DNA of 64,000 bases, from contig VMTA01000011.1 of NCBI GenBank assembly GCA_013791855.1, positions 1-64,000 on the forward strand, read 5' to 3'. Below the pieces are notes generated by a model. The model was not told where the DNA came from, searched no databases, and saw only the letters and a program-made list of their open reading frames with translations. The translations under genes and the position numbers were made by a program. Shown here piece by piece: positions 1 through 64,000 of this stretch; position 1 is the stretch's first letter, and each line of letters begins with the position of its first letter. This DNA is from Sideroxydans sp. (GTDB taxonomy: Bacteria; Pseudomonadota; Gammaproteobacteria; Burkholderiales; Gallionellaceae).

Positions 1-1
1 C

Positions 2-220
2 CTAATCGAGATCAGCGAAAAGGTCGGTGCCAGCATCACCTACGGTTGCCGCGAAGGCGAATGCGGCACCTGCATCATGAAGATCGTCTCCGGCATGGAA
101 CACATGAGCGAACGCTCTGTGCTGGAAGACAAAGTGCTGCAAGAGAACATGGCCGGCAGCAGCCATCGCCTCGCCTGCCAGGCACAAGTACTTGGTGGCG
201 ACATCACCGTAAAGGCTTAA
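2..220 (+). CDS. 2Fe-2S ferredoxin, C-terminal part (truncated by window start)
   Basis: Open frame from base 2: LIEISEKVGASITYGCREGECGTCIMKI...; CxxxxCxxC plant-type [2Fe-2S] motif; stop TAA at 218-220. Confidence 0.85.
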   Translation, partial: LIEISEKVGASITYGCREGECGTCIMKIVSGMEHMSERSVLEDKVLQENMAGSSHRLACQAQVLGGDITVKA

Positions 221-254
221 CCATTTTCCAACCGCCAACTCAGGAGTAACAGCA

Positions 255-614
255 ATGCCTAACATCACTTTTTCCAGCCCCCTGCACAAAGACAAGACCG
301 TCTACGCGACAGCGGGCAGCCACACCATGACCGTACTGAAGCTGGCCAAGGACAACCACATCCCCATCGACTTCGGCTGCGAGAACGGTGAATGCGCGAC
401 TTGCCTGGTGAAGGTAACCAACCTCTCCAATAAAGGCCCGATGGCTGGCCCGCTGACTGACCGCGAGATCACCGTGCTGAAGCAGGAAGGCAAGATCACT
501 GCCGCACAGATCGAAGCGATGAAAGTGAACGACGTGGTCACCAGCGAATGGCGTCTGGCTTGCCAGATGGTGTTGCGCGACGAAGACGTGCTGATCGAAT
601 ACCCCAGCAAATAG
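255..614 (+). CDS. 2Fe-2S ferredoxin
   Basis: ORF 119 aa; FGCENGECATCLVKV [2Fe-2S] motif; RBS-like AGGAG upstream. Confidence 0.9.
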   Translation: MPNITFSSPLHKDKTVYATAGSHTMTVLKLAKDNHIPIDFGCENGECATCLVKVTNLSNKGPMAGPLTDREITVLKQEGKITAAQIEAMKVNDVVTSEWRLACQMVLRDEDVLIEYPSK

Positions 615-623
615 GAGCCGACC

Positions 624-1205
624 ATGCAGCCCGCCATCATGCAAGCAAGCACCACACCACCGCAGCCGGAAGGCCTGTATGCGGAATTGATGTCGCATGC
701 GGCCGGGCTGCCCAATGACGAACTGTTCGCGCAACTGATCGCCAGCCAGATCGCCGGCATCGGCGCATTGCCACCCGGACTCGGGCTGGATGAAGAAGTG
801 TTCGCGGCGCTGCTGTCACGCCACTTCCCCAGTATGCAACTGGTGATACGACGTGCCGAGTGCACAAGCAATGAACGCGAGCTGGAACACGAAGATGTGC
901 GCGCGCTGATCCTCGAACATCGCGCCGACCTCGATGTATCCGAGGTATGGATGGCGGAGATCGTCACCACCGCCTGCATGGCGAACGACCATCTGTGGCA
1001 GGACCTCGGCCTGTGGTCGCGCAAATATCTCAGCCAGCTGATGACCGAGAACTTCCCCACCCTTGCCGCCAAGAACGACAAGGACATGAAGTGGAAGAAA
1101 TTCCTCTACAAGCAACTGTGCGAGAAGGAAGAGATACGCGTCTGCCGCGCGCCGAGTTGCGAGGTGTGTGCGGATTACGCAAAGTGTTTCGGGCCGGAAG
1201 AATAA
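624..1205 (+). CDS. nifQ: NifQ family protein (molybdenum donation to FeMo-co)
   Basis: ORF 193 aa ending in CRAPSCEVCADYAKCFGPEE, the Cys-rich NifQ C-terminal motif; follows ferredoxins. Confidence 0.88.
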   Translation: MQPAIMQASTTPPQPEGLYAELMSHAAGLPNDELFAQLIASQIAGIGALPPGLGLDEEVFAALLSRHFPSMQLVIRRAECTSNERELEHEDVRALILEHRADLDVSEVWMAEIVTTACMANDHLWQDLGLWSRKYLSQLMTENFPTLAAKNDKDMKWKKFLYKQLCEKEEIRVCRAPSCEVCADYAKCFGPEE

Positions 1206-1214
1206 ATGTGCACC

Positions 1215-1338
1215 GTCATTCCCGCGAAAGCGGGAATCCAGCGAATTTCACACCTCCTGCGAAGCAGTCAAAACCGCTGTTGCACCGCTTCGCAGGAAGA
1301 TTTAGAAGCGTCTGGATTCCCGCCTGCGCGGGAATGAC
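1215..1338. repeat. REPIN-like element: two inverted REP hairpins (gtcattcccgcgaaagcgggaatcc ... ggattcccgcctgcgcgggaatgac) with a nested TCCTGCGAAGC/GCTTCGCAGGA inverted repeat
   Basis: Read directly; related copies at 5158-5224, 31535-31566 and 54039-54159. Confidence 0.85.
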
Positions 1339-1352
1339 GGAGTCACTGCAAA

Positions 1353-2225
1353 ATGTCCGCTTCTGACCGCGCCATCGCTGCATACCTCGGCCTCGCCATC
1401 GGCGATGCGCTGGGTGCGACGGTGGAGTTCATGACACCGCGCGAGATCAAAGCCAAATTCGGTGTGCATGACAAGCTCATCGGCGGCGGCTGGCTGCATC
1501 TGAAACCCGGCCAGGTCACCGACGACACCACCATGTCGCTCGCACTCGGCACCTCCATCCTCAAAGCAGGCAAGGTCGATGCGCATGCCGCCGCGCAAGC
1601 CTTCGACGACTGGATGCGCGGCAAGCCGGTGGATATCGGCAACACCGTGCGCCGCAACTTGCTGCAATTCCGCAAGACGGGAAACCCCGAAGCCCCCTAC
1701 TCCGACCACGATGCCGGCAACGGCGCCGCGATGCGCGTGCTGCCGGTCGCGCTCGCCACCTTCGGCCAGAGCGAAGACGCGGTGCGCGCCGCCTGCCGCG
1801 CACAAGCGCATGTCACCCACCATTGCGCACTCTCAGATGCGGCGTGTGAATGTCTGGTGCTGATGGTGCAAGACGCACTGCGCGGCGCAAGCAAGAACGA
1901 CCTGCTGCACAAATACGCCCACCCGCTCGCACTTCAACATCCCTTGTTCAAATTCCGCGCCATCAAACCCGCCGCCAACCCCAGCGGCTACATCGCCGAC
2001 ACCATGCCCGCCGTGTTCCAAAGTTTCTTCGACACTGATGATCTGCACGACTGCCTGGTCGATGTAGTCAATCGTGGCGGCGATGCCGACACCACCGGTG
2101 CGATTGCGGGCATGCTGGCGGGGGCGATGTATGGCACCGAGGCTATTCAGAATGATTGGCTAAAGGGATTGGATCCGCAGACACGTACTTTGTGCGAGAT
2201 GCAGGCGCAGGCGCTGCTGCGTTGA
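1353..2225 (+). CDS. draG: ADP-ribosyl-[dinitrogenase reductase] hydrolase (ADP-ribosylglycohydrolase family)
   Basis: GLAIGDALGATVEFM, TDDTTMSLAL, NRGGDADTTGAIAGMLAGA ADP-ribosylglycohydrolase motifs; neighbour of nifQ. Confidence 0.85.
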   Translation: MSASDRAIAAYLGLAIGDALGATVEFMTPREIKAKFGVHDKLIGGGWLHLKPGQVTDDTTMSLALGTSILKAGKVDAHAAAQAFDDWMRGKPVDIGNTVRRNLLQFRKTGNPEAPYSDHDAGNGAAMRVLPVALATFGQSEDAVRAACRAQAHVTHHCALSDAACECLVLMVQDALRGASKNDLLHKYAHPLALQHPLFKFRAIKPAANPSGYIADTMPAVFQSFFDTDDLHDCLVDVVNRGGDADTTGAIAGMLAGAMYGTEAIQNDWLKGLDPQTRTLCEMQAQALLR

Positions 2226-2377
2226 ATAATCAGGAGCGCACTTCTGTTACCGGCTATCAAGTGACAAATAGGGCTTTGCTATGACAGAAGATCGTCTACC
2301 TTAGCGATTATTTTGGCAACCAAATGATAGGAACAGCCCCACCCAGCCGGAATAATCTAAAACAGTAATTTTTTTAA

Positions 2378-3088
2378 TTACGTACCTTCTGGCTCAGTTA
2401 GGGCAGAATCGATCAAGGCGCACATCCTCCCTAGTCCATATATTTCAGCAGACTTCTCTAAATACAGAGTTTCATAATCCAGTGCATCAACAATCTTGTA
2501 GGTGTCTTTTTCTTTTTTTCTATAACTCTTCTTTACAGCACTTAAGACCTTATTTATTTCACTAGCTGGGTGGGGAATTAATTCAACTTGAATCGTTGAT
2601 AAGTCATATCCCAAAATCTCACTAACTTTTCCTAAAGTTAGTTGCGAATCAATGAGGCTAAAAAAGTTTGGGGCAGCCATAAACCATGCTTCCGTTTCCT
2701 GGACTGCTATAACAACCTCGATATTTCCCCCCCATAGATCTTCAAGGAGTTTATCTGCCGCTGCATTTTTATCCGCACTTACTTTTTTTACGTTGGAACC
2801 CGTGTACTGATCTCGTAATCCAAAAATATTTTGGAACCCTTTAGACTTGAAGTTCTCAGCATTTTCATCAACGTATGAACGCACCTTCTCATCATTTCCA
2901 ACATCAATAATTCTTATAATAAAGTCAGCTTCAGCCGGCTTCCCTCGCTCCCTTACCTTAATTAACGAATCACCTCGGTATTCTTCACTTACAACATGAA
3001 GTTGCAAGGTGACTGCAAGATGCTCAATAAACCTCTCAATGAATATTCTTTCCGTTTGCCCTTCCACTACAAAGAATGATTTCTTCAT
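2378..3088 (-). CDS. TOPRIM-like / DUF4276- or DUF4435-type protein, partner of AAA ATPase
   Basis: MKKSFFVVEGQTERIFIERF, IIDVGND, AVQETEAWFMA motifs; starts 3 nt after the stop of the ATPase gene. Confidence 0.65.
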   Translation of the reverse strand: MKKSFFVVEGQTERIFIERFIEHLAVTLQLHVVSEEYRGDSLIKVRERGKPAEADFIIRIIDVGNDEKVRSYVDENAENFKSKGFQNIFGLRDQYTGSNVKKVSADKNAAADKLLEDLWGGNIEVVIAVQETEAWFMAAPNFFSLIDSQLTLGKVSEILGYDLSTIQVELIPHPASEINKVLSAVKKSYRKKEKDTYKIVDALDYETLYLEKSAEIYGLGRMCALIDSALTEPEGT

Positions 3089-3091
3089 TTT

Positions 3092-4255
3092 TCATTCTTT
3101 GCTCTTTTTTAAGAAAAATTTCTTAGCGAAGAAATCAAAGTTATTTCCTCCGTACTCCTCAAAATCTTCAAAAGCATCTGGGACATTCCTTGGGTTAAAA
3201 GTGCTGACTATCCCTTTTTCACGGTTAATAACACACCAATATTTTAGTGGCACTTTATTCATTACGAAGCGGTCATTAGTTGTCATCACAAGCTGAAAGC
3301 TACCTTGTTCTGCGATATCAATCAGAATAGAAATGAGCTTAGTAGACCTCTCGTAATCCAATCCTTCCCCCACGTCATCAACCAAAATAAATGGAGATTT
3401 TTTGCTTAAGAAGTTAAATCTGAACTGTGCCAAAATCACAAATGCGCAATACATTCCATGTGAAATGGCATTCTGCATAAGAGGTTTGGCAACACCCTTT
3501 TCTTTCAAAAAGATTGCTTCTGGTTGCTTTGGCGTACCGAAATTTATTGGTACTGGGCTGGGTATATTAGTTACACCAAAATCATTAATTTCATAACCAA
3601 TCTCCTTCATGTCCTCAATAATTGACTTCTTGAAGGCTACAGCGAAATTTGTCAGCGCATACTTTACTAGCGCAACTACATCTCGACCGAATTGAAACTG
3701 TTCAGTTGCAGCGCCTGATACCTCTCCACCCCCAATGGAAATTGCGTTTTCACTATTATCAGCAAATCTATAATACTGAAAAGTCTGAGCCCACCCATGT
3801 AGCAGTTCCAAATATCCGTGTTGGATATTGTCGCGTCTGCTAGCAACAGCAAGGCTATTCTCCGGTATCTGAACCTGTACCTTTTCGTCCAACTTTTCAA
3901 AGTACATCTCTCCCGAGCTGTACTTGTTTGAGTTGCTGCTAAGTTTTAATTTTTCCACATCATTAATAGTTAGCCTCTCAATTTTGACTTTCCTATGTTC
4001 AATTTCAAGCTCATAAGTAATTCGCGAATTATTCTCATCGTCAACAAACGTGGCTTCATAGTAAGTTGAGTCGAAATTGGGGCGCGTCTTTCCTGTAATG
4101 AGGCCAGCGAGCCCATTAAGGACTCGTGTCGTCCGAGTTTTTCCTGCTGCATTTTTCCCAACAATTAAGTTGATATTTGTAAGAGATAGATCAGAAATTG
4201 CCCATTCTGCTGGCGTGCCAGCAAATTCTGAGTATTTGAGTGATGCGAGCCGCAT
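3092..4255 (-). CDS. AAA-family (AAA_15/OLD-like) ATPase, putative defence protein
   Basis: Walker A VGKNAAGKTRT; late ABC/SMC-type Walker B LVDDVGEGLD; TTNDRFVMNK. Confidence 0.75.
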   Translation of the reverse strand: MRLASLKYSEFAGTPAEWAISDLSLTNINLIVGKNAAGKTRTTRVLNGLAGLITGKTRPNFDSTYYEATFVDDENNSRITYELEIEHRKVKIERLTINDVEKLKLSSNSNKYSSGEMYFEKLDEKVQVQIPENSLAVASRRDNIQHGYLELLHGWAQTFQYYRFADNSENAISIGGGEVSGAATEQFQFGRDVVALVKYALTNFAVAFKKSIIEDMKEIGYEINDFGVTNIPSPVPINFGTPKQPEAIFLKEKGVAKPLMQNAISHGMYCAFVILAQFRFNFLSKKSPFILVDDVGEGLDYERSTKLISILIDIAEQGSFQLVMTTNDRFVMNKVPLKYWCVINREKGIVSTFNPRNVPDAFEDFEEYGGNNFDFFAKKFFLKKSKE

Positions 4256-4299
4256 GGCTATTTTTCCTGACAGTGAATATTCGACAAATACTAGCAGTA

Positions 4300-4320
4300 T
4301 TGTCTTTATAGTAAAGACAA
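4300..4320. promoter_or_regulatory. Perfect palindrome TTGTCTTTA-TAG-TAAAGACAA upstream of the AAA/TOPRIM cassette; putative operator
   Basis: 9-bp perfect arms, 3-nt spacer, 45 bp upstream of the ATPase start; extended -10-like TGCTAGTAT next to it on - strand. Confidence 0.45.
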
Positions 4321-4485
4321 AATACCCAAATCAATGGGCTAGGACTGATATATTTATTTGCGAGAAGATGCACGGGGCGTGCCTTCCATTGTGACATTCC
4401 AGAGTCAAGGTGAGCACATTAGCTATGAGTTACAAGCCGTCCTACCACTTAACAACAACTTCAGCATCGATTCACGCTTGACGCC

Positions 4486-4524
4486 AGAACGAACGTTCTT
4501 TACAGTACGAAGAACGTTCGTTCT
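4486..4524 (+). promoter_or_regulatory. Putative SOS/LexA operator: AGAACGAACGTTCT ... AGAACGTTCGTTCT upstream of umuD
   Basis: Perfect 14-nt inverted repeat, each arm with GAACGTTC core, ending 13 bp before the umuD ATG. Confidence 0.55.
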
Positions 4525-4537
4525 GTAAGAGATAGCC

Positions 4538-5017
4538 ATGAATCGCCTGACCCCAAACACCTCGTTGCGCAGCGCGCCCATGCCACACACAGCCCTGCTG
4601 TCGATGACGCGCCCCAACCGCACCATGTTCGAAAAGCAACGCGCCTTGCTGCGCAAGGCCGTTCCAGCCGGATTCCCGTCACCCGCCGACGACTACGTGG
4701 AACGCCGGCTGAGCCTTGACGAGCATCTGATCCAGCACAAGGAATCCACCTTCTTCATGCGCGTGGCCGGTCACTCCATGCGCGAGCTGGGCATCTACGA
4801 CGGCGACCTGCTGATCATCGACCGTGCGCTGCCCGCCACGCAAGACTGCGTGGTGGTCGCGGTGATCGACGGCGAGTTCACCGTGAAGCAACTGCACTAC
4901 ACCCCGCAAGGCAAAGTGCTGCGCGCAGCCCACCCGGACTATCCCGACATTGTCATCAGCGACGAACAGGATTTTTCCATCTGGGGGGTGGTGCAGTGGA
5001 ATGTGCATAAGGTTTAA
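4538..5017 (+). CDS. umuD: UmuD-like translesion polymerase V autoproteolytic subunit
   Basis: S24/LexA-like: FMRVAGHSMRELGIYDGDLLIIDRAL, EFTVKQL; upstream of umuC. Confidence 0.9.
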   Translation: MNRLTPNTSLRSAPMPHTALLSMTRPNRTMFEKQRALLRKAVPAGFPSPADDYVERRLSLDEHLIQHKESTFFMRVAGHSMRELGIYDGDLLIIDRALPATQDCVVVAVIDGEFTVKQLHYTPQGKVLRAAHPDYPDIVISDEQDFSIWGVVQWNVHKV

Positions 5018-5026
5018 AAATCCGAA

Positions 5027-5107
5027 CGTAGGATGGGTGGAGCGATAGCGATACCCATCATTTTTCGACATGAGCGATGGGTATCGCTGCGCTCCACCCA
5101 TCCTACG
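5027..5107. repeat. Long palindromic repeat CGTAGGATGGGTGGAGCG(AT/CA)GCGATACCCATC / inverse
   Basis: Near-perfect ~33-nt arms around ~15 nt; sits in the umuD-umuC intergenic region. Confidence 0.85.
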
Positions 5108-5157
5108 ATTTCGGTTCCGGCTTGCCCGGCTTAGAGCATCGCAGTTATTCGGTTCTG

Positions 5158-5224
5158 TCGTTCCCGCGCAGGCGGGAACCCAGTTGAATAAAGACACTGG
5201 ATCCCCGCCTTCGCGGGGATGACG
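5158..5224. repeat. Short REPIN-like pair (gttcccgcgcaggcgggaac ... ggatccccgccttcgcggggatgac)
   Basis: Two inverted hairpins 20 nt apart; same family as 1215-1338. Confidence 0.75.
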
Positions 5225-5265
5225 AATAAATCAGCGCTTACTTTGAATCTTCAGAGGTCCCCGGA

Positions 5266-6543
5266 ATGAAACGCGCCATCGCACTGGTCGATTGCAATAA
5301 CTTCTATGTGTCGTGCGAACGCCTGTTCCAGCCCAAGCTGGAAGGCAAGCCGGTAGTGGTGCTCTCCAACAACGATGGTTGCGTGGTGTCGCGCTCTCAG
5401 GAGGTGAAGGACCTCGGCATGAAGATGGCGGTGCCCTGGTATCAGATGAAGGCGCTCTCCAAGCGGCACGGCATCGTGGCCTTCTCTTCCAACTACGCCT
5501 TATATGCCGACCTCTCCAACCGCGTGATGTCGCTGCTGTCTCAGTTCAGCCCGCAGCAGGAGGTGTATTCCATCGATGAATCCTTTCTGGAGCTGACCGG
5601 CATGCCCGGCAGCCACAGCGAGTACGGGCAACTCATGCGTCACACCATTCGCCAGTGCGTGGGCATCCCGGTGTGTGTGGGCATCGCCCCGAGCAAGACG
5701 CTGGCCAAACTGGCCAACTATGTCGCCAAGAAACAGCCGCAGCGCAACAGCGTGTGCGACTTCAACAGCATGGATGAAGATGAGCTGGATGCGTTGCTCG
5801 CCACCATAGAAGTGGGCGAGGTGTGGGGCGTGGGTCGGCGCACCGCGCCGAAGTTGCAGGAGATCGGCATCCGCAGTGTGCTCGACCTGAAGCGCGCACC
5901 GGCCAAACAATTGCGCACCCAGTTCAGCGTGGTGTTCGAACGCATCGTGTCGGAGCTGAACGGTGTCGCCTGTCTGGAGCTGGACGACCTGCCGCACGAC
6001 AAGCAGCAGATCATCTGCTCGCGCTCGTTCGGCATGCTCACTTCCAGTCTGGACGATCTGGAACAAGCGGCCATCGCCTACACCACGCGCGCCGTGGAGA
6101 AGCTGCGCCAGCAAAAGTCCCTCGCCGGTGCGCTGCACATCTATGTGCGCACCAACCCGCACCGTGAGCAGGACAGGCAATACCAGCAAGGCATCCTCGT
6201 TCCGCTGGATGAACCAGGAGACGACACGCGCGTATTTTGCAAAGCGGCGCTACACGGCCTGCGCCAGATCTACCGCACGGGTTATGCCTATCAGAAGGTC
6301 GGTGTGATGCTGGCCGAGATCATCCCCGCCAGCGAACGCCCGCGCACCTTGTTCGACGACGATGCCGCACGCGAACGATCGAAGTCACTGATGAACGCCC
6401 TCGACCACATCAACCGCCGCATGGGCAGCGGCACGCTCAGATTATTGGGAGAAGGCGCGAACCAGAGTTGGGCGATGCGCCGGGAGAGCAGTTCGCGGCG
6501 CTATACGACGGAGTGGGATGGCTTACTGACTTGCAACTGCTGA
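5266..6543 (+). CDS. umuC: DNA polymerase V catalytic subunit UmuC
   Basis: ALVDCNNFYVSCERLFQP, VVLSNNDGCVVSRSQEVK, YSIDESFLEL Y-family motifs. Confidence 0.95.
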   Translation: MKRAIALVDCNNFYVSCERLFQPKLEGKPVVVLSNNDGCVVSRSQEVKDLGMKMAVPWYQMKALSKRHGIVAFSSNYALYADLSNRVMSLLSQFSPQQEVYSIDESFLELTGMPGSHSEYGQLMRHTIRQCVGIPVCVGIAPSKTLAKLANYVAKKQPQRNSVCDFNSMDEDELDALLATIEVGEVWGVGRRTAPKLQEIGIRSVLDLKRAPAKQLRTQFSVVFERIVSELNGVACLELDDLPHDKQQIICSRSFGMLTSSLDDLEQAAIAYTTRAVEKLRQQKSLAGALHIYVRTNPHREQDRQYQQGILVPLDEPGDDTRVFCKAALHGLRQIYRTGYAYQKVGVMLAEIIPASERPRTLFDDDAARERSKSLMNALDHINRRMGSGTLRLLGEGANQSWAMRRESSSRRYTTEWDGLLTCNC

Positions 6544-6606
6544 TTACGTTCAGCCATTCCTTGCTTTCAACATCTTGACGGGGTACGCCATTGGCGTATA
6601 TTGACC

Positions 6607-6918
6607 ATGCTTTTCATTGAAACGCCAACCTTCACGCGACTGATCGATGCGCTACTGGATGTTGATGAATATGCCAAGTTGCAGGAAGAACTGCTCAAAC
6701 GCCCGGATGCAGGAGACCTCATCAAAAACGGCGGCGGTATCCGCAAGTTGCGATGGAAACGGGCGGGTAGCGGCAAGAGCGGCGGTATTCGGGTGATCTA
6801 TTACTGGATCACCGAAGACGAACAGATATTGATGTTGCTGGCTTACCCCAAAAACGCAAAAGACAATCTGACCAATCAGGAAACTGCATTGCTGCGGAAA
6901 CTGGTCAAGGAGCTGTAA
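6607..6918 (+). CDS. RelE/HigB-type toxin
   Basis: 103 aa; KLRWKRAGSGKSGGIRVIYYW... LLAYPKNAKDNLT RelE-like signature; followed immediately by HTH antitoxin. Confidence 0.8.
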   Translation: MLFIETPTFTRLIDALLDVDEYAKLQEELLKRPDAGDLIKNGGGIRKLRWKRAGSGKSGGIRVIYYWITEDEQILMLLAYPKNAKDNLTNQETALLRKLVKEL

Positions 6919-6920
6919 AA

Positions 6921-7211
6921 ATGGACAAGACACTTTTTGAAGATTTGAAACAAAGCCTGCATGAAGCTGCCGCCATTCGGCGTGGCAAGACTGCACCGGG
7001 CCGCGTCACAGAAATACAACCTCCCGATGCCAAAGCGATACGCGCAAAGGTCGGCTTGAGCCAGACCGAGTTCGCCCAACTGATAGGCGTGAAAGTCGCC
7101 ACACTGAGAAACTGGGAACAGAACCGCCGCCAACCAACCGGAGCTGCCGCCGCATTACTGACCATCGTGGAGAAAGAACCGGATGCAGCGCTACGAGCAT
7201 TACATGCTTAG
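6921..7211 (+). CDS. XRE/HigA (NadS)-type antitoxin
   Basis: IRAKVGLSQTEFAQLIGVKVATLRNWEQNRRQPTGAAAALL helix-turn-helix; 2 nt after the toxin stop. Confidence 0.85.
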   Translation: MDKTLFEDLKQSLHEAAAIRRGKTAPGRVTEIQPPDAKAIRAKVGLSQTEFAQLIGVKVATLRNWEQNRRQPTGAAAALLTIVEKEPDAALRALHA

Positions 7212-7226
7212 TAACAAATCCAGTCT

Positions 7227-7634
7227 TCAGCCGAACAGCCCATCGCGCAGAAAAGCCTTGTAGCTTTTCATAACCAGTTTCGGTATCTCCTCTTCGGCCT
7301 GCACGCGCAGGCTATGAATACGTTCGCGTGCCTCGGCGTTGTCTTGCGTGCGCATCGTACGGATAGCCTCATGTACTGCCGCACCCAGCATGGGTGCGGA
7401 GCTGTGGTGGACAACATCGTAGATTGCCATGATGGCGGCCATCTCGCCCTGTGACATCTTGCATTTTCCATCGAGTATCTTCAGTACCACTGCCGTGGTG
7501 CAATCCACTTGCTCGGCATCGAAGCCGGTTTCCAGCGCCCACTCCGCAGCGGGATGCTCACTGGCTTCGCGTGTATTGGTTCCGACATAACCTGACGGTA
7601 AGTCTCCACCGAAACTCACTTCGTTCGTTTTCAT
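7227..7634 (-). CDS. Hypothetical protein, last gene of nif operon
   Basis: 135-aa ORF; ATGA-type overlap with the upstream gene (stop at 7631). Confidence 0.6.
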   Translation of the reverse strand: MKTNEVSFGGDLPSGYVGTNTREASEHPAAEWALETGFDAEQVDCTTAVVLKILDGKCKMSQGEMAAIMAIYDVVHHSSAPMLGAAVHEAIRTMRTQDNAEARERIHSLRVQAEEEIPKLVMKSYKAFLRDGLFG

Positions 7635-8485
7635 GACAGGTTCTCCGACCAGCGCTCAGATTTAAACGCCGTCGCAATCGCCAGTGCGCGCGCTTCCATC
7701 AGAGCATCCTCATCAAGTTCCTCTGCATCGATGTCCTTGCACGCTGCGAGAGCGCGGTGCAGCAGCGCGGACTTTGGATAGCTTCTGCCTTCATAGCCCG
7801 GATAAGCGCGATAGTCGCAAGTACACAGCAGCAGCAATCTTTCGAAGCGCGCCATATCGGTGAAAGCACCCAGGCGATCCAGCATGGCCGCGACCGGACC
7901 GGCGCGCACTTCGGATGCGCGATGCACGCGTTCGCATTCAGCCAGTGCCAGCAGCGCAAGGTCGCGGCAGTCCTGCGGTAACTCGAAGCGTTCGCAGATC
8001 CTTTCGATACGTTCTCGTCCGCGCTCGATATGACAGTAGTGGACTGGCAGGTGTTGAGGTGGTGAATCGGATTTTCCGATATTCATCACCAGCGCGGCAA
8101 AGCGCACGGACAGTGGTGCATCGCATCGTGCGCTTTCGTCCAGCACGCGCAGCACATGACAACCGATATCGACCTGCTCGGGATCATTGGCGATCTGCGG
8201 CACGCCGAACAGCGCGGCGACCTCTGGCAACAGCACATGCAGAGCGCCGCAATCCAGCAGATTGCGCAACATATTGGAAGGGAACTGCGCCATCAACCCG
8301 GGCTGTAACTCCGGCCACACATCGTGCGTGGCGATACTGGCCAGCGCACCTGCGTTCACTTGCTGCAGCATGAGTGCTTTGCTTTCCGCATCCAGCACCG
8401 CATCGCTTTCTGCAGAAAGCGCTGCCAGCCGCAGGATGGTTAAGCCTGGCTCGGGGTTATGTAGGGAAAGCTTGCGGGCATTCAT
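7631..8485 (-). CDS. HD-domain-derived protein homologous to the C-terminal part of tRNA nucleotidyltransferase (Cca), no nucleotidyltransferase head
   Basis: DVWPELQPGLM...CGALHVLLPEVAALFGVPQ...VRFAALVMNIGKSDSPP...RFELPQDCRDLALLA...VHRA resembles the Cca C-terminus. Confidence 0.7.
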   Translation of the reverse strand: MNARKLSLHNPEPGLTILRLAALSAESDAVLDAESKALMLQQVNAGALASIATHDVWPELQPGLMAQFPSNMLRNLLDCGALHVLLPEVAALFGVPQIANDPEQVDIGCHVLRVLDESARCDAPLSVRFAALVMNIGKSDSPPQHLPVHYCHIERGRERIERICERFELPQDCRDLALLALAECERVHRASEVRAGPVAAMLDRLGAFTDMARFERLLLLCTCDYRAYPGYEGRSYPKSALLHRALAACKDIDAEELDEDALMEARALAIATAFKSERWSENLS

Positions 8486-8527
8486 AGCATCAGCCCACCC
8501 ATCTGGAGACAGACGGGCAGATCGTGA

Positions 8528-9373
8528 TCACTTTGCGAGCAATACCTTCATCCACTGCTGCTGCACCGCACGCTTGCGCTTCTTCTCCAGCACTTTGCGG
8601 ATGGATGATTTCGCCTGCGCGAAATCCAGCACGCTGGCGGGGGTGATGGTGTCGCAGCGCAGCACATGGAAGCCGAGTTCGGATTCGATCACGTCGCTCA
8701 CTTCGCCCGCCTGCAGGGCGAACAATGCTTGCTCCAATTCCGGGAAGAGTTTGCCGCGCGGCAGATCGCCGAGTTTTCCGCCTTCCAGTGCGGTGGGACA
8801 TTCGGAATGTTTTAGTGCCTGTTCCTCGAATCGGGCCGGCTCTTTGCGCAAACGTATGGCGATCTCGGTGATGCGCTTGAGCGCCGCCTCGCGTGTGTTC
8901 TCGGGGATGGTCTCATTGATGGTGACCAGAATGTGGCGCGCCAGCCGTGTCTCCTGACGACGGAACTGGTCGGGGTGGTATTGGTAATACAGTTCCACGT
9001 CAGTATCGGTGACATGCTCGGCGAGCGTGCCGACCTTTTCCAGGATGGCTTCCACCCTGAGCTCCCGTTCCAGTGCTTCGGCGAACTCGGACTCGCTCAG
9101 ACCGTTGTTGGCCAGATCGTCGGCGAAATCGTCCTCGTTCTCGTAGCGGCCGCGTATCTCCTGCAGCGCGGACTTCAGCGTGGCGGGCGGCACCATCGCG
9201 TCGCGCGCTTCGGGCGCGGCAAGGATGCGTGCTTCGAGTTCGAACTGTTTCTGCGCCATGCTCTGCACGCGCTCGGTCTCGTCAGCTGCCAGTGCGGCAG
9301 GTGCTTTTCCGTACAGTTTCTGCGCGGCTTTCAGCGCGAGGTAGGCGACGCCGCTCTCGATCACTTCAGGCAT
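8528..9373 (-). CDS. nifM: Nitrogen fixation protein NifM, PpiC-type peptidyl-prolyl isomerase
   Basis: RLARHILVTINETIPENTREAA... CPTALEGGKLGDLPRGKLFPELEQALFAL...SELGFHVLRCD rotamase signature; next to nifZ. Start taken at MPEVIESG. Confidence 0.88.
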   Translation of the reverse strand: MPEVIESGVAYLALKAAQKLYGKAPAALAADETERVQSMAQKQFELEARILAAPEARDAMVPPATLKSALQEIRGRYENEDDFADDLANNGLSESEFAEALERELRVEAILEKVGTLAEHVTDTDVELYYQYHPDQFRRQETRLARHILVTINETIPENTREAALKRITEIAIRLRKEPARFEEQALKHSECPTALEGGKLGDLPRGKLFPELEQALFALQAGEVSDVIESELGFHVLRCDTITPASVLDFAQAKSSIRKVLEKKRKRAVQQQWMKVLLAK

Positions 9374-9836
9374 GGTTCGCCTCCTTGCTGTCGTCGTATA
9401 CATGCACCGCCTCGATCGTCGCTTCCGGCACTTGCAACACATGATCGTGGAAGATGACCTGATACTGCACACCACCGTCCTCATCGCGCAACACTTTCAG
9501 AACCTCGCCTTCCATGCCCGGCGTGGCGCGTACCTCGCCGCCCACGACCAGTGTGATCTTGCTGCGTACTTTCTCGCGGCTCTCGTATTTGCTGGGCACC
9601 CAGGGTTCGTCGATGCAGATCAGTTCCTCTTCGCGAAAGCCGACGATCTTGTCCTGCTCAAGGAAGTTGACGGTGTAGATCAACTGGTCCTGCAGAAAAG
9701 TGCCAACATTCATCACGAAACCGGTCGAGCCGCGACGGATCAGCAGCGTGCCGATATCCACGCCGGGGTATGTGCCGTCGTTGCGCACATTGCGCACGAT
9801 GCGGACTTCGTCGCCGAATTCGAATTTAGGCAGCAT
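9366..9836 (-). CDS. nifZ: Nitrogen fixation protein NifZ
   Basis: FEFGDEVRIVRNVRNDGTYPG...GSTGFVMNVGTFLQDQLIYTVNF NifZ signature. Confidence 0.92.
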   Translation of the reverse strand: MLPKFEFGDEVRIVRNVRNDGTYPGVDIGTLLIRRGSTGFVMNVGTFLQDQLIYTVNFLEQDKIVGFREEELICIDEPWVPSKYESREKVRSKITLVVGGEVRATPGMEGEVLKVLRDEDGGVQYQVIFHDHVLQVPEATIEAVHVYDDSKEANHA

Positions 9837-10167
9837 CTTTCTTGTTCACAGTGATGGAAGTGAGCGGCACGAACTTCGTCTGCGGTTCGTGCATATGGAA
9901 AACTTTGAACACCTTCTCGGTGAGCGCATCTGACTCGACGAAATCCTGATACGCCTTGGTCAGCAGGCGCGTGTAGACCTCGCGCTGTGCGGCCTCGTCT
10001 TCCGGCAATGCTTCCTTGCTCAGGTAGTTGTGATAACGCTGCAGGATGTGCAGACGATTCACGTGCACCACTGATGGATCGAAATCGATTTCGAAGTAGT
10101 TCAGGAAATCCTCGGCGGATACCAGATCCTCCATGGCTTCTTCCAGAGTCAGATCGTCAGTCATCAC
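9826..10167 (-). CDS. nifW: Nitrogenase-stabilizing/protective protein NifW
   Basis: EDLVSAEDFLNYFEIDFDPSVVHVNRLHILQRYHNYL; position next to nifZ. Confidence 0.9.
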   Translation of the reverse strand: MMTDDLTLEEAMEDLVSAEDFLNYFEIDFDPSVVHVNRLHILQRYHNYLSKEALPEDEAAQREVYTRLLTKAYQDFVESDALTEKVFKVFHMHEPQTKFVPLTSITVNKKDAA

Positions 10168-10676
10168 ATATTCCTTTCTTCATGTTCTACTTCACTCACC
10201 ACTTCCAGCAGCGCCTTGCCGCCGATGCGGTCGTGGCTATCCAGTTGCACCAACTTCTCCAGCATCGCCCGGCCTGTCTCGCGATTGCCCAGACGCAGAT
10301 TGATATAGCCCGCCGCCTTCAGCACCATCAGGTAGAAGCGCACCAGCCCCATCGAACGCATCACACCCGCACCGACGTTCTCTTCGCGCAGATAGACCCA
10401 GGTATCGGGAAACTCCAGTCGCCGACCGACTACTGCCAGCGCGCTCTCGGCCACCAGCAGCGCATCGTCCAGCCTATGCTGATAGAAGTAGTAGCGATAC
10501 AGCGCGACCAACACCATCAGATGTTGCGGCGCCATCAGGTTGGCACGCAGCAGATAGCCCTCACTCTCTTCGCTGCCGTAGGTATCCGCCGCCTGCACCA
10601 GCAGGCGTGCGACATCCTGTGCCAATGGTTCGTCGAAATACAGTTCGGCTTGGTCGAAATCCAGCAGGTCCATCAT
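10164..10676 (-). CDS. nif-cluster conserved hypothetical protein, TPR-like
   Basis: [34 protein letters not shown]...; start ATGATGA overlaps the cysE stop; helical repeat-like sequence. Confidence 0.6.
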
Positions 10677-11455
10677 TCTTTCCTCAATTGGCGCGCCACT
10701 TCCGTGCCGCACAGATCATCCGCTTCGCAGGTGTGGCATTGCCCGTCCACCGGCTCACCCTGTTTGCGCAACTGCCCTTCCAGCACTTCGATGCGCTCCA
10801 TCAGGCAGGCGATGGCGCGGCCGACCGGATCGGGGATAAGGTGGTGGTCGAGGTTGATGCCGTAGATGTTGTTCGAGTCCGCCTCTTCGGTACGCAGCAC
10901 GATGCGGCCCGGGATACCGACCACGGTGCGATGTGCAGGCACATCTTTCACCACCACCGAGTTGGCACCCACGCGCACGTTTTCGCCCAGTGTGATCGCG
11001 CCCAGTATCTTTGCACCCGCGCCGATCACCACACCGTCTGCCAGGGTCGGATGGCGTTTGCCCTTGTTCCAGGTGGTGCCGCCCAGGGTCACGCCGTGAT
11101 ACAGCGTCACGTCATTGCCGATCTCGGCCGTCTCGCCGATCACCACACCGGCGCCGTGATCGATGAAGAAACGGCGGCCGATGGTGGCACCGGGATGGAT
11201 ATCGATGTTGGTGAGCAGGCGCGCGAACCAGCCCAGCAGGCGCGCCAGATAACGCAGCTTCATGCTCCACAGTTTGTGCGCGATACGCTGCAGCAGGATG
11301 GCGTGCACACCGGGATAGGTGGTCAGCACTTCGAAGCGCGAACGCGCGGCCGGATCGCGCTGGAACACGCAGCGCACATCCTCGCGCAGCAACTGCAACA
11401 GCGATGGCAGGGACGGCTTTTCAAGCTCAACGGTGGCGGTCATCGTATCGTTCAT
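10673..11455 (-). CDS. cysE: Serine O-acetyltransferase (NifP/CysE type)
   Basis: Hexapeptide repeats; [43 protein letters not shown]; between nifV and nifW. Confidence 0.92.
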
Positions 11456-11464
11456 GTCGATCCC

Positions 11465-12628
11465 CTAGTGCGCCATCACGCCGGGCTCGCTGCGCCCGCC
11501 GTGATGTTGGCCGATGAACTTCTGGTAGATGAACAGCAGCTCCTGATCGGCCGGCGAACGCTTGGCGCGCTCGGCGAAGCTGCGGATATCCGGCAGCAGT
11601 GCGCGCGCTTCGGCCTGACTCAGGTTCAGCCCCATGTTGGCGTAGGCGGCGATGATGCCGTGCGCGCCGGAATGTTTGCCGAGCACCAGTTTGTGCTGAC
11701 GGCCGACTTCGACCGGGTCGTAACCCTGATAGGTGTCGGGATCTTTGAGCAAACCGTCGACGTGGATGCCCGCTTCATGGGTGAACACGCCCTCGCCCAC
11801 CACGCTCTTCTGCCACGGCACGGGGCGGCCGGAGGCGGCGGCGACCAGCTGCGACAGTTCGGTGAAATGAGTCAGGTCGATGCCGGTGTCCATGCCGTAC
11901 AGCTTCTTCAGACCGAGCGCCACTTCTTCCAGCGGCGCATTGCCCGCGCGTTCGCCCAGTCCGTTCACCGTGGTGTTGATGTGGGTCGCACCGGCCAGCG
12001 CGGCGGCCAGACTGTTGGCAGTGGCCAGCCCAAGATCGTCGTGCGCATGCATCTCGATCTCCATGTCGCACACGCTGCGTATCGAGGAGATCACCTTGTG
12101 CACGCCGAACGGCTCCATCACGCCCAAGGTGTCGGCGAAGCGCAAGCGCTGCGCACCTGAGGCCTGCGCGATCTCGGCCACTTTCAGCAGGAATTCAGGA
12201 TCAGCACGCGAGGCATCCTCGCAGCCGACGATGACACTACAGCTCTGCTCACGTGCGAACGACACCATGTCCATGATGGTCTCCAGCACCCAGTCGCGGT
12301 CTCGTCCCAATTTTTTCTTGATGTGGATGTCCGACACCGGGATGGACAGGTCGAGCATGTGCACATCGACCTGTTCCGCGGCGAGGATGTCTTCCTTGTG
12401 CATGCGGCACCAGGCGATCAGTTTCGCGTTCAGGCCGAGTGCCGCCACGGCATTGATCGCATCGCGCTCCACCTCGCCCATGGCCGGGATGCCGACTTCC
12501 AGTTCCGGCACGCCGAGCGCATCGAGCTTGCGTGCGATGTCCAGTTTCTCCTCCAGCGTGAACGCCACCCCGGCGGTCTGTTCGCCGTCGCGCAGGGTGG
12601 TGTCATCGATGGTGATGAAGCGGGACAT
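11465..12628 (-). CDS. nifV: Homocitrate synthase NifV
   Basis: [44 protein letters not shown]; nif context. Confidence 0.93.
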
Positions 12629-12638
12629 GATCAACCTC

Positions 12639-12746
12639 TCAATCCACGATCAAAAGAATGGCGCAGCTCATCCACATGGCGAACAGCGCGACGCCGACCT
12701 GCGTCGTCTCGTGTGTCTGCTTGATGGCTTTGCTCAGGGTCTTCAT
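12639..12746 (-). CDS. 35-aa putative single-pass membrane micro-protein between nifS and nifV
   Basis: [38 protein letters not shown] overlaps the nifS TGA as ATGA; fills the nifS-nifV gap. Below the ORF track cutoff. Confidence 0.6.
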
Positions 12747-13948
12747 GCGTAAGTAGGCGCGAACGCCTCCTCTTTGGGGCCGTCACCTTCCCAGTATGGC
12801 GACAGCTTGCGCAGTTGCGCGATGATCTCCGGCACCACGGCGATGACGCGATCCACTTCGGCTTCGGTGCTATAACGCGACAACGAGAAGCGCACCGTGC
12901 CGTGTGCGGCGGTGTAGGGGATGCCCATCGCGCGCATCACGTGCGAAGGTTCCAGCGAACCGGAAGTGCAGGCGGAACCGGAACTGGCCGCGATGCCGAA
13001 CTTGTTCAGCAACAACAGGATCGCTTCGCCTTCGATGAACTCGAACGCGATGTTGCATGTGTTGGGCAGACGATCGTCCGGGTTACCGGTGACGAAGGAA
13101 CGCGGCACTTTGGCGAGGATGCCCGTTTCCAGTTTGTCGCGCAGGCGCTTCACCTCGGTGTTCTCGTGATGCATCGCTTCCATCGCCATCTCGGCAGCCT
13201 TGCCCAGGCCGACGATGGAGGTGGTGTTCTCGGTACCGGCACGACGACCGCGCTCCTGATGACCACCGCGCAGCAGCGGACGGAAGCGCACACCGCGCTT
13301 CAGATAGAGCACGCCGATGCCCTTAGGCGCGTGCAGTTTGTGACCGGACACGGACAGCATGTCAATCTTGGTGTCTTTCAGGTTCAGCGGCACTTTACCG
13401 ACGGCTTGCACCGCGTCGGTGTGGAACATGGCACCGGCCGCATTCGCCAGCTCGGCCATCTCGACCACGGGGAAGAAAGTGCCGGTCTCGTTGTTCGCCC
13501 ACATCACCGACACGACAGCAGTCTGGTCACTGAGCAGCTTCTTGTACTCTGCCAGATTCAGACGACCCTTTTCATCCACGGGGAGGTAATGCACCTTGTA
13601 GCCGTCCTTCTCCAGCCAAGTGCACAGCGTGAGCACGGCAGGATGTTCGACCGTGGTGGTGATGATCTCCTTGCGTTCCGGTTGCGCTTTCAATGCCGAC
13701 AGGATGGCAGTGGAATCCGACTCGGTACCGCAGGAAGTGAAGATGATCTCGGAGTCATGTTCTGCACCGAGCAGCTCTTGCACTTGCATGCGTGCCTTCT
13801 TGATCGCCAGACCGACTTTGTTGCCGAAGCTGTGCATCGACGACGGATTGCCGAACTGCTCGGTGAAGTAAGGCAGCATGGCCTCAACCACCTTCTCATC
13901 CACACGGGTGGTGGCGTTGTTGTCGAAATATATGCCTTCCATGTTCAT
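12743..13948 (-). CDS. nifS: Cysteine desulfurase NifS
   Basis: IYFDNNATTRVDEKV; VSGHKLHAPKGIGVLY PLP lysine; SSGSACTSG active-site Cys loop. Confidence 0.95.
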   Translation of the reverse strand: MNMEGIYFDNNATTRVDEKVVEAMLPYFTEQFGNPSSMHSFGNKVGLAIKKARMQVQELLGAEHDSEIIFTSCGTESDSTAILSALKAQPERKEIITTTVEHPAVLTLCTWLEKDGYKVHYLPVDEKGRLNLAEYKKLLSDQTAVVSVMWANNETGTFFPVVEMAELANAAGAMFHTDAVQAVGKVPLNLKDTKIDMLSVSGHKLHAPKGIGVLYLKRGVRFRPLLRGGHQERGRRAGTENTTSIVGLGKAAEMAMEAMHHENTEVKRLRDKLETGILAKVPRSFVTGNPDDRLPNTCNIAFEFIEGEAILLLLNKFGIAASSGSACTSGSLEPSHVMRAMGIPYTAAHGTVRFSLSRYSTEAEVDRVIAVVPEIIAQLRKLSPYWEGDGPKEEAFAPTYA

Positions 13949-13952
13949 CTCC

Positions 13953-14843
13953 TTAGGGGTTACATGAGGCGCGGCTCAATGCCCCTGCCTTGGTCGGCAC
14001 GATCTTGATGAACTCTTTTAGTTCTTCCATCAGCTTCTGTTGGATACCTTGCAGCGTGAGTGCTTCCATCTGGCAACCGGCGCAGGCACCGGTCATGCTG
14101 ACGTAGATGGTTTTGCCGTCCACATCGAGCAGTTCGATGTCGCCGCCGTCGCGTTTCAGTTGCGGCCGCACCGATTCCAGCACTGCTTCGATCTTCTTGA
14201 TGCGCTGCAGATTGGTCATGCCGACAGGCTTGGCCTCTTCCTTGGCAGGTGTGCCGGGCTTGAAGCTTTCGCCGCGCTCCGCCATCACCTTCACCAGGAT
14301 CTCCTCGATGCCTTCGTGGCAGGAGGAGCAACCGCCGCCCGCCTTGGTGTAGTTGGTCACGTCCTCCACACTGCATAGTTCATTGGCGCGGATGGTGTCT
14401 TCGATCATCACGGCGTCGATGGCAAAGCATTTGCAGATCAGCGCACCTTCTTCGTGATCGTCACTCCACACTTCACCGCGATAGTTGGCGATAGCGGCTT
14501 GCAGTGCTTCGCGTCCCATCACCGAGCAGTGCATCTTTTCCGGTGGCAGACCGTCGAGGTAGTCGGCGATGTCCTGGTTGCTCACCTTGAGCGCCTCGTC
14601 CAGCGTCTTGCCCTTGACCATCTCGGTCAACGCGGAAGAAGAAGCGATGGCCGAGCCGCAACCGAAGGTCTGGAAATGCGCATCAAGGATGATGTCCGTC
14701 TCCGGCTCCACCTTGAGCATCAGACGCAGCGCGTCACCGCAGGAGATCGAGCCGACATCGCCCACACCGTTGGCGTCTTCCAGCACACCGGCGTTGCGCG
14801 GTTGAAAGAAGTGTTCTTTGACTTTTTCAGAGTAGTCCCACAT
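13953..14843 (-). CDS. nifU: Fe-S scaffold NifU (full three-domain type)
   Basis: N-terminal IscU-like, central BFD-like CKCF...GGGCSSCH, C-terminal CAGCQ Nfu domain. Confidence 0.95.
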
Positions 14844-14853
14844 GGCTGTCCCC

Positions 14854-15177
14854 TTATGCTGAGAATGAAGAGCCGCACGCGCAGCTGGCGCTGGCGTTCG
14901 GATTTTCGAATTTGAAACCGCTGCCGGTCAGGCTTTCCACGTAGTCCACCGTCACACCTTCCAGCAAGGGAGCGGACAGCGGATCGACCAGCAGAGTGAC
15001 GCCGCCGATCGCAACGACGACATCGTCTTCGCTCTTAGCTTCTTCCAGCGACATGCCGTACTGGAATCCGGAACAGCCGCCGCCGGAGATGGCGATGCGC
15101 AATCCGGCGACTGGCTCGGCTGCGCCTTTGATGAACCGTTCCACAGCAGTGACGGCGGTTGGGGTGAGGGTGATCAT
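14854..15177 (-). CDS. iscA: nif-associated IscA/HesB-type Fe-S carrier
   Basis: [11 protein letters not shown] ... [10 protein letters not shown]-type carrier cysteines; first gene of nif operon. Confidence 0.9.
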
Positions 15178-15215
15178 TGTCTGGCTCCTTGATTGGTTAC
15201 TTACGACCTATCAAG

Positions 15216-15231
15216 TGCAAGCTGTGTGCCA
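15216..15231 (-). promoter_or_regulatory. sigma54 (RpoN) -24/-12 promoter driving iscA-nifUSV operon
   Basis: On - strand TGGCAC-ACAGC-TTGCA, matching TGGCAC-N5-TTGCW, ~40 bp upstream of iscA start. Confidence 0.85.
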
Positions 15232-15325
15232 GCCCGCGCCAAAATGTTAATTCACTGTTTTATATGGGAGATATTTTGCAGATGCGCTCTACCCTGCTGT
15301 ATGGAACAAGACGGGAGGGGGGGCT

Positions 15326-15341
15326 TGTAGCGTTTGCGACA
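15326..15341. promoter_or_regulatory. NifA upstream activator sequence (UAS)
   Basis: TGT-AGCGTTTGCG-ACA (TGT-N10-ACA) with extended CTTGT/ACAAG symmetry, ~95 bp upstream of the -24 element. Confidence 0.75.
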
Positions 15342-15431
15342 AGACCCGCACGAACATAGTTTGTCGTGCGGGGATCGTTGTCTTGCTTGGGGGGGATGAT
15401 AGGTTTTGAAGAAAGACCGACCAACTGAAAT

Positions 15432-15508
15432 TGGTCGGAGCGAGAGGATTCGAACCTCCGACCCCTGCGTCCCGAACGCAGTGCTCTACCAGGCTGAGCC
15501 ACGCTCCG
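15432..15508 (-). tRNA. tRNA-Pro (anticodon CGG), CCA encoded
   Basis: CGGAGCGTGGCTCAGCCTGGTAGAGCACTGCGTTCGGGACGCAGGGGTCGGAGGTTCGAATCCTCTCGCTCCGACCA; all four stems pair. Confidence 0.95.
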
Positions 15509-15532
15509 AAGTGATGCTGAACTACCTTGCTG

Positions 15533-16495
15533 CTAAAACTGTCGCGTTGCCGCGAAGCGCGCCAATTCTAACAGAGCGCGTTTGAATTGAGTATCCGCCA
15601 AAGCAGAAATCGCGGCACATCCCGCCTCGGCTTCCTGCAACGCCTGTTGCCGCGTGAACTCCAAAGCGCCGGTCGCCTGGATGATGGCCTGCACTTCCGG
15701 CAGACGCGCCACGTCGCCCTCTTCGATGGCGGCACGCACCACGGCAGCCTGCTCGGGCGTACCGTGTTGCATGGCGTGGATCAGCGGCAGCGTCGGTTTG
15801 CCTTCGGCCAGATCGTCGCCCAGATGTTTGCCGGTCTGCGCCTCATCGGCGGAGTAGTCCAGCACGTCGTCGATCAACTGGAAGGCCGTACCCAAGTGCA
15901 TACCGTATTTCGCGGCGGCGGCTTCTTCCGCTGCCGAGGCCTTGCCGAGGATAGCGCCCAGCCGCATCGCCGCCTCGAACAGTTTGGCTGTCTTGCAATG
16001 GATGACGCGCATGTAGTTGGCCACATCCACATCGGCGTCGTGGCAGTTGAGCAGTTGCAGCACCTCGCCCTCGGCGATCACGTTGGTCGCATCGGCCAAC
16101 ACTTCCATCACGCGCATCTCGCCCGTTTCCACCATCATCTGGAACGCACGCGAATAAAGGAAGTCGCCCACCAGCACGCTGGCGGCATTGCCGAACAAGG
16201 CATTGGCGGTCTCGCGGCCACGGCGCAGTTCGGATTCGTCCACCACATCGTCGTGCAACAGGGTCGCGGTGTGGATGAACTCCACCACCGCCGCCAGATC
16301 ATGGTGATGTGTGCCCTTGTAGCCGAAAGCCTGTGCGGACATCAGCACCAGCGCAGGGCGCAAGCGCTTGCCACCGCTGTTGACGATGTATTCGCCGACC
16401 TGGTTGACCAGCACCACTTCGGAATGCAGACGTGCGCGGATCACCGCATCGACCGCGGCCATATCCGGCGCAAGCAACTCTTTCAGACTATCCAA
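15533..16495 (-). CDS. ispB: Octaprenyl/polyprenyl diphosphate synthase
   Basis: LLHDDVVDESELRRG and LIDDVLDYSAD Asp-rich motifs. Confidence 0.92.
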   Translation of the reverse strand: MDSLKELLAPDMAAVDAVIRARLHSEVVLVNQVGEYIVNSGGKRLRPALVLMSAQAFGYKGTHHHDLAAVVEFIHTATLLHDDVVDESELRRGRETANALFGNAASVLVGDFLYSRAFQMMVETGEMRVMEVLADATNVIAEGEVLQLLNCHDADVDVANYMRVIHCKTAKLFEAAMRLGAILGKASAAEEAAAAKYGMHLGTAFQLIDDVLDYSADEAQTGKHLGDDLAEGKPTLPLIHAMQHGTPEQAAVVRAAIEEGDVARLPEVQAIIQATGALEFTRQQALQEAEAGCAAISALADTQFKRALLELARFAATRQF

Positions 16496-16554
16496 GGATC
16501 TCCCCTATCGGAACCGGCGCGTAGCGCGCTCTCTAAGTTTGGGCGCGCATTCTC

Positions 16555-17841
16555 TCATAAATGGGCCTTTTGGCGCCGCATCAGGTGCAGCCCGATACCA
16601 ACCCCCACCACGCTCAGCGCCACCACATACCAGGCCGGCACCTGCGCGCCAAGCACCGGCACCAGCAAGCTGACCAGCACCGGCGTCATACCGCCGAACA
16701 CGGCATAGGCCACGTTGTAGGAGAAGGACAGACCGGAGAAACGCACGGCGGGCGGGAACTGCATCACGGCGGCGCTGGGCACTACGCCGATCACGCCGAC
16801 GAAGAAACCGTTCAGGGCGTACAACATATATAAGTGTTCCGTGCCGCTCGCCAGTTGCTGGTAGAGCAGCCATGAGGTCGCGCCCAATGCCACACAGCCG
16901 TAGGCGAGTACGCGCCCCGCGCCGTAGCGGTCGGCCAGCGCGCCGAACACGACGCAGCCTATGGTGAGCGCCAAGGTGGCGAAGCTATTGGCGGTGAGCG
17001 CGGTGGCGCCGGGAATGGCGAACAACTTCTGCATCAGGGTCGGCGTCATCAAAATCATCACCACCACGGCGGCGGAGAGCAGCCAGGTCATCAGCATGGT
17101 GAGCACCACAGCCGGGCGGTGTGCGCGCACCACCTTCTTCAGAGGCAACTCGTCGGCCAGTTGCTGGCGTGCCTGCATCTCCTTGAACACCGGCGTCTCT
17201 TGCAGGTATTGGCGCAGCCACACGGCGAGCAGGCCGAACACGCCGCCGAGGATGAACGGCACGCGCCAGCCTTCGGCCAGCAGTGCGGCAGGATCGTAGG
17301 CATGATTGACCGCCGTCGCCACCAGCGAGCCGAGCAGGATGCCGCCGGTCAATCCGGCGGTGAGCGTGCCGCAGGCGAAACCGACGTGGCGTGGCGGCAC
17401 ATGCTCAGCCACGAACACCCAGGCACCCGGCACCTCACCGCCGATGGCCGCGCCCTGCAACACGCGCAAGGCCAGCAACAGCAACGGTGCGGCGATACCC
17501 AATGTGGCATAGGTGGGCAGCAGACCGATGAGCAAAGTCGGCACTGCCATCAGCAGGATGCTGAGCATGAACATGCGCTTGCGGCCGAACAGATCGCCGA
17601 AGTGCGCCATGATGATGCCGCCCAGCGGACGCGCCAGATAGCCGGCGGCGAAGATGCCGAAGGTCTGCACCTGACGCAGCCAGTCTGGCATGTCGGGCGG
17701 GAAGAACAGTTGCGAGATGGCTGCCGCGAAGAACACGAAGATGACGAAGTCGTAGAACTCCAGCGCGCCGCCCAGCGCGGCCAGCGTCAGCGTGCGGTAA
17801 TCATTGCGCGTCAGGCTGGACACGTTTCCTCCGCAAGACAT
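16555..17841 (-). CDS. MFS transporter, metabolite:H+ symporter type
   Basis: 12-TM-like; FGIFAAGYLARPLGGIIMAHFGDLFGRKRMF. Confidence 0.88.
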   Translation of the reverse strand: MSCGGNVSSLTRNDYRTLTLAALGGALEFYDFVIFVFFAAAISQLFFPPDMPDWLRQVQTFGIFAAGYLARPLGGIIMAHFGDLFGRKRMFMLSILLMAVPTLLIGLLPTYATLGIAAPLLLLALRVLQGAAIGGEVPGAWVFVAEHVPPRHVGFACGTLTAGLTGGILLGSLVATAVNHAYDPAALLAEGWRVPFILGGVFGLLAVWLRQYLQETPVFKEMQARQQLADELPLKKVVRAHRPAVVLTMLMTWLLSAAVVVMILMTPTLMQKLFAIPGATALTANSFATLALTIGCVVFGALADRYGAGRVLAYGCVALGATSWLLYQQLASGTEHLYMLYALNGFFVGVIGVVPSAAVMQFPPAVRFSGLSFSYNVAYAVFGGMTPVLVSLLVPVLGAQVPAWYVVALSVVGVGIGLHLMRRQKAHL

Positions 17842-18421
17842 ATTGCAGGTTCACCTTGATCGTCACCCACAGCGCATAGATGGCCAGCGGCGCATCGATC
17901 AGGTAATCCCACAGATTGGTCGATTCGAGCACGTTGAAACTCCAGCCGGTCGCGGCCAGCGCGAACACCAGCGGCAGCAGATAGAGACCGCGCCGCATCA
18001 GCCACAGCGCGAGCAGCGCCAGCATCAACAGCAGCGCGACACCGCCATAGCCGGAACGGTACGGGTCGAGCGAGCCCAGTCCCAGCGCGAACGGATACAG
18101 CAGCAGTGCCAGCACCGCGAGGAAGCCGAGCAAGGCACTGCGCTCGCGCGCATCCCACGGCGGTGTCACCTTGAACAATCGTGCATACACCGCGACCGAC
18201 AACAGCAGCATGCTGGTGATGCTCAGATCGCCCACCATGCCGCGCAGCCAGATAGTCAGCGACCAGCCCGCAACGGGGAACATCACCAGCACATAACCCA
18301 GCCCCGCGAGCAATGCGCGGCGCTTGCCGTCGAGGCGTTGCGCATACGGCAGACGCAGGGCGAACAGCAGCCACACCAGCGCCAGTCCGCTCAATCCCAT
18401 CCAGTCGGTGAACAACATCAC
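17801..18421 (-). CDS. Hypothetical multi-pass membrane protein
   Basis: Hydrophobic 206-aa ORF; ATGA overlap with the upstream sialidase-like gene. Confidence 0.65.
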   Translation of the reverse strand: MMLFTDWMGLSGLALVWLLFALRLPYAQRLDGKRRALLAGLGYVLVMFPVAGWSLTIWLRGMVGDLSITSMLLLSVAVYARLFKVTPPWDARERSALLGFLAVLALLLYPFALGLGSLDPYRSGYGGVALLLMLALLALWLMRRGLYLLPLVFALAATGWSFNVLESTNLWDYLIDAPLAIYALWVTIKVNLQYVLRRKRVQPDAQ

Positions 18422-19803
18422 TGGCCTCCCTTCGCGTCCAGCCGGCTCTTCAGCCAGCGTGCGTCGATGCGCACATGTTTGATGAAGGTGCGGTTCCAGG
18501 TGTACGCCAGATGGATGTCGCCGTTGCGCGTCTGGATCATATAAGGGTAGGAGAACTCGAAATGGCAGCTGCCGCCGCCCACCACCTTAGGCCGTGCCGA
18601 CTCGACATAGGGCGCGAGAATTTCCGCGTCCGCCTTGCGCAGCAAGGGGTCGCTGCTGCGCAACAACATCTCCGTGACACCCAGACAGTCGCCTTCCGAC
18701 ATCTCCTTGTTGCGCAGCACGTTCATCTCTTCCAGCCGGTGCAGTTCATGCCAGCTTGCGCCGCCGTCTTCCGACAATTGCAGACTCAGCGATTCGCGTC
18801 CATGGTCCTGGTCGTTCAGCACCGCCAGCAAGCGGCCGTCTTCCAGCGCCAGCGCGGTCAGCGCGGCATCGGGATTGCGCATGGAATTCTTGTGCGGTGC
18901 CGCCCAGTGACGGCCGCCGTCTTCGCTCGCCATCACCACCACGCGCTTGTCCGCATCCTTGCCGGAATAGCGATTGAGCACCAGCGCATCTTTCTCGCTG
19001 CGCACCAGCACCACCGGCTGCAGCGTGCCTTGCCCGCCGGGTGCCAGACGCTGCTTGTCGATCACCTTGCCGGAATGGTCCAAGCGCAGGATCTCTGAGA
19101 ACTTGCTGATGAACTCGTGATACACCGGCAAGCCCATGGTGCCGTCGGCATAGAAGAACGGCGCGCCCTTCACCAGCGTGCTGATGTTGATGAACGGCGA
19201 GGTGACCAGTCGGCGCGGCGTGCTCCAGCTTTCACCTTCATCATTCGAGGTCATCAAGGTGATGGAGCTGCCGGCCCAGCCGCCCAGCGACACCGTCACA
19301 TAGAACAGCCACAGCTCGCCGTTCGCTGCGCGCACCGCCACCGGATTGCCGACCTTGGCGATGTAGCGATGCAGGCCGCGTTGCGTGCTGTTGCGCCCCG
19401 CCACTTCCTGCTCGCGCCACCAAGTGTTCGCGGTCGGGTCGTAGATCGCGCTGTTGATGGTGACATCCGCCGCGCCTTCGCGGCTGCCGGAGAACCAGAA
19501 CGCGCGCAGACGGCCGTCCTTCAGCTCCACCAGCGAGGCGGCATGGGTGGAGGTGTGCTGGCGGCTGGAGACCAGATGCGCTTCCAGCTTGCCCATCACC
19601 ACGCGCGGCTGCGGCGGCTCCGCACGGCGACCACGATAGCGCTTCACCGGCGCGGGTGCCGGTTCGGCATCCAGCACCACCGGTTCCGGCAGGCGGAAAT
19701 CAAAACCCAGTTGCCAGCTGGCGGCCTTGGACAATGCCAAAGTGAACGCCACCAGCACGAACGCCAGTAAAGCGAGGCGCTTATATTTCCCCATCAACGA
19801 CAC
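18418..19803 (-). CDS. BNR/sialidase-family protein with N-terminal membrane anchor
   Basis: Asp-box motifs SNDEGESWSTP, SEDGGRHWAAP, SEDGGASWHEL; FWFSGSREG. Confidence 0.85.
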   Translation of the reverse strand: MSLMGKYKRLALLAFVLVAFTLALSKAASWQLGFDFRLPEPVVLDAEPAPAPVKRYRGRRAEPPQPRVVMGKLEAHLVSSRQHTSTHAASLVELKDGRLRAFWFSGSREGAADVTINSAIYDPTANTWWREQEVAGRNSTQRGLHRYIAKVGNPVAVRAANGELWLFYVTVSLGGWAGSSITLMTSNDEGESWSTPRRLVTSPFINISTLVKGAPFFYADGTMGLPVYHEFISKFSEILRLDHSGKVIDKQRLAPGGQGTLQPVVLVRSEKDALVLNRYSGKDADKRVVVMASEDGGRHWAAPHKNSMRNPDAALTALALEDGRLLAVLNDQDHGRESLSLQLSEDGGASWHELHRLEEMNVLRNKEMSEGDCLGVTEMLLRSSDPLLRKADAEILAPYVESARPKVVGGGSCHFEFSYPYMIQTRNGDIHLAYTWNRTFIKHVRIDARWLKSRLDAKGGQ

Positions 19804-21512
19804 CCTTCCTCATTCTGTATTCCCTCTCCGTTGCCAGCCGGTGCACGCAACAGCCATTCGCGCACGAACAGCTGCTGCATCACGTCGCCGCCCAGCATGG
19901 CTTTGATCTCTTCATCGTTATGCCGGCCGCGTATCTCCAGACGCGAGCCGACCACTTCACATTCCGCACAGGGTTCGTCCTGCAAGGGCAACTGCACAGC
20001 GAACAGCGCATAGCGCGCTTTCAACTCATCCACCGGGACCGGCGGCTGCGCATGGTAACCGTGAATGCGCGCAGCGGGCAGCAGGAATCGATAGTCCTCC
20101 CAGCTGGCGCGGAAATCGCACGGCACCCATACGTCCCTATCCTGCGTCGCCTGTTGTGCGGCGACATCGTAGCGCCCCGCCGCGCCGTCGAAGGGGCGCA
20201 GGAACATGGCGAGCACGAGCAAGGTCAGCAAGGCCGCGACAGTGCTCAAACCGCGCGTCCAGCGTGCCGCGTAGATCGCCAACGCAACCAGCAACAGGGT
20301 GACTACAAGCACCGACCAGAACACCGCGTCGTACAAGCCTGCCATCTGCGCATCCAGGTTGTACGCGAGCCAGCCGAACAAGGCGAGCACCGCGACCGAG
20401 GCCAGCAGGCTGACGACGAAGGCGATGCGCGGGATGCGTTGCCAGTTCAGGGCCAGCAGCAAGGCCACGCCCGGCATGGCATCCAGCAGGTAGCGTGCCG
20501 AACGCTGGCTGGGAATGGCGAAGATCACGAACAGCACCATCATCCACATCCACACCATGCGCTCGTCGTCGTTCATGCGGTAGCGGCGTTGCCACGCGAC
20601 CGCGAACAGGCCTATCACCGGGAAGGCGAGCAGGCCCGCATTGAGCGGATAGCCGAGCAACAACACCCACACGCTGCTGCCGCCCCATAACAACTTGGCC
20701 CAATAGCTGCCGCCGTGCGGGTCGAACTTGCCGGCGTTCTCGCCCAGCACGAACTCCTGCCACACCGCCTGCGGATCGGGATCGAGCGCGAACCACAACG
20801 CGAACAGACCCAGCGCAACGACACCAACGATCACCAGCTTCGTCACATCGTGCAGCAGGAAGGGCCGCAGACGATAACGGCGCTGGTACAGATACCACCA
20901 GGTCAGCGCGATGCCGACCGGCGCGAGCAGCGCGAACGATTTATACAGCAGGCCGATGCCGGTGAAGAGGCCGAGCAACAGCGGCACGGCGAAGCGTGAA
21001 TCGAAAGCACGCTCGCGCCAGTACAGCAAAGTGAAGAACGGCAGGAACAGCCAGAACGTCTCGGCCGGATTGACCAGATAGGGACGCCCGAAACGATAGG
21101 TGCTGAAGAAAGCGAGGAAGACCAGCGCCGCTGTAGCGCCCACCGCGCATTCGCCGCCCAGCTTGCGCCCGAGCAGGAACACCAGCCAAGCGGTGAGCAG
21201 GGTGTAGATCACGCTCGGGTAACGCAGATGCCAGCGGTCCCATTCCGTCGCCCATTCAGTGGAGACGATGCCCTGCCAGAACAACAGCGGCGGTTTGGTG
21301 TTGCGCATGTGATCGAGATTCGATTGCAGCGGCAGCCAGTCGCCGCTCAGCGCGGTGAGGCGGGTGATATGCGCATACACGTTCTCGTCGCCGTTGCGCG
21401 GGATGTGCAGACCGTCCAGCGCGTAGAAGTAGACGAACACGGCCAGTGCCACCGCCGCCAGATATTGCAGCGGACGCGATTCGGCAACATGTCTCATCGT
21501 GTCGCGCAACAT
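19794..21512 (-). CDS. Glycosyltransferase family 39 (ArnT/PMT-like)
   Basis: Large polytopic protein; PRNGDENVYAHITRL, KPPLLFW motifs. Confidence 0.88.
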   Translation of the reverse strand: MLRDTMRHVAESRPLQYLAAVALAVFVYFYALDGLHIPRNGDENVYAHITRLTALSGDWLPLQSNLDHMRNTKPPLLFWQGIVSTEWATEWDRWHLRYPSVIYTLLTAWLVFLLGRKLGGECAVGATAALVFLAFFSTYRFGRPYLVNPAETFWLFLPFFTLLYWRERAFDSRFAVPLLLGLFTGIGLLYKSFALLAPVGIALTWWYLYQRRYRLRPFLLHDVTKLVIVGVVALGLFALWFALDPDPQAVWQEFVLGENAGKFDPHGGSYWAKLLWGGSSVWVLLLGYPLNAGLLAFPVIGLFAVAWQRRYRMNDDERMVWMWMMVLFVIFAIPSQRSARYLLDAMPGVALLLALNWQRIPRIAFVVSLLASVAVLALFGWLAYNLDAQMAGLYDAVFWSVLVVTLLLVALAIYAARWTRGLSTVAALLTLLVLAMFLRPFDGAAGRYDVAAQQATQDRDVWVPCDFRASWEDYRFLLPAARIHGYHAQPPVPVDELKARYALFAVQLPLQDEPCAECEVVGSRLEIRGRHNDEEIKAMLGGDVMQQLFVREWLLRAPAGNGEGIQNEEGCR

Positions 21513-21513
21513 G

Positions 21514-22017
21514 TCAGTTCTTGCGTTCTCGCAGCGCAGCGGCCTTGAACTTGAGACGGCCGAAGGTCCAGATGTCGTTGAGCAGGAAGTTCAGCACGCT
21601 GGTGACGCCGATGGCGATGAAGTTCGCGATCAGGTAATAGACATGCGGTGCCAGCAGATTGGTGAACATGAACTGCAAGGCGATGCTCACGCCGCAGGCC
21701 AGCGTGTATTGCCCGAACTGCACCAGCCAGGGACGGTGATGCAACTCGACACGGTCCTTCCATGTCCACAGCCGGTTCCAGAAGAAATTGTTCAGCGTCG
21801 CAAGGAAGATCGCCACGGACAGCGAGGCATTGAGCAGCAGCCAATCCACCTGCCCAGCCACACTCTGCACATGGAAGACATGCTCCTGCATGACATACAG
21901 CGCGCCCTGATTGACCACGATGCCGGAGACGCCGACGGTGCCAAACTTGAGGAAGCGGACCGAGAACAGGCGTCGCAGCAGCGACGCCGTGCGCATGCGC
22001 AGCTTGAACGGCGTCAT
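21514..22017 (-). CDS. GtrA family flippase-like protein
   Basis: FLKFGTVGVSGIVVNQGALYVM...NFFWNRLWTWKDR...NFLLNDIWTF GtrA signature; ATGA overlap with GT9. Confidence 0.88.
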   Translation of the reverse strand: MTPFKLRMRTASLLRRLFSVRFLKFGTVGVSGIVVNQGALYVMQEHVFHVQSVAGQVDWLLLNASLSVAIFLATLNNFFWNRLWTWKDRVELHHRPWLVQFGQYTLACGVSIALQFMFTNLLAPHVYYLIANFIAIGVTSVLNFLLNDIWTFGRLKFKAAALRERKN

Positions 22018-23279
22018 GCGGCAGGCTGCTCCTGCAGCAACGCGTGCGCCCGTTCCAGCACTTGCGTCGGCGTGATGCGCTTCAGACACTGGTTGTCACC
22101 GTCGCACGGCGAGTTGCGGTGGTTATACGCCGTCAGGCAGGGCGAACAGGACAACGCCGTGTACAGGCAATGGATGTTGGGTGCGAGCGGACTGTACAGC
22201 GCGGGTGTCTCCGGCCCGAAGAACACCAGCGTGGGCAGCGATGTGAGCGCTGCGAACTGGCCCGGGCCGCCGTCGTTGGTCACCAGCAGCGCTGCGCGCT
22301 GGAACACAGCCAGCAGATGACGCACGTTGCGCGTATAGCCGGTCAGATCGATGCAATGGTCATGCTGGCAATGCGCCACGATGCGTTTTGCCAGTGGCTT
22401 GGCATCGGGCAGGCCGATCAGCCCCACCACATAGCCCTCGCGCAGCAGGGTATAGCACAGTTGTTCGTAGTATTCGGGCGGCCAGGCGCGGATGGGCAGG
22501 ATGCCGCCGTCGGGATAGACCAGCACCAGTTTCTTGCCTGACAGCACAGGAAAATCTTTTTCCAGTTGCGCGATCTCGCGCGCCACTTCGCCTTCCTCGA
22601 ACTGCAGCAGTGGCGGTGCGCCGACTGCACCGGGTGCGCGTTTGGCGAGAGGACGGCCGCTGCACTCGATGGCCTCGACCATGGTCAGGAACTGTTGCGA
22701 CAGATGCTGGTAGGGGTTGTACATCACCTTGCGGTTCATGAACGAGCCGCGATACAGACCTTCCTGCGTGTGCGCCTCGAAACCGACACGTACCTTTGCA
22801 CCGGACAGGTAGGAGAAGATGCTGCTGATGCGCGTGAACAGTTCGCAGTCGATCACCACATCGAAGTCCAGCGCGCGCATCTTGCGGATCGCCTTCAGGC
22901 TGTCCCCGGCCAGATCGCCCAGCGCCTTGTCGTTGAGGGTGATGACGTTCTCCTTGGGCATCACGCCTTGCAGGTCGAGCACTTCGCGGTTCTTGCGGAA
23001 CATCAGCATGTACAGCTCGGCACCGGGATAGCGGCGTTTAAGTTCAGCGAACATGGGCTGCGCCAGCACCAGACTGCCCATCTCGGACAGCAGCACGATC
23101 AGGATGCGCTTGGGTTGGGATACCACGAAAGGCGCGACGAACGCCGACTTCAATCGCTCATAGAGCGACAAGGCTGCGCAGATGGGTACTCCGGCCAGCC
23201 GGTCGACGGCTCTCTGGAAATCGATATTCAATGGATGGTCCCATGCTTGAAAAAAGACCGAATGCGGCATGACCGGCAT
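22014..23279 (-). CDS. Glycosyltransferase family 9 (heptosyltransferase-like); start uncertain
   Basis: RILIVLLSEMGSLVLAQPMFAELKRRYPGAELYML; TNDGGPGQFAALTSLPTLVFFGPETP. Confidence 0.85.
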   Translation of the reverse strand: MPVMPHSVFFQAWDHPLNIDFQRAVDRLAGVPICAALSLYERLKSAFVAPFVVSQPKRILIVLLSEMGSLVLAQPMFAELKRRYPGAELYMLMFRKNREVLDLQGVMPKENVITLNDKALGDLAGDSLKAIRKMRALDFDVVIDCELFTRISSIFSYLSGAKVRVGFEAHTQEGLYRGSFMNRKVMYNPYQHLSQQFLTMVEAIECSGRPLAKRAPGAVGAPPLLQFEEGEVAREIAQLEKDFPVLSGKKLVLVYPDGGILPIRAWPPEYYEQLCYTLLREGYVVGLIGLPDAKPLAKRIVAHCQHDHCIDLTGYTRNVRHLLAVFQRAALLVTNDGGPGQFAALTSLPTLVFFGPETPALYSPLAPNIHCLYTALSCSPCLTAYNHRNSPCDGDNQCLKRITPTQVLERAHALLQEQPAA

Positions 23280-23325
23280 TCGGCGCCACACGATTATCGG
23301 CTAAAGCGCCATCCCGGACAAGCGA

Positions 23326-23466
23326 GCAGGCTGTTGGAAAACGTAGCGAGGATGGGCAGATGCAAGGCGCACGGCGCGCAGGAACCGGAATGTACAAAGT
23401 ACATGAGGATTCCGAGCACCGCGCAACACTGCAGATGACCACCGCAGTAGTTTTCCAGCAGTCTGC
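23326..23466. repeat. Copy 1 of ~140-nt imperfect palindrome family
   Basis: gcaggctgttggaaaacgtagcgagg ... cgcagtagttttccagcagtctgc arms; core gcaaggcgcacggcgcgcag ... gagcaccgcgcaac. Confidence 0.8.
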
Positions 23467-23513
23467 CGGGCCCCGACTGTTCGCGCCTTCTTACTTGGTG
23501 TAAATTGCCGCGC

Positions 23514-24821
23514 ATGGAAGCAACCACCACATCCCCGCAAACGACCCAGCCCCCCGCCTTCCTTGGCAATTACCGCATCCTTCGCAAGATAGGCCACGGT
23601 GCGACCAGCGAAGTGTTCCTGGGGTTCGATCCGTTCAGCAAACGCGAAGTCGCGATCAAGGTCATCAAACAGTCCTTCCTAGAAGACACGCGCAATGGCC
23701 GCCAGAACCGCAAACACCTGCAGAACGAGGCCGCGCTGTCCGGTACGCTGAACCACCCGCACATCGTCGACATGTATGAGGCGGTGATCGCCGACGACAT
23801 CAGTTATATCGCGATGGAATTCGTGCCCGGCGGCACACTGGAACAGCACATCCATTCCGACAACCTGCTGCCGCTGGATGCCGTGGTGGCGCGCATGTAC
23901 GAATGCTGCCGCGCGCTCAACTATGCGCAATACAACGGCGTCATCCACCGCGACATCAAGCCGGCCAACCTGCTGCTGACCGCGGACGGCCAGGTCAAGA
24001 TATCCGACCTGGGTGCCGCGGTGCGCATGGACATCGAACAGACGCAGAGCAACGTCGGCTCGCCCAACTATATGTCGCCGGAACAGGTGCGCGGCGAATC
24101 GCTGTCGCACCTGACCGACATCTACTCGCTGGGGGTCGTGATGTACCGCCTGCTCACCGGCCATTCGCCCTACAGCCCGAAGAATCTGGCGCATCTGTAC
24201 CAGCAGATCATGAACGAGATGCCGCCCATGCCGACCTCGCTGCGCAAGGACCTGCCGCCGCAGCTGGAACGCATCGTGATGCGCGCCCTGCAGAAGAATC
24301 CGGAAGACCGCTATGCCAGCTGGCGCGAGTTCGGCGACGAACTGGCCGCACTCGGCCATTTCGAGAAGAGCGACCTCGAAGTAGCCGAGAACGAGAAGTA
24401 CAAGATCTTGCGCAAGATGAAGTTCTTCAGCGACTTCAGCGACCTGGAGCTGTGGGAAGTGCTGCGCATCGCCGAATGGCATAAACAGCCCGAGAAGACC
24501 GTGCTGATGCGCGAGAACGAGATGAGCGACGCCATCTATTTCATCATCGACGGCAGCGTCAGCGTCACGCGCGGCACACGGCTATTGATCGCCCTGCGCG
24601 GCGGCGACTGCTGCGGCGAGATGGCCTACATCCGCGGCAAACAACTGCCGCGCTCAGCCACGGTCACCGCCAACACCGAGATATCAGTGATGAAGCTCGA
24701 CCCGCAACAGATGGTGCAACTTTCCGACAGCTGCCAGAGCCATTTCAATCAGGCCTTCCTTTACGTGCTCGCCGAACGCCTGCGTCTGGCCGACGAGCGC
24801 ATCTCGCGTCTGGTCAGTTAG
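23514..24821 (+). CDS. Ser/Thr protein kinase fused to C-terminal cyclic nucleotide-binding domain
   Basis: IGHGATSEVFLGFD, VIHRDIKPANLLLT, SDLGAA, SPNYMSPEQ; C-term MSDAIYFIIDGSVSV...GDCCGEMAYI cNMP-binding. Confidence 0.92.
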   Translation: MEATTTSPQTTQPPAFLGNYRILRKIGHGATSEVFLGFDPFSKREVAIKVIKQSFLEDTRNGRQNRKHLQNEAALSGTLNHPHIVDMYEAVIADDISYIAMEFVPGGTLEQHIHSDNLLPLDAVVARMYECCRALNYAQYNGVIHRDIKPANLLLTADGQVKISDLGAAVRMDIEQTQSNVGSPNYMSPEQVRGESLSHLTDIYSLGVVMYRLLTGHSPYSPKNLAHLYQQIMNEMPPMPTSLRKDLPPQLERIVMRALQKNPEDRYASWREFGDELAALGHFEKSDLEVAENEKYKILRKMKFFSDFSDLELWEVLRIAEWHKQPEKTVLMRENEMSDAIYFIIDGSVSVTRGTRLLIALRGGDCCGEMAYIRGKQLPRSATVTANTEISVMKLDPQQMVQLSDSCQSHFNQAFLYVLAERLRLADERISRLVS

Positions 24822-24851
24822 AATCGCGCCCTTTCAAAGGAGGAGCAAGTC

Positions 24852-25238
24852 ATGGCACAAAAGACCATCATACAAACACCCGACGCACCCGCCGCCATCG
24901 GCACCTATTCGCAGGCAGTGCGTGTCAACGACACCGTCTACCTGTCCGGCCAGATCGGACTCGACCCGATCAGCATGCAGATGGTGGATGGCATCGAAGA
25001 ACAGATCCACCGTGTATTCCAGAACCTGCGCGCGGTCGCCAATGCCGCCGGTGGCAGCCTGGACGACGTGGTCAAGCTCAACATCTTCCTGACCGACCTG
25101 ATCCACTTCGCCAAGGTCAACGAGATCATGGCAAGCTACTTCCGCCAGCCCTACCCCGCACGCGCCGCCGTCGGTGTCGCCACCCTGCCGCGCGGCGCGC
25201 TGGTGGAAGCGGACGGGGTGCTCGTGCTGCAGGATTGA
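24852..25238 (+). CDS. ridA: RidA family (YjgF/UK114) deaminase
   Basis: [43 protein letters not shown]. Confidence 0.93.
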
Positions 25239-27262
25239 GCCAGCCGCTGAAAATCGCGCCGGCCACGCTGGCCAAACTGGCCAAGCTCGGTATCCATCAC
25301 CGCGCCGACCTGCTGCTGCACCTGCCCCTGCGCTACGAAGACGAGACCCACCTCACCCCCATCGCCCAAGCATTGCCGGGCGAGACGGTGCAGGTGCAGG
25401 GCGAGGTCACCCATTGCGAAGTGATGTTCCGCCCGCGACGCACGCTAGTGTGCCGCATCCAGCAGGGCGACGAAGAACTCATCCTGCGCTTCCTCAACTT
25501 CTATCCCAGCCAGCAGAAACAGCTCGCCGTCGGCAAGACCATCCGCGCCATCGGCGAAGTGCGCGGTGGTTTCTTCGGGTTGGAGATGGTGCACCCGAAA
25601 TGCAAGTCGGTGGACGAGGACACGCCGCTGCCACAGAGCCTGTCGCCGGTGTATCCGACCACGGCCGGGCTGTCACAGACCGTGTTGCGCAAACTGATAA
25701 CCAACGCACTGGAGAATATCCCGCTCAGCGACACCCTGCCTGCGCCTCTAATCAAGCGATTGAAGTTAGCCGACTTCAGCGATAGCCTGCGCCTGCTGCA
25801 CAACCCGACGCCGGACATCTCCGCCGCCACGCTGGAGTCGCGCAGCCATGCCGCCTGGCGGCGCATCAAGTTCGACGAGCTGCTGGCGCAGCAACTGTCG
25901 ATGCGCGTGCATCACCGCGAACGCAGCAAGCGCATCGCTCCCGCCCTGCCCGCGCACGACAAGCTCACGCACGCTCTACTCGACAAGCTGCCGTTCCGGC
26001 TCACCGGTGCGCAGCAAAAAGTATGGCGCGAGATCGCGCACGACCTGTCGCAATCACACCCGATGCAGCGCCTGCTGCTGGGCGACGTCGGCAGCGGCAA
26101 GACCATCATCGCAGCGCTGGCCGCCTTGCAGGCGATAGAGAACGGCTATCAGGTCGCCTTCATGGCGCCGACCGAGATACTGGCCGAGCAGCATTATCTG
26201 AAACTGCGCGAGTGGCTCACGCCGCTCGGCATCGAACCGGTGTGGCTGTCCGGCAACTTGAAGAAGAAGGTGAAGACCGAGGCCGCCGCGCGCATCTCAT
26301 CGGGCGACACCCTGCTCGCCATCGGCACGCACGCGCTGTTCCAGAAGGATGTCGAGTTCCACAAGCTCGGCCTCGCCCTCATCGATGAACAGCACAAGTT
26401 CGGCGTGCAGCAACGGCTGGCTTTGCGCAACAAGGGCAAGGAACCGCACCAGCTGATGATGAGCGCGACGCCCATCCCTCGCACGCTGGCCATGAGCTAC
26501 TACGCCGATCTTGACGTGTCGGTGATCGATGAACTGCCGCCGGGGCGCACACCCATCGTCACCAAACTGGTGAGCGACGCGCGGCGCGAGGAAGTGTTCG
26601 AGCGCGTGCGCCAAGCCTGCCTCGTCGGCCGGCAGGCGTATTGGGTCTGTCCGCTGATCGACGAGAGCGAAGCGCTGCAATTGCAGACCGCACTGGACAC
26701 GCATGCCACGCTGACCGAGACTTTCCCAGAGCTGCGCATCGGCCTCGCCCACGGCAAGTTGAAAAGCGAAGAGAAAGCCGCCACCATGGCCGCATTCAAA
26801 TCAGGCGAACTGCAACTGCTGGTCGCCACCACGGTGATCGAGGTCGGCGTGGACGTGCCCAACGCCAGCCTGATGGTGATCGACCACGCCGAGCGCATGG
26901 GACTGGCGCAGCTGCACCAGATGCGCGGACGCGTCGGACGCGGCGCGGCGGAGAGCATGTGCGTGCTGCTGTTCCAGCAGCCGCTGTCGGAACTGGCGCG
27001 CGAACGGCTGCGTGTCATCTACGAGAACACGGACGGCTTCGTCATCGCGCAGCAGGACTTACAATTGCGCGGCCCGGGCGAACTGCTGGGTGCGCGCCAG
27101 AGCGGGGTGGCGATGTTGCGCTTCGCTGACATCAGCGAAGACGAAGAATTGCTGGAAGCAGCGCGCGACATCGCTGACGAACTGCTGCGCGACCACCCGG
27201 AAGCGGTACGCTCACACTTACAAAGATGGATGGCGAACAAGCATGACTTCCTGCAAGTCTGA
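25235..27262 (+). CDS. recG: ATP-dependent DNA helicase RecG
   Basis: [47 protein letters not shown] helicase motifs. Confidence 0.95.
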
Positions 27263-27788
27263 TTCTTTCTGGAACGGCTCCGCGCTGGGTTGCGGCGCAG
27301 TCATGCGCCCGTGGCTGAACGACCACGGCTCGCTCACACAACGCATCCAGCAGCGCTGCATGCAGTTCGCCGTAAAGTCAGTGCGCAGCGGGCTGGCGCG
27401 CATCGCCTACGATGAAGCTTCCGTGCTGTGCATCGCACCGCATCAGTTCGCCTATTCACGCGAAGTGTTTCTGCATGCCGACGGCAAACCGATGGTGTTC
27501 GCGCACAGCGCTTGTCACGCCGACGATCTGCGCGGCGCATGGCAAGCCATGAAAGGATTGGGCAACCGCTCGCTCGGCAGCCTGCTGTTCACCCATCCGC
27601 TGGTCGTGCGCCATCCACTGCACTTCGCCGCCCTGCGACCGCACCACCCGCTGTATCAAAGTGCCGTCACTGCCATAGCCGCCCGCCCGGAAAGACTCTG
27701 GGCGCGCCGCTCGCTGTTCACCCTGCACGGCGCACCGCTGCTGGTGACCGAGGTTTTTCTGCCCGAGATATTGAAGCTCAAGCTCTGA
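27243..27788 (+). CDS. ubiC: Chorismate lyase
   Basis: REVFLHADGKPMVFAHSA; RPERLWARRSLFTLHGAPLLVTEVFLPE; followed by ubiA. Confidence 0.9.
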   Translation: MTSCKSDSFWNGSALGCGAVMRPWLNDHGSLTQRIQQRCMQFAVKSVRSGLARIAYDEASVLCIAPHQFAYSREVFLHADGKPMVFAHSACHADDLRGAWQAMKGLGNRSLGSLLFTHPLVVRHPLHFAALRPHHPLYQSAVTAIAARPERLWARRSLFTLHGAPLLVTEVFLPEILKLKL

Positions 27789-27810
27789 GTCGCTCGGGTA
27801 AAATCCCGGC

Positions 27811-28674
27811 ATGAACCTGAAACAACGCCTCTCGCTCTACATCCAGCTCACCCGCCTGAACCGCCCCATCGGCATCCTGTTGCTGCTGTGGCCGACCTTG
27901 TGGGCCGTGTGGATCGCCGGTGCGGGCAGTCCCTCATTGCTCATCATCTTCATCTTTACGCTGGGCACGGTGCTGATGCGTTCCGCCGGATGTGCCATCA
28001 ACGACTATGCCGACCGTCACATCGACCTGCATGTAGAGCGCACCCAGCACCGGCCGCTCACCAGCGGCAAGGTGAGCGAGCGCGAGACGGTGTGGCTGGC
28101 GGTGATACTGGCGCTGCTCGCCTTCGCGCTCATCCTGCCGCTCAACCCGCTCACATGGCTGCTCGCTTTCCCTGCCGTTTTCCTCGCCGGCAGCTACCCG
28201 TTCACCAAACGCTTCTTCGCCATCCCGCAAGCCTACCTCGGCATCGCCTTCGGCTTCGGCATCCCCATGGCCTTCGCCGCACAGATCGGTCATGTGCCGC
28301 CGGTAGCCTGGGTACTGCTACTCGCCAACGTATTCTGGGCCATCGCCTACGACACCGAATACGCGATGGTGGATCGTGATGACGACATCCATCTCGGCAT
28401 CCATTCCTCGGCATTGCTGTTCGGTAGTTTCGATGTGGCAGCAGTGATGACGTGCTACGCCATTACGCTGATCCTGCTGGCGCTGGCCGGCGTGATGGCC
28501 GGATTGGGAATGTTCTACTTCATCGGGCTGCTCGTTGCAGCGGGTGTCGCGCTACACCATTACAAGCTCATCAAGGACAGACAGCGCGAGGATTGCTTCA
28601 AGGCTTTCCTGCACAACAACTGGCTGGGTGCGGCGGTGTTTGCGGGGGTGGCGGGGGATTATCTGCTCGCTTGA
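27811..28674 (+). CDS. ubiA: 4-hydroxybenzoate octaprenyltransferase
   Basis: [38 protein letters not shown]. Confidence 0.95.
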
Positions 28675-28702
28675 GCCGCTCACATGGTTCCTGCCTGCAG
28701 CC

Positions 28703-28885
28703 TCAACTGCTCCAGATCGCACCTTCCTGCTCCATGTCCGCACCACTAAGGCCAGCGGCCCATTCCGGAAAATTCTCCGGTCTCCAGATACGTTCGTAGA
28801 GCACCTGCCAGTTACAGGAGACGCGGACACTGAGGGTACGACTTCCCAGCATGCTCACTCTTCCAGCAGACTCCTGAGCATCCAC
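28703..28885 (-). pseudogene. Possible truncated SRPBCC-fold remnant
   Basis: SRTLSVRVSCNWQVLYERIWRPENFPEWAAGLSGADMEQEGAIWSS* resembles the SRPBCC N-terminus and then stops. Confidence 0.35.
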
Positions 28886-29343
28886 GCATTTTTCTCATGC
28901 ACTTCCATACGCGCTGACAAGAGGTCTACGGTGGGCTGGTCGCCCGCCTTCTCGGCGATGGGCAGCACTTCTCTTGCTGTGCGCGCGACGGTCTCCTGAC
29001 CATCCACCAGCTGGCGGATCATATCTTTCGCGCTGGGCACGCCGTCGCTCTCCTTGATGCTGGTGAGTGCGGCGAACTGCTTGTAGCTGCCCGGCGCCGG
29101 AAAGCCCAGCGTGCGGATACGTTCGGCCACCAGGTCGACGGCATTCCAGGTTTCGGTGTATTGCGTCATGAACATCAGATGCAATGTCTGAAACATGGGA
29201 CCTGTCACGTTCCAGTGGAAGTTGTGAGTCTTGAGATACAGCGTGTAGGTGTCGGCCAGCATGCGACTGAGACCGTCGGCGATCTTCTTGCGATCCTTGT
29301 CGTTGATGCCGATGTTGATGGCGACAGGTTTGTTCTTGCTCAT
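28855..29343 (-). CDS. dps: Dps/ferritin-like DNA protection protein
   Basis: [34 protein letters not shown]. Confidence 0.93.
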
Positions 29344-29403
29344 GATGGTTCTCCTTCAAACGTTGGTTGATGGATGGTGCGTCATGTGGCTGCACCGATG
29401 ATG

Positions 29404-30591
29404 TTACTCCTTTGCCCCGGGAAGCGGACTTTCCGCCACTGCCGGCAAAGGGTGTCCGAGCTGCTTGCTCATCTCGTTTCGTTCGGCGGCGTAGCGCCCG
29501 GTGAGCACGAAGCCGGTCATGCATTGTTCCGCATCGAGGAAGGCCATCTTCACGCCGTCGCTGTTGGCGCGCAGTTGCCAGTTGCCGACCGCATCACGCG
29601 CCACTGGCAACACCGCGACGGGATGCGCGGGCGTCTTGACCACCACCGGCATGGCGGGAAATACCACCGGTGTCTCGCACCCGGAAAGCGTCTTCGCCAG
29701 TGCGCGCGCCGCGTGCATGATGGGTAGCACGAAGGGTTGCACTTTCCCGTCGATCTCGGCGCAATCGCCCAACGCAAAGATGGCCGGGTCGCTGCTGCGC
29801 AGGTATGCATCCACCTTGATGCCGCGATTCACTTCCAAGCCTGCCGCCTGCGCCAATGCGATGCGCGGGCGCAAGCCCACTGCGGATATCACCAGACCGG
29901 TTTGCAGTTGCGTGCCATCCGCCAGCGTCAGGGTATAGCCATTCTCGCGACGATCCACGCGGCTGACCGAGGTACCGAAATGCCAATCCACACCGATCGC
30001 CGCAAGGGGGGCGAGCAACTGCTTGCCCGCCTGTTCCGGCATCAGGCTGGCGAGCGGATACGGACCGGGATCGATGACACTGACTTTGTAACCGGTTGTC
30101 GCCCAGTCGTTGGCGAATTCGCAGCCGATGAGTCCGCCGCCCATGATGGTGATGTGCCCCACCCCCTGCACGGACTTGCGCAACTGTGCGTAGTCAGCGA
30201 TGTCGTTGACCGACATCACCGCATCAGCAGCATCACCCTGCACCGGGATGCGGATGGGGTCGGCTCCCAGTGCGATCACCAGCCTGTCGTATGCCAGCTC
30301 GCCCGCACTGGTAGCCAGCTTTTTGTTCGTGCGGTCGATAGCATGCACCTCGGTCTCCGCCAGCAGCGTGATGCCGAGTTGCGCGGCCATCTCCGCCGCG
30401 CGCGTCAGCACCAGTCCGGCGGCATCCTTACCTTGCGCATAGGCATTGGAGAGCATGGGCTTGGAGTAGAAATCGCCGCTGTCGCGCGTGACCAGCGTGA
30501 CCGGGATATCTCGATCCAGTTTGCGCAGTTCACGGATGACGGAGTAACCCGCCAGGCCGCTTCCTAGTACGACGATTGGTTTCATGCTCAT
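29404..30591 (-). CDS. NAD(P)/FAD-dependent oxidoreductase, rubredoxin reductase-like
   Basis: VVLGSGLAGYSVIRELRKL; IMGGGLIGCEFA; IFALGDCAEI; adjacent to rubredoxin. Confidence 0.88.
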   Translation of the reverse strand: MSMKPIVVLGSGLAGYSVIRELRKLDRDIPVTLVTRDSGDFYSKPMLSNAYAQGKDAAGLVLTRAAEMAAQLGITLLAETEVHAIDRTNKKLATSAGELAYDRLVIALGADPIRIPVQGDAADAVMSVNDIADYAQLRKSVQGVGHITIMGGGLIGCEFANDWATTGYKVSVIDPGPYPLASLMPEQAGKQLLAPLAAIGVDWHFGTSVSRVDRRENGYTLTLADGTQLQTGLVISAVGLRPRIALAQAAGLEVNRGIKVDAYLRSSDPAIFALGDCAEIDGKVQPFVLPIMHAARALAKTLSGCETPVVFPAMPVVVKTPAHPVAVLPVARDAVGNWQLRANSDGVKMAFLDAEQCMTGFVLTGRYAAERNEMSKQLGHPLPAVAESPLPGAKE

Positions 30592-30608
30592 CTCTCCTTT
30601 ACTTGTTT

Positions 30609-30748
30609 AGCAGGCTGAAAAACGTAGCGAGGATGGTCAGATGCAAGGCGCGCGGCACACAGCGACGAAGACATACCGATTGGGTAGGCTAGGAAGCGAG
30701 CACCGCGCAACGCCGCAGATGACCACCACAGTAGTTTTGCAGCCCGCT
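30609..30748. repeat. Copy 2 of ~140-nt imperfect palindrome family
   Basis: agcaggctgaaaaacgtagcgaggatggtcagatgcaaggcg ... gcagatgaccaccacagtagttttgcagcccgct; overlaps rubredoxin stop codon. Confidence 0.8.
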
Positions 30749-30911
30749 AAACCTCGATCATCTCGAAGTCGGCCTTCGCCACTCCGCAATCCGGGCACGC
30801 CCAGTTCTCGGGGATGTCCGCCCATTTTGTACCGGGCTTGATGCCTTCTTCGGGCAAACCCTGTGTCTCGTCGTAGATGAATCCGCACACCACACATTGC
30901 CAAACTTTCAT
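30747..30911 (-). CDS. Rubredoxin (54 aa)
   Basis: Missed by the ORF track: [54 protein letters not shown]; two CxxCG knuckles. Confidence 0.95.
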
Positions 30912-30940
30912 GTCGTTCTCCTTAAATTATCTAGTTGCTA

Positions 30941-31414
<474 letters not shown>

Positions 31415-31481
31415 GGTGTTCTCCTTGGTTGGTTGTCGGGTGGCGCCCTGGCCACGGGTGCAATGTAGGCCTATCTGAGTC

Positions 31482-31496
31482 ATCAATCCAATTGAT
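31482..31496. promoter_or_regulatory. Palindrome ATCAAT-CCA-ATTGAT in rubrerythrin/oxyR divergent intergenic region
   Basis: Perfect 6-bp arms; position typical of LysR-family autoregulatory sites. Confidence 0.4.
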
Positions 31497-31534
31497 TGTT
31501 CAAAGTAAGTTGATTTACTATGCAAATCACATAC

Positions 31535-31566
31535 GCGGTCATTCCGGCGCAGGCCGGAATGACCGC
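31535..31566. repeat. Single REP-like hairpin gcggtcattccggcgcaggccggaatgaccgc in oxyR leader
   Basis: Near-perfect palindrome immediately upstream of the oxyR RBS. Confidence 0.7.
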
Positions 31567-31582
31567 TCAACAGGAGAACACC

Positions 31583-32485
31583 ATGACCCTCAACGAACTG
31601 CGCTTCATCGTCGCCGTGGCACAGGAACGCAACTTCCGCCGCGCGGCGGTAAAGTCATTCATCAGCCAGCCCGCGCTATCGCTGGCGATACAGAAGCTGG
31701 AGGAAGAACTCGGCCTGAAGATATTCGAGCGCGGCAAGAGCGAGGTCTCGCTCACGCCGGTGGGCAGCGCCATCGTGGAGCAAGCGCAGCGTGTGCTGGA
31801 AGAGGCGGAGCGCATCCGCGAGATCGCCGCGCAGGGCAAGAACCAGCTCAGCACGCCGCTGCGCCTCGGCATCATCCACAGCGTCAGCCCCTATCTGCTG
31901 CCCGACCTGATCCCGGAGTTGAAACGGCTCGCCCCGCAGATGGCACTGGAAGTGGAAGAGAACATCACCGCCAACCTCGAAGCCTTGCTGCGCAACGGCA
32001 AGCTGGACGTGATCATCATCGCCTTGCCGTTCGGAGATTCCGGCATCCTCACCCATCCCCTGTATGACGAACCGTTCGAAGTGGTGGTGAGCAACGACCA
32101 CCGCTGGGCCGCACGGCGCAGCATCAAGCCGGCCGAACTGGCACAGGAGAAAGTGCTGCTACTGGATTCCGGCCACTGTTACAGCAATCAGGTGGACGAG
32201 GCCTGCCCCGGCAGCCGCAGGAACGACAGCGTGCAGCACGGCACCTCGCTGGAGACCATCCGCAACATGGTGGCTTCCGGCCTGGGCATCACCGTGCTGC
32301 CCGCCTCGGCCAACAGCGCGCGCTACCGCAGCAAACTGTTGAGCGTCGTGCCCTTCACCAAGCCCGTACCCTCGCGCCGCATCGCCTTGGCCTGGCGCAA
32401 GAGTTTCGCCCGCACCCAGGCGGTGGAAGTGCTGGCCGCAGCGGTAGCCCAAGCCAAGATCACCGGCATCCACCATCTGGACTAA
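31583..32485 (+). CDS. oxyR: LysR-type hydrogen peroxide sensor OxyR
   Basis: N-terminal LysR HTH; DSGHCYSNQVDEAC redox cysteines; divergent from rubrerythrin. Confidence 0.88.
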   Translation: MTLNELRFIVAVAQERNFRRAAVKSFISQPALSLAIQKLEEELGLKIFERGKSEVSLTPVGSAIVEQAQRVLEEAERIREIAAQGKNQLSTPLRLGIIHSVSPYLLPDLIPELKRLAPQMALEVEENITANLEALLRNGKLDVIIIALPFGDSGILTHPLYDEPFEVVVSNDHRWAARRSIKPAELAQEKVLLLDSGHCYSNQVDEACPGSRRNDSVQHGTSLETIRNMVASGLGITVLPASANSARYRSKLLSVVPFTKPVPSRRIALAWRKSFARTQAVEVLAAAVAQAKITGIHHLD

Positions 32486-32586
32486 TCCCTCGCCAGAAAA
32501 ATGGATACAGCAGGGCTGTTGGCGTTGCCCGTTGCCCGGCGTAGAATGCAGGCAAGCCTCACCGCACCCAATGTCAGGAGCCCAAC

Positions 32587-33090
32587 ATGCCATCCATACC
32601 CGGCCTCTCCGTTTCCAGCCTGAACAACTATGCGCAGCAGCAGCCGGTGGGCACTTCGTCCACCCCGTCGCAGCCGCCGCAGGACACGCAGGATCGATCT
32701 GCGAATGCGCAGAACAATGTGGTCGCCACGCTGACCAGCAACGAACAGAGTTCCTCCACCTCCGCGCTGACCTACAACGCATCCGGTCTGCTGAGCCGCT
32801 TCCAGCAAACCGTGCCGCAAAGCACCAGCACTGACACCGAACAGGCTGCACGGGATGCCATACTGAACGCGCAGGACGCGATCACGCAGGCGCAGGGTTC
32901 CTTCGATTCCGGCCAAGCATCGACCGGCAATTCCGCGATCGACACATTAGCCAGCTTCGGACAAGGCGACGTAGCGACCAAGAACGGCGAAAGCAGCCAG
33001 ACCGCGCAAGCCGCCATCGCTCAAGCGCAATACGCCAAGAATCAAGCACTGAACGATCTCCGCAGCAACAGCACCGCAACCACCGCCTGA
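32587..33090 (+). CDS. Hypothetical protein, Ser/Gln/Asn-rich
   Basis: 167-aa ORF, low-complexity composition; RBS-like AGGAG upstream. Confidence 0.5.
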   Translation: MPSIPGLSVSSLNNYAQQQPVGTSSTPSQPPQDTQDRSANAQNNVVATLTSNEQSSSTSALTYNASGLLSRFQQTVPQSTSTDTEQAARDAILNAQDAITQAQGSFDSGQASTGNSAIDTLASFGQGDVATKNGESSQTAQAAIAQAQYAKNQALNDLRSNSTATTA

Positions 33091-33140
33091 CTTCATCGCA
33101 CGCACCCTGAAGCGGTGCGCGCAAACCCGATGGGGACAAC

Positions 33141-33770
33141 ATGACTACCCCACGCCAGCCCTACCGCCAGAACCCGTTCCTGCGCACCAGCTACACGCTG
33201 ATCGCACCGCTGTATGATTTTGTCATCGAAGCGCCGATGCGCGCCGCACGCAAGCACTCGCTGGCCGCGCTTCCCGCTATGGCAGGGCAAAATGTATTGG
33301 TCAGCGGCGCGGGCACCGGTCTTGATCTGCCGCACTTGCCGACCATGCATCGCTACACCGCGCTCGACTTCAACGCTGACATGCTGGCGCGCGCCCGGCC
33401 GCGCGGCGCACATCTGGATATAGATTTCATCCTCGGCGACAGCATGGCGTTGCCGTTCGACGATGCGCAATTCGATGTCGTGGTGCTGCACCTGATCGTG
33501 GCGGTGGTGCCGGAACCGCATCGCGCCTTGAGCGAAGCGGCGCGCGTATTGAAGCCGGGCGGCAAGATATTGCTATTCGACAAGTTCCTGCAGCCGGGCC
33601 AGCGCGCGCCCGTGCGCCGCTTGCTCAACGGCCTGTCGCGCCGCATGGCGACGCGCATGGATGTGGTGTTCGAGGAAGTCTTGAGCCAGGTGCCGCAGCT
33701 CACCGTGGAGAGCGATACACCGGCGCTGGGTGGCGGATGGTTCCGCAAGATCATATTGAACAAACATTGA
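33141..33770 (+). CDS. Class I SAM-dependent methyltransferase (UbiE/PmtA-like)
   Basis: VLVSGAGTGLDLPHLP; LDFNADMLARARPRG; AARVLKPGGKILLFDKF. Confidence 0.88.
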   Translation: MTTPRQPYRQNPFLRTSYTLIAPLYDFVIEAPMRAARKHSLAALPAMAGQNVLVSGAGTGLDLPHLPTMHRYTALDFNADMLARARPRGAHLDIDFILGDSMALPFDDAQFDVVVLHLIVAVVPEPHRALSEAARVLKPGGKILLFDKFLQPGQRAPVRRLLNGLSRRMATRMDVVFEEVLSQVPQLTVESDTPALGGGWFRKIILNKH

Positions 33771-33844
33771 ACCTGCCTGTCCACACTGCACCTGCACCGG
33801 GTTCAGGCACAATGTGTAACACCTCATGTGAAGCGAGAATCGAT

Positions 33845-36800
33845 ATGTCCAAACATGCCGCAATTTCCTCCACCCGCTTTAGCGCTTCGGTTGCGCCATC
33901 GCTTGCGACCGTCACCCCGCTTTCCAATCTATTCGCCTTGCCCCTGCTGATCGGCGCGATGCTGCTGGCGATCGCCACCAGCGCGCAAGCAGTGACCGAT
34001 ACATTCACCGCAAGCGGCACATGGACCGCCCCGGCCGGTGTCACCAGTGTCGATGTGGAAATGTGGGGCGGCGGCGGCGGCGGTGGCGGCGGCGAAGGGG
34101 ACAATTCGGACGGCGGCGGCGGCGGCGGTGGCGGTGCCTATTCCAGAACCACCACCGTCACGGTCGTACCCGGCACGACCTACACGGTGACTGTCGGCGC
34201 GGCAGGCACGGCTGGCGCAACGAATGGCACGGGTGGCACAGGTGGCGACTCCTGGTTCATCAACACCACGACCATCCTCGCCAAAGGCGGCACGGGCGGC
34301 TCGGCTCCTGTCTCGGATGCAGGCGGCGTCGCAGGTACGGGCGGCTCGGCAGCGGCAGGCGTGGGCGCCGTGAAATACTCGGGCGGCGACGGCGGCACCG
34401 GACGTGACAACGGTACAGGCCGGGGCGGCCCGGGCGGTTCCTCGGCGGGCACTGCATCCAACGGCACCACCGGTCCCAGCCCCTGGAGCACCTGTACTGC
34501 AGCAGCAGCGCCGACTGGCGGCGGCATAGGCGGCGATGGCGGCTGCGCCGATAGTGAGGATGGCTTTGCCCCTGCCTCGGGCAATGGCGGCGGCGGCGGC
34601 GGCGCGGCCGAAAGGAACACTCTGGGCGGCGCAGGCGCACCGGGTTTGGTGACCCTCACCTACACCACGGGCGGCGGATCCGGCTCCACCACATCCAACC
34701 CCACCCTGTGCGTGAACGATGCCAGCATCGGTTCGCGAGCCTGGAGCGGACTCTCCAATGTCACCGCACAAGACAATCTCTACGCAACGGCGACGGCTGC
34801 GAACAGCCTGATCACCAATTACCTTAAATGCACCGGCTACAACTTTGCCATCCCTGCCGGGGCGACCATCACCGGAATCTCCGTCGGACCTTGGGTGAAC
34901 GCCTCGCGCACCTTCACCGTGAACGCGATGCAGCTGGTGAAAGCCGATGTCATCCAGCCGACCAATCTTGCCACGGGCAACAACATCCCGAACGGCGGTG
35001 GTGCACTGCTCCCTGCCCCGACACAACTGGTGTTCGGTGATGCGGCCAACCTGTGGGGCAACACCTGGACTGCGGTCGACATCAACGCAGCAACGTTTGG
35101 TGCGGCTTTCGCTGCCCAGCGTGGTGCATTCACTTCAAGCCAGACTGTGGCCGTCGATGCCATGCCGATCACCGTCAGTTACACCCTGCCTGTGACGCAG
35201 ATCGCCGAATACCGCATGGATGAGTCGAGCTGGAACGGCACCAGCGGCGAAGTGGTCGACAGCATCTCGGCAAACAACGGCACCGGGATGGGTGCTGTGA
35301 CCACGGCAGCCAGCCTGGGCACCGGACAGGGCATCTGTAATGTAGGTGTGTTCGACGGTTCAAACGATTTCATCGCCGTTCCCACCTTGTTCAATCAGCT
35401 CAATGGCACGTTCACCCTGAGCGTCTGGCTCAACACCACGCAGCTCGGCAACGACACCGACTGGCAGGCACCCGGCATCACCGGTGTCGAGCAAAGCGGC
35501 GGGCAGGACGACATCTTCCTCGGCTGGCTGGATACCGTCGGCCGTATCGGATTCAACGTGAAGAACGACACCTCCTTCAAATCGACCAGCGTGGTCAGTG
35601 ACGGCAACTGGCATCACGTGGCGTTCACGCGCGACATGGGCACGGGCGTGACGCAGATCTACGTCGACGGCGTACTGGAAGGCACGCGCACCCAGCCGAC
35701 CGGACTAATCGGCAACAGCTTCGACGGCATCGGCAGGGTCTCGAACACCAGCGCGACACTCCCCATCTACTTCGCGGGCAAACTGGACGAATACAAAGTC
35801 TTCGCTTCCGTGCTTTCCGCATCGGCCATCGCCACCGGCTACAACAACGAGAAGGCAGGCAAGAACTGGGACGGCTCGGTGCGCGCATGTTCGTCCCTGC
35901 TGGACCACGTCAGCATCGATGCGCCCACGACCGCGATGGCCTTCTCCACCGTACCGGTGGTGATCTCTCCGCATACCGCCGCACACGTCGCCCTGACCGG
36001 CCAAACGGTAGTGCTCTCCACCAGCACCGGGGCGGGCGACTGGAGCATCGGCACGGGCACCGGCACCTTGACGCCGGGCGCCGCCAACAGCGGACAGGCG
36101 AGCTACACCTTCGGCGCGGGCGAAAGCGCGGCCTCCCTGTACTTCACCTATCAGGCCGCCGACACGGTCACTATCTACGTGGCCGACACGGGCGGCGTGG
36201 ATCTGCTGGCGAACACCCCCATAGCCGAACTCTCCAACACCATCACCTACTCGCTGGCCGGTTTCGCATTCACCGACAGTGCCTGTGTGCATAACATCGC
36301 ATTCGGCGCACCAGGGCAGACCTGCGCCGTACTCGCTTGGTCGCCGCAGGTGGCGGGCATCGATGTCGCCGATGTCTATATCACCGTGTTGAACTCGTCT
36401 GGCGTCCCTACCCGCCTCCACCCCGTGCAAGTGCGCACCCGCGACATGGCGTTCGCCTTGTCGTGCCATGACCCGGTAGCGAATGCCGGCATACAGGCGG
36501 CGTTCTCCGGCGTGACATTGCCGCTGTGTCAGGCGAACGGCGCGACACCCGCCAGCTGGTCTGCCACCACACTGAGCGCCAGCTTCCCCGGCGGCTCTCC
36601 CTCCGCCGGGCCTTACACATTCAACTACGCGGACGTCGGCAAGGTGGATCTGTGGATGCGCAACAGCGCCGCCACCGCACAGGTCGGCTCCACTGGACCA
36701 TTCGTCGTCGCCCCGCATCACTTCGGCATCTCCGCTGTCACTGCGGGACCGATCAAGGCAGGCAATGATTTCTCCGCGACAGTGACCGCTTACAACAGCG

Positions 36801-37993
36801 CAGCCACCGCCACGCCGAACTTCGGCAAGGAGGAAACACCGGAAAGCGTGACGATCACGTTCAGCAAATGTCAGCCCACCGGCACCTCTTCGTCCGCTGG
36901 CACATTCAGCTCCGGCACGATCCCCGCCTTTGCAAATGGCGCAACGACTGTCGGCACACTCAACTGGAGCGAGGTCGGCAACGGCGACCTGACCGCGACA
37001 CTGGGCAGTGGCAGCTATCTGTTGTCCGGCCTCACCGCCAGCGGCAACACCAGTGCCAGCGGCATCGTGTGCGATAACGGCACCGGCACAGCCATCGCAG
37101 GCACAGTCGGCAACTTCGTACCGCACCATTTCAACACCTATGTGATCGCACCGATGACGACTTGCCCGACCGGACAGTCTTGCCCCGTGGCAGGCTGGGC
37201 TTACTCCGGGCAGACACTCACGGTCAACGTCAGTGCGGCGAACGCCAGCGATGCCATCACCGTGAACTACGACGGCACGGCAAACACTTCGCCCAATTTC
37301 GCCAAAGCCGTGACATTGACGGCTTGGGATGCAGCGGGCAGCACCACCACACAGGACCCGCCAGCCGCCGATCCCGGCGCACTGTCGAGTGCCAGCGTCG
37401 CGGCCGGCGCATTCAACCAGGGCAGCACCATCCTCGGCACACCGGCGGCACCGGCCTACACCTTCGCCATCTCGCCTACCGCACCGACCGACATCTACCT
37501 GCGTGCAGCGGATGCCGATGCCAGCTCGCTGCGCAGCGTGCCCGCCACCTCCATCGAAGGCGGGGTGAAGGTCGTCAGCGGACGCATCAAGATCAGCAAC
37601 AACTACGGTTCGGAATTGCTGCCGCTCACGATGAATGTGACCGCGCAGTTCTACGGTGGCGCGAACTGGTTGACGAGCAACACGGACGATGCGACCTCGT
37701 TCAACAGCGCACTCAGCACGGCAGGCGGCAACGTGGTCGTCTCCAATCTCGTGGGAATGGGTGGCGCAGTGGTCATCAAAGCACCCGCCACCGACACCAT
37801 GACTGACGGCGTACGCGCCATTACGGTGAATGCACCCGGCGTACCGGGCAGTGTCGATCTCAGCCTGAATGCACCAAGCTATCTGCTGACCGGCAGCAAC
37901 GGCGCGGCAGTGGATCCAAGCATCCCGGGGCGCGCCACGTTCGGCATCTACAAAGGGAATGACGCCTTCATCTACCAGCGCGAGGCTTACTAA
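33845..37993 (+). CDS. Large secreted protein: signal peptide, Gly-rich domain, LamG-like domain, DUF6701/MshQ-like C-terminus
   Basis: Signal FALPLLIGAMLLAIATSAQA; WGGGGGGGGGEG; HHVAFTRDMGTGVTQIYVDG LamG; C-term FGIYKGNDAFIYQREAY. Confidence 0.8.
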   Translation: MSKHAAISSTRFSASVAPSLATVTPLSNLFALPLLIGAMLLAIATSAQAVTDTFTASGTWTAPAGVTSVDVEMWGGGGGGGGGEGDNSDGGGGGGGGAYSRTTTVTVVPGTTYTVTVGAAGTAGATNGTGGTGGDSWFINTTTILAKGGTGGSAPVSDAGGVAGTGGSAAAGVGAVKYSGGDGGTGRDNGTGRGGPGGSSAGTASNGTTGPSPWSTCTAAAAPTGGGIGGDGGCADSEDGFAPASGNGGGGGGAAERNTLGGAGAPGLVTLTYTTGGGSGSTTSNPTLCVNDASIGSRAWSGLSNVTAQDNLYATATAANSLITNYLKCTGYNFAIPAGATITGISVGPWVNASRTFTVNAMQLVKADVIQPTNLATGNNIPNGGGALLPAPTQLVFGDAANLWGNTWTAVDINAATFGAAFAAQRGAFTSSQTVAVDAMPITVSYTLPVTQIAEYRMDESSWNGTSGEVVDSISANNGTGMGAVTTAASLGTGQGICNVGVFDGSNDFIAVPTLFNQLNGTFTLSVWLNTTQLGNDTDWQAPGITGVEQSGGQDDIFLGWLDTVGRIGFNVKNDTSFKSTSVVSDGNWHHVAFTRDMGTGVTQIYVDGVLEGTRTQPTGLIGNSFDGIGRVSNTSATLPIYFAGKLDEYKVFASVLSASAIATGYNNEKAGKNWDGSVRACSSLLDHVSIDAPTTAMAFSTVPVVISPHTAAHVALTGQTVVLSTSTGAGDWSIGTGTGTLTPGAANSGQASYTFGAGESAASLYFTYQAADTVTIYVADTGGVDLLANTPIAELSNTITYSLAGFAFTDSACVHNIAFGAPGQTCAVLAWSPQVAGIDVADVYITVLNSSGVPTRLHPVQVRTRDMAFALSCHDPVANAGIQAAFSGVTLPLCQANGATPASWSATTLSASFPGGSPSAGPYTFNYADVGKVDLWMRNSAATAQVGSTGPFVVAPHHFGISAVTAGPIKAGNDFSATVTAYNSAATATPNFGKEETPESVTITFSKCQPTGTSSSAGTFSSGTIPAFANGATTVGTLNWSEVGNGDLTATLGSGSYLLSGLTASGNTSASGIVCDNGTGTAIAGTVGNFVPHHFNTYVIAPMTTCPTGQSCPVAGWAYSGQTLTVNVSAANASDAITVNYDGTANTSPNFAKAVTLTAWDAAGSTTTQDPPAADPGALSSASVAAGAFNQGSTILGTPAAPAYTFAISPTAPTDIYLRAADADASSLRSVPATSIEGGVKVVSGRIKISNNYGSELLPLTMNVTAQFYGGANWLTSNTDDATSFNSALSTAGGNVVVSNLVGMGGAVVIKAPATDTMTDGVRAITVNAPGVPGSVDLSLNAPSYLLTGSNGAAVDPSIPGRATFGIYKGNDAFIYQREAY

Positions 37994-38030
37994 GTCGCGC
38001 GCCTCGCGATGATCGCCGCACGCTGAAAGC

Positions 38031-38057
38031 ACAAGACCCGCCGATGGCGGGTCTTGT
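38031..38057 (+). terminator. Intrinsic terminator-like hairpin after MshQ-like gene
   Basis: acaagacccgcc-gat-ggcgggtcttgt perfect 12-bp stem. Confidence 0.75.
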
Positions 38058-38094
38058 GTTTCAGATAGCAACTATTTTCAGCGCGATCCTGCCG

Positions 38095-38715
38095 TCACGA
38101 GACTGTCCGGCGGCAATAACAATAGACGAACTGCTGCACCTTGCCTGCCGGGGTGTGGTGCGCTTCCTTAGCGTGTTTCAACAACGTGAAGGCTTCGCCG
38201 AACTGGTCGTGCAATTCTTCGGGGCGATAGCGCATCACCGGCAAGCCGCTGCATTCCAGCGGACCATCCTCGGCAAAGGTCGCCACGATCACATGCCCAC
38301 CCGGCTTCACCGAACGGAACACGGTCTGCACATATGCTTCACGTTGCTCTGGTGTGGTGAGGAAGTGGAACACCGCACGGTCATGCCAGATTTCGTAACG
38401 CTTGGCAGGCAGATCCACCTCGGTGATGTCGGCCTCGATCCAGCGCACCATTGATTCATCCTTACCCAGTCGCTGGCGTGCTGCTTCCATGGCATGCGCC
38501 GAAAGATCGAGTACGGTGAGGTCGTTGTAACCATTGGCCAGCAGATCATCCACCAACGTCGATGCACCACCGCCGACATCGATGATGCCCGCATCCTTGT
38601 CCACGCCCGTGGCGCGGATCAGATCTAGCGAGAGCGCGGCATGCGGCTGAAACCAACTCACCGCGTCAGTTGATTTGGTCGTATAGACTTCTTCCCAGTG
38701 CTGTTTCGGCTGCAT
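38095..38715 (-). CDS. Class I SAM-dependent methyltransferase
   Basis: AGIIDVGGGASTLVDDLLANGYNDLTVLDLS. Confidence 0.9.
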   Translation of the reverse strand: MQPKQHWEEVYTTKSTDAVSWFQPHAALSLDLIRATGVDKDAGIIDVGGGASTLVDDLLANGYNDLTVLDLSAHAMEAARQRLGKDESMVRWIEADITEVDLPAKRYEIWHDRAVFHFLTTPEQREAYVQTVFRSVKPGGHVIVATFAEDGPLECSGLPVMRYRPEELHDQFGEAFTLLKHAKEAHHTPAGKVQQFVYCYCRRTVS

Positions 38716-38735
38716 GCTGACCTCCTATCGGAAGA

Positions 38736-39659
38736 TTAAATCCAGTCTTTGGGGACTAGGTACTTGTCGTACAACTCCGCTTCCGGCGTGCCGTCTTCCG
38801 GGTGCCAGTCATAGCGCCATTTCACCAACGGCGGCATGGACAGCAGGATGGATTCGGTGCGGCCGTTCGATTGTAGACCGAAGATGGTGCCACGGTCGAT
38901 GACCAGATTGAATTCCACATAGCGCCCGCGACGATACAACTGGAAGTCGCGCTCGCGCTCGCCGTAAGGCGTGTCCTTGCGCTTCTCCAGCAGCGGCACA
39001 TAGGCCGACAGGTAATGGTCACCCACGCTCTGCTGGATGGCGAAGCAGGAATCGAAATCCGGCTCGGAAAGGTCGTCGAAGAAGATGCCGCCCACACCGC
39101 GCGGCTCGTTGCGATGCTTGAGGAAGAAATACTCGTCGCACCATTTCTTGTACTTCGCATGCAGCGATGCATCGAACGGTGCCAGCGAGTTCTTGCAGAT
39201 CTGGTGGAAGTGCACCGCATCTTCCTCGAATCCGTAGTAAGGCGTGAGGTCCATGCCGCCGCCAAACCAGAACACCTTCTCGCCATTCGGTTTGTGCGCC
39301 ATGAACATGCGCACGTTGGCATGCGAGGTGGGCGCATAAGGATTGCGCGGATGCATCACCAGCGACACGCCCATCGCCTCCCACGAGCAACCGGCCAGCT
39401 CGGGACGATGCGCGGTAGCGGAAGCAGGCATCTTGTCGCCCTGCACATGCGAGAACGCCACACCGCCGCGCTCCAGCACATTGCCTTCCTCGATGATGCA
39501 GCTGATGCCCTCGCCCTTGCCGATGCCGCCCGAACCCGTGGCGCGGGTCCACTTGTCGCGGATGAATTTCTTGCCGTCCACTTGTTCCAGACGGTCAACG
39601 ATCAGCTCCTGCAGTTCCAGCAGGTAGGTCTTTACGGCGTTGGGATCAACATTGCTCAT
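38736..39659 (-). CDS. hemF: Oxygen-dependent coproporphyrinogen III oxidase
   Basis: [57 protein letters not shown]. Confidence 0.97.
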
Positions 39660-39677
39660 GCACTTCTCCAATTGCGT

Positions 39678-40238
39678 TTACGAACGCAGGATTCTATCAC
39701 CGGCCCACGCCTTGATCGTCGAAGGACGTTTGCGTTTGCCCACCCGACCGCGCAATACCCACACGCGCTTACCGAACATGCGCTGGCACTCTGCATAGGT
39801 CTTCGCCGCACGCATGCCGCTGCGGTTCGCACTGGTCGACACCAGCGCGCTATCCACACTACGGCACAGCTGCCGCGCAAACGGATGCGCCGTCAGCCGC
39901 ACCGCCAGCGAGTCATGCACCCCGCGCAGCCAGCGCGGGCACGATGGTTTCGCCGGCATCAGATAAGTCACCGCCTGCGCACCATCCTGCTGCAATCGCA
40001 ACTGTTCCGCTGCCGTGAGCGGCTGAATGTATGGCTCAACCTGATGATAATCCGACGCGATGAGGATCAAGCCCTTCTTCTGGGGGCGCTGCTTCAGCTT
40101 CAGGATGCGCTGCACCGCGCGCCGATTGCGCGGATCGCAGCCGAGGCCGTAGCAGGACTCGGTGGGATAAGCGATCACGCCACCGCGTTTGAGGTGGGCG
40201 GCGAGCGAACGAGAGGAGATGTGCCGCGCTGATGACAT
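39678..40238 (-). CDS. tsaC: L-threonylcarbamoyladenylate synthase (YrdC/Sua5 type)
   Basis: GGVIAYPTESCYGLGCDPRN; KRPQKKGLILIASD-like; STSANRSGM. Confidence 0.9.
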   Translation of the reverse strand: MSSARHISSRSLAAHLKRGGVIAYPTESCYGLGCDPRNRRAVQRILKLKQRPQKKGLILIASDYHQVEPYIQPLTAAEQLRLQQDGAQAVTYLMPAKPSCPRWLRGVHDSLAVRLTAHPFARQLCRSVDSALVSTSANRSGMRAAKTYAECQRMFGKRVWVLRGRVGKRKRPSTIKAWAGDRILRS

Positions 40239-40380
40239 GGTTTCAGTGTGTTGAGGATCTGCGCGACCGCCCTTAAACAAGGCGACCGCATGACGCGCGC
40301 AATCATACCGAAATTGCAGACAGCCGTACCGCGCTACAATGCGCCCCCCGGCTCGCCGCCGAACTTTCCGAGCAAGCGCA

Positions 40381-40586
40381 TGACTGACGAACGCCTCATC
40401 CACATCGAAGAAAAGATCACCTTCCAGGAAGACCAGATCGACGAACTGAACAAGACGGTCTACCAGCAACAACAAAGACTGGAACGGCTTGAAGAGTTCT
40501 GCAGGGAACTCGCCGGACAGATCCGCTCGCTATCCGAAGCCGGCAATGCAGGCCCGACAGCGAATGAAAGACCGCCGCATTATTGA
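40381..40586 (+). CDS. slyX: SlyX family protein
   Basis: RLIHIEEKITFQEDQIDELNKTVYQQQQRLERLE coiled coil, PPHY C-terminus. Confidence 0.9.
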
Positions 40587-40643
40587 CAGAACCGATCGTC
40601 GTTATCATGGCGGCACCCGTCTCGACACCTCGATACAAACACC

Positions 40644-41102
40644 ATGCTCAACAAACTGAACGAATTCTTCTCGACCCTGATTACCCCGGCCAACGATACA
40701 CCGCGCCCCGAACACACCCTGCAACTCGCCACCGCCGTGCTGATGATAGAAGTCATGCGCGCAGATGCCCAAAGCACCGATACAGAGCGCGCAACAGTAT
40801 TGCGCATTCTCAAGGAACGGTTCCAGCTCAGCGACAGCGAAGTGCAACAACTCTCTGCACTAGGCCAGCAGACCGCGCAACAAGCTCACGACCTGCACCA
40901 ATTCACCTCGCTCATCCACCGCGAACTGGGGCGAGAAGAAAGGGGCCGCATCGTCGAATACATGTGGCAAGTCGCCTATGCCGACCGCCACATCAGTGCT
41001 CACGAGAACCACCTCATGCGCCGAATGACCGACCTGCTCCACATCTCGCAGGCTGACTACATCGCCGCGAAGATGCGCGCCAAACCGGCGGATATGGAAT
41101 AG
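40644..41102 (+). CDS. TerB-family protein
   Basis: LATAVLMIEVMRADAQSTDTERATVLRILKERF ... MWQVAYADRHISAHENHLMRRM. Confidence 0.9.
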   Translation: MLNKLNEFFSTLITPANDTPRPEHTLQLATAVLMIEVMRADAQSTDTERATVLRILKERFQLSDSEVQQLSALGQQTAQQAHDLHQFTSLIHRELGREERGRIVEYMWQVAYADRHISAHENHLMRRMTDLLHISQADYIAAKMRAKPADME

Positions 41103-41224
41103 ACGCTACCTGTTTCTGGCTGAATCAATGCGCATCGTCCGATTTTCTTCACCGGCGATACCGTGATTTACAGAGTGGAATCAGCGCCCTGACTCCGAGC
41201 TGCATACATGAGAAAAATACTCGA

Positions 41225-41253
41225 TTGAATGTGCCCAGCAAGGGGTGTATAAA
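41225..41253 (+). promoter_or_regulatory. sigma70-type promoter TTGAAT-N17-TATAAA
   Basis: Near-consensus -35/-10 with 17-bp spacing; no ORF starts downstream before a terminator. Confidence 0.65.
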
Positions 41254-41259
41254 ATAATC

Positions 41260-41430
41260 GTAGTCGCAACAAACGAGCATGAACGCCAACCCGAAGAAGG
41301 GAGCAGCTTATCGACCCCGCGATGATTCCTCACAATTAGACGCAACACCAATCAGCCTGACAGGCTGAACGCTTCGGCAACCCATGATGCCGACATAAAG
41401 ATAACGCCGCATAGATGCGGCGTTTGCTTT
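41260..41430 (+). ncRNA. Candidate orphan structured small RNA (~170 nt)
   Basis: Promoter at 41225-41253, hairpins cagcctgacaggctg and cggcaacccatgatgccg, then terminator aacgccgcatagatgcggcgtttgctttt; no ORF in track. Confidence 0.5.
41403..41430 (+). terminator. Intrinsic terminator AACGCCGCAT-AG-ATGCGGCGTT + T-rich tail
   Basis: Perfect 10-bp arms; same stem reused at 44308-44336. Confidence 0.75.
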
Positions 41431-41550
41431 TGAGCGTTTCAAAATATTCAAAGTGCCCAGCAAGACAAGGCGCGATCGATCCATTGCGTCGGAGTTTGGA
41501 TTTATAGAGGTTCCCTTTAGAATGCGCCCCCCGCCATCACCCCGAACACC

Positions 41551-42486
41551 ATGCGCCTGATTCTTGCCCCAATGGATGGCCTTGCCGACCATAGCCTGCG
41601 CGACATCCTGACGCGGCTCGGCGGCATCGACCTGTGCGTGGCGGAATTTGTGCGGGTGACGAACCATCTGCTCAACAGAAGAACCTTTCTCAACACCGTG
41701 CCGGAACTGGAACGCGGCGGCTGCACACGGGCCGGCGTCCCGGTGCGTGTGCAATTGCTGGGCAGCGATCCGGTCTGCCTCGCGGAGAATGCCGCCTTTG
41801 CCGCCTCACTCGGCGCACCGGGTATCGACCTCAACTTCGGCTGCCCCTCCCCGCTGGTGAATCGGAACGGCGGCGGCGCGGTGCTGCTCCAGTTCCCCGA
41901 GCAGATCCACGCCATCGTCGCCGCCACCCGCCGGGCCGTACCACCACACATCCCCGTCACCGCCAAGATGCGCCTCGGCTTGGAAGACACCTCGCTCACG
42001 CTGGATTGTGCCCGCGCCATCGAAGCGGGCGGCGCCGACGAGCTCATCGTCCATGCCCGCACCCGTGCCGACCGCTACCGGCCCCCCGCGCGCTGGGAAT
42101 GGCTCGCCCAGATCCGCGAGACCGTAAAATTGCCGGTGGTCGCCAACGGCGAAGTGTGGACACCGCAGGACTATCAAAACATCCGCCAGGTCAGCGGCTG
42201 CACCGACGTCATGATCGGGCGCGGCGCCATCATCCGCCCTGACCTCATGCATCGCATCAAAACCGGCGACGAAGCCATGCCCTGGCCGGCGCTGCAAGGT
42301 TGGGTGATCGATTACTACGAACAGCTCGTCGCCAGAATGGACCCGAGGCACGCGCCGGGCATGATCAAGAAATGGCTGGGCATGATGCGCACCGCCTACC
42401 CGGAAGCAGAGACCCTGCACAGCAACATGCGCACCGAACACGATCCGATCGTGGTGGGGAAGATACTGGCAAGTATCCAGCGTTGA
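41551..42486 (+). CDS. dusC: tRNA-dihydrouridine(16) synthase DusC
   Basis: LILAPMDGLADHSLRDIL; LNFGCPSPLVNRNGGGAVLL; IVHARTRADRY. Confidence 0.93.
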   Translation: MRLILAPMDGLADHSLRDILTRLGGIDLCVAEFVRVTNHLLNRRTFLNTVPELERGGCTRAGVPVRVQLLGSDPVCLAENAAFAASLGAPGIDLNFGCPSPLVNRNGGGAVLLQFPEQIHAIVAATRRAVPPHIPVTAKMRLGLEDTSLTLDCARAIEAGGADELIVHARTRADRYRPPARWEWLAQIRETVKLPVVANGEVWTPQDYQNIRQVSGCTDVMIGRGAIIRPDLMHRIKTGDEAMPWPALQGWVIDYYEQLVARMDPRHAPGMIKKWLGMMRTAYPEAETLHSNMRTEHDPIVVGKILASIQR

Positions 42487-42550
42487 TCGGGATGCTTCAG
42501 TCGAAACGACAGCGAAGGTCTTACACCTTTAAGCGAAAGCAGTTTCTCTA

Positions 42551-43057
42551 CTACTGACTGTCCACCCACCAGTGCGCGAACCAGTCGGTCAACGCGCGGC
42601 TCTCGCCGAGACCGGCGAGGCTCTGATCGATGGCATCGTGATTGCCCCACACCACATCGGCCAAGGCGCCATCTGCCTCACGGATCTCGATGTCCTGACA
42701 ATAAAGACCTTTCTCGCGCTGCACGTAATAACCGTAGGTGCGGCACGCCACCGGGCGCTGGGAATAGACAGGACAGGTGCCGGCAACAAGATCCAGCATC
42801 GGACAAGTTATGGGGCGCGACCGCTGATTTCTCAGGGCAGTCATCTTGATGTGGATCGCCTGCAAGTGTTCCGGCGGCAGAATGACCAGCCCCTCACGCA
42901 GTAGATCCCATTCTGCTGATGTCAGTTGCGGCACCTCGGCAAGCTGCTGACAACAACCATCGCAACCCTTGCCGCACAACCAGTCGGCGTGATCCTCCCG
43001 GATGGTTTGTACGCGCTCGGCGATATCTTCATGGAGTTGGATCAGTGTGGTCATCAT
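42551..43057 (-). CDS. YkgJ-family Cys-cluster protein (putative Fe-S/Zn binding)
   Basis: CGKGCDGCCQQ ... CPML...CPVYSQRPVACRTYG. Confidence 0.88.
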   Translation of the reverse strand: MMTTLIQLHEDIAERVQTIREDHADWLCGKGCDGCCQQLAEVPQLTSAEWDLLREGLVILPPEHLQAIHIKMTALRNQRSRPITCPMLDLVAGTCPVYSQRPVACRTYGYYVQREKGLYCQDIEIREADGALADVVWGNHDAIDQSLAGLGESRALTDWFAHWWVDSQ

Positions 43058-43161
43058 GGATCGTCTGAATCTTACCGGCTCGACTTGTTGGGGTACGAGA
43101 AGAGCAGGCATTTATTGGGAACAAATTTTCTCGAAGCAATGGCGCGCAGCGCCAGCGTCAC

Positions 43162-43512
43162 CTAAAGTATTTCGAGCACATTCTCAGGCGGTCTGCCAAT
43201 CGCCGCCCTGTCGCCATTGATGACGATCGGACGTTCCAGCAGCTTCGGGTTGGCTGAAATGATGTTCAGCCATTCAGCATCTGATCGATCATCTGCCGGG
43301 GAAATGCCGAGCGCCTTTGCGTCATCCTCATTGAAGCGGATGACATCCTTGGCACCTTTGCCCAGCTTGACCAGCACCCCGGCCAGCATCGCAGCTGTAG
43401 GCGCGACTTCCAGATAGTGGATCAGCTCCGGCTCGATTCCTTTTTCCTGCAGCAAAGCCAAGGTCGCCCTGCACTTGCTACATTTGGGGTTGTAATACAT
43501 TGATACGCTCAT
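43162..43512 (-). CDS. ArsC/Spx-family arsenate reductase-like protein
   Basis: MYYNPKCSKCRATLALL; ERPIVINGDRAAIGRPPENV. Confidence 0.9.
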   Translation of the reverse strand: MSVSMYYNPKCSKCRATLALLQEKGIEPELIHYLEVAPTAAMLAGVLVKLGKGAKDVIRFNEDDAKALGISPADDRSDAEWLNIISANPKLLERPIVINGDRAAIGRPPENVLEIL

Positions 43513-43629
43513 GTGCTTCCTTGTTCTTTTCGCAAAACAAATCGGGGATCGGACCATGGGGTCTCATCGGCATGAATCATAACCTGTCACTCAAATAACA
43601 CGCATTCATATCAAGCTAAAATACCCCGC

Positions 43630-44265
43630 ATGCAACGCCCTATCCTCTACTCATTTCGTCGCTGCCCTTATGCCATGCGCGCCCGCAGTGCACTCATCAT
43701 CAGCGGCATCGAGCTTGATCACCGTGAAGTGGAACTGCGTGACAAGCCCGCCGAGATGCTCACTGCCTCACCTAAAGGCAGCGTGCCCGTACTGGTGTTG
43801 CATGACGGAAGCGTCATCGACGAAAGTTGGGACATCATGTTGTGGGCCTTGAGAACACAGGGAAAAAATCATTGGTTAGGCGAGAATGAATGTCATGTGA
43901 CTGCGACCCTGCCTCTGCTGCATGAGAACGACAGCACATTCAAACAAGCACTCGATCGCTGCAAATACCCAGAACGGTTCCCCGAACATCCACAACGCTT
44001 CTATCGCGAACAAGGTGAAATATTCTTGCAGCGCCTCGAAACCAGACTTGCTGAAGCACCCTATCTATTGGGCGACGCCTTTAGCATCGCAGATGCAGCC
44101 CTGCTACCTTTTATTCGCCAGTTCGCCGCCGTCGAGAGCGCATGGTTCTCGACCGCCCCTTACCCGAAATTAAGAGCGTGGTTAACCCGATACACTGACT
44201 CCGAGATGTTCGCGAAAGTGATGCAGAAATTCCCGCCGTGGAAACCATTACCAAAGTCAGCTTAA
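43630..44265 (+). CDS. Glutathione S-transferase family protein
   Basis: LYSFRRCPYAMRARSALI; SPKGSVPVLVLHDGSVIDESWDIM. Confidence 0.93.
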   Translation: MQRPILYSFRRCPYAMRARSALIISGIELDHREVELRDKPAEMLTASPKGSVPVLVLHDGSVIDESWDIMLWALRTQGKNHWLGENECHVTATLPLLHENDSTFKQALDRCKYPERFPEHPQRFYREQGEIFLQRLETRLAEAPYLLGDAFSIADAALLPFIRQFAAVESAWFSTAPYPKLRAWLTRYTDSEMFAKVMQKFPPWKPLPKSA

Positions 44266-44307
44266 CTGACTGACCATATCGGCATCATATAAAGCCGACC
44301 AAGAAAT

Positions 44308-44336
44308 ACGCCGCATAAATGCGGCGTTAGTTTTTT
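44308..44336 (+). terminator. Intrinsic terminator ACGCCGCAT-AA-ATGCGGCGT + TTTTTT
   Basis: Perfect 9-bp arms plus T6; downstream of GST gene. Confidence 0.85.
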
Positions 44337-44361
44337 ACAGTTGTACGAGTCTGAGCGACTG

Positions 44362-45204
44362 TCAATCAATAGCCACGATTCCCTTGCATTTCGGGTAATC
44401 GGAACAACCCCAAAACATATTCCCCGCATTCGCGCCTTGCTTTGCTGTTCGTTTAACCATGCTACTGCCGCACTTTGGGCAAGCCGGGTTTGATGGAATT
44501 GCTGCTGCAGGTGTGTATGTTGCCCGCGGTGCAGTCGAGCGAACTGTGCTGATGATTTTCTTTAGTTCAGTGCCATCGACTAGCTCGATATTGCAGCTGG
44601 CGGCAAAGTTGATCGCATCGTTTGAAAACACACCAGACGTCACCACGAACCCCTGTGCCGCACCTGCAACCGCCATCACGCCATTTAATTCCCGTATAAC
44701 TGAGACACCAACATTGCGAGCCTTCCACTGCTTACATTGAACAAGTGATTTCACACCATTCTTATGCAATACCAGATCGACGCCGCCATCCGCACCACCG
44801 CCTCCGGTTTCAATCACCGAATAACCTCCGCGACGAAATGCTTCACCCACCAGCATTTCGAATTCACGCCAAGACATGCCGTTCAATACAGAAGCGTCCG
44901 AACCTTCCTGAACATCCTCCAACAACCTTGCACGTTTTTGCTGCCCATAAGCTGAAACGCCCGCACCAATGATGAAAGCGAGAGGGAGCAGGTACTGCCC
45001 AAATGTCGCAAGCGCTTTGCCAAGTTGGCCACTCACGTTAGCACCAAGTTGAGCGGCAGAAGTGGGATGCACAATCTCGGCAGTCGCGTAGTGATGAAGG
45101 ACAAAGTAGGCGATCAAAGCGAGCAGCACACCTACCCACCAAGGCAACATGGCCGCAAGATCGATCAAATCTTCAAATGCACTTTGCTTTCTTTTTCGAG
45201 CCAT
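44362..45204 (-). CDS. Membrane-anchored Mrr-like restriction endonuclease with C-terminal topoisomerase-type zinc ribbon
   Basis: 2 TM segments; WREFEMLVGEAFRRGGYSVIETGGGGADGGVDLVLHKNGVKSLVQCKQWK; CPKCGSSMVKR...GCSDYPKCKG. Confidence 0.9.
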   Translation of the reverse strand: MARKRKQSAFEDLIDLAAMLPWWVGVLLALIAYFVLHHYATAEIVHPTSAAQLGANVSGQLGKALATFGQYLLPLAFIIGAGVSAYGQQKRARLLEDVQEGSDASVLNGMSWREFEMLVGEAFRRGGYSVIETGGGGADGGVDLVLHKNGVKSLVQCKQWKARNVGVSVIRELNGVMAVAGAAQGFVVTSGVFSNDAINFAASCNIELVDGTELKKIISTVRSTAPRATYTPAAAIPSNPACPKCGSSMVKRTAKQGANAGNMFWGCSDYPKCKGIVAID

Positions 45205-45271
45205 ATTTATCCCTGATCGTTAGACACCAAGCACGAATGAAATCCCGACACATTATTGATGTGCAGCTCGC

Positions 45272-47599
45272 CTACATGCCCTGATACAAATAGCGCTGCA
45301 ACCCAGCAAACAAATTGCGGATCGCGTTAATGTCGCCGCCCAGATCGGCGACCGCATCGGGGATCGAGTCGTGATATTTCAACCGCAACAGCTTGGTGAG
45401 TTTCTCTTGCTCCAGCTCATCCACACCTTCCTGCACGTAATGCGCCAGAACGAAATCAAGGAACACTTGCTGCTTGTCGCTGAATTTGGCGTGCACGGCT
45501 TTGTGCGCCACCTCCGCACGATCTATTCGACTGACCGGCTGCATCGCAAACGCCACATGCGCCAACACATCGAACAGGTCGCTATTCTCGGCGTCGATGA
45601 TCTTCTGCATCTCGCCGAGCTGATCCTTACCAAAGCCTTTCTCCGCCAATCCATCAAGCAGCTTCTTGCGCGTATCCGGCAAACTCCAGAGCTCGCGCAA
45701 CTCGTCCTCGTCCTTGAAGAATTCCGGCAACTGACCAAACAACACCGTCAGAAACTCCGTTGCCGAGATCGGCTTGCCATCCGGCCCCCAGAATGTCGTT
45801 ACCGAAATATGCTGAATGGTGCGCTCTTTGCCGTCGCGCAGCTTCACTCGCACTTTCTTCTTCACTTCGTATTCAGGGCGCGGCTGCTTTGCGTCAGGCT
45901 GCGGCCTCGGTTCAATAGGCGGAAAAACCTTATCGCCGCCATTGCCTACCTCGGTCGGTTCGCCGTCCCATTCCGGATCGTTGAATAACTTGTGTGCCTT
46001 CACAAAATCATAAATCGTGAAGTAATCCTTGCCGTCATACAGCCGCGTACCGCGCCCGATGATCTGCTTGAACTCAATCATCGAATTGATCGGACGCATC
46101 AGCACGATGTTGCGTACGTTGCGCGCATCCACGCCGGTGGAAAGTTTCTGCGAGGTGGTGAGGATGGTCGGGATGCTCTTCTCGTTGTCCTGGAAGTCGC
46201 GCAGGTATTGCTCGCCCAGCGCGCCGTCGTTCGCCGTCACTCGCACGCAATACAGCGGATCGGTGCTGACTGTCTTCAGTTGATTGATCAGGTCGCGCAC
46301 CAGCAGCGCGTGCGCCTGATTGGCGCAGAACACCAGCGTCTTCTCGCGCTGGTTGATGGACTCCATAAACAGTTTCACGCGGTACTGCTCGCGCTCCACG
46401 ATCTCGATGCTGCGGTTGAAATCCTTTTCCTCATACAGCTTGCCCGCCTCGATCTCGCCCTCGACCAGCCTGTCGTCCGAGGTAAAGCGGTATTCATCCA
46501 GCGTGGTGGCGTACTGCTTCACACGGAACGGTGTGAGGTAGCCGTCGTTAATGCCTTCCTTCAGCGAATACACATACACCGGCTCGCCGAAGTAGGCATA
46601 GGTGTCTGCGTTGTCCTTGCGCTTCGGCGTTGCCGTCAGGCCGAGCTGCACCGCAGGCGCGAAGTAATCGAGGATGCTACGCCAGGTACTTTCGTCATTC
46701 GCCCCGCCACGGTGGCATTCGTCGATGATAATGAAATCGAAGAAGTCCGGCGGGTACTCACCAAAATAGGGGGAAGGCTTGCCATCCTTCGGCGGACCCG
46801 ACAGGAATGTCTGAAAGATGGTGAAGAACACACTGCCATTCTTAGGCACGCGCCCCTTCTTGCGTATGTCATCCGGCGCGATGCGCACCAGTGCATCTTC
46901 GGGGAAAGCAGAGAATGAGTTGTAGGCCTGATCGGCCAGAATGTTACGGTCGGCAAGGAACAGGATGCGCGGCTGACGCGCGCCATCACGGCTGAGGTTC
47001 CAGCGTGACTTGAACAACTTCCACGCCAACTGAAATGCGATGAAGGTCTTGCCCGTGCCCGTCGCCAGCGTCAGCAGAATGCGCTGCTGGTTATCGGCAA
47101 TCGCTTCCAGCACATTGTTGACCGCGCTGTCCTGGTAGTAGCGCGAACCCCACATGCCGCCTTTGTCCTCGAACGGCACAGCGGCAAAACGCTCGCGCCA
47201 GTCGTTCGCCTCGGCAAAGGTCAGGTTCCACAATTCCTGCGGCAAAGGATAGGCATTGATTTCGCCCTCCACCCCGCTCTGCATATCCACACCGTAGATG
47301 CGCATGCCGTTGGTGGCGTAGGTAAAGCGCGCACCGATCTTGCCCGCATACTGCTTGGCCTGCGCCAGCCCCTCGGTATAAGGCAGGTCGCGCCGCTTCG
47401 CCTCCACCACAGCCAGCTTGTGGTTGCGATACACCAGCACATAGTCCGCAATTTCTGGTTTCGACCGCTGCCCCGCACCCTGCAAGCGTCCCTCGGTGAT
47501 GCGGTATTCGCGCATCACCCGGCTACCCTCCAACACGCCCCAGCCTGCGGCTTTCAGCGCGGGGTCGATGTGATCTGCGCGGGTTTCGGCTTCGTTCAT
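45272..47599 (-). CDS. hsdR: Type I restriction enzyme R subunit
   Basis: LTLATGTGKTFIAFQLAW; IIDECHRGG; LGLTATPKRKDN; IIGRGTRLYDGKDYFTIYDF. Confidence 0.95.
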   Translation of the reverse strand: MNEAETRADHIDPALKAAGWGVLEGSRVMREYRITEGRLQGAGQRSKPEIADYVLVYRNHKLAVVEAKRRDLPYTEGLAQAKQYAGKIGARFTYATNGMRIYGVDMQSGVEGEINAYPLPQELWNLTFAEANDWRERFAAVPFEDKGGMWGSRYYQDSAVNNVLEAIADNQQRILLTLATGTGKTFIAFQLAWKLFKSRWNLSRDGARQPRILFLADRNILADQAYNSFSAFPEDALVRIAPDDIRKKGRVPKNGSVFFTIFQTFLSGPPKDGKPSPYFGEYPPDFFDFIIIDECHRGGANDESTWRSILDYFAPAVQLGLTATPKRKDNADTYAYFGEPVYVYSLKEGINDGYLTPFRVKQYATTLDEYRFTSDDRLVEGEIEAGKLYEEKDFNRSIEIVEREQYRVKLFMESINQREKTLVFCANQAHALLVRDLINQLKTVSTDPLYCVRVTANDGALGEQYLRDFQDNEKSIPTILTTSQKLSTGVDARNVRNIVLMRPINSMIEFKQIIGRGTRLYDGKDYFTIYDFVKAHKLFNDPEWDGEPTEVGNGGDKVFPPIEPRPQPDAKQPRPEYEVKKKVRVKLRDGKERTIQHISVTTFWGPDGKPISATEFLTVLFGQLPEFFKDEDELRELWSLPDTRKKLLDGLAEKGFGKDQLGEMQKIIDAENSDLFDVLAHVAFAMQPVSRIDRAEVAHKAVHAKFSDKQQVFLDFVLAHYVQEGVDELEQEKLTKLLRLKYHDSIPDAVADLGGDINAIRNLFAGLQRYLYQGM

Positions 47600-47646
47600 T
47601 TAGGCAATATGAGTCAAGTGTGGGTCAAGATATTCGTCAAGCGAGC

Positions 47647-48126
47647 CTAACGAAAGACCGCACCGGAAGCCCTGATGTACTCGATGAAATTGATGCAAGA
47701 GACAGCAACCGTTGGCATCACGCACACTGCGGGAATTTTTCTATTTGAAGGTAGTTTAGGTAGGTTCGGCTGCTTCGCTTCATCTGAAACCAGTTCCGCC
47801 TTGTGCAAGCGCGCTGTAGCGACGATCAGAATGTCGTTCTCACCAACGCCAGTTGTGTATTTGTCATTGGCAATTCCCAGCAGGCCTTTAATACGTTTGG
47901 CTTCATGCGCGATAGCATGGTTGATTTCCAACTGTTCTAGATTGTTTTCTTTCAGCCATTCGCCACAATCTGGTGTCTTGTGATTTACCTCTTCAAAAGC
48001 CACACTCGGCATCAGCAGTTGCTTCGATTCAATTTGACCCGCCATCCATTCCCACAAACCTGGAAACTGCTCTATCGGATAGTTATCCCAAGCATAGATC
48101 ATGGACGACGCATCAAACACCCGCAT
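47647..48126 (-). CDS. PIN-like DUF4411 protein
   Basis: MRVFDASSMIYAWDNYPIEQFPGLWEWMA; GENDILIVATARLHKAELVSDE acidic PIN positions; overlaps the ImmA-like gene. Confidence 0.8.
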   Translation of the reverse strand: MRVFDASSMIYAWDNYPIEQFPGLWEWMAGQIESKQLLMPSVAFEEVNHKTPDCGEWLKENNLEQLEINHAIAHEAKRIKGLLGIANDKYTTGVGENDILIVATARLHKAELVSDEAKQPNLPKLPSNRKIPAVCVMPTVAVSCINFIEYIRASGAVFR

Positions 48127-49261
48127 AGTAGCGCTCCAACTGGTGCAAATCTTTGATCGTCAGGTTATCGAGATAACCACTGGCTTTGGCTAAAGTAATG
48201 TGGCGTGCATACAAAGAATCCAGCACGGCGCGCACAAAGGTGTCTCCAAAAATATGCATAGGCTCCCTATTGCGATACTTCCGACTGCCACGACCTTCCT
48301 CAACAATGGGAACTTGGCGACACCAGTGCCGATAAGCCTCATATCGACTCTGTGGCAAACGCCCCGCATCCAGCAAACGGCGCAAAATCATTTCCCCGCT
48401 CACGCCCCATGCCTTGCGCTGCTGCCCAAGCCAGTGGTCGTATTGAGATACATCGTCGGGGCGCTCGGCATCATTAATCCCAGTCAGGAAAGAATCCGGC
48501 ACCAGCAGATACCCGGCAAACGCATTGGCCTCACGCTCATGCCCGCGATGGGATTCCATATCCCGCTCGTCATCAATAGAGCTGGTCTTGTGCAACAGCA
48601 AATGCCCCAGTTCGTGCATGAGCGTGAAAGACTGTCGGGTATCCCAGTCCTGCTTTTTAACGACGATTACCGGACAGCTCTCGTCGTAGAGAGAGAAACC
48701 AAGAATGGGATTGTTCTTGGCGATCTGCCACTTCCCGGCATAGCCGTTACTGCGGAATACCAGCACGCCACGAGATTCCAACGCTTCGCGGTAAGTATCG
48801 AAACTATTCTGTTCGCCCAATCCCAGCCATTGCCGAGCAATGCGCGCAGACTCCTGCAAATCATCGGTTGGCAACACTGGCGGCGTAAAGCGAGGACGAT
48901 CCGCATCATCGAGGTCTTCGCGCAAACTCAAATACACCTCGCGCTGTTTCTCTACACGCTCGATCAGCGTCTTGAGGTTGGCGGACAGCTCCGGCTTCTG
49001 ATTTGCCAGCGTACGGAATTGCGGGGAATGCACCTGCGCCTCATCCACCGGCCCGTCTTCAAGGAAGAACAGCACACCCCTGCCGAAATGGTCAGCCACC
49101 TTGCGCAGCTGATTGAACGTCATGCCATCCTTGCCCGCCATGACATGCTCCATCGTAGTCGCAGCAATGCCTGTTTCAGCCGCAAGCTGATCCGGCGTAA
49201 TGCCGAGATCGGCACAACACCAAGCAATGCGGTCAGGATTGATAGACTGGATACGTTCCAT
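48113..49261 (-). CDS. XRE HTH + ImmA/IrrE metallopeptidase-domain protein
   Basis: N-term ADLGITPDQLAAETGIAATTMEHVMAGKDGMTFNQL HTH; HELGHLLLH zinc motif; start at MERIQS (ORF track starts further upstream). Confidence 0.85.
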   Translation of the reverse strand: MERIQSINPDRIAWCCADLGITPDQLAAETGIAATTMEHVMAGKDGMTFNQLRKVADHFGRGVLFFLEDGPVDEAQVHSPQFRTLANQKPELSANLKTLIERVEKQREVYLSLREDLDDADRPRFTPPVLPTDDLQESARIARQWLGLGEQNSFDTYREALESRGVLVFRSNGYAGKWQIAKNNPILGFSLYDESCPVIVVKKQDWDTRQSFTLMHELGHLLLHKTSSIDDERDMESHRGHEREANAFAGYLLVPDSFLTGINDAERPDDVSQYDHWLGQQRKAWGVSGEMILRRLLDAGRLPQSRYEAYRHWCRQVPIVEEGRGSRKYRNREPMHIFGDTFVRAVLDSLYARHITLAKASGYLDNLTIKDLHQLERYYAGV

Positions 49262-49320
49262 GCGGGGCATTATATCTGAGCGAGTTATCCACCGCCCAAT
49301 GGGCATAAATGAGGTTTATT

Positions 49321-49347
49321 CAACTGGTGACGCCATGTCACCAGTTG
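49321..49347. repeat. Inverted repeat CAACTGGTGAC-GCCAT-GTCACCAGTTG
   Basis: Perfect 11-bp arms upstream of XRE-ImmA gene. Confidence 0.9.
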
Positions 49348-49371
49348 GGTGAAGTGTCGGTCGATGGCGCG

Positions 49372-49448
49372 GACATGTTTAAAAAACGGGATTTTCTTAT
49401 CACGTCGCAGGCGACATGTTCAAAAAATGGCGATTTCTTATCACATCG
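49372..49448. repeat. Two imperfect 36-nt direct repeats (gacatgttYaaaaaaYgg...tttcttatcacRtcg)
   Basis: 49372-49407 and 49413-49448, 41-bp period. Confidence 0.85.
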
Positions 49449-49457
49449 TTCATAGCC

Positions 49458-49484
49458 CAACTGGTAACAGCTTGATACCAGTTG
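49458..49484. repeat. Inverted repeat CAACTGGTA-ACAGCTTGA-TACCAGTTG
   Basis: Perfect 9-bp arms sharing CAACTGGT with 49321-49347. Confidence 0.9.
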
Positions 49485-49485
49485 C

Positions 49486-49510
49486 AGTCGGTTACAAAAC
49501 GTAACCGACT
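49486..49510. repeat. Inverted repeat AGTCGGTTAC-AAAAC-GTAACCGACT at hsdS 3' end
   Basis: Perfect 10-bp arms abutting the hsdS stop codon. Confidence 0.9.
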
Positions 49511-50724
49511 CACAACGCCCCGCTGAACGCCTGATGCAGCAGCGACTTCTTCAGCTCATCGAGGGCGGCGAGCTTGCGCTGGTAGAGGGATTCGAGGCGT
49601 TGGGTTTCTTCGCGGAGGGTGTCGGTTGCTTTGACAATAGCCGCCTGAACCTCAATCGGCGGAAGCACCACTGGCAGTTCCTGAATAAGGCCCATATTCA
49701 ACCCAGCCATGATTGCGCCTTTGGCATGCTTGGCCAAGAACGCCTGTGACTGGGGCGCGTGAAGAAAGTAGATATGGAGATAACTTGGCAAACACTGCTT
49801 CCTGTCTAGCGTGATGCAGCAAATGTGCTTCGTGTTAATTGAAGTCGGGATGTCATTCGGAACTATCGCGCAGCGGCCACACGTGCCCATGATAGTAATC
49901 AACACATCACCAGGATGCACGGTGTACCGCTCAAGTTGGCGATACTTTTCTGGCGTGATGAACCTGCTCTTTCCCCAGCGAAACTCATTGGCGACGGCGT
50001 TATCGATACCGAGAACTGCGATGCCCTCATCAACGAACTCACTGTGTAAAAGCTGACTACCGAAAGGGCCAGTGCGAATTGAGCCTTTGGTTGGCGCGGC
50101 AATCTCCTTCACTGACTTCTCCATCCACCCCTCGCCGCGCTGGGTAAAGACGGATTGCAGGTGGCTTTCGAACAGGGCGTGAGCGTTTTGCAGGTTCTGT
50201 TCGGCGTGGGCTTTGGCGGTGGCGATGCCGTAAAATGCTTCGTCGAGAATGCCGACGATGCGCTGCTGTTCGGGGAGTGGAGGGAGTGGAACTTGAAGAG
50301 ACTTAACAAAGGGAAGCTTTACGCCTTGAACCGTTGCTCCCGTACCTTCAGCCACGATCACATCAGCGATACTCTTCAACCACCAAAACAGAAAGCGAAC
50401 ATCAAGCTTCGTGGTGTCGTGCGGAACAATACCGCGCAAGTCTTGATTGATGGCGGTGTCTTGTCCAAGCAAGCAAACCTTCCCAAGCCCAACGCGAGTG
50501 GCAATTACAACATTGCCGCATGGAATAATATTTGTGGCACTGCTCTTTACCGCTTCCTTGGTGATCTTAAATTCGGTTGAGGTAATGACTTCCTGCTTGA
50601 GGTCACGGACAGTTGCCCAAGAAATGTCACCGGAATAAAAAGCTGGCTTATCCTTTGATGGCGTACCTCCGCCGATAACATCGCAAACATCGCCGAGATT
50701 TTTTGTTTGCCACCCAGCTTTCAC
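49510..50724 (-). CDS. hsdS: Type I restriction-modification specificity subunit S
   Basis: Two TRDs each followed by LPPLPEQQRIVGILDE / LPPIEVQAAIVKATD conserved repeats. Confidence 0.93.
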   Translation of the reverse strand: MKAGWQTKNLGDVCDVIGGGTPSKDKPAFYSGDISWATVRDLKQEVITSTEFKITKEAVKSSATNIIPCGNVVIATRVGLGKVCLLGQDTAINQDLRGIVPHDTTKLDVRFLFWWLKSIADVIVAEGTGATVQGVKLPFVKSLQVPLPPLPEQQRIVGILDEAFYGIATAKAHAEQNLQNAHALFESHLQSVFTQRGEGWMEKSVKEIAAPTKGSIRTGPFGSQLLHSEFVDEGIAVLGIDNAVANEFRWGKSRFITPEKYRQLERYTVHPGDVLITIMGTCGRCAIVPNDIPTSINTKHICCITLDRKQCLPSYLHIYFLHAPQSQAFLAKHAKGAIMAGLNMGLIQELPVVLPPIEVQAAIVKATDTLREETQRLESLYQRKLAALDELKKSLLHQAFSGAL

Positions 50725-52196
50725 AGCAAGCCCCTGATATTCCCCAGCACTTCCGCACTCTCCGCATCTAGCGCGGCGATCTCGTCCATGATGTCCTGCG
50801 GACTGCGATGCACCACTGCCTCATTGCCATTAGGATTCTTCACCGACAGATCGAACGTCGCCGGATCGATGCTCGCCGCATCCACGCTCCAGCTCTTGGG
50901 CGAATCAGCAAAGGTTTTTTGCAGCGCGATGAATTCGGCGAGGTCGGCGTCGTTGAGCGGGTTGGTCTTGCCCAAATTCCGGGCCTGCCCTGAGCTTGTC
51001 GAAGGGGAGAGCTGGTAGTACCAGACTTTGCGCGTCGGTGCGCCTTTCTCGAAGAACAGCACGACGGTTTTCACGCCCGCACCCTGGAAAGTGCCGCCGG
51101 GGCAATCGAGCACGGTGTGCAGGTTGCAGCTTTCGAGCAGGTGTTTTCTTAAACTCACCGAGGCGTTGTCGGTGTTGCTGAGGAAGGTGTTTTTAATGAC
51201 CACCGCGCCGCGCCCGCCCGCTTTCAAAAACTTGATGAAGTGCTGCAAAAACAGGAAGGCGGTTTCGCCGGTCTTGATGGGGAAGTTTTGCTGCACTTCC
51301 TTGCGTTCCTTGCCGCCAAAAGGCGGGTTGGCGAGGACGATGTCGAAGCGGTCCTTGTCCTGCACGTCGGCGAGGTTGAGTGCGAGGGTGTTGGTGTGGG
51401 CGATGTTGGGCGCTTCGATGCCATGCAGGATCATGTTCATGATCGCGATGACGTAGGCGAGGCTTTTCTTTTCGATGCCGTAGAAGGTGGCTTCTTGCAG
51501 GGTCTTGAGGTCGCGCGTGGTGAGGTGGGGTTTGGCACGCAGATAATCGAACGCTTCGCACAAGAAGCCCGCGCTGCCGCAGGCGCCGTCGTAAATGGTT
51601 TCGCCGATTTTGGGATTGACCACTTGCACCATGGCGCGAATCAGCGGGCGCGGGGTGTAGTACTCGCCGCCGTTGCGCCCGGCGTTGCCCATGTTTTTGA
51701 TCTTGGCTTCGTACAGGTGTGAGAGTTCGTGCTTTTCCACTTGCGAGCCGAAGCGCAGTTCGTCGATGTGGTCGATGATGTCGCGCAGGTTGTAGCCGCT
51801 CTGGATTTTGTTTTTAATCTCGCCGAAGATTTCGCCGATTTTGTATTCCAGCGTTTTAGCGTTGTCGGCCTTTTCCTTGAAGCGGTGCAGGTAAGGGAAC
51901 AGCGTCTGGTTGACGAAGTCGCGCAGGTCGTCGCCGGTCATGGCGGCGTTGTGGTCGATCTTGCCGTCCTTTCCTTTCGGTGCGGCCCATGTCTCCCAAC
52001 GGTAAGGCGGATCAATCAGCCAGGTGTATTTCTTCCCTTCCAGCTCAGCTTCCATCGCTTTGCTGTGTTCCAGCGCGTCGAGGTATTTGAGGAACAGCAG
52101 CCATGAGCTTTGTTCGGTGTAGTCCAGTTCGCTGGCGCAGCCAGCTTCTTTTCTGAGTACGTCGTCGATATTTCTGAAGGTTTGTTCAAACATCAA
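50721..52196 (-). CDS. hsdM: Type I restriction-modification DNA methyltransferase subunit M
   Basis: GEYYTPRPLIRAMVQVVNPKIGETIYDGACGSAGFL; VLANPPFGG; ATGA overlap with hsdS. Confidence 0.95.
   Translation of the reverse strand: MMFEQTFRNIDDVLRKEAGCASELDYTEQSSWLLFLKYLDALEHSKAMEAELEGKKYTWLIDPPYRWETWAAPKGKDGKIDHNAAMTGDDLRDFVNQTLFPYLHRFKEKADNAKTLEYKIGEIFGEIKNKIQSGYNLRDIIDHIDELRFGSQVEKHELSHLYEAKIKNMGNAGRNGGEYYTPRPLIRAMVQVVNPKIGETIYDGACGSAGFLCEAFDYLRAKPHLTTRDLKTLQEATFYGIEKKSLAYVIAIMNMILHGIEAPNIAHTNTLALNLADVQDKDRFDIVLANPPFGGKERKEVQQNFPIKTGETAFLFLQHFIKFLKAGGRGAVVIKNTFLSNTDNASVSLRKHLLESCNLHTVLDCPGGTFQGAGVKTVVLFFEKGAPTRKVWYYQLSPSTSSGQARNLGKTNPLNDADLAEFIALQKTFADSPKSWSVDAASIDPATFDLSVKNPNGNEAVVHRSPQDIMDEIAALDAESAEVLGNIRGLL
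50984..51008. repeat. Short palindromic repeat cctgccctgagcttgtcgaagggga inserted in-frame in hsdM
   Basis: Encodes SPSTSSGQA inside HsdM between WYYQL and RNLGKTNPL. Confidence 0.75.
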
Positions 52197-52272
52197 ATTC
52201 TCTCTCCGGTAAAACCGGACGAATGCTAACGGATTTTCAATCTCTCAAGCAAAGCGAAACAGCGCTGCCGCT

Positions 52273-52551
52273 TTAGTGATGCAACGCCTTATCCAATGAA
52301 TGCAGGAACTTCTCGGCATCGTTCTGTGTGACGTAATACTTTACCGTTGGGCCGGTCATCAGCTTGGCGCAGGAGTTCACCAGTTCCATGGCGATGGGAT
52401 ATTTGCCGGTGGCGATGGCTTCTTTCAGGGCGTTCAATCTATTGCCTGCGTCTTCCAGGGTGAGGCAGAAGTGGTGTGTGTCGTCGGTGATGCTAATGCT
52501 TTTGATGCCTGCATGGGTGACTGCCTGGCAGTGGAATTTCTTCTTTGACAT
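52273..52551 (-). CDS. Hypothetical protein
   Basis: 92-aa ORF with RBS-like GGAGAG upstream. Confidence 0.55.
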   Translation of the reverse strand: MSKKKFHCQAVTHAGIKSISITDDTHHFCLTLEDAGNRLNALKEAIATGKYPIAMELVNSCAKLMTGPTVKYYVTQNDAEKFLHSLDKALHH

Positions 52552-52751
52552 GTGGCTCTCCTGTGTGGGTTTTGCGATGTGTGGCAGTTTGCGCGCTGCG
52601 CCACCCTATTTGCTAACTTATTAGTTGCAACCAAATTCCTTTGCACCTGCAAGAACATATAGACCGCCGAAAACAAAACGGGGAAGTGTTGCCGCTTCCC
52701 CGTCCCTCTCCCCCAGCCCCTCTCCCATAAACGGGCGAGGGGAGTTTCTGA

Positions 52752-54023
52752 CTACTTCCGCCCTATCGCCCTATATCCGATGTCCCTGCGCATCTGGCAG
52801 CCGTCGAACTTGATGGTGTCGGCGATCTCGTAGGCACGGTTTTGCGCGTGTTTGACCATGTCGCCGAGGGCGACGACGCAGAGCACGCGGCCGCCGCTGG
52901 TGACGACTTTGCCGTCTTGCATGGCGGTGCCGGCGTGGAAGACGTGGGCGTCTTCGAGCTTCTTGGGCAGGCCGGTGATGACATCGCCCTTGCGCGGGGT
53001 GTCGGGGTAGTTGGCGGCGGCCATGACGACGCCGAGCGCGGTGCGTTTGTCCCATTCGGCTTCCACCTTGTCGAGCGTGCCGTTGATGCCGTGTTCGATC
53101 AGCACGGCGAAGTCGCTCTTCAGGCGCAGCATGATGGGCTGGGTTTCGGGGTCGCCGAAGCGGCAGTTGAATTCCAGCACTTTGAGGCCGCCGTCCGGCG
53201 AGATCATCAGGCCGGCATAGAGGAAGCCGGTGTAGGTGTTGCCTTCTTTTTCCATGCCGCGCACGACGGGCATGATGACTTCGCGCAACGTTTTGGCGTG
53301 GATGGTGGGCGTGACGACAGGCGCGGGCGAATATGCGCCCATGCCGCCGGTGTTAGGGCCTTGGTCGCCATCGAGCAGACGCTTGTGGTCCTGACTGCTG
53401 GCCATCGCCAAGACATTCTTGCCGTCGACCATGACGATGAAGCTGGCTTCTTCACCTGCGAGGAATTCTTCCACCACGACACGCGCACCGGCATCACCGA
53501 GCTTGTTGTCGGACAGCATCATGTCGATGGCGTCGAATGCCTCTTCCTTGCTCATGGCGACGACCACGCCCTTGCCTGCGGCGAGGCCGTCGGCCTTGAT
53601 GACGATGGGCGCGCCGTGTTTCTCGACATAAGCCTTGGCGGGCGCGATCTCGCTGAAGGTTTCGAAGAAGGCGGTGGGGATGTTGTGGCGGGTCATGAAG
53701 CGCTTGGCGAAATCCTTGGAGGATTCGAGTTGCGCGGCGGCTTTGGTGGGGCCGAAGATCTTCAGCCCTGCAGCGCGGAACACATCGACCACGCCAGCGG
53801 CCAGCGGCGCTTCGGGACCGACCACGGTCATGTAGATGTCGTTGGCCTTGGCGAATTCAAGCAGTTCGGGGATGGCGGTGATGTTGACGTTCTCCACGCC
53901 TTCTTCGAGCGCAGTGCCCGCGTTGCCGGGGGCGACGTAGACCTTCTGCACCTTCTTGCCTTGCGCCAGACGCCAAGCGAGTGCGTGCTCGCGACCGCCG
54001 GAACCGATGACCAGAATCTTCAT
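52752..54023 (-). CDS. purD: Phosphoribosylamine--glycine ligase
   Basis: MKILVIGSGGREHALAWRLAQ; DQGPNTGGMGAYSP. Confidence 0.97.
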   Translation of the reverse strand: MKILVIGSGGREHALAWRLAQGKKVQKVYVAPGNAGTALEEGVENVNITAIPELLEFAKANDIYMTVVGPEAPLAAGVVDVFRAAGLKIFGPTKAAAQLESSKDFAKRFMTRHNIPTAFFETFSEIAPAKAYVEKHGAPIVIKADGLAAGKGVVVAMSKEEAFDAIDMMLSDNKLGDAGARVVVEEFLAGEEASFIVMVDGKNVLAMASSQDHKRLLDGDQGPNTGGMGAYSPAPVVTPTIHAKTLREVIMPVVRGMEKEGNTYTGFLYAGLMISPDGGLKVLEFNCRFGDPETQPIMLRLKSDFAVLIEHGINGTLDKVEAEWDKRTALGVVMAAANYPDTPRKGDVITGLPKKLEDAHVFHAGTAMQDGKVVTSGGRVLCVVALGDMVKHAQNRAYEIADTIKFDGCQMRRDIGYRAIGRK

Positions 54024-54038
54024 GATGAAACCCTTGTT

Positions 54039-54159
54039 GTCATTCCCGCGCAGGCGGGAATCCAGATGGTTGAACAAAACCCGCTCAGCGGGGCAAACCC
54101 TTTTTGTCTGCTGCGCAGGGCGCTCATTCTCGCTGGATTCCCGCCTGCGCGGGAATGAC
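54039..54159. repeat. REPIN-like element between purH and purD
   Basis: gtcattcccgcgcaggcgggaatccag ... ctggattcccgcctgcgcgggaatgac; same family as 1215-1338. Confidence 0.85.
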
Positions 54160-54185
54160 GAGGCAGCGCGCCAGGCGCGACTGAC

Positions 54186-55748
54186 TTAGTGGCGGAAGTG
54201 ACGGTGACCGGTGAACACCATGGCCAGGCCCAGCTCGTCGGCTGCGGCGATGACTTCTTCGTCGCGCATCGAGCCGCCCGGCTGGATGACGGCTTTCGCG
54301 CCGGCCTGGGCCAGCACGTCGATGCCGTCACGGAACGGGAAGAAAGCGTCGGAGGCGACCACGGAACCGGCGAGGCTCAGTCCCGCGTGCTGTGCCTTGA
54401 TGCTGGCGATGCGGGTGGAGTCGACACGGCTCATCTGGCCTGCGCCTACGCCGAGTGTCTGGCCGCCTTTGCAGAATACGATGGCGTTGGACTTCACGTA
54501 CTTGGCGACGCGCCATGCGAACAGCAGGTCGGCCATCTGTTCTTTGGATGGCTGTGCCTTGGTGACGACCTTGAGGTGTTCTGCACCCACGTTCAATGCG
54601 TCCGGGCTTTGCACCAGCAGACCGCCGGAGACGCGCTTCACGTCCCACTGGTTGTGTGCTTTGGACAGTGGCACGGTGAGCACGCGCACGTTTTGCTTGG
54701 CGGCGGTGACTTTGAGTGCGGCTTCGGTGGCGCTCGGCGCGATGATGACTTCGACGAACTGGTTGGCGGTGATCAGCGTGGCGGTGGCTTCGTCCAACTC
54801 GCGATTGAAGGCGATGATGCCGCCGAACGCGGAGGTGGTGTCGGTGGCGTAGGCCAGCTTGTAAGCGTTCAGCGCGCTGTCGGCGATGGCGACACCGCAG
54901 GGGTTGGCATGCTTGACGATGACGCAGGCAGGCTGGTCGAAAGTCTTCACGCATTCCCATGCTGCATCGGAGTCGCCGATGTTGTTGTAGCTGAGTTCTT
55001 TGCCCTGCACTTGCGTGTAGTCGGCGATGCCGCCGGGCAGCGCGATGAGGTCGCGATAGAACGCGGCGCTCTGGTGCGGGTTCTCGCCGTAGCGCATCTC
55101 TTGCACTTTGGCGAAGTTGAAGTTGATCTGTGCCGGGAAGGCTTGCTTGCTACCGTCGCTGTTGATGGCGGTGAGGTAGTTGCTGATCATGCTGTCGTAG
55201 GCGGCGGTGTGCGAGAAGGCTTTTTTGGCCAAGTCGAAACGCGATGCGTCGGACACGGTGCAGTTGTTGGTTTGCATCTCGGCCAATACGTCGGCGTAGT
55301 CGACCGGGTCGGTGACGATGGCGACATGTGCGTGGTTCTTGGCGGCGGAGCGCACCATGGTCGGGCCGCCGATGTCGATGTTCTCGATGGCGTCTTCCAG
55401 TGTGCAACCGGGCTTGGCGATGGTGGCCGCGAACGGGTACAGGTTGACCACGACCAGGTCGATGGTGGGGATGTCGTGCTTCTTCAGCGTGGCAACATGC
55501 TCGGGCAGGTCACGACGCGCGAGGATGCCGGCGTGCACTTTCGGTTGCAGGGTCTTCACACGACCATCGAGCATCTCGGGGAAGCCGGTGTAGTCGGCGA
55601 CTTCGGTGCACGGCACGCCGTTGTCGGCGAGCAGCTTGGCAGTGCCACCGGTAGAGAGCAGCTTGACGCCGAGGGCGTGCAGGCCCTTGGCGAATTCGAG
55701 GACGCCGGATTTGTCGGAGACGCTGATGAGTGCTTGGGTGATGGCCAT
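54186..55748 (-). CDS. purH: Bifunctional AICAR transformylase/IMP cyclohydrolase
   Basis: [24 protein letters not shown]-type region [23 protein letters not shown]; start MAITQ. Confidence 0.97.
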
Positions 55749-55767
55749 TTTTTTCTTTCGTGGATGA

Positions 55768-56025
55768 TTATTTGATTCGGTGTTCCTGCATCTTCTTGCG
55801 CAGGGTGTTGCGGTTGATGCCGAGCAGGTCGGCCGTACGTGTCTGATTGCCACCGGCATGGTGCAGCACGGTTTCGATCAGCGGTTTTTCCACACAGTCG
55901 ATCACCATGTCATACACGCCGCAGGATGGTTCTTCGCCGTCCAGGTCTTTGAAGTAATCGTTGAGCGCCTTGCGCACATGCTTGGCGATGTCGTTCTCGT
56001 TGATGCCACACTCTTCGCTGCTCAT
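55768..56025 (-). CDS. fis: Fis-family nucleoid/DNA-binding protein
   Basis: [31 protein letters not shown] Fis HTH; downstream of dusB. Confidence 0.93.
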
Positions 56026-56169
56026 TTACTGCCCCCTTGATGTTCTTTGCTGCGGTGCTGCCTGTCTCCGATGCCGATACATGGCGGCGCTGCTGCGCCG
56101 CCATGTGCCGACTCTTCTCCTCCCCCTCCGCCCCGACATACTTTGTGCCGGTGGCTCGTTGCGGGCCGC

Positions 56170-57180
56170 TTACGCGGCTGCCGCCTCCCGTTCATACTGC
56201 AGTCTTGCGTTGCCGACTTTTTGTTCTTCAAAGAAATCGGAGACGGCTTGCATCTGCTCGTCCACGCTTTCCAGTTGATTCATGCGATGGCGGAACACGG
56301 CGGAACCGGCCAGCCCTTTGGTGTACCAGGAGATGTGCTTGCGCGCGACGCGCAGCCCGGTGTGTTCGCCGTAGAAGTCGTACAGGTCGGCCATATGCGC
56401 GACCAGCACATTCTGGATCTCGCCGACTTGCGGCGATAGCAGATGGGTGCCGGTATTCAGGAAATGCTCGATCTCACGGAACAGCCAGGGTCGACCCTGC
56501 GCGGCGCGGCCGATCATGACGGCGTCGGCGCCGGTATGGTCAAGCACGTATTTGGCTTTTTCCGGAGTGGTGATGTCGCCGTTGGCGATGATGGGGATGC
56601 GCACCGCATCTTTCACGGCGCGGATGGTTTCGTATTCAGCGTCGCCGGTGTAAGCGCAGGCGCGGGTGCGGCCGTGGATGGCGAGTGCCTGGATGCCGCT
56701 GGCCTCGGCGATGCGCGCGATGTTGGCGGCGTTGCGATTCTGTTTGTCCCAGCCGGTGCGGATCTTGAGCGTGACCGGCACGTCGACCGACTTGACCACG
56801 GCTTCCAGGATCTCGGCCACCAGCAGTTCGTTCTGCATCAGCGCGGAACCAGCCATGACATTGCAGATCTTCTTGGCGGGGCAGCCCATGTTGATGTCGA
56901 TGATCTGCGCGCCGTTGTCCACATTGTGCTGCGCGGCCTGCGCCAACATCTTCGGATCGGCACCGACGATCTGCACCGAGATGGGATCGACTTCGCCTTC
57001 GTGGTTGGCGCGACGTTTGGTCTTCTCGGAACCGTACAACAATGAATTGGAAGCCACCATCTCGGACACTGCCATGCCCGCGCCCATGCGCTTGCACAGG
57101 ATGCGGAACGGACGATCGGTCACACCCGCCATGGGGGCGACGATCAGGTTGTTCTTGAGTATGTACTTACCGATTTGCAC
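56170..57180 (-). CDS. dusB: tRNA-dihydrouridine synthase B
   Basis: IGKYILKNNLIVAPMAGVTDRPFRILCK; DINMGCPAKKICNVMAGSALM; GTG start. Confidence 0.95.
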   Translation of the reverse strand: MQIGKYILKNNLIVAPMAGVTDRPFRILCKRMGAGMAVSEMVASNSLLYGSEKTKRRANHEGEVDPISVQIVGADPKMLAQAAQHNVDNGAQIIDINMGCPAKKICNVMAGSALMQNELLVAEILEAVVKSVDVPVTLKIRTGWDKQNRNAANIARIAEASGIQALAIHGRTRACAYTGDAEYETIRAVKDAVRIPIIANGDITTPEKAKYVLDHTGADAVMIGRAAQGRPWLFREIEHFLNTGTHLLSPQVGEIQNVLVAHMADLYDFYGEHTGLRVARKHISWYTKGLAGSAVFRHRMNQLESVDEQMQAVSDFFEEQKVGNARLQYEREAAAA

Positions 57181-57181
57181 T

Positions 57182-57326
57182 CAGGGGGCCTTAAAATCTA
57201 CTGCGCAACTTGATTGCGGCGTTGCGCGGTGCTCGCTTCCTCGTCTACCTATTTGGTATGCCTTCGTCACTGCGCTCCGTGCGCCTTGCACTCAAATTGC
57301 TCGTAACGATTTTCGAGGCCCCCTTG
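57182..57326. repeat. Copy 3 (inverted) of ~140-nt imperfect palindrome family
   Basis: cagggggccttaaaatctactgcgcaac ... cgtaacgattttcgaggcccccttg arms; begins 1 nt upstream of the dusB GTG. Confidence 0.85.
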
Positions 57327-57452
57327 TGATCATTCCTGAAGGGGGCGGCGATTATAAATTAATCAACCCCCTCATGCTATGATGCCCGCAGATTTTTACG
57401 GGCAGCACCCTATCCGGGCTGTCTACTTAACCCTAAAGTGTGAGGTGTCCAT

Positions 57453-58616
57453 ATGGAGTTCGACATCATCATCGTCGGCGGCGGTCTGGTCGGCGCAAGT
57501 CTGGCGGCCTCATTGCGCGATAGCGGTCTGCGCTTGGCCTTGGTTGAAAGTGGTTCCTCACCCCAAGCCTCCACGGACGCTGACGATTGGGATGCACGCA
57601 TCTACGCTTTCACCCCCGGCAACGTTCAGTTCCTGCACGAATGTGGTGCATGGCAGCGACTGGATATGTCACGCGTGCAACAAGTGGAAGAGATGCGCGT
57701 GTTCGGCGACACCGGTGCCAAGCTCAATTTCAGTGCTTATCAATTGGGTGTGCCGGAGATGGCTTTCATCCTGGAGAGCCGTTTGTTGCATGAGGCGCTA
57801 TGGCAAGGTCTGCGCGAGCAAGAGAACCTCACCCTGCTGCATCCCGCACAATGTGCATCGCTCGCCATCGACGGCGACGCGGCCCATCTGGCACTAAAGG
57901 ACGGACGCGAGGTGAAAGCCAAGCTGATCGTCGGCGCGGACGGGCGCGATTCCTGGGTGCGCCATCAAGCTGTCATGCCGGAAGTGCCTACGCCTTACAA
58001 CCAGCATGGTCTGGTCGCCAACTTCACCATCAGCAAAGCGCATCGCGGCATCGCTTATCAGTGGTTCACCGAAGACGGCATCCTCGCCCTGCTGCCTTTG
58101 CCGGGGCGCCGCATCTCCATCGTCTGGTCGGTGACGCCGGAGAAGTCGGCCGAGTTGCTGGCACTGTCGCATGAGGAATTGTGCGCGCGCGTGTCGGAAG
58201 CTTCCAACCACACGCTGGGAGAACTGAAAGTGATCACCGCGCCCGCCGCTTTCGCGCTGCGCGTGCTGAATCTGGCACACATCACCAAGCCGCGTCTGGC
58301 GCTGGTGGGCGATGCGGCGCATAACGTGCATCCACTCTCGGGTCAGGGTGTGAACCTCGGCCTGCGCGACGTGCGCGAGCTGTCGCAAACACTGATGCAA
58401 CGCGGCGCGCTGGATTGCGGCGACCTGCGCCTGCTGCGCCGTTATGAGAAGGCCAGACAAGATGACATCCTGTCCATGCAACTTACCACCGATGCGCTGA
58501 AACATCTGTTCGTGAATAGCAACCCGGTGCTGCGCACACTGCGCAACGTCGGCATGGCCGCCACCAACGCTATCGTGCCGCTGAAGAAGATGCTGGCACG
58601 CCACGCCCTCAACTGA
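57453..58616 (+). CDS. UbiH/UbiF/VisC-family FAD-dependent ubiquinone hydroxylase
   Basis: FDIIIVGGGLVGASLAASL; LIVGADGRDSWVR; LVGDAAHNVHPLSGQGVNLGLRDV. Confidence 0.93.
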   Translation: MEFDIIIVGGGLVGASLAASLRDSGLRLALVESGSSPQASTDADDWDARIYAFTPGNVQFLHECGAWQRLDMSRVQQVEEMRVFGDTGAKLNFSAYQLGVPEMAFILESRLLHEALWQGLREQENLTLLHPAQCASLAIDGDAAHLALKDGREVKAKLIVGADGRDSWVRHQAVMPEVPTPYNQHGLVANFTISKAHRGIAYQWFTEDGILALLPLPGRRISIVWSVTPEKSAELLALSHEELCARVSEASNHTLGELKVITAPAAFALRVLNLAHITKPRLALVGDAAHNVHPLSGQGVNLGLRDVRELSQTLMQRGALDCGDLRLLRRYEKARQDDILSMQLTTDALKHLFVNSNPVLRTLRNVGMAATNAIVPLKKMLARHALN

Positions 58617-58639
58617 TCCCACAACCTAGGACGCATCGA

Positions 58640-59338
58640 ATGTTCAGAACCCTGCTGTTGCTTTTGCTCTCCACTTCACTCGCCTATGCCGCCGACGACA
58701 AGGCCGCAACCGTCAAGGACGCACTACAGAAATACCAGCAATTGATCGGGCCGGTGGATCAGGTGAATCCTTCGCCCGTCTCCGGTTTGTATGAGGTGGT
58801 GACCGGCGACCATATCTTCTATACCGACGAGAAGGCCGAGATCCTGATCGACGGCCAGATGTTCGATCTGCAGGCACGCCGCAATCTGACCGAGGCGCGC
58901 GCACGCATCCTGTTCGCGGTGGAATTCGACAAACTGCCGCTGAAGCTGGCCATGAAGAAAGTGAAGGGTGACGGCAGCCGCAAACTGGCTTACTTCACCG
59001 ACCCGAATTGCGGCTACTGCAAGAAGCTGGAACAGGAACTGAAGAGTATCGACAACGTGACGCTGTATCTGTTCATGTACCCGATCTTCGACGGCTCCGC
59101 CGAGAAAGTGCAGTCCGTGCTTTGCAGCAAGGACCCGGTGAAAGCATGGGACAGACTGATGCAGGACAACGTGCAACCCAAGCCTGCCACCTGCAAGCTG
59201 CCGACTGCCGAAGTCATGGCGCTTGGTCGCAAGCTGAAGGTGAACGGTACACCCGCGCTGATCTTCGCCAACGGCGTGGTCAATCCCGGTTATATGCCGG
59301 CGGATAGGCTGGAACAGGCGCTGAACGCGAACAAATGA
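58640..59338 (+). CDS. DsbC-family periplasmic thiol:disulfide interchange protein
   Basis: Signal peptide; YFTDPNCGYCKKLEQEL CxxC thioredoxin fold; C-term GTPALIFANG. Confidence 0.93.
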   Translation: MFRTLLLLLLSTSLAYAADDKAATVKDALQKYQQLIGPVDQVNPSPVSGLYEVVTGDHIFYTDEKAEILIDGQMFDLQARRNLTEARARILFAVEFDKLPLKLAMKKVKGDGSRKLAYFTDPNCGYCKKLEQELKSIDNVTLYLFMYPIFDGSAEKVQSVLCSKDPVKAWDRLMQDNVQPKPATCKLPTAEVMALGRKLKVNGTPALIFANGVVNPGYMPADRLEQALNANK

Positions 59339-59340
59339 AG

Positions 59341-59361
59341 AACGGGGCTTGCAGCCCCGTT
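59341..59361. terminator. Bidirectional terminator-like hairpin AACGGGGCT-TGC-AGCCCCGTT
   Basis: Perfect 9-bp stem between convergent genes. Confidence 0.75.
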
Positions 59362-59369
59362 CTTCATTC

Positions 59370-60950
59370 TCAGGATTTGCCCGCCAGGGCAGTCCGCAAT
59401 GGCGGGAAGGATGGCGGCTCTTTCTGGAAGTAGCCGCGGTAGCGACGCACGAAAGCTTCTGGCGGCATCTGCTTGGTGTCTTCGACCAGACTGTGCGTGA
59501 AGCCGTTCACGAAATACAACTCCATCTTGTGCGACACCTTGCTGTGGGTCTTCACACGCTTCTCGCATTCGAAGAAGTCCTTGATGCGGCCATAGGTCTG
59601 CGCCGATAGCGCGACGCGGTTCGGCTCGCCGCTCGATTCCACGCGCGAAGCGTAGTTCACCGATTCACCCCAGATGTCGTAGGCGAACTTCTGCGTACCG
59701 ACCATCCCGGCGATCACATGCCCGGTGTGGATGCCGACGCGGATCGACCAGTTGTTGCGGTTACCGCGCTCGGTCACCGCCTGCACGATCTCCATCGCCG
59801 CCATCACCGCGTCCACCGGATGCGATGGGTTGCGTTCCGGCAGACCGGCCGCGCACATATAGCTGTCGCCGATGGTCTTCAACTTCTCCATACCGTAGCG
59901 TGCGCAGATCTCGTCGAAGGCGCTGAAGTAGTCATGCAGCATGTGCACCAGATCTTCCGCTGCCAGCTTTTCGGTGGAGGCGGAGAAGCCGACGAAATCG
60001 GTGAACAGGATGGTGACGTCTTCCAGATACTTCGGCTGCACCGTGCCCTTGGCGCGAAACTCTTCGGCCACGGTCGCGGGCAGGATGTTGCGCAACAGCG
60101 CTTGCGACTCCATGCGCTGCGCCTCGACTTCCTCGTTGCGCTGCGCCAGATCATGTTCCAGCGTGCTGCACTGCTTGCGGGCGGCATGCAGGTCGTCGCT
60201 GATGGTATCGAATGCGGCGGCGATCTCGCCCAATTCATCCTTGCTTTGCAGGCCGATGCGCGCTTCGCCGCCGTCCAGTACGGTGGCGACCCCGGGCGCA
60301 AAAGACTGTATGCCGTCCACGACGCGGCGATAGACACGTATCGCGAAAGACAAAGCGACCAGCAGGGAAAGGACGAATACGACGAGTGCTGTGCGCTCGG
60401 ACCACCACTCGACCGCCTGCAAGTGTTGCCGTGCCTGCTCTATCGACTCGCTCTCATGCGCTTCGAGCGCAGGCAGGTCCTGATAGATCAACTGCTGACT
60501 GTAGGGCTCCGCGTGCAGCACAAGTTCGGTCATGGCTTGCGCCGAATCGATACCGAAATGGTTGTAGAACTGGTGCCAGGAAGCGGCCAGTTCCATGTAG
60601 CGCGACTGCATGGCTGTCACTTTTGGAAGCAGCGCCTCATCCGCCATCGCTTTGAGCCGGGTGATCTCACCTGCCACGCGCGCGGATCGCGCTTCTACCT
60701 TGTCTTTTTCCTTGGGGCTGAGTGCAGGCACGCTGTCCTGCGGCAATTGCCCCAGACGATCGACCTGCTTCTGGATATCGACGATGCCCTGCTTGACCGA
60801 GGTGGTCACTGCCAACAGTTTGGTCTCTTGCTGCAATTGCTCGACTGCCTGACTCTTTTGGTGTGCGTTCCAGAAGTTGAGCGCGAAGTTCAGCGCGAAC
60901 AAGGACAGGATCATCAACAGAGAAAACCGAATCAGGCTTTTTATTCGCAT
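59370..60950 (-). CDS. Membrane adenylate/guanylate cyclase with HAMP-like region
   Basis: 2 TM; VTILFTDFVGFSASTEKL; LKTIGDSYMCAAGLP; YDIWGESVNYASRVES class III cyclase. Confidence 0.92.
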   Translation of the reverse strand: MRIKSLIRFSLLMILSLFALNFALNFWNAHQKSQAVEQLQQETKLLAVTTSVKQGIVDIQKQVDRLGQLPQDSVPALSPKEKDKVEARSARVAGEITRLKAMADEALLPKVTAMQSRYMELAASWHQFYNHFGIDSAQAMTELVLHAEPYSQQLIYQDLPALEAHESESIEQARQHLQAVEWWSERTALVVFVLSLLVALSFAIRVYRRVVDGIQSFAPGVATVLDGGEARIGLQSKDELGEIAAAFDTISDDLHAARKQCSTLEHDLAQRNEEVEAQRMESQALLRNILPATVAEEFRAKGTVQPKYLEDVTILFTDFVGFSASTEKLAAEDLVHMLHDYFSAFDEICARYGMEKLKTIGDSYMCAAGLPERNPSHPVDAVMAAMEIVQAVTERGNRNNWSIRVGIHTGHVIAGMVGTQKFAYDIWGESVNYASRVESSGEPNRVALSAQTYGRIKDFFECEKRVKTHSKVSHKMELYFVNGFTHSLVEDTKQMPPEAFVRRYRGYFQKEPPSFPPLRTALAGKS

Positions 60951-61011
60951 AGTCGAAGCTTTCTTTTTCCATTCAATTCGTCGCGTACATCTGCCACGAA
61001 ACTTGTCAGGT

Positions 61012-61360
61012 GAAGCTGGCCGGTAAGCCGGGTTCTGTCGTGGACAGTCATTCCTCTAGGCGTTTCGTTACCTTACGCTCAAGCAACCTACCCGCTGGCG
61101 ACGCGAGCAACGTCATAGCCAGCCTATTTGGTCTTGCTCCGGATGGGGTTTACCCTGCCGTCCGTGTTACCACGTCCGCGGTGAGCTCTTACCTCGCCAT
61201 TTCAACCTTACCTGTACTGCTTACGCAGCCATCGGCGGTGTATTTTCTGTGGCACTTTCCATCGCCTCACGGCGTCCGGCCGTTAACCGGCATCCCGCTC
61301 TATGGAGCCCGGACTTTCCTCTGCATAAACGTACTATGCAGCGACTGCCTAGCCAGCTTC
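61012..61360 (-). ncRNA. rnpB: RNase P RNA (class A)
   Basis: - strand 5' GAAGCTGGCTAGGCAGTCGCTGC...GAGGAAAGTCCGGGCTCC ... GGACAGAACCCGGCTTACCGGCCAGCTTC 3' termini and CR motifs. Confidence 0.95.
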
Positions 61361-61417
61361 GGGGCGGAGTTTAGCACGGTGGTCAAAGAGCGTCCGGGAA
61401 CCCGGACCATGACGATA

Positions 61418-62896
61418 CTAGTTTGCTTCGACCTGCAAGCTGATGCCCACGGACTTCCATTGTTTGGCCTCGACTTGCAGGGCGGTCTCTGTCAGCGGAT
61501 TCTGTGCCAGCCAATCACCGCTCAGGTGCAGGTGGAACTTCGTCCCGCTGAATCTTCCCTGCATCACGGGCAGCACGACATCGCTGCGGTTCCTGTAGAA
61601 CAAGGCGGCCAGCCGTAGCGCCATCACCTTGGCGGTCACTTGCCATTCCGATAATTGCTCACGCACTTTCTCCAGCTTGCCGCGGTGCGACAGTGCCAGC
61701 AGACTCAAGCGTTGCTGTGCCTTGCGCGAGAAACCGGGCATATCGGCATTGGCGAGGATGTAGGCGGAATGTTTGTGATAGCCGCTGTGGGCGACGCTGA
61801 TGCCGATCTCGTGCAGGTCGCATGCCCAGGCCAGCAACTGCATGTCTTCTTCATCGGCATGTTCGTCGGCGAACTGCTGCGCCAGATGCGCCGCCAGTCC
61901 GCGCACACGTACGGTCTGCGCATGGTCAACGTGATAGCGACGCATGAATTGCTGCACGGTCGCCTCGCGCATGTCGTTATGGGTGAATCGCCCCAGCAGG
62001 TCATACAGCACGCCTTCGCGCAACGCACCCAGCGCGGGACGCATCAGTTCGATGCCCAGTTCACAGAAGGCCGCGTACATGATGGAGAACCCGCCGGGGA
62101 ATACCGCCACGCGATCCGCCTTCATGCCCAGCAGATCGAGCTTGCTCATGTCACCGGCCTCAAGCATCTTGGCGCGCAGCTTTTCCAGACCTTCGCGCGT
62201 GATGCCGGATGCACTGAAACCGTTCTGCTCCAGCACGTCGCAGATCACCCGCGCGGTGCCAGATGAACCCAGTGCCAAACTCCAGTGCCCGTGCGCATAT
62301 TCCGCGACGATGGCTTGCAGTTCGGTGCGCGCGGCAAGTTCGGCCTGCTTGAGATTGGACTTGGTGAGTTTGCCGTCGGCAAAGAAGCGCGCGCTGTAGC
62401 TGACACAGCCCATGTACAGGCTTTCCAGGTGGATGGGCTGCAAGCCTTCGCCGATGATGAATTCGGTGGATCCTCCGCCGATGTCCATCACCAGACGGCG
62501 TTCTGCATCTTGCGGCAAGCCCTGCGCGACACCCAGATAGATCAGTCGCGCTTCTTCGCGGCCGGCGATGACTTCGATGGGAAAGCCCAGTGCCGCTTCC
62601 GCCAGCTTGAGGAATTCGGGGGCATTCTTGGCAACACGCAGGGAGTTGGTGCCGACGGCGCGCACCGCTTCGCGCGGCAGGTCGCGCAGTCGCTCGCCGA
62701 AACGGTGCAGGCATTCGAGTGCGCGTTGCTGGGAGGGTTGGTCCAGACGTTTTTCCGGCGTGATGCCGGAGGCTAGTCGCACCGCTTCGCGCAGACCGTC
62801 CAGCATGTAGAGCTGGTCGTTCTCGACGCGTGCGACCTGCAGTCTGAAACTATTGGAACCGAGGTCGACGGCGGCAAGGAGTGGCTGGCGGTGCAA
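61418..62896 (-). CDS. ppx: Ppx/GppA exopolyphosphatase family
   Basis: AAVDLGSNSFRLQVARV; LVMDIGGGSTEFIIG; TTG start predicted. Confidence 0.93.
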   Translation of the reverse strand: MHRQPLLAAVDLGSNSFRLQVARVENDQLYMLDGLREAVRLASGITPEKRLDQPSQQRALECLHRFGERLRDLPREAVRAVGTNSLRVAKNAPEFLKLAEAALGFPIEVIAGREEARLIYLGVAQGLPQDAERRLVMDIGGGSTEFIIGEGLQPIHLESLYMGCVSYSARFFADGKLTKSNLKQAELAARTELQAIVAEYAHGHWSLALGSSGTARVICDVLEQNGFSASGITREGLEKLRAKMLEAGDMSKLDLLGMKADRVAVFPGGFSIMYAAFCELGIELMRPALGALREGVLYDLLGRFTHNDMREATVQQFMRRYHVDHAQTVRVRGLAAHLAQQFADEHADEEDMQLLAWACDLHEIGISVAHSGYHKHSAYILANADMPGFSRKAQQRLSLLALSHRGKLEKVREQLSEWQVTAKVMALRLAALFYRNRSDVVLPVMQGRFSGTKFHLHLSGDWLAQNPLTETALQVEAKQWKSVGISLQVEAN

Positions 62897-62911
62897 AACT
62901 CTGCTGGCAGC

Positions 62912-63619
62912 TTACTGCTGCACTTCCCGTTCGATCTCTTCGACGGTGACGTGACGCACGTCACGGCCTTTGACCATATAGACCACGTATTCGGACATGT
63001 TCTTGGCATGGTCGCCGATGCGCTCGATGGCCTTGGCAACGAACAGGATCTCCAGCGAAGTGGAGATGGTGCGCGGGTCTTCCATCATGAAGGTGATGAG
63101 GTAACGCATGATGGCGCGGAACTCCTCGTCCACCTGCTCGTCCTGGCGCACGACTTCGGCCGCAGCGGTGAGGTTGAGACGGGCGAAAGCGTCCAGCGAT
63201 TTGCGCAGCATGTCGAGCGCGATATCGCTGGCATGTTTGATCTCGTTGTAGCGCGGCAGATGCAGACGCTCTTTCTGCGACAGCAGCTTGGCCATGCGCG
63301 CGATCTTCTCGGCCTCATCGCCGATGCGCTCCAGATCGGTGATGGTCTTGATCACGGTCATCACCATGCGCAGGTCGCCCGCTGCAGGCTGACGACGCAC
63401 CAGGATGTGGTTGCAGCTCTCGTCGATCTCGACTTCCATCAGGTTCACACGGTGGTCGTCTTCGATCACCTGGTTCATCAGTGCGACATCACCCGTGATG
63501 AGCGATTCGATCGCCAGCTTGATCTGGTTCTCGACCAGCCCGCCCATCTGCAGTACGCGCGCGCGAACGGCTTCCAGTTCTGCGTCGAATTGTTTGGAGG
63601 TGTGTTCGGTACCGACCAT
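62912..63619 (-). CDS. phoU: Phosphate transport system regulator PhoU
   Basis: KQFDAELEAVRARVLQMGGLVENQI; AIERIGDHAKNMSEYVVYMVKG. Confidence 0.93.
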   Translation of the reverse strand: MVGTEHTSKQFDAELEAVRARVLQMGGLVENQIKLAIESLITGDVALMNQVIEDDHRVNLMEVEIDESCNHILVRRQPAAGDLRMVMTVIKTITDLERIGDEAEKIARMAKLLSQKERLHLPRYNEIKHASDIALDMLRKSLDAFARLNLTAAAEVVRQDEQVDEEFRAIMRYLITFMMEDPRTISTSLEILFVAKAIERIGDHAKNMSEYVVYMVKGRDVRHVTVEEIEREVQQ

Positions 63620-63680
63620 GATCATTCCTTAATGGATTAATACAAATTGCGAATGTTACTGATGCTCCGTTACGCTTATG

Positions 63681-64000
63681 TTACCGAGCCGTCATTGTCT
63701 GCACGCCGTCGGGTGTGCCCAGCAGCAGCACATCGGCCGGGCGCAAAGCGAACAGTCCATTGGTCACCACGCCGGGCAGATGGTTCAGTTTCGCCTCCAA
63801 CTCGGTCGGGTCTATGATGCTCAGTCCGTGTACGTCGAGGATGACGTTGCCGTTGTCGGTGGTGAAACCTTCGCGCAGCTTGGGCTGGCCGCCCAGCTTC
63901 ACCATCTCGCGTGCGATGTAACTTTGTGCCATCGGGATGACTTCGATCGGCAACGGGAACTTGCCCAGTACATCCACCAGTTTGCTCTGGTCGCAAACGC
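63681..64000 (-). CDS. rpiA: Ribose-5-phosphate isomerase A, C-terminal part (truncated by window end)
   Basis: [23 protein letters not shown]...[35 protein letters not shown]. Confidence 0.95.

Follow-up and report, generated by a model that had tools for sequence, protein, structure and literature searches.

The window analysed here is a stretch of 64,000 nucleotides of Sideroxydans sp. DNA (contig VMTA01000011.1). Two intact open reading frames, gene A followed by gene B with a gap of 3 nt, are located on the minus strand between window positions 4255 and 2378. They lie in an AT-rich insert, where a clear contrast is seen in the base composition: the GC content is 0.37–0.43 over positions 2251–4500, while it is about 0.57–0.65 outside. 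The features are as follows.

3092–4255, minus strand: gene A, 387 aa, ATG start, an ABC/AAA_21 ATPase (AbiLi/RloA-like), the upstream member of the pair.
2378–3088, minus strand: gene B, 236 aa, ATG start, a DUF4276/TOPRIM-like putative nuclease effector.
2263–4457, no strand: the AT-rich insert, delimited by the GC profile and by alignments to the congener flanks; the site is empty or otherwise filled in congeners.

The first-pass annotation of this DNA described an ATPase and TOPRIM-like cassette at 2378–4320 in an AT-rich island between draG and umuD. The island and its flanks were found as described, and the motifs cited for the two proteins (VGKNAAGKTRT, LVDDVGEGLD, FFVVEGQTERIFIERF, IIDVGND, and ETEAWFMA) are all present; the end of the pair, however, is at 4255 and not at 4320. 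On one side, the insert is flanked by the gene for a DraG-like ADP-ribosylglycohydrolase (PF03747, 3e-62), for which "draG" is a family-level name only. On the other side are umuD and umuC (Peptidase_S24 and impB/mucB/samB IMS polymerase in Pfam). Gene B is single-copy in the 2.55 Mb host genome.

The flank alignments to congeners place the borders of the insert at about 2226–2262 and about 4458, which corresponds to about 2.2 kb. The same two flanking genes align on both sides in the congeners, and the intervening content varies. In one congener (G028), about 20 bp separate the aligned flanks, and in another (G004) about 110 bp, so that the site is empty there. In three others, the interval carries different genes, whose names were read from the sequence: monooxygenase-like, B12-binding, and GGDEF protein genes in 2.7 kb (G032); a secreted protein gene and a HATPase/STAS-like protein gene in 2.3 kb (G033); and a GGDEF protein gene in 1.7 kb (G017). 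The congener loci (L136, L137, L139, L144, and L145) thus carry cargo between umuD and the DraG-like gene that differs by strain or is absent. No integrase, transposase, or flanking direct repeat was seen that would account for the insertion; the congener intervals are likewise free of integrase genes, and the window insert contains no mobility gene. Because the congener intervals are empty or filled with unrelated genes, this spot is a general insertion site and not a dedicated defence island. The cassette itself was probably acquired horizontally.

At the cassette, neither a promoter nor a terminator was found above the shuffled controls, and no RNA family was matched. Beside it, a perfect inverted repeat, CAGAACGAACGTTCTT-9 nt-AAGAACGTTCGTTCTG, is located at window positions 4485–4525, where it overlaps the promoter region of umuD, and it is kept in five congeners. 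This repeat possibly serves umuDC as an operator of the SOS/LexA type; the cassette is now located next to it in divergent orientation. Two further loci of the window may be mentioned here. One is at 6601–7211, just downstream of umuC, and contains the genes for a RelE-like toxin and an Xre/HigA-like antitoxin. Another is a type I restriction-modification system at 44362–52196 (HsdR, 45272–47599; HsdS, 49510–50724; HsdM, 50721–52196; positions read from the sequence), next to which are genes for an HTH/peptidase-like protein and for an Mrr-like nuclease.

Protein A matched the Pfam model AAA_21 with 29.3 bits, above the cut-off of 27. Its best match among the PADLOC models was AbiLi (PDLC02335, 2.2e-16), which is partial (residues 22–338 of the protein on positions 72–244 of the 326-position model), and AbiLi was also matched by all of the 80 A relatives. 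The AriA model PDLC02980 ranked second, followed by HEC-01A and others. The AriA match is probably generic and not specific to PARIS, the length of the model (304) being equal to that of Pfam AAA_21. The HEC-01A match (PDLC04175) covers most of the protein and is weaker than that of AbiLi (1.7e-8); the match to GajA is weak (2.4e-6), and weak similarity to RecF was also seen. In a Foldseek search with the AF2 model (pLDDT 91.9), the fold of A was placed with PtuA of the Septu and retron complexes, Rad50, and SMC heads (best, 3.6e-10). The nucleotide-binding motifs of A are the following.

4136–4159, minus strand: Walker A, GKNAAGKT, residues 33–40; G38 and K39 are invariant in 80/80 relatives.
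3446–3463, minus strand: ABC signature, SHGMYC, residues 265–270; the family consensus is SQGMFR, and C270 stands where 79/80 relatives have Arg.
3356–3388, minus strand: Walker B and D-loop, ILVDDVGEGLD, residues 290–300; Asp294 occupies the catalytic Glu position of the outgroup ATPases.

The position of residue 294, which is the catalytic Glu elsewhere in ABC ATPases, is thus Asp in 80/80 A relatives, a count that is partly ascertained, as one of the search patterns contained this Walker B motif; the "DD" is also present in seven relatives that were found via B or by profile (L002, L006, L007, L009, L010, L146, and L148). The window A lies on a long branch (1.13) of the A tree. This branch and the Cys in the signature motif suggest that the window copy may be divergent or weakened.

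The ATPases were also compared with those encoded near other TOPRIM-like genes. DUF4276 genes were sampled across the phylum, and the ATPases were read in the same loci of about 3.6 kb: among the 23 genes with a readable ATPase nearby, the Walker B was DEPELGLHP or DEPEVSLHP in 22 cases and DEIELSLHP in one. By hhalign, A aligned to the ATPases beside RloB-like proteins with E = 1.2e-24, as compared with 7e-10 and 1.4e-10 for the ATPases beside canonical DUF4276 proteins. With a two-sequence profile in each comparison, these values are only suggestive of A being nearer to the partners of RloB than to those of canonical DUF4276 proteins.

Protein B falls just short of the Pfam cut-off for DUF4276 (E = 8.8e-7; 29.8 bits, i.e., 0.4 bits under 30.2). 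DUF4276 was matched by 74 of its 79 relatives and OLD-like_TOPRIM by 33 (E ≤ 0.01). In PADLOC, B matched HEC-01B (2.9e-5), and 76/79 relatives matched the HEC-01B model PDLC04188. No match to DUF4435 was obtained for B at E ≤ 1 or for the 79 relatives at E ≤ 0.01. For AbiLii, B gave no PADLOC match at E ≤ 1, and only 5/79 relatives gave one (best, 0.0019); GajA was matched by 6/79 Bs. The AF2 model of B (pLDDT 91.1) has a strand/helix order compatible with a TOPRIM core, and its strands lead into E9, D93, and E131/E133. The fold search of the PDB with B gave no match below 1e-3; in BFVD (viral structures), the only match below this value was an RloB-like phage protein (5.5e-4, TM about 0.5). 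The sequence searches of the PDB with A and B gave nothing relevant; a match of the B profile to TNFAIP8 (0.005) was set aside, since it involves the C-terminal helices only. The putative active-site motifs of B are the following.

3050–3067, minus strand: TOPRIM motif 1, VEGQTE; E9 is conserved in 79/79 and E13 in 78/79 relatives, with the spacing of E377/D381 and E400/E404 in OLD enzymes (PMC7049728).
2804–2812, minus strand: TOPRIM motif 2, D93-Q-Y95; D93 is conserved in 79/79, and D-x-Y/F is also present in the readable canonical DUF4276 proteins.
2684–2698, minus strand: motif 3, E131-T-E133-A-W135; both Glu are conserved in 79/79, corresponding to S478-x-E480 and T506-x-E508 of OLD enzymes (PMC7049728), and the motif is aligned by hhalign with the RloB-type CFETWF.
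2516–2524, minus strand: Y189-x-K191, invariant in 79/79 and also present in two RloB-like outgroup proteins.

B carries E9, D93, E131, E133, and K191 in common with 79/79 relatives, and E13 with 78/79, in the two-metal pattern of the OLD type (roles by analogy; PMC7049728); K191 may correspond to the catalytic Lys/Arg found in OLD. The second Asp of the OLD-type DxD is the exception: the corresponding position, 95, is Y or F in 64/79 relatives. We dropped D-x-Y as a peculiarity of the window B family, since it is general in the sampled DUF4276 proteins. IIDVGND had been listed as an acidic motif in the first-pass annotation; the alignment and the predicted topology suggest instead that D93 (GLRDQY) occupies the "DxD" position.

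To examine the distribution of the pair, the B-based matches were used to build an alignment of A, with which, in addition to B, the genome and viral contigs were searched. In 89 of the 98 A-bearing loci, the profiles built from the relatives recovered the same two-gene cassette, with B directly downstream of A on the same strand and most commonly with a 4-nt overlap; several of the remaining loci without an adjacent B are contig ends. Together with the Pfam matches of A and B, this recovery puts the pair well outside chance expectation. The pairwise distances of A and B are correlated (r = 0.72, host phylogeny included), and none of 2000 Mantel permutations gave a value as high. A search of the genome contigs for close homologues with B alone gave 122 candidates, none of which was confirmed, and the annotated phage genomes gave no match to A or B.

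The pair is patchy in occurrence, being found in 5/100 near genomes and 4/398 genomes of the phylum-wide sample (the host's own genome counted in both). The A-bearing hosts belong to about a dozen phyla, e.g., Cyanobacteriota, Bacteroidota, Planctomycetota, Spirochaetota, Pseudomonadota, and Chloroflexota, and these phyla do not form single clades in the A tree. The window A does not cluster there with L048, the homologue from Gallionellaceae, whose gene is at another locus and next to an ABC-F gene. The simplest reading of this tree would be repeated horizontal transfer of the pair. A second, more typical A-B lineage is also found in the genus of the window (L009 and L010, in G025 and G027), at another locus beside an ABC-F (EttA-like) gene.

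Relatives of the pair were found on mobile elements. The closest relative pair (L002/L008, 41% identity in B) adjoins a P2-type bacteriophage gpA replication gene (PF05840, 9.9e-88). Others are on a conjugative Paraburkholderia plasmid, on a Bacteroides plasmid, and on viral contigs that also encode integrases, repressors, and tail proteins. P2 and P4 elements are known to carry PARIS hotspots (PMC9122126). The nearest neighbours of the genomic copies include genes of known or candidate defence systems, among them type I specificity subunits, MADS, BREX, Shango, PD-Lambda-2, and IetA; these are family tallies without a background rate, from which we claim no enrichment, and a type I restriction system is present among the 56 other window genes that served as the control. 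At the window site, a defence-island setting is weakly supported, the congener cargo there consisting mostly of signalling genes.

Based on these results, A and B probably form one horizontally acquired unit, in which A would gate the putative TOPRIM nuclease B and which would likely serve as an abortive-infection switch against phages. What the computation supports directly is the pairing and co-inheritance of A and B, their intact ATPase and metal-site residues, their predicted folds, and their mobility. The low score of B against HEC-01B (2.9e-5), its lack of a PDB fold match below 1e-3, the mainly signalling cargo at this site in congeners, and the Cys270 and long branch of the window A count against the reading. 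In PARIS, AriB is silenced by an AriA hexamer; the binding of a phage protein ends this inhibition, and AriB, as a free dimer, cleaves tRNA via a two-metal TOPRIM site (PMC12409363). AAA:TOPRIM_OLD pairs, in one of which the toxin is an RloB homologue (node D44), have been validated by toxicity neutralisation in E. coli (PMC10440598). By analogy with PARIS and with these pairs, A would hold B sequestered until infection sets it free. In the proposed sequence of events, A with ATP would probably form an oligomer in which B is bound and stays inactive. When A senses a signal that derives from the phage or is linked to infection, B would be released or activated, its two-metal active site would cut nucleic acid, and the infected cell would be stopped. 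The substrate is most likely RNA such as tRNA, as suggested by AriB and other AAA-paired TOPRIM toxins; DNA is also possible.

More tentatively, the cassette might represent a distinct, undescribed family of ATPase-gated TOPRIM defence systems that combines an ATPase of the RloA/AbiLi lineage, its catalytic Walker B Glu replaced by a fixed Asp, with a DUF4276 effector, and in which the ATPase would be a slow or locked, ATP-bound sensor and not a cycling motor. We regard this as somewhat less probable than not, and the fixed Asp offers a clear, testable prediction on the ATPase cycle.

The same gene pair could be a maintenance module of the toxin-antitoxin kind, in which B is a constitutively active toxin neutralised by A, the module is addictive or excludes competitors, and phage defence is incidental. 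That AAA:TOPRIM_OLD pairs act in E. coli as a toxin and an antitoxin that neutralises it (PMC10440598) is in line with this idea, as are the tight gene overlap and the copies on plasmids and prophage-like contigs. However, A, the candidate antitoxin, is a large protein encoded by the first gene, an arrangement shared with PARIS, in which the deletion of either gene is non-toxic (PMC9122126), and the window copy is chromosomal, located between ordinary chromosomal genes in an insert without a mobility gene. We consider such a module unlikely. Still less likely is a split nuclease similar to OLD or Gabija, in which A and B jointly form an active enzyme that degrades invading DNA without sacrifice of the host. 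OLD enzymes with an acid spacing like that of B cut DNA (PMC7049728), and the SMC/Rad50-type fold of A would fit this function; nevertheless, the GajA matches are weak (2.4e-6 for A, 6/79 for the Bs), a helicase partner is lacking, and the closest fold of B is RloB-like, from a family that AbiLii links to abortive infection. A housekeeping module for DNA repair or metabolism, unrelated to conflict and acquired with or beside the neighbouring genes, is highly improbable: it has in its favour the adjoining umuDC and the weak RecF-likeness of A, and against it the sporadic presence with the same site empty or otherwise filled in congeners, the atypical GC content, the copies in prophage and plasmid contexts, and the conserved nuclease-like metal site of B.

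For the gated-nuclease reading, the significance of the pair lies in the group to which it would belong. Bacterial immune systems built as ATPase-TOPRIM pairs form a large group with diverse mechanisms, and the tRNA-cleaving AriB demonstrates that their targets can be unexpected. The A-B family extends over many phyla with a complete putative metal site, and its mixed lineages allow one to ask which part sets the trigger and which the target. Our literature search, with preprints and most subscription papers outside its scope, found no paper on DUF4276, no described mechanism for DUF4276 pairs, and no description of an AbiL/RloB-type ATPase paired with a DUF4276 effector.

The first-pass annotation had proposed a related or divergent module of the PARIS, AbiL, and OLD world. 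The family, fold, active-site, and context evidence agrees with this proposal, except for membership in PARIS; the PADLOC and fold checks that it had recommended place A nearest to AbiLi, and B as DUF4276/HEC-01B-like and similar in fold to RloB. With PARIS, the cassette shares the two-gene arrangement of an ABC ATPase and a TOPRIM effector. A further hallmark of PARIS is its activation by anti-restriction proteins such as Ocr. PARIS is detected by an ATPase matching AAA_15 (at least 32 bits) or AAA_21 (at least 27 bits) together with the DUF4435 partner AriB (PMC9122126). A has the AAA_21 match (29.3 bits), and membership was rejected, since DUF4435 is absent from B and the 79 relatives. With OLD and GajA of Gabija, B shares the metal-site spacing (E-x3-E, D, [S/T/E]-x-E, and K/R). 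It differs in that the second Asp of DxD is Tyr, and the system differs in being two separate proteins, with no helicase partner and no full-length OLD-like match. The best solved-structure fold matches of A are to PtuA of Septu, in which, however, the effector is the HNH protein PtuB and not a TOPRIM-like DUF4276 protein.

The AbiL and RloA/RloB-type systems are similar in having two adjacent genes, for an ATPase and then a small TOPRIM-like effector. A matches the AbiLi-type ATPase (PDLC02335, 2.2e-16) and aligns with the RloB-neighbour ATPases, and the best viral fold match of B is RloB-like. The differences are that B is a DUF4276 protein and not RloB, falling by sequence outside the AbiLii/RloB effectors, and that the Walker B of A is DD-x-GEGLD, as compared with DE-x-EN-x-LG in the two outgroup ATPases read. 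Membership in AbiL was rejected on the basis of the effector. HEC-01, a PADLOC candidate system composed of an AAA ATPase and a DUF4276-like protein, has the same gene order. B itself matches HEC-01B only at 2.9e-5, and 76/79 of its relatives match PDLC04188; like DUF4276 proteins, B contains the motifs D-x-Y and E-x-E-A. The Walker B type of A is unlike the DEPE-x-x-LHP or DEIELSLHP found in the ATPases near the sampled DUF4276 genes, with which, and not with the HEC-01A models, this comparison was made. As judged from the sequences, the pair is HEC-01-like in its effector and has an ATPase of a different type; it is a variant of the ATPase-TOPRIM kind, in which a putative AbiL/RloB-type ATPase is combined with a DUF4276 effector.
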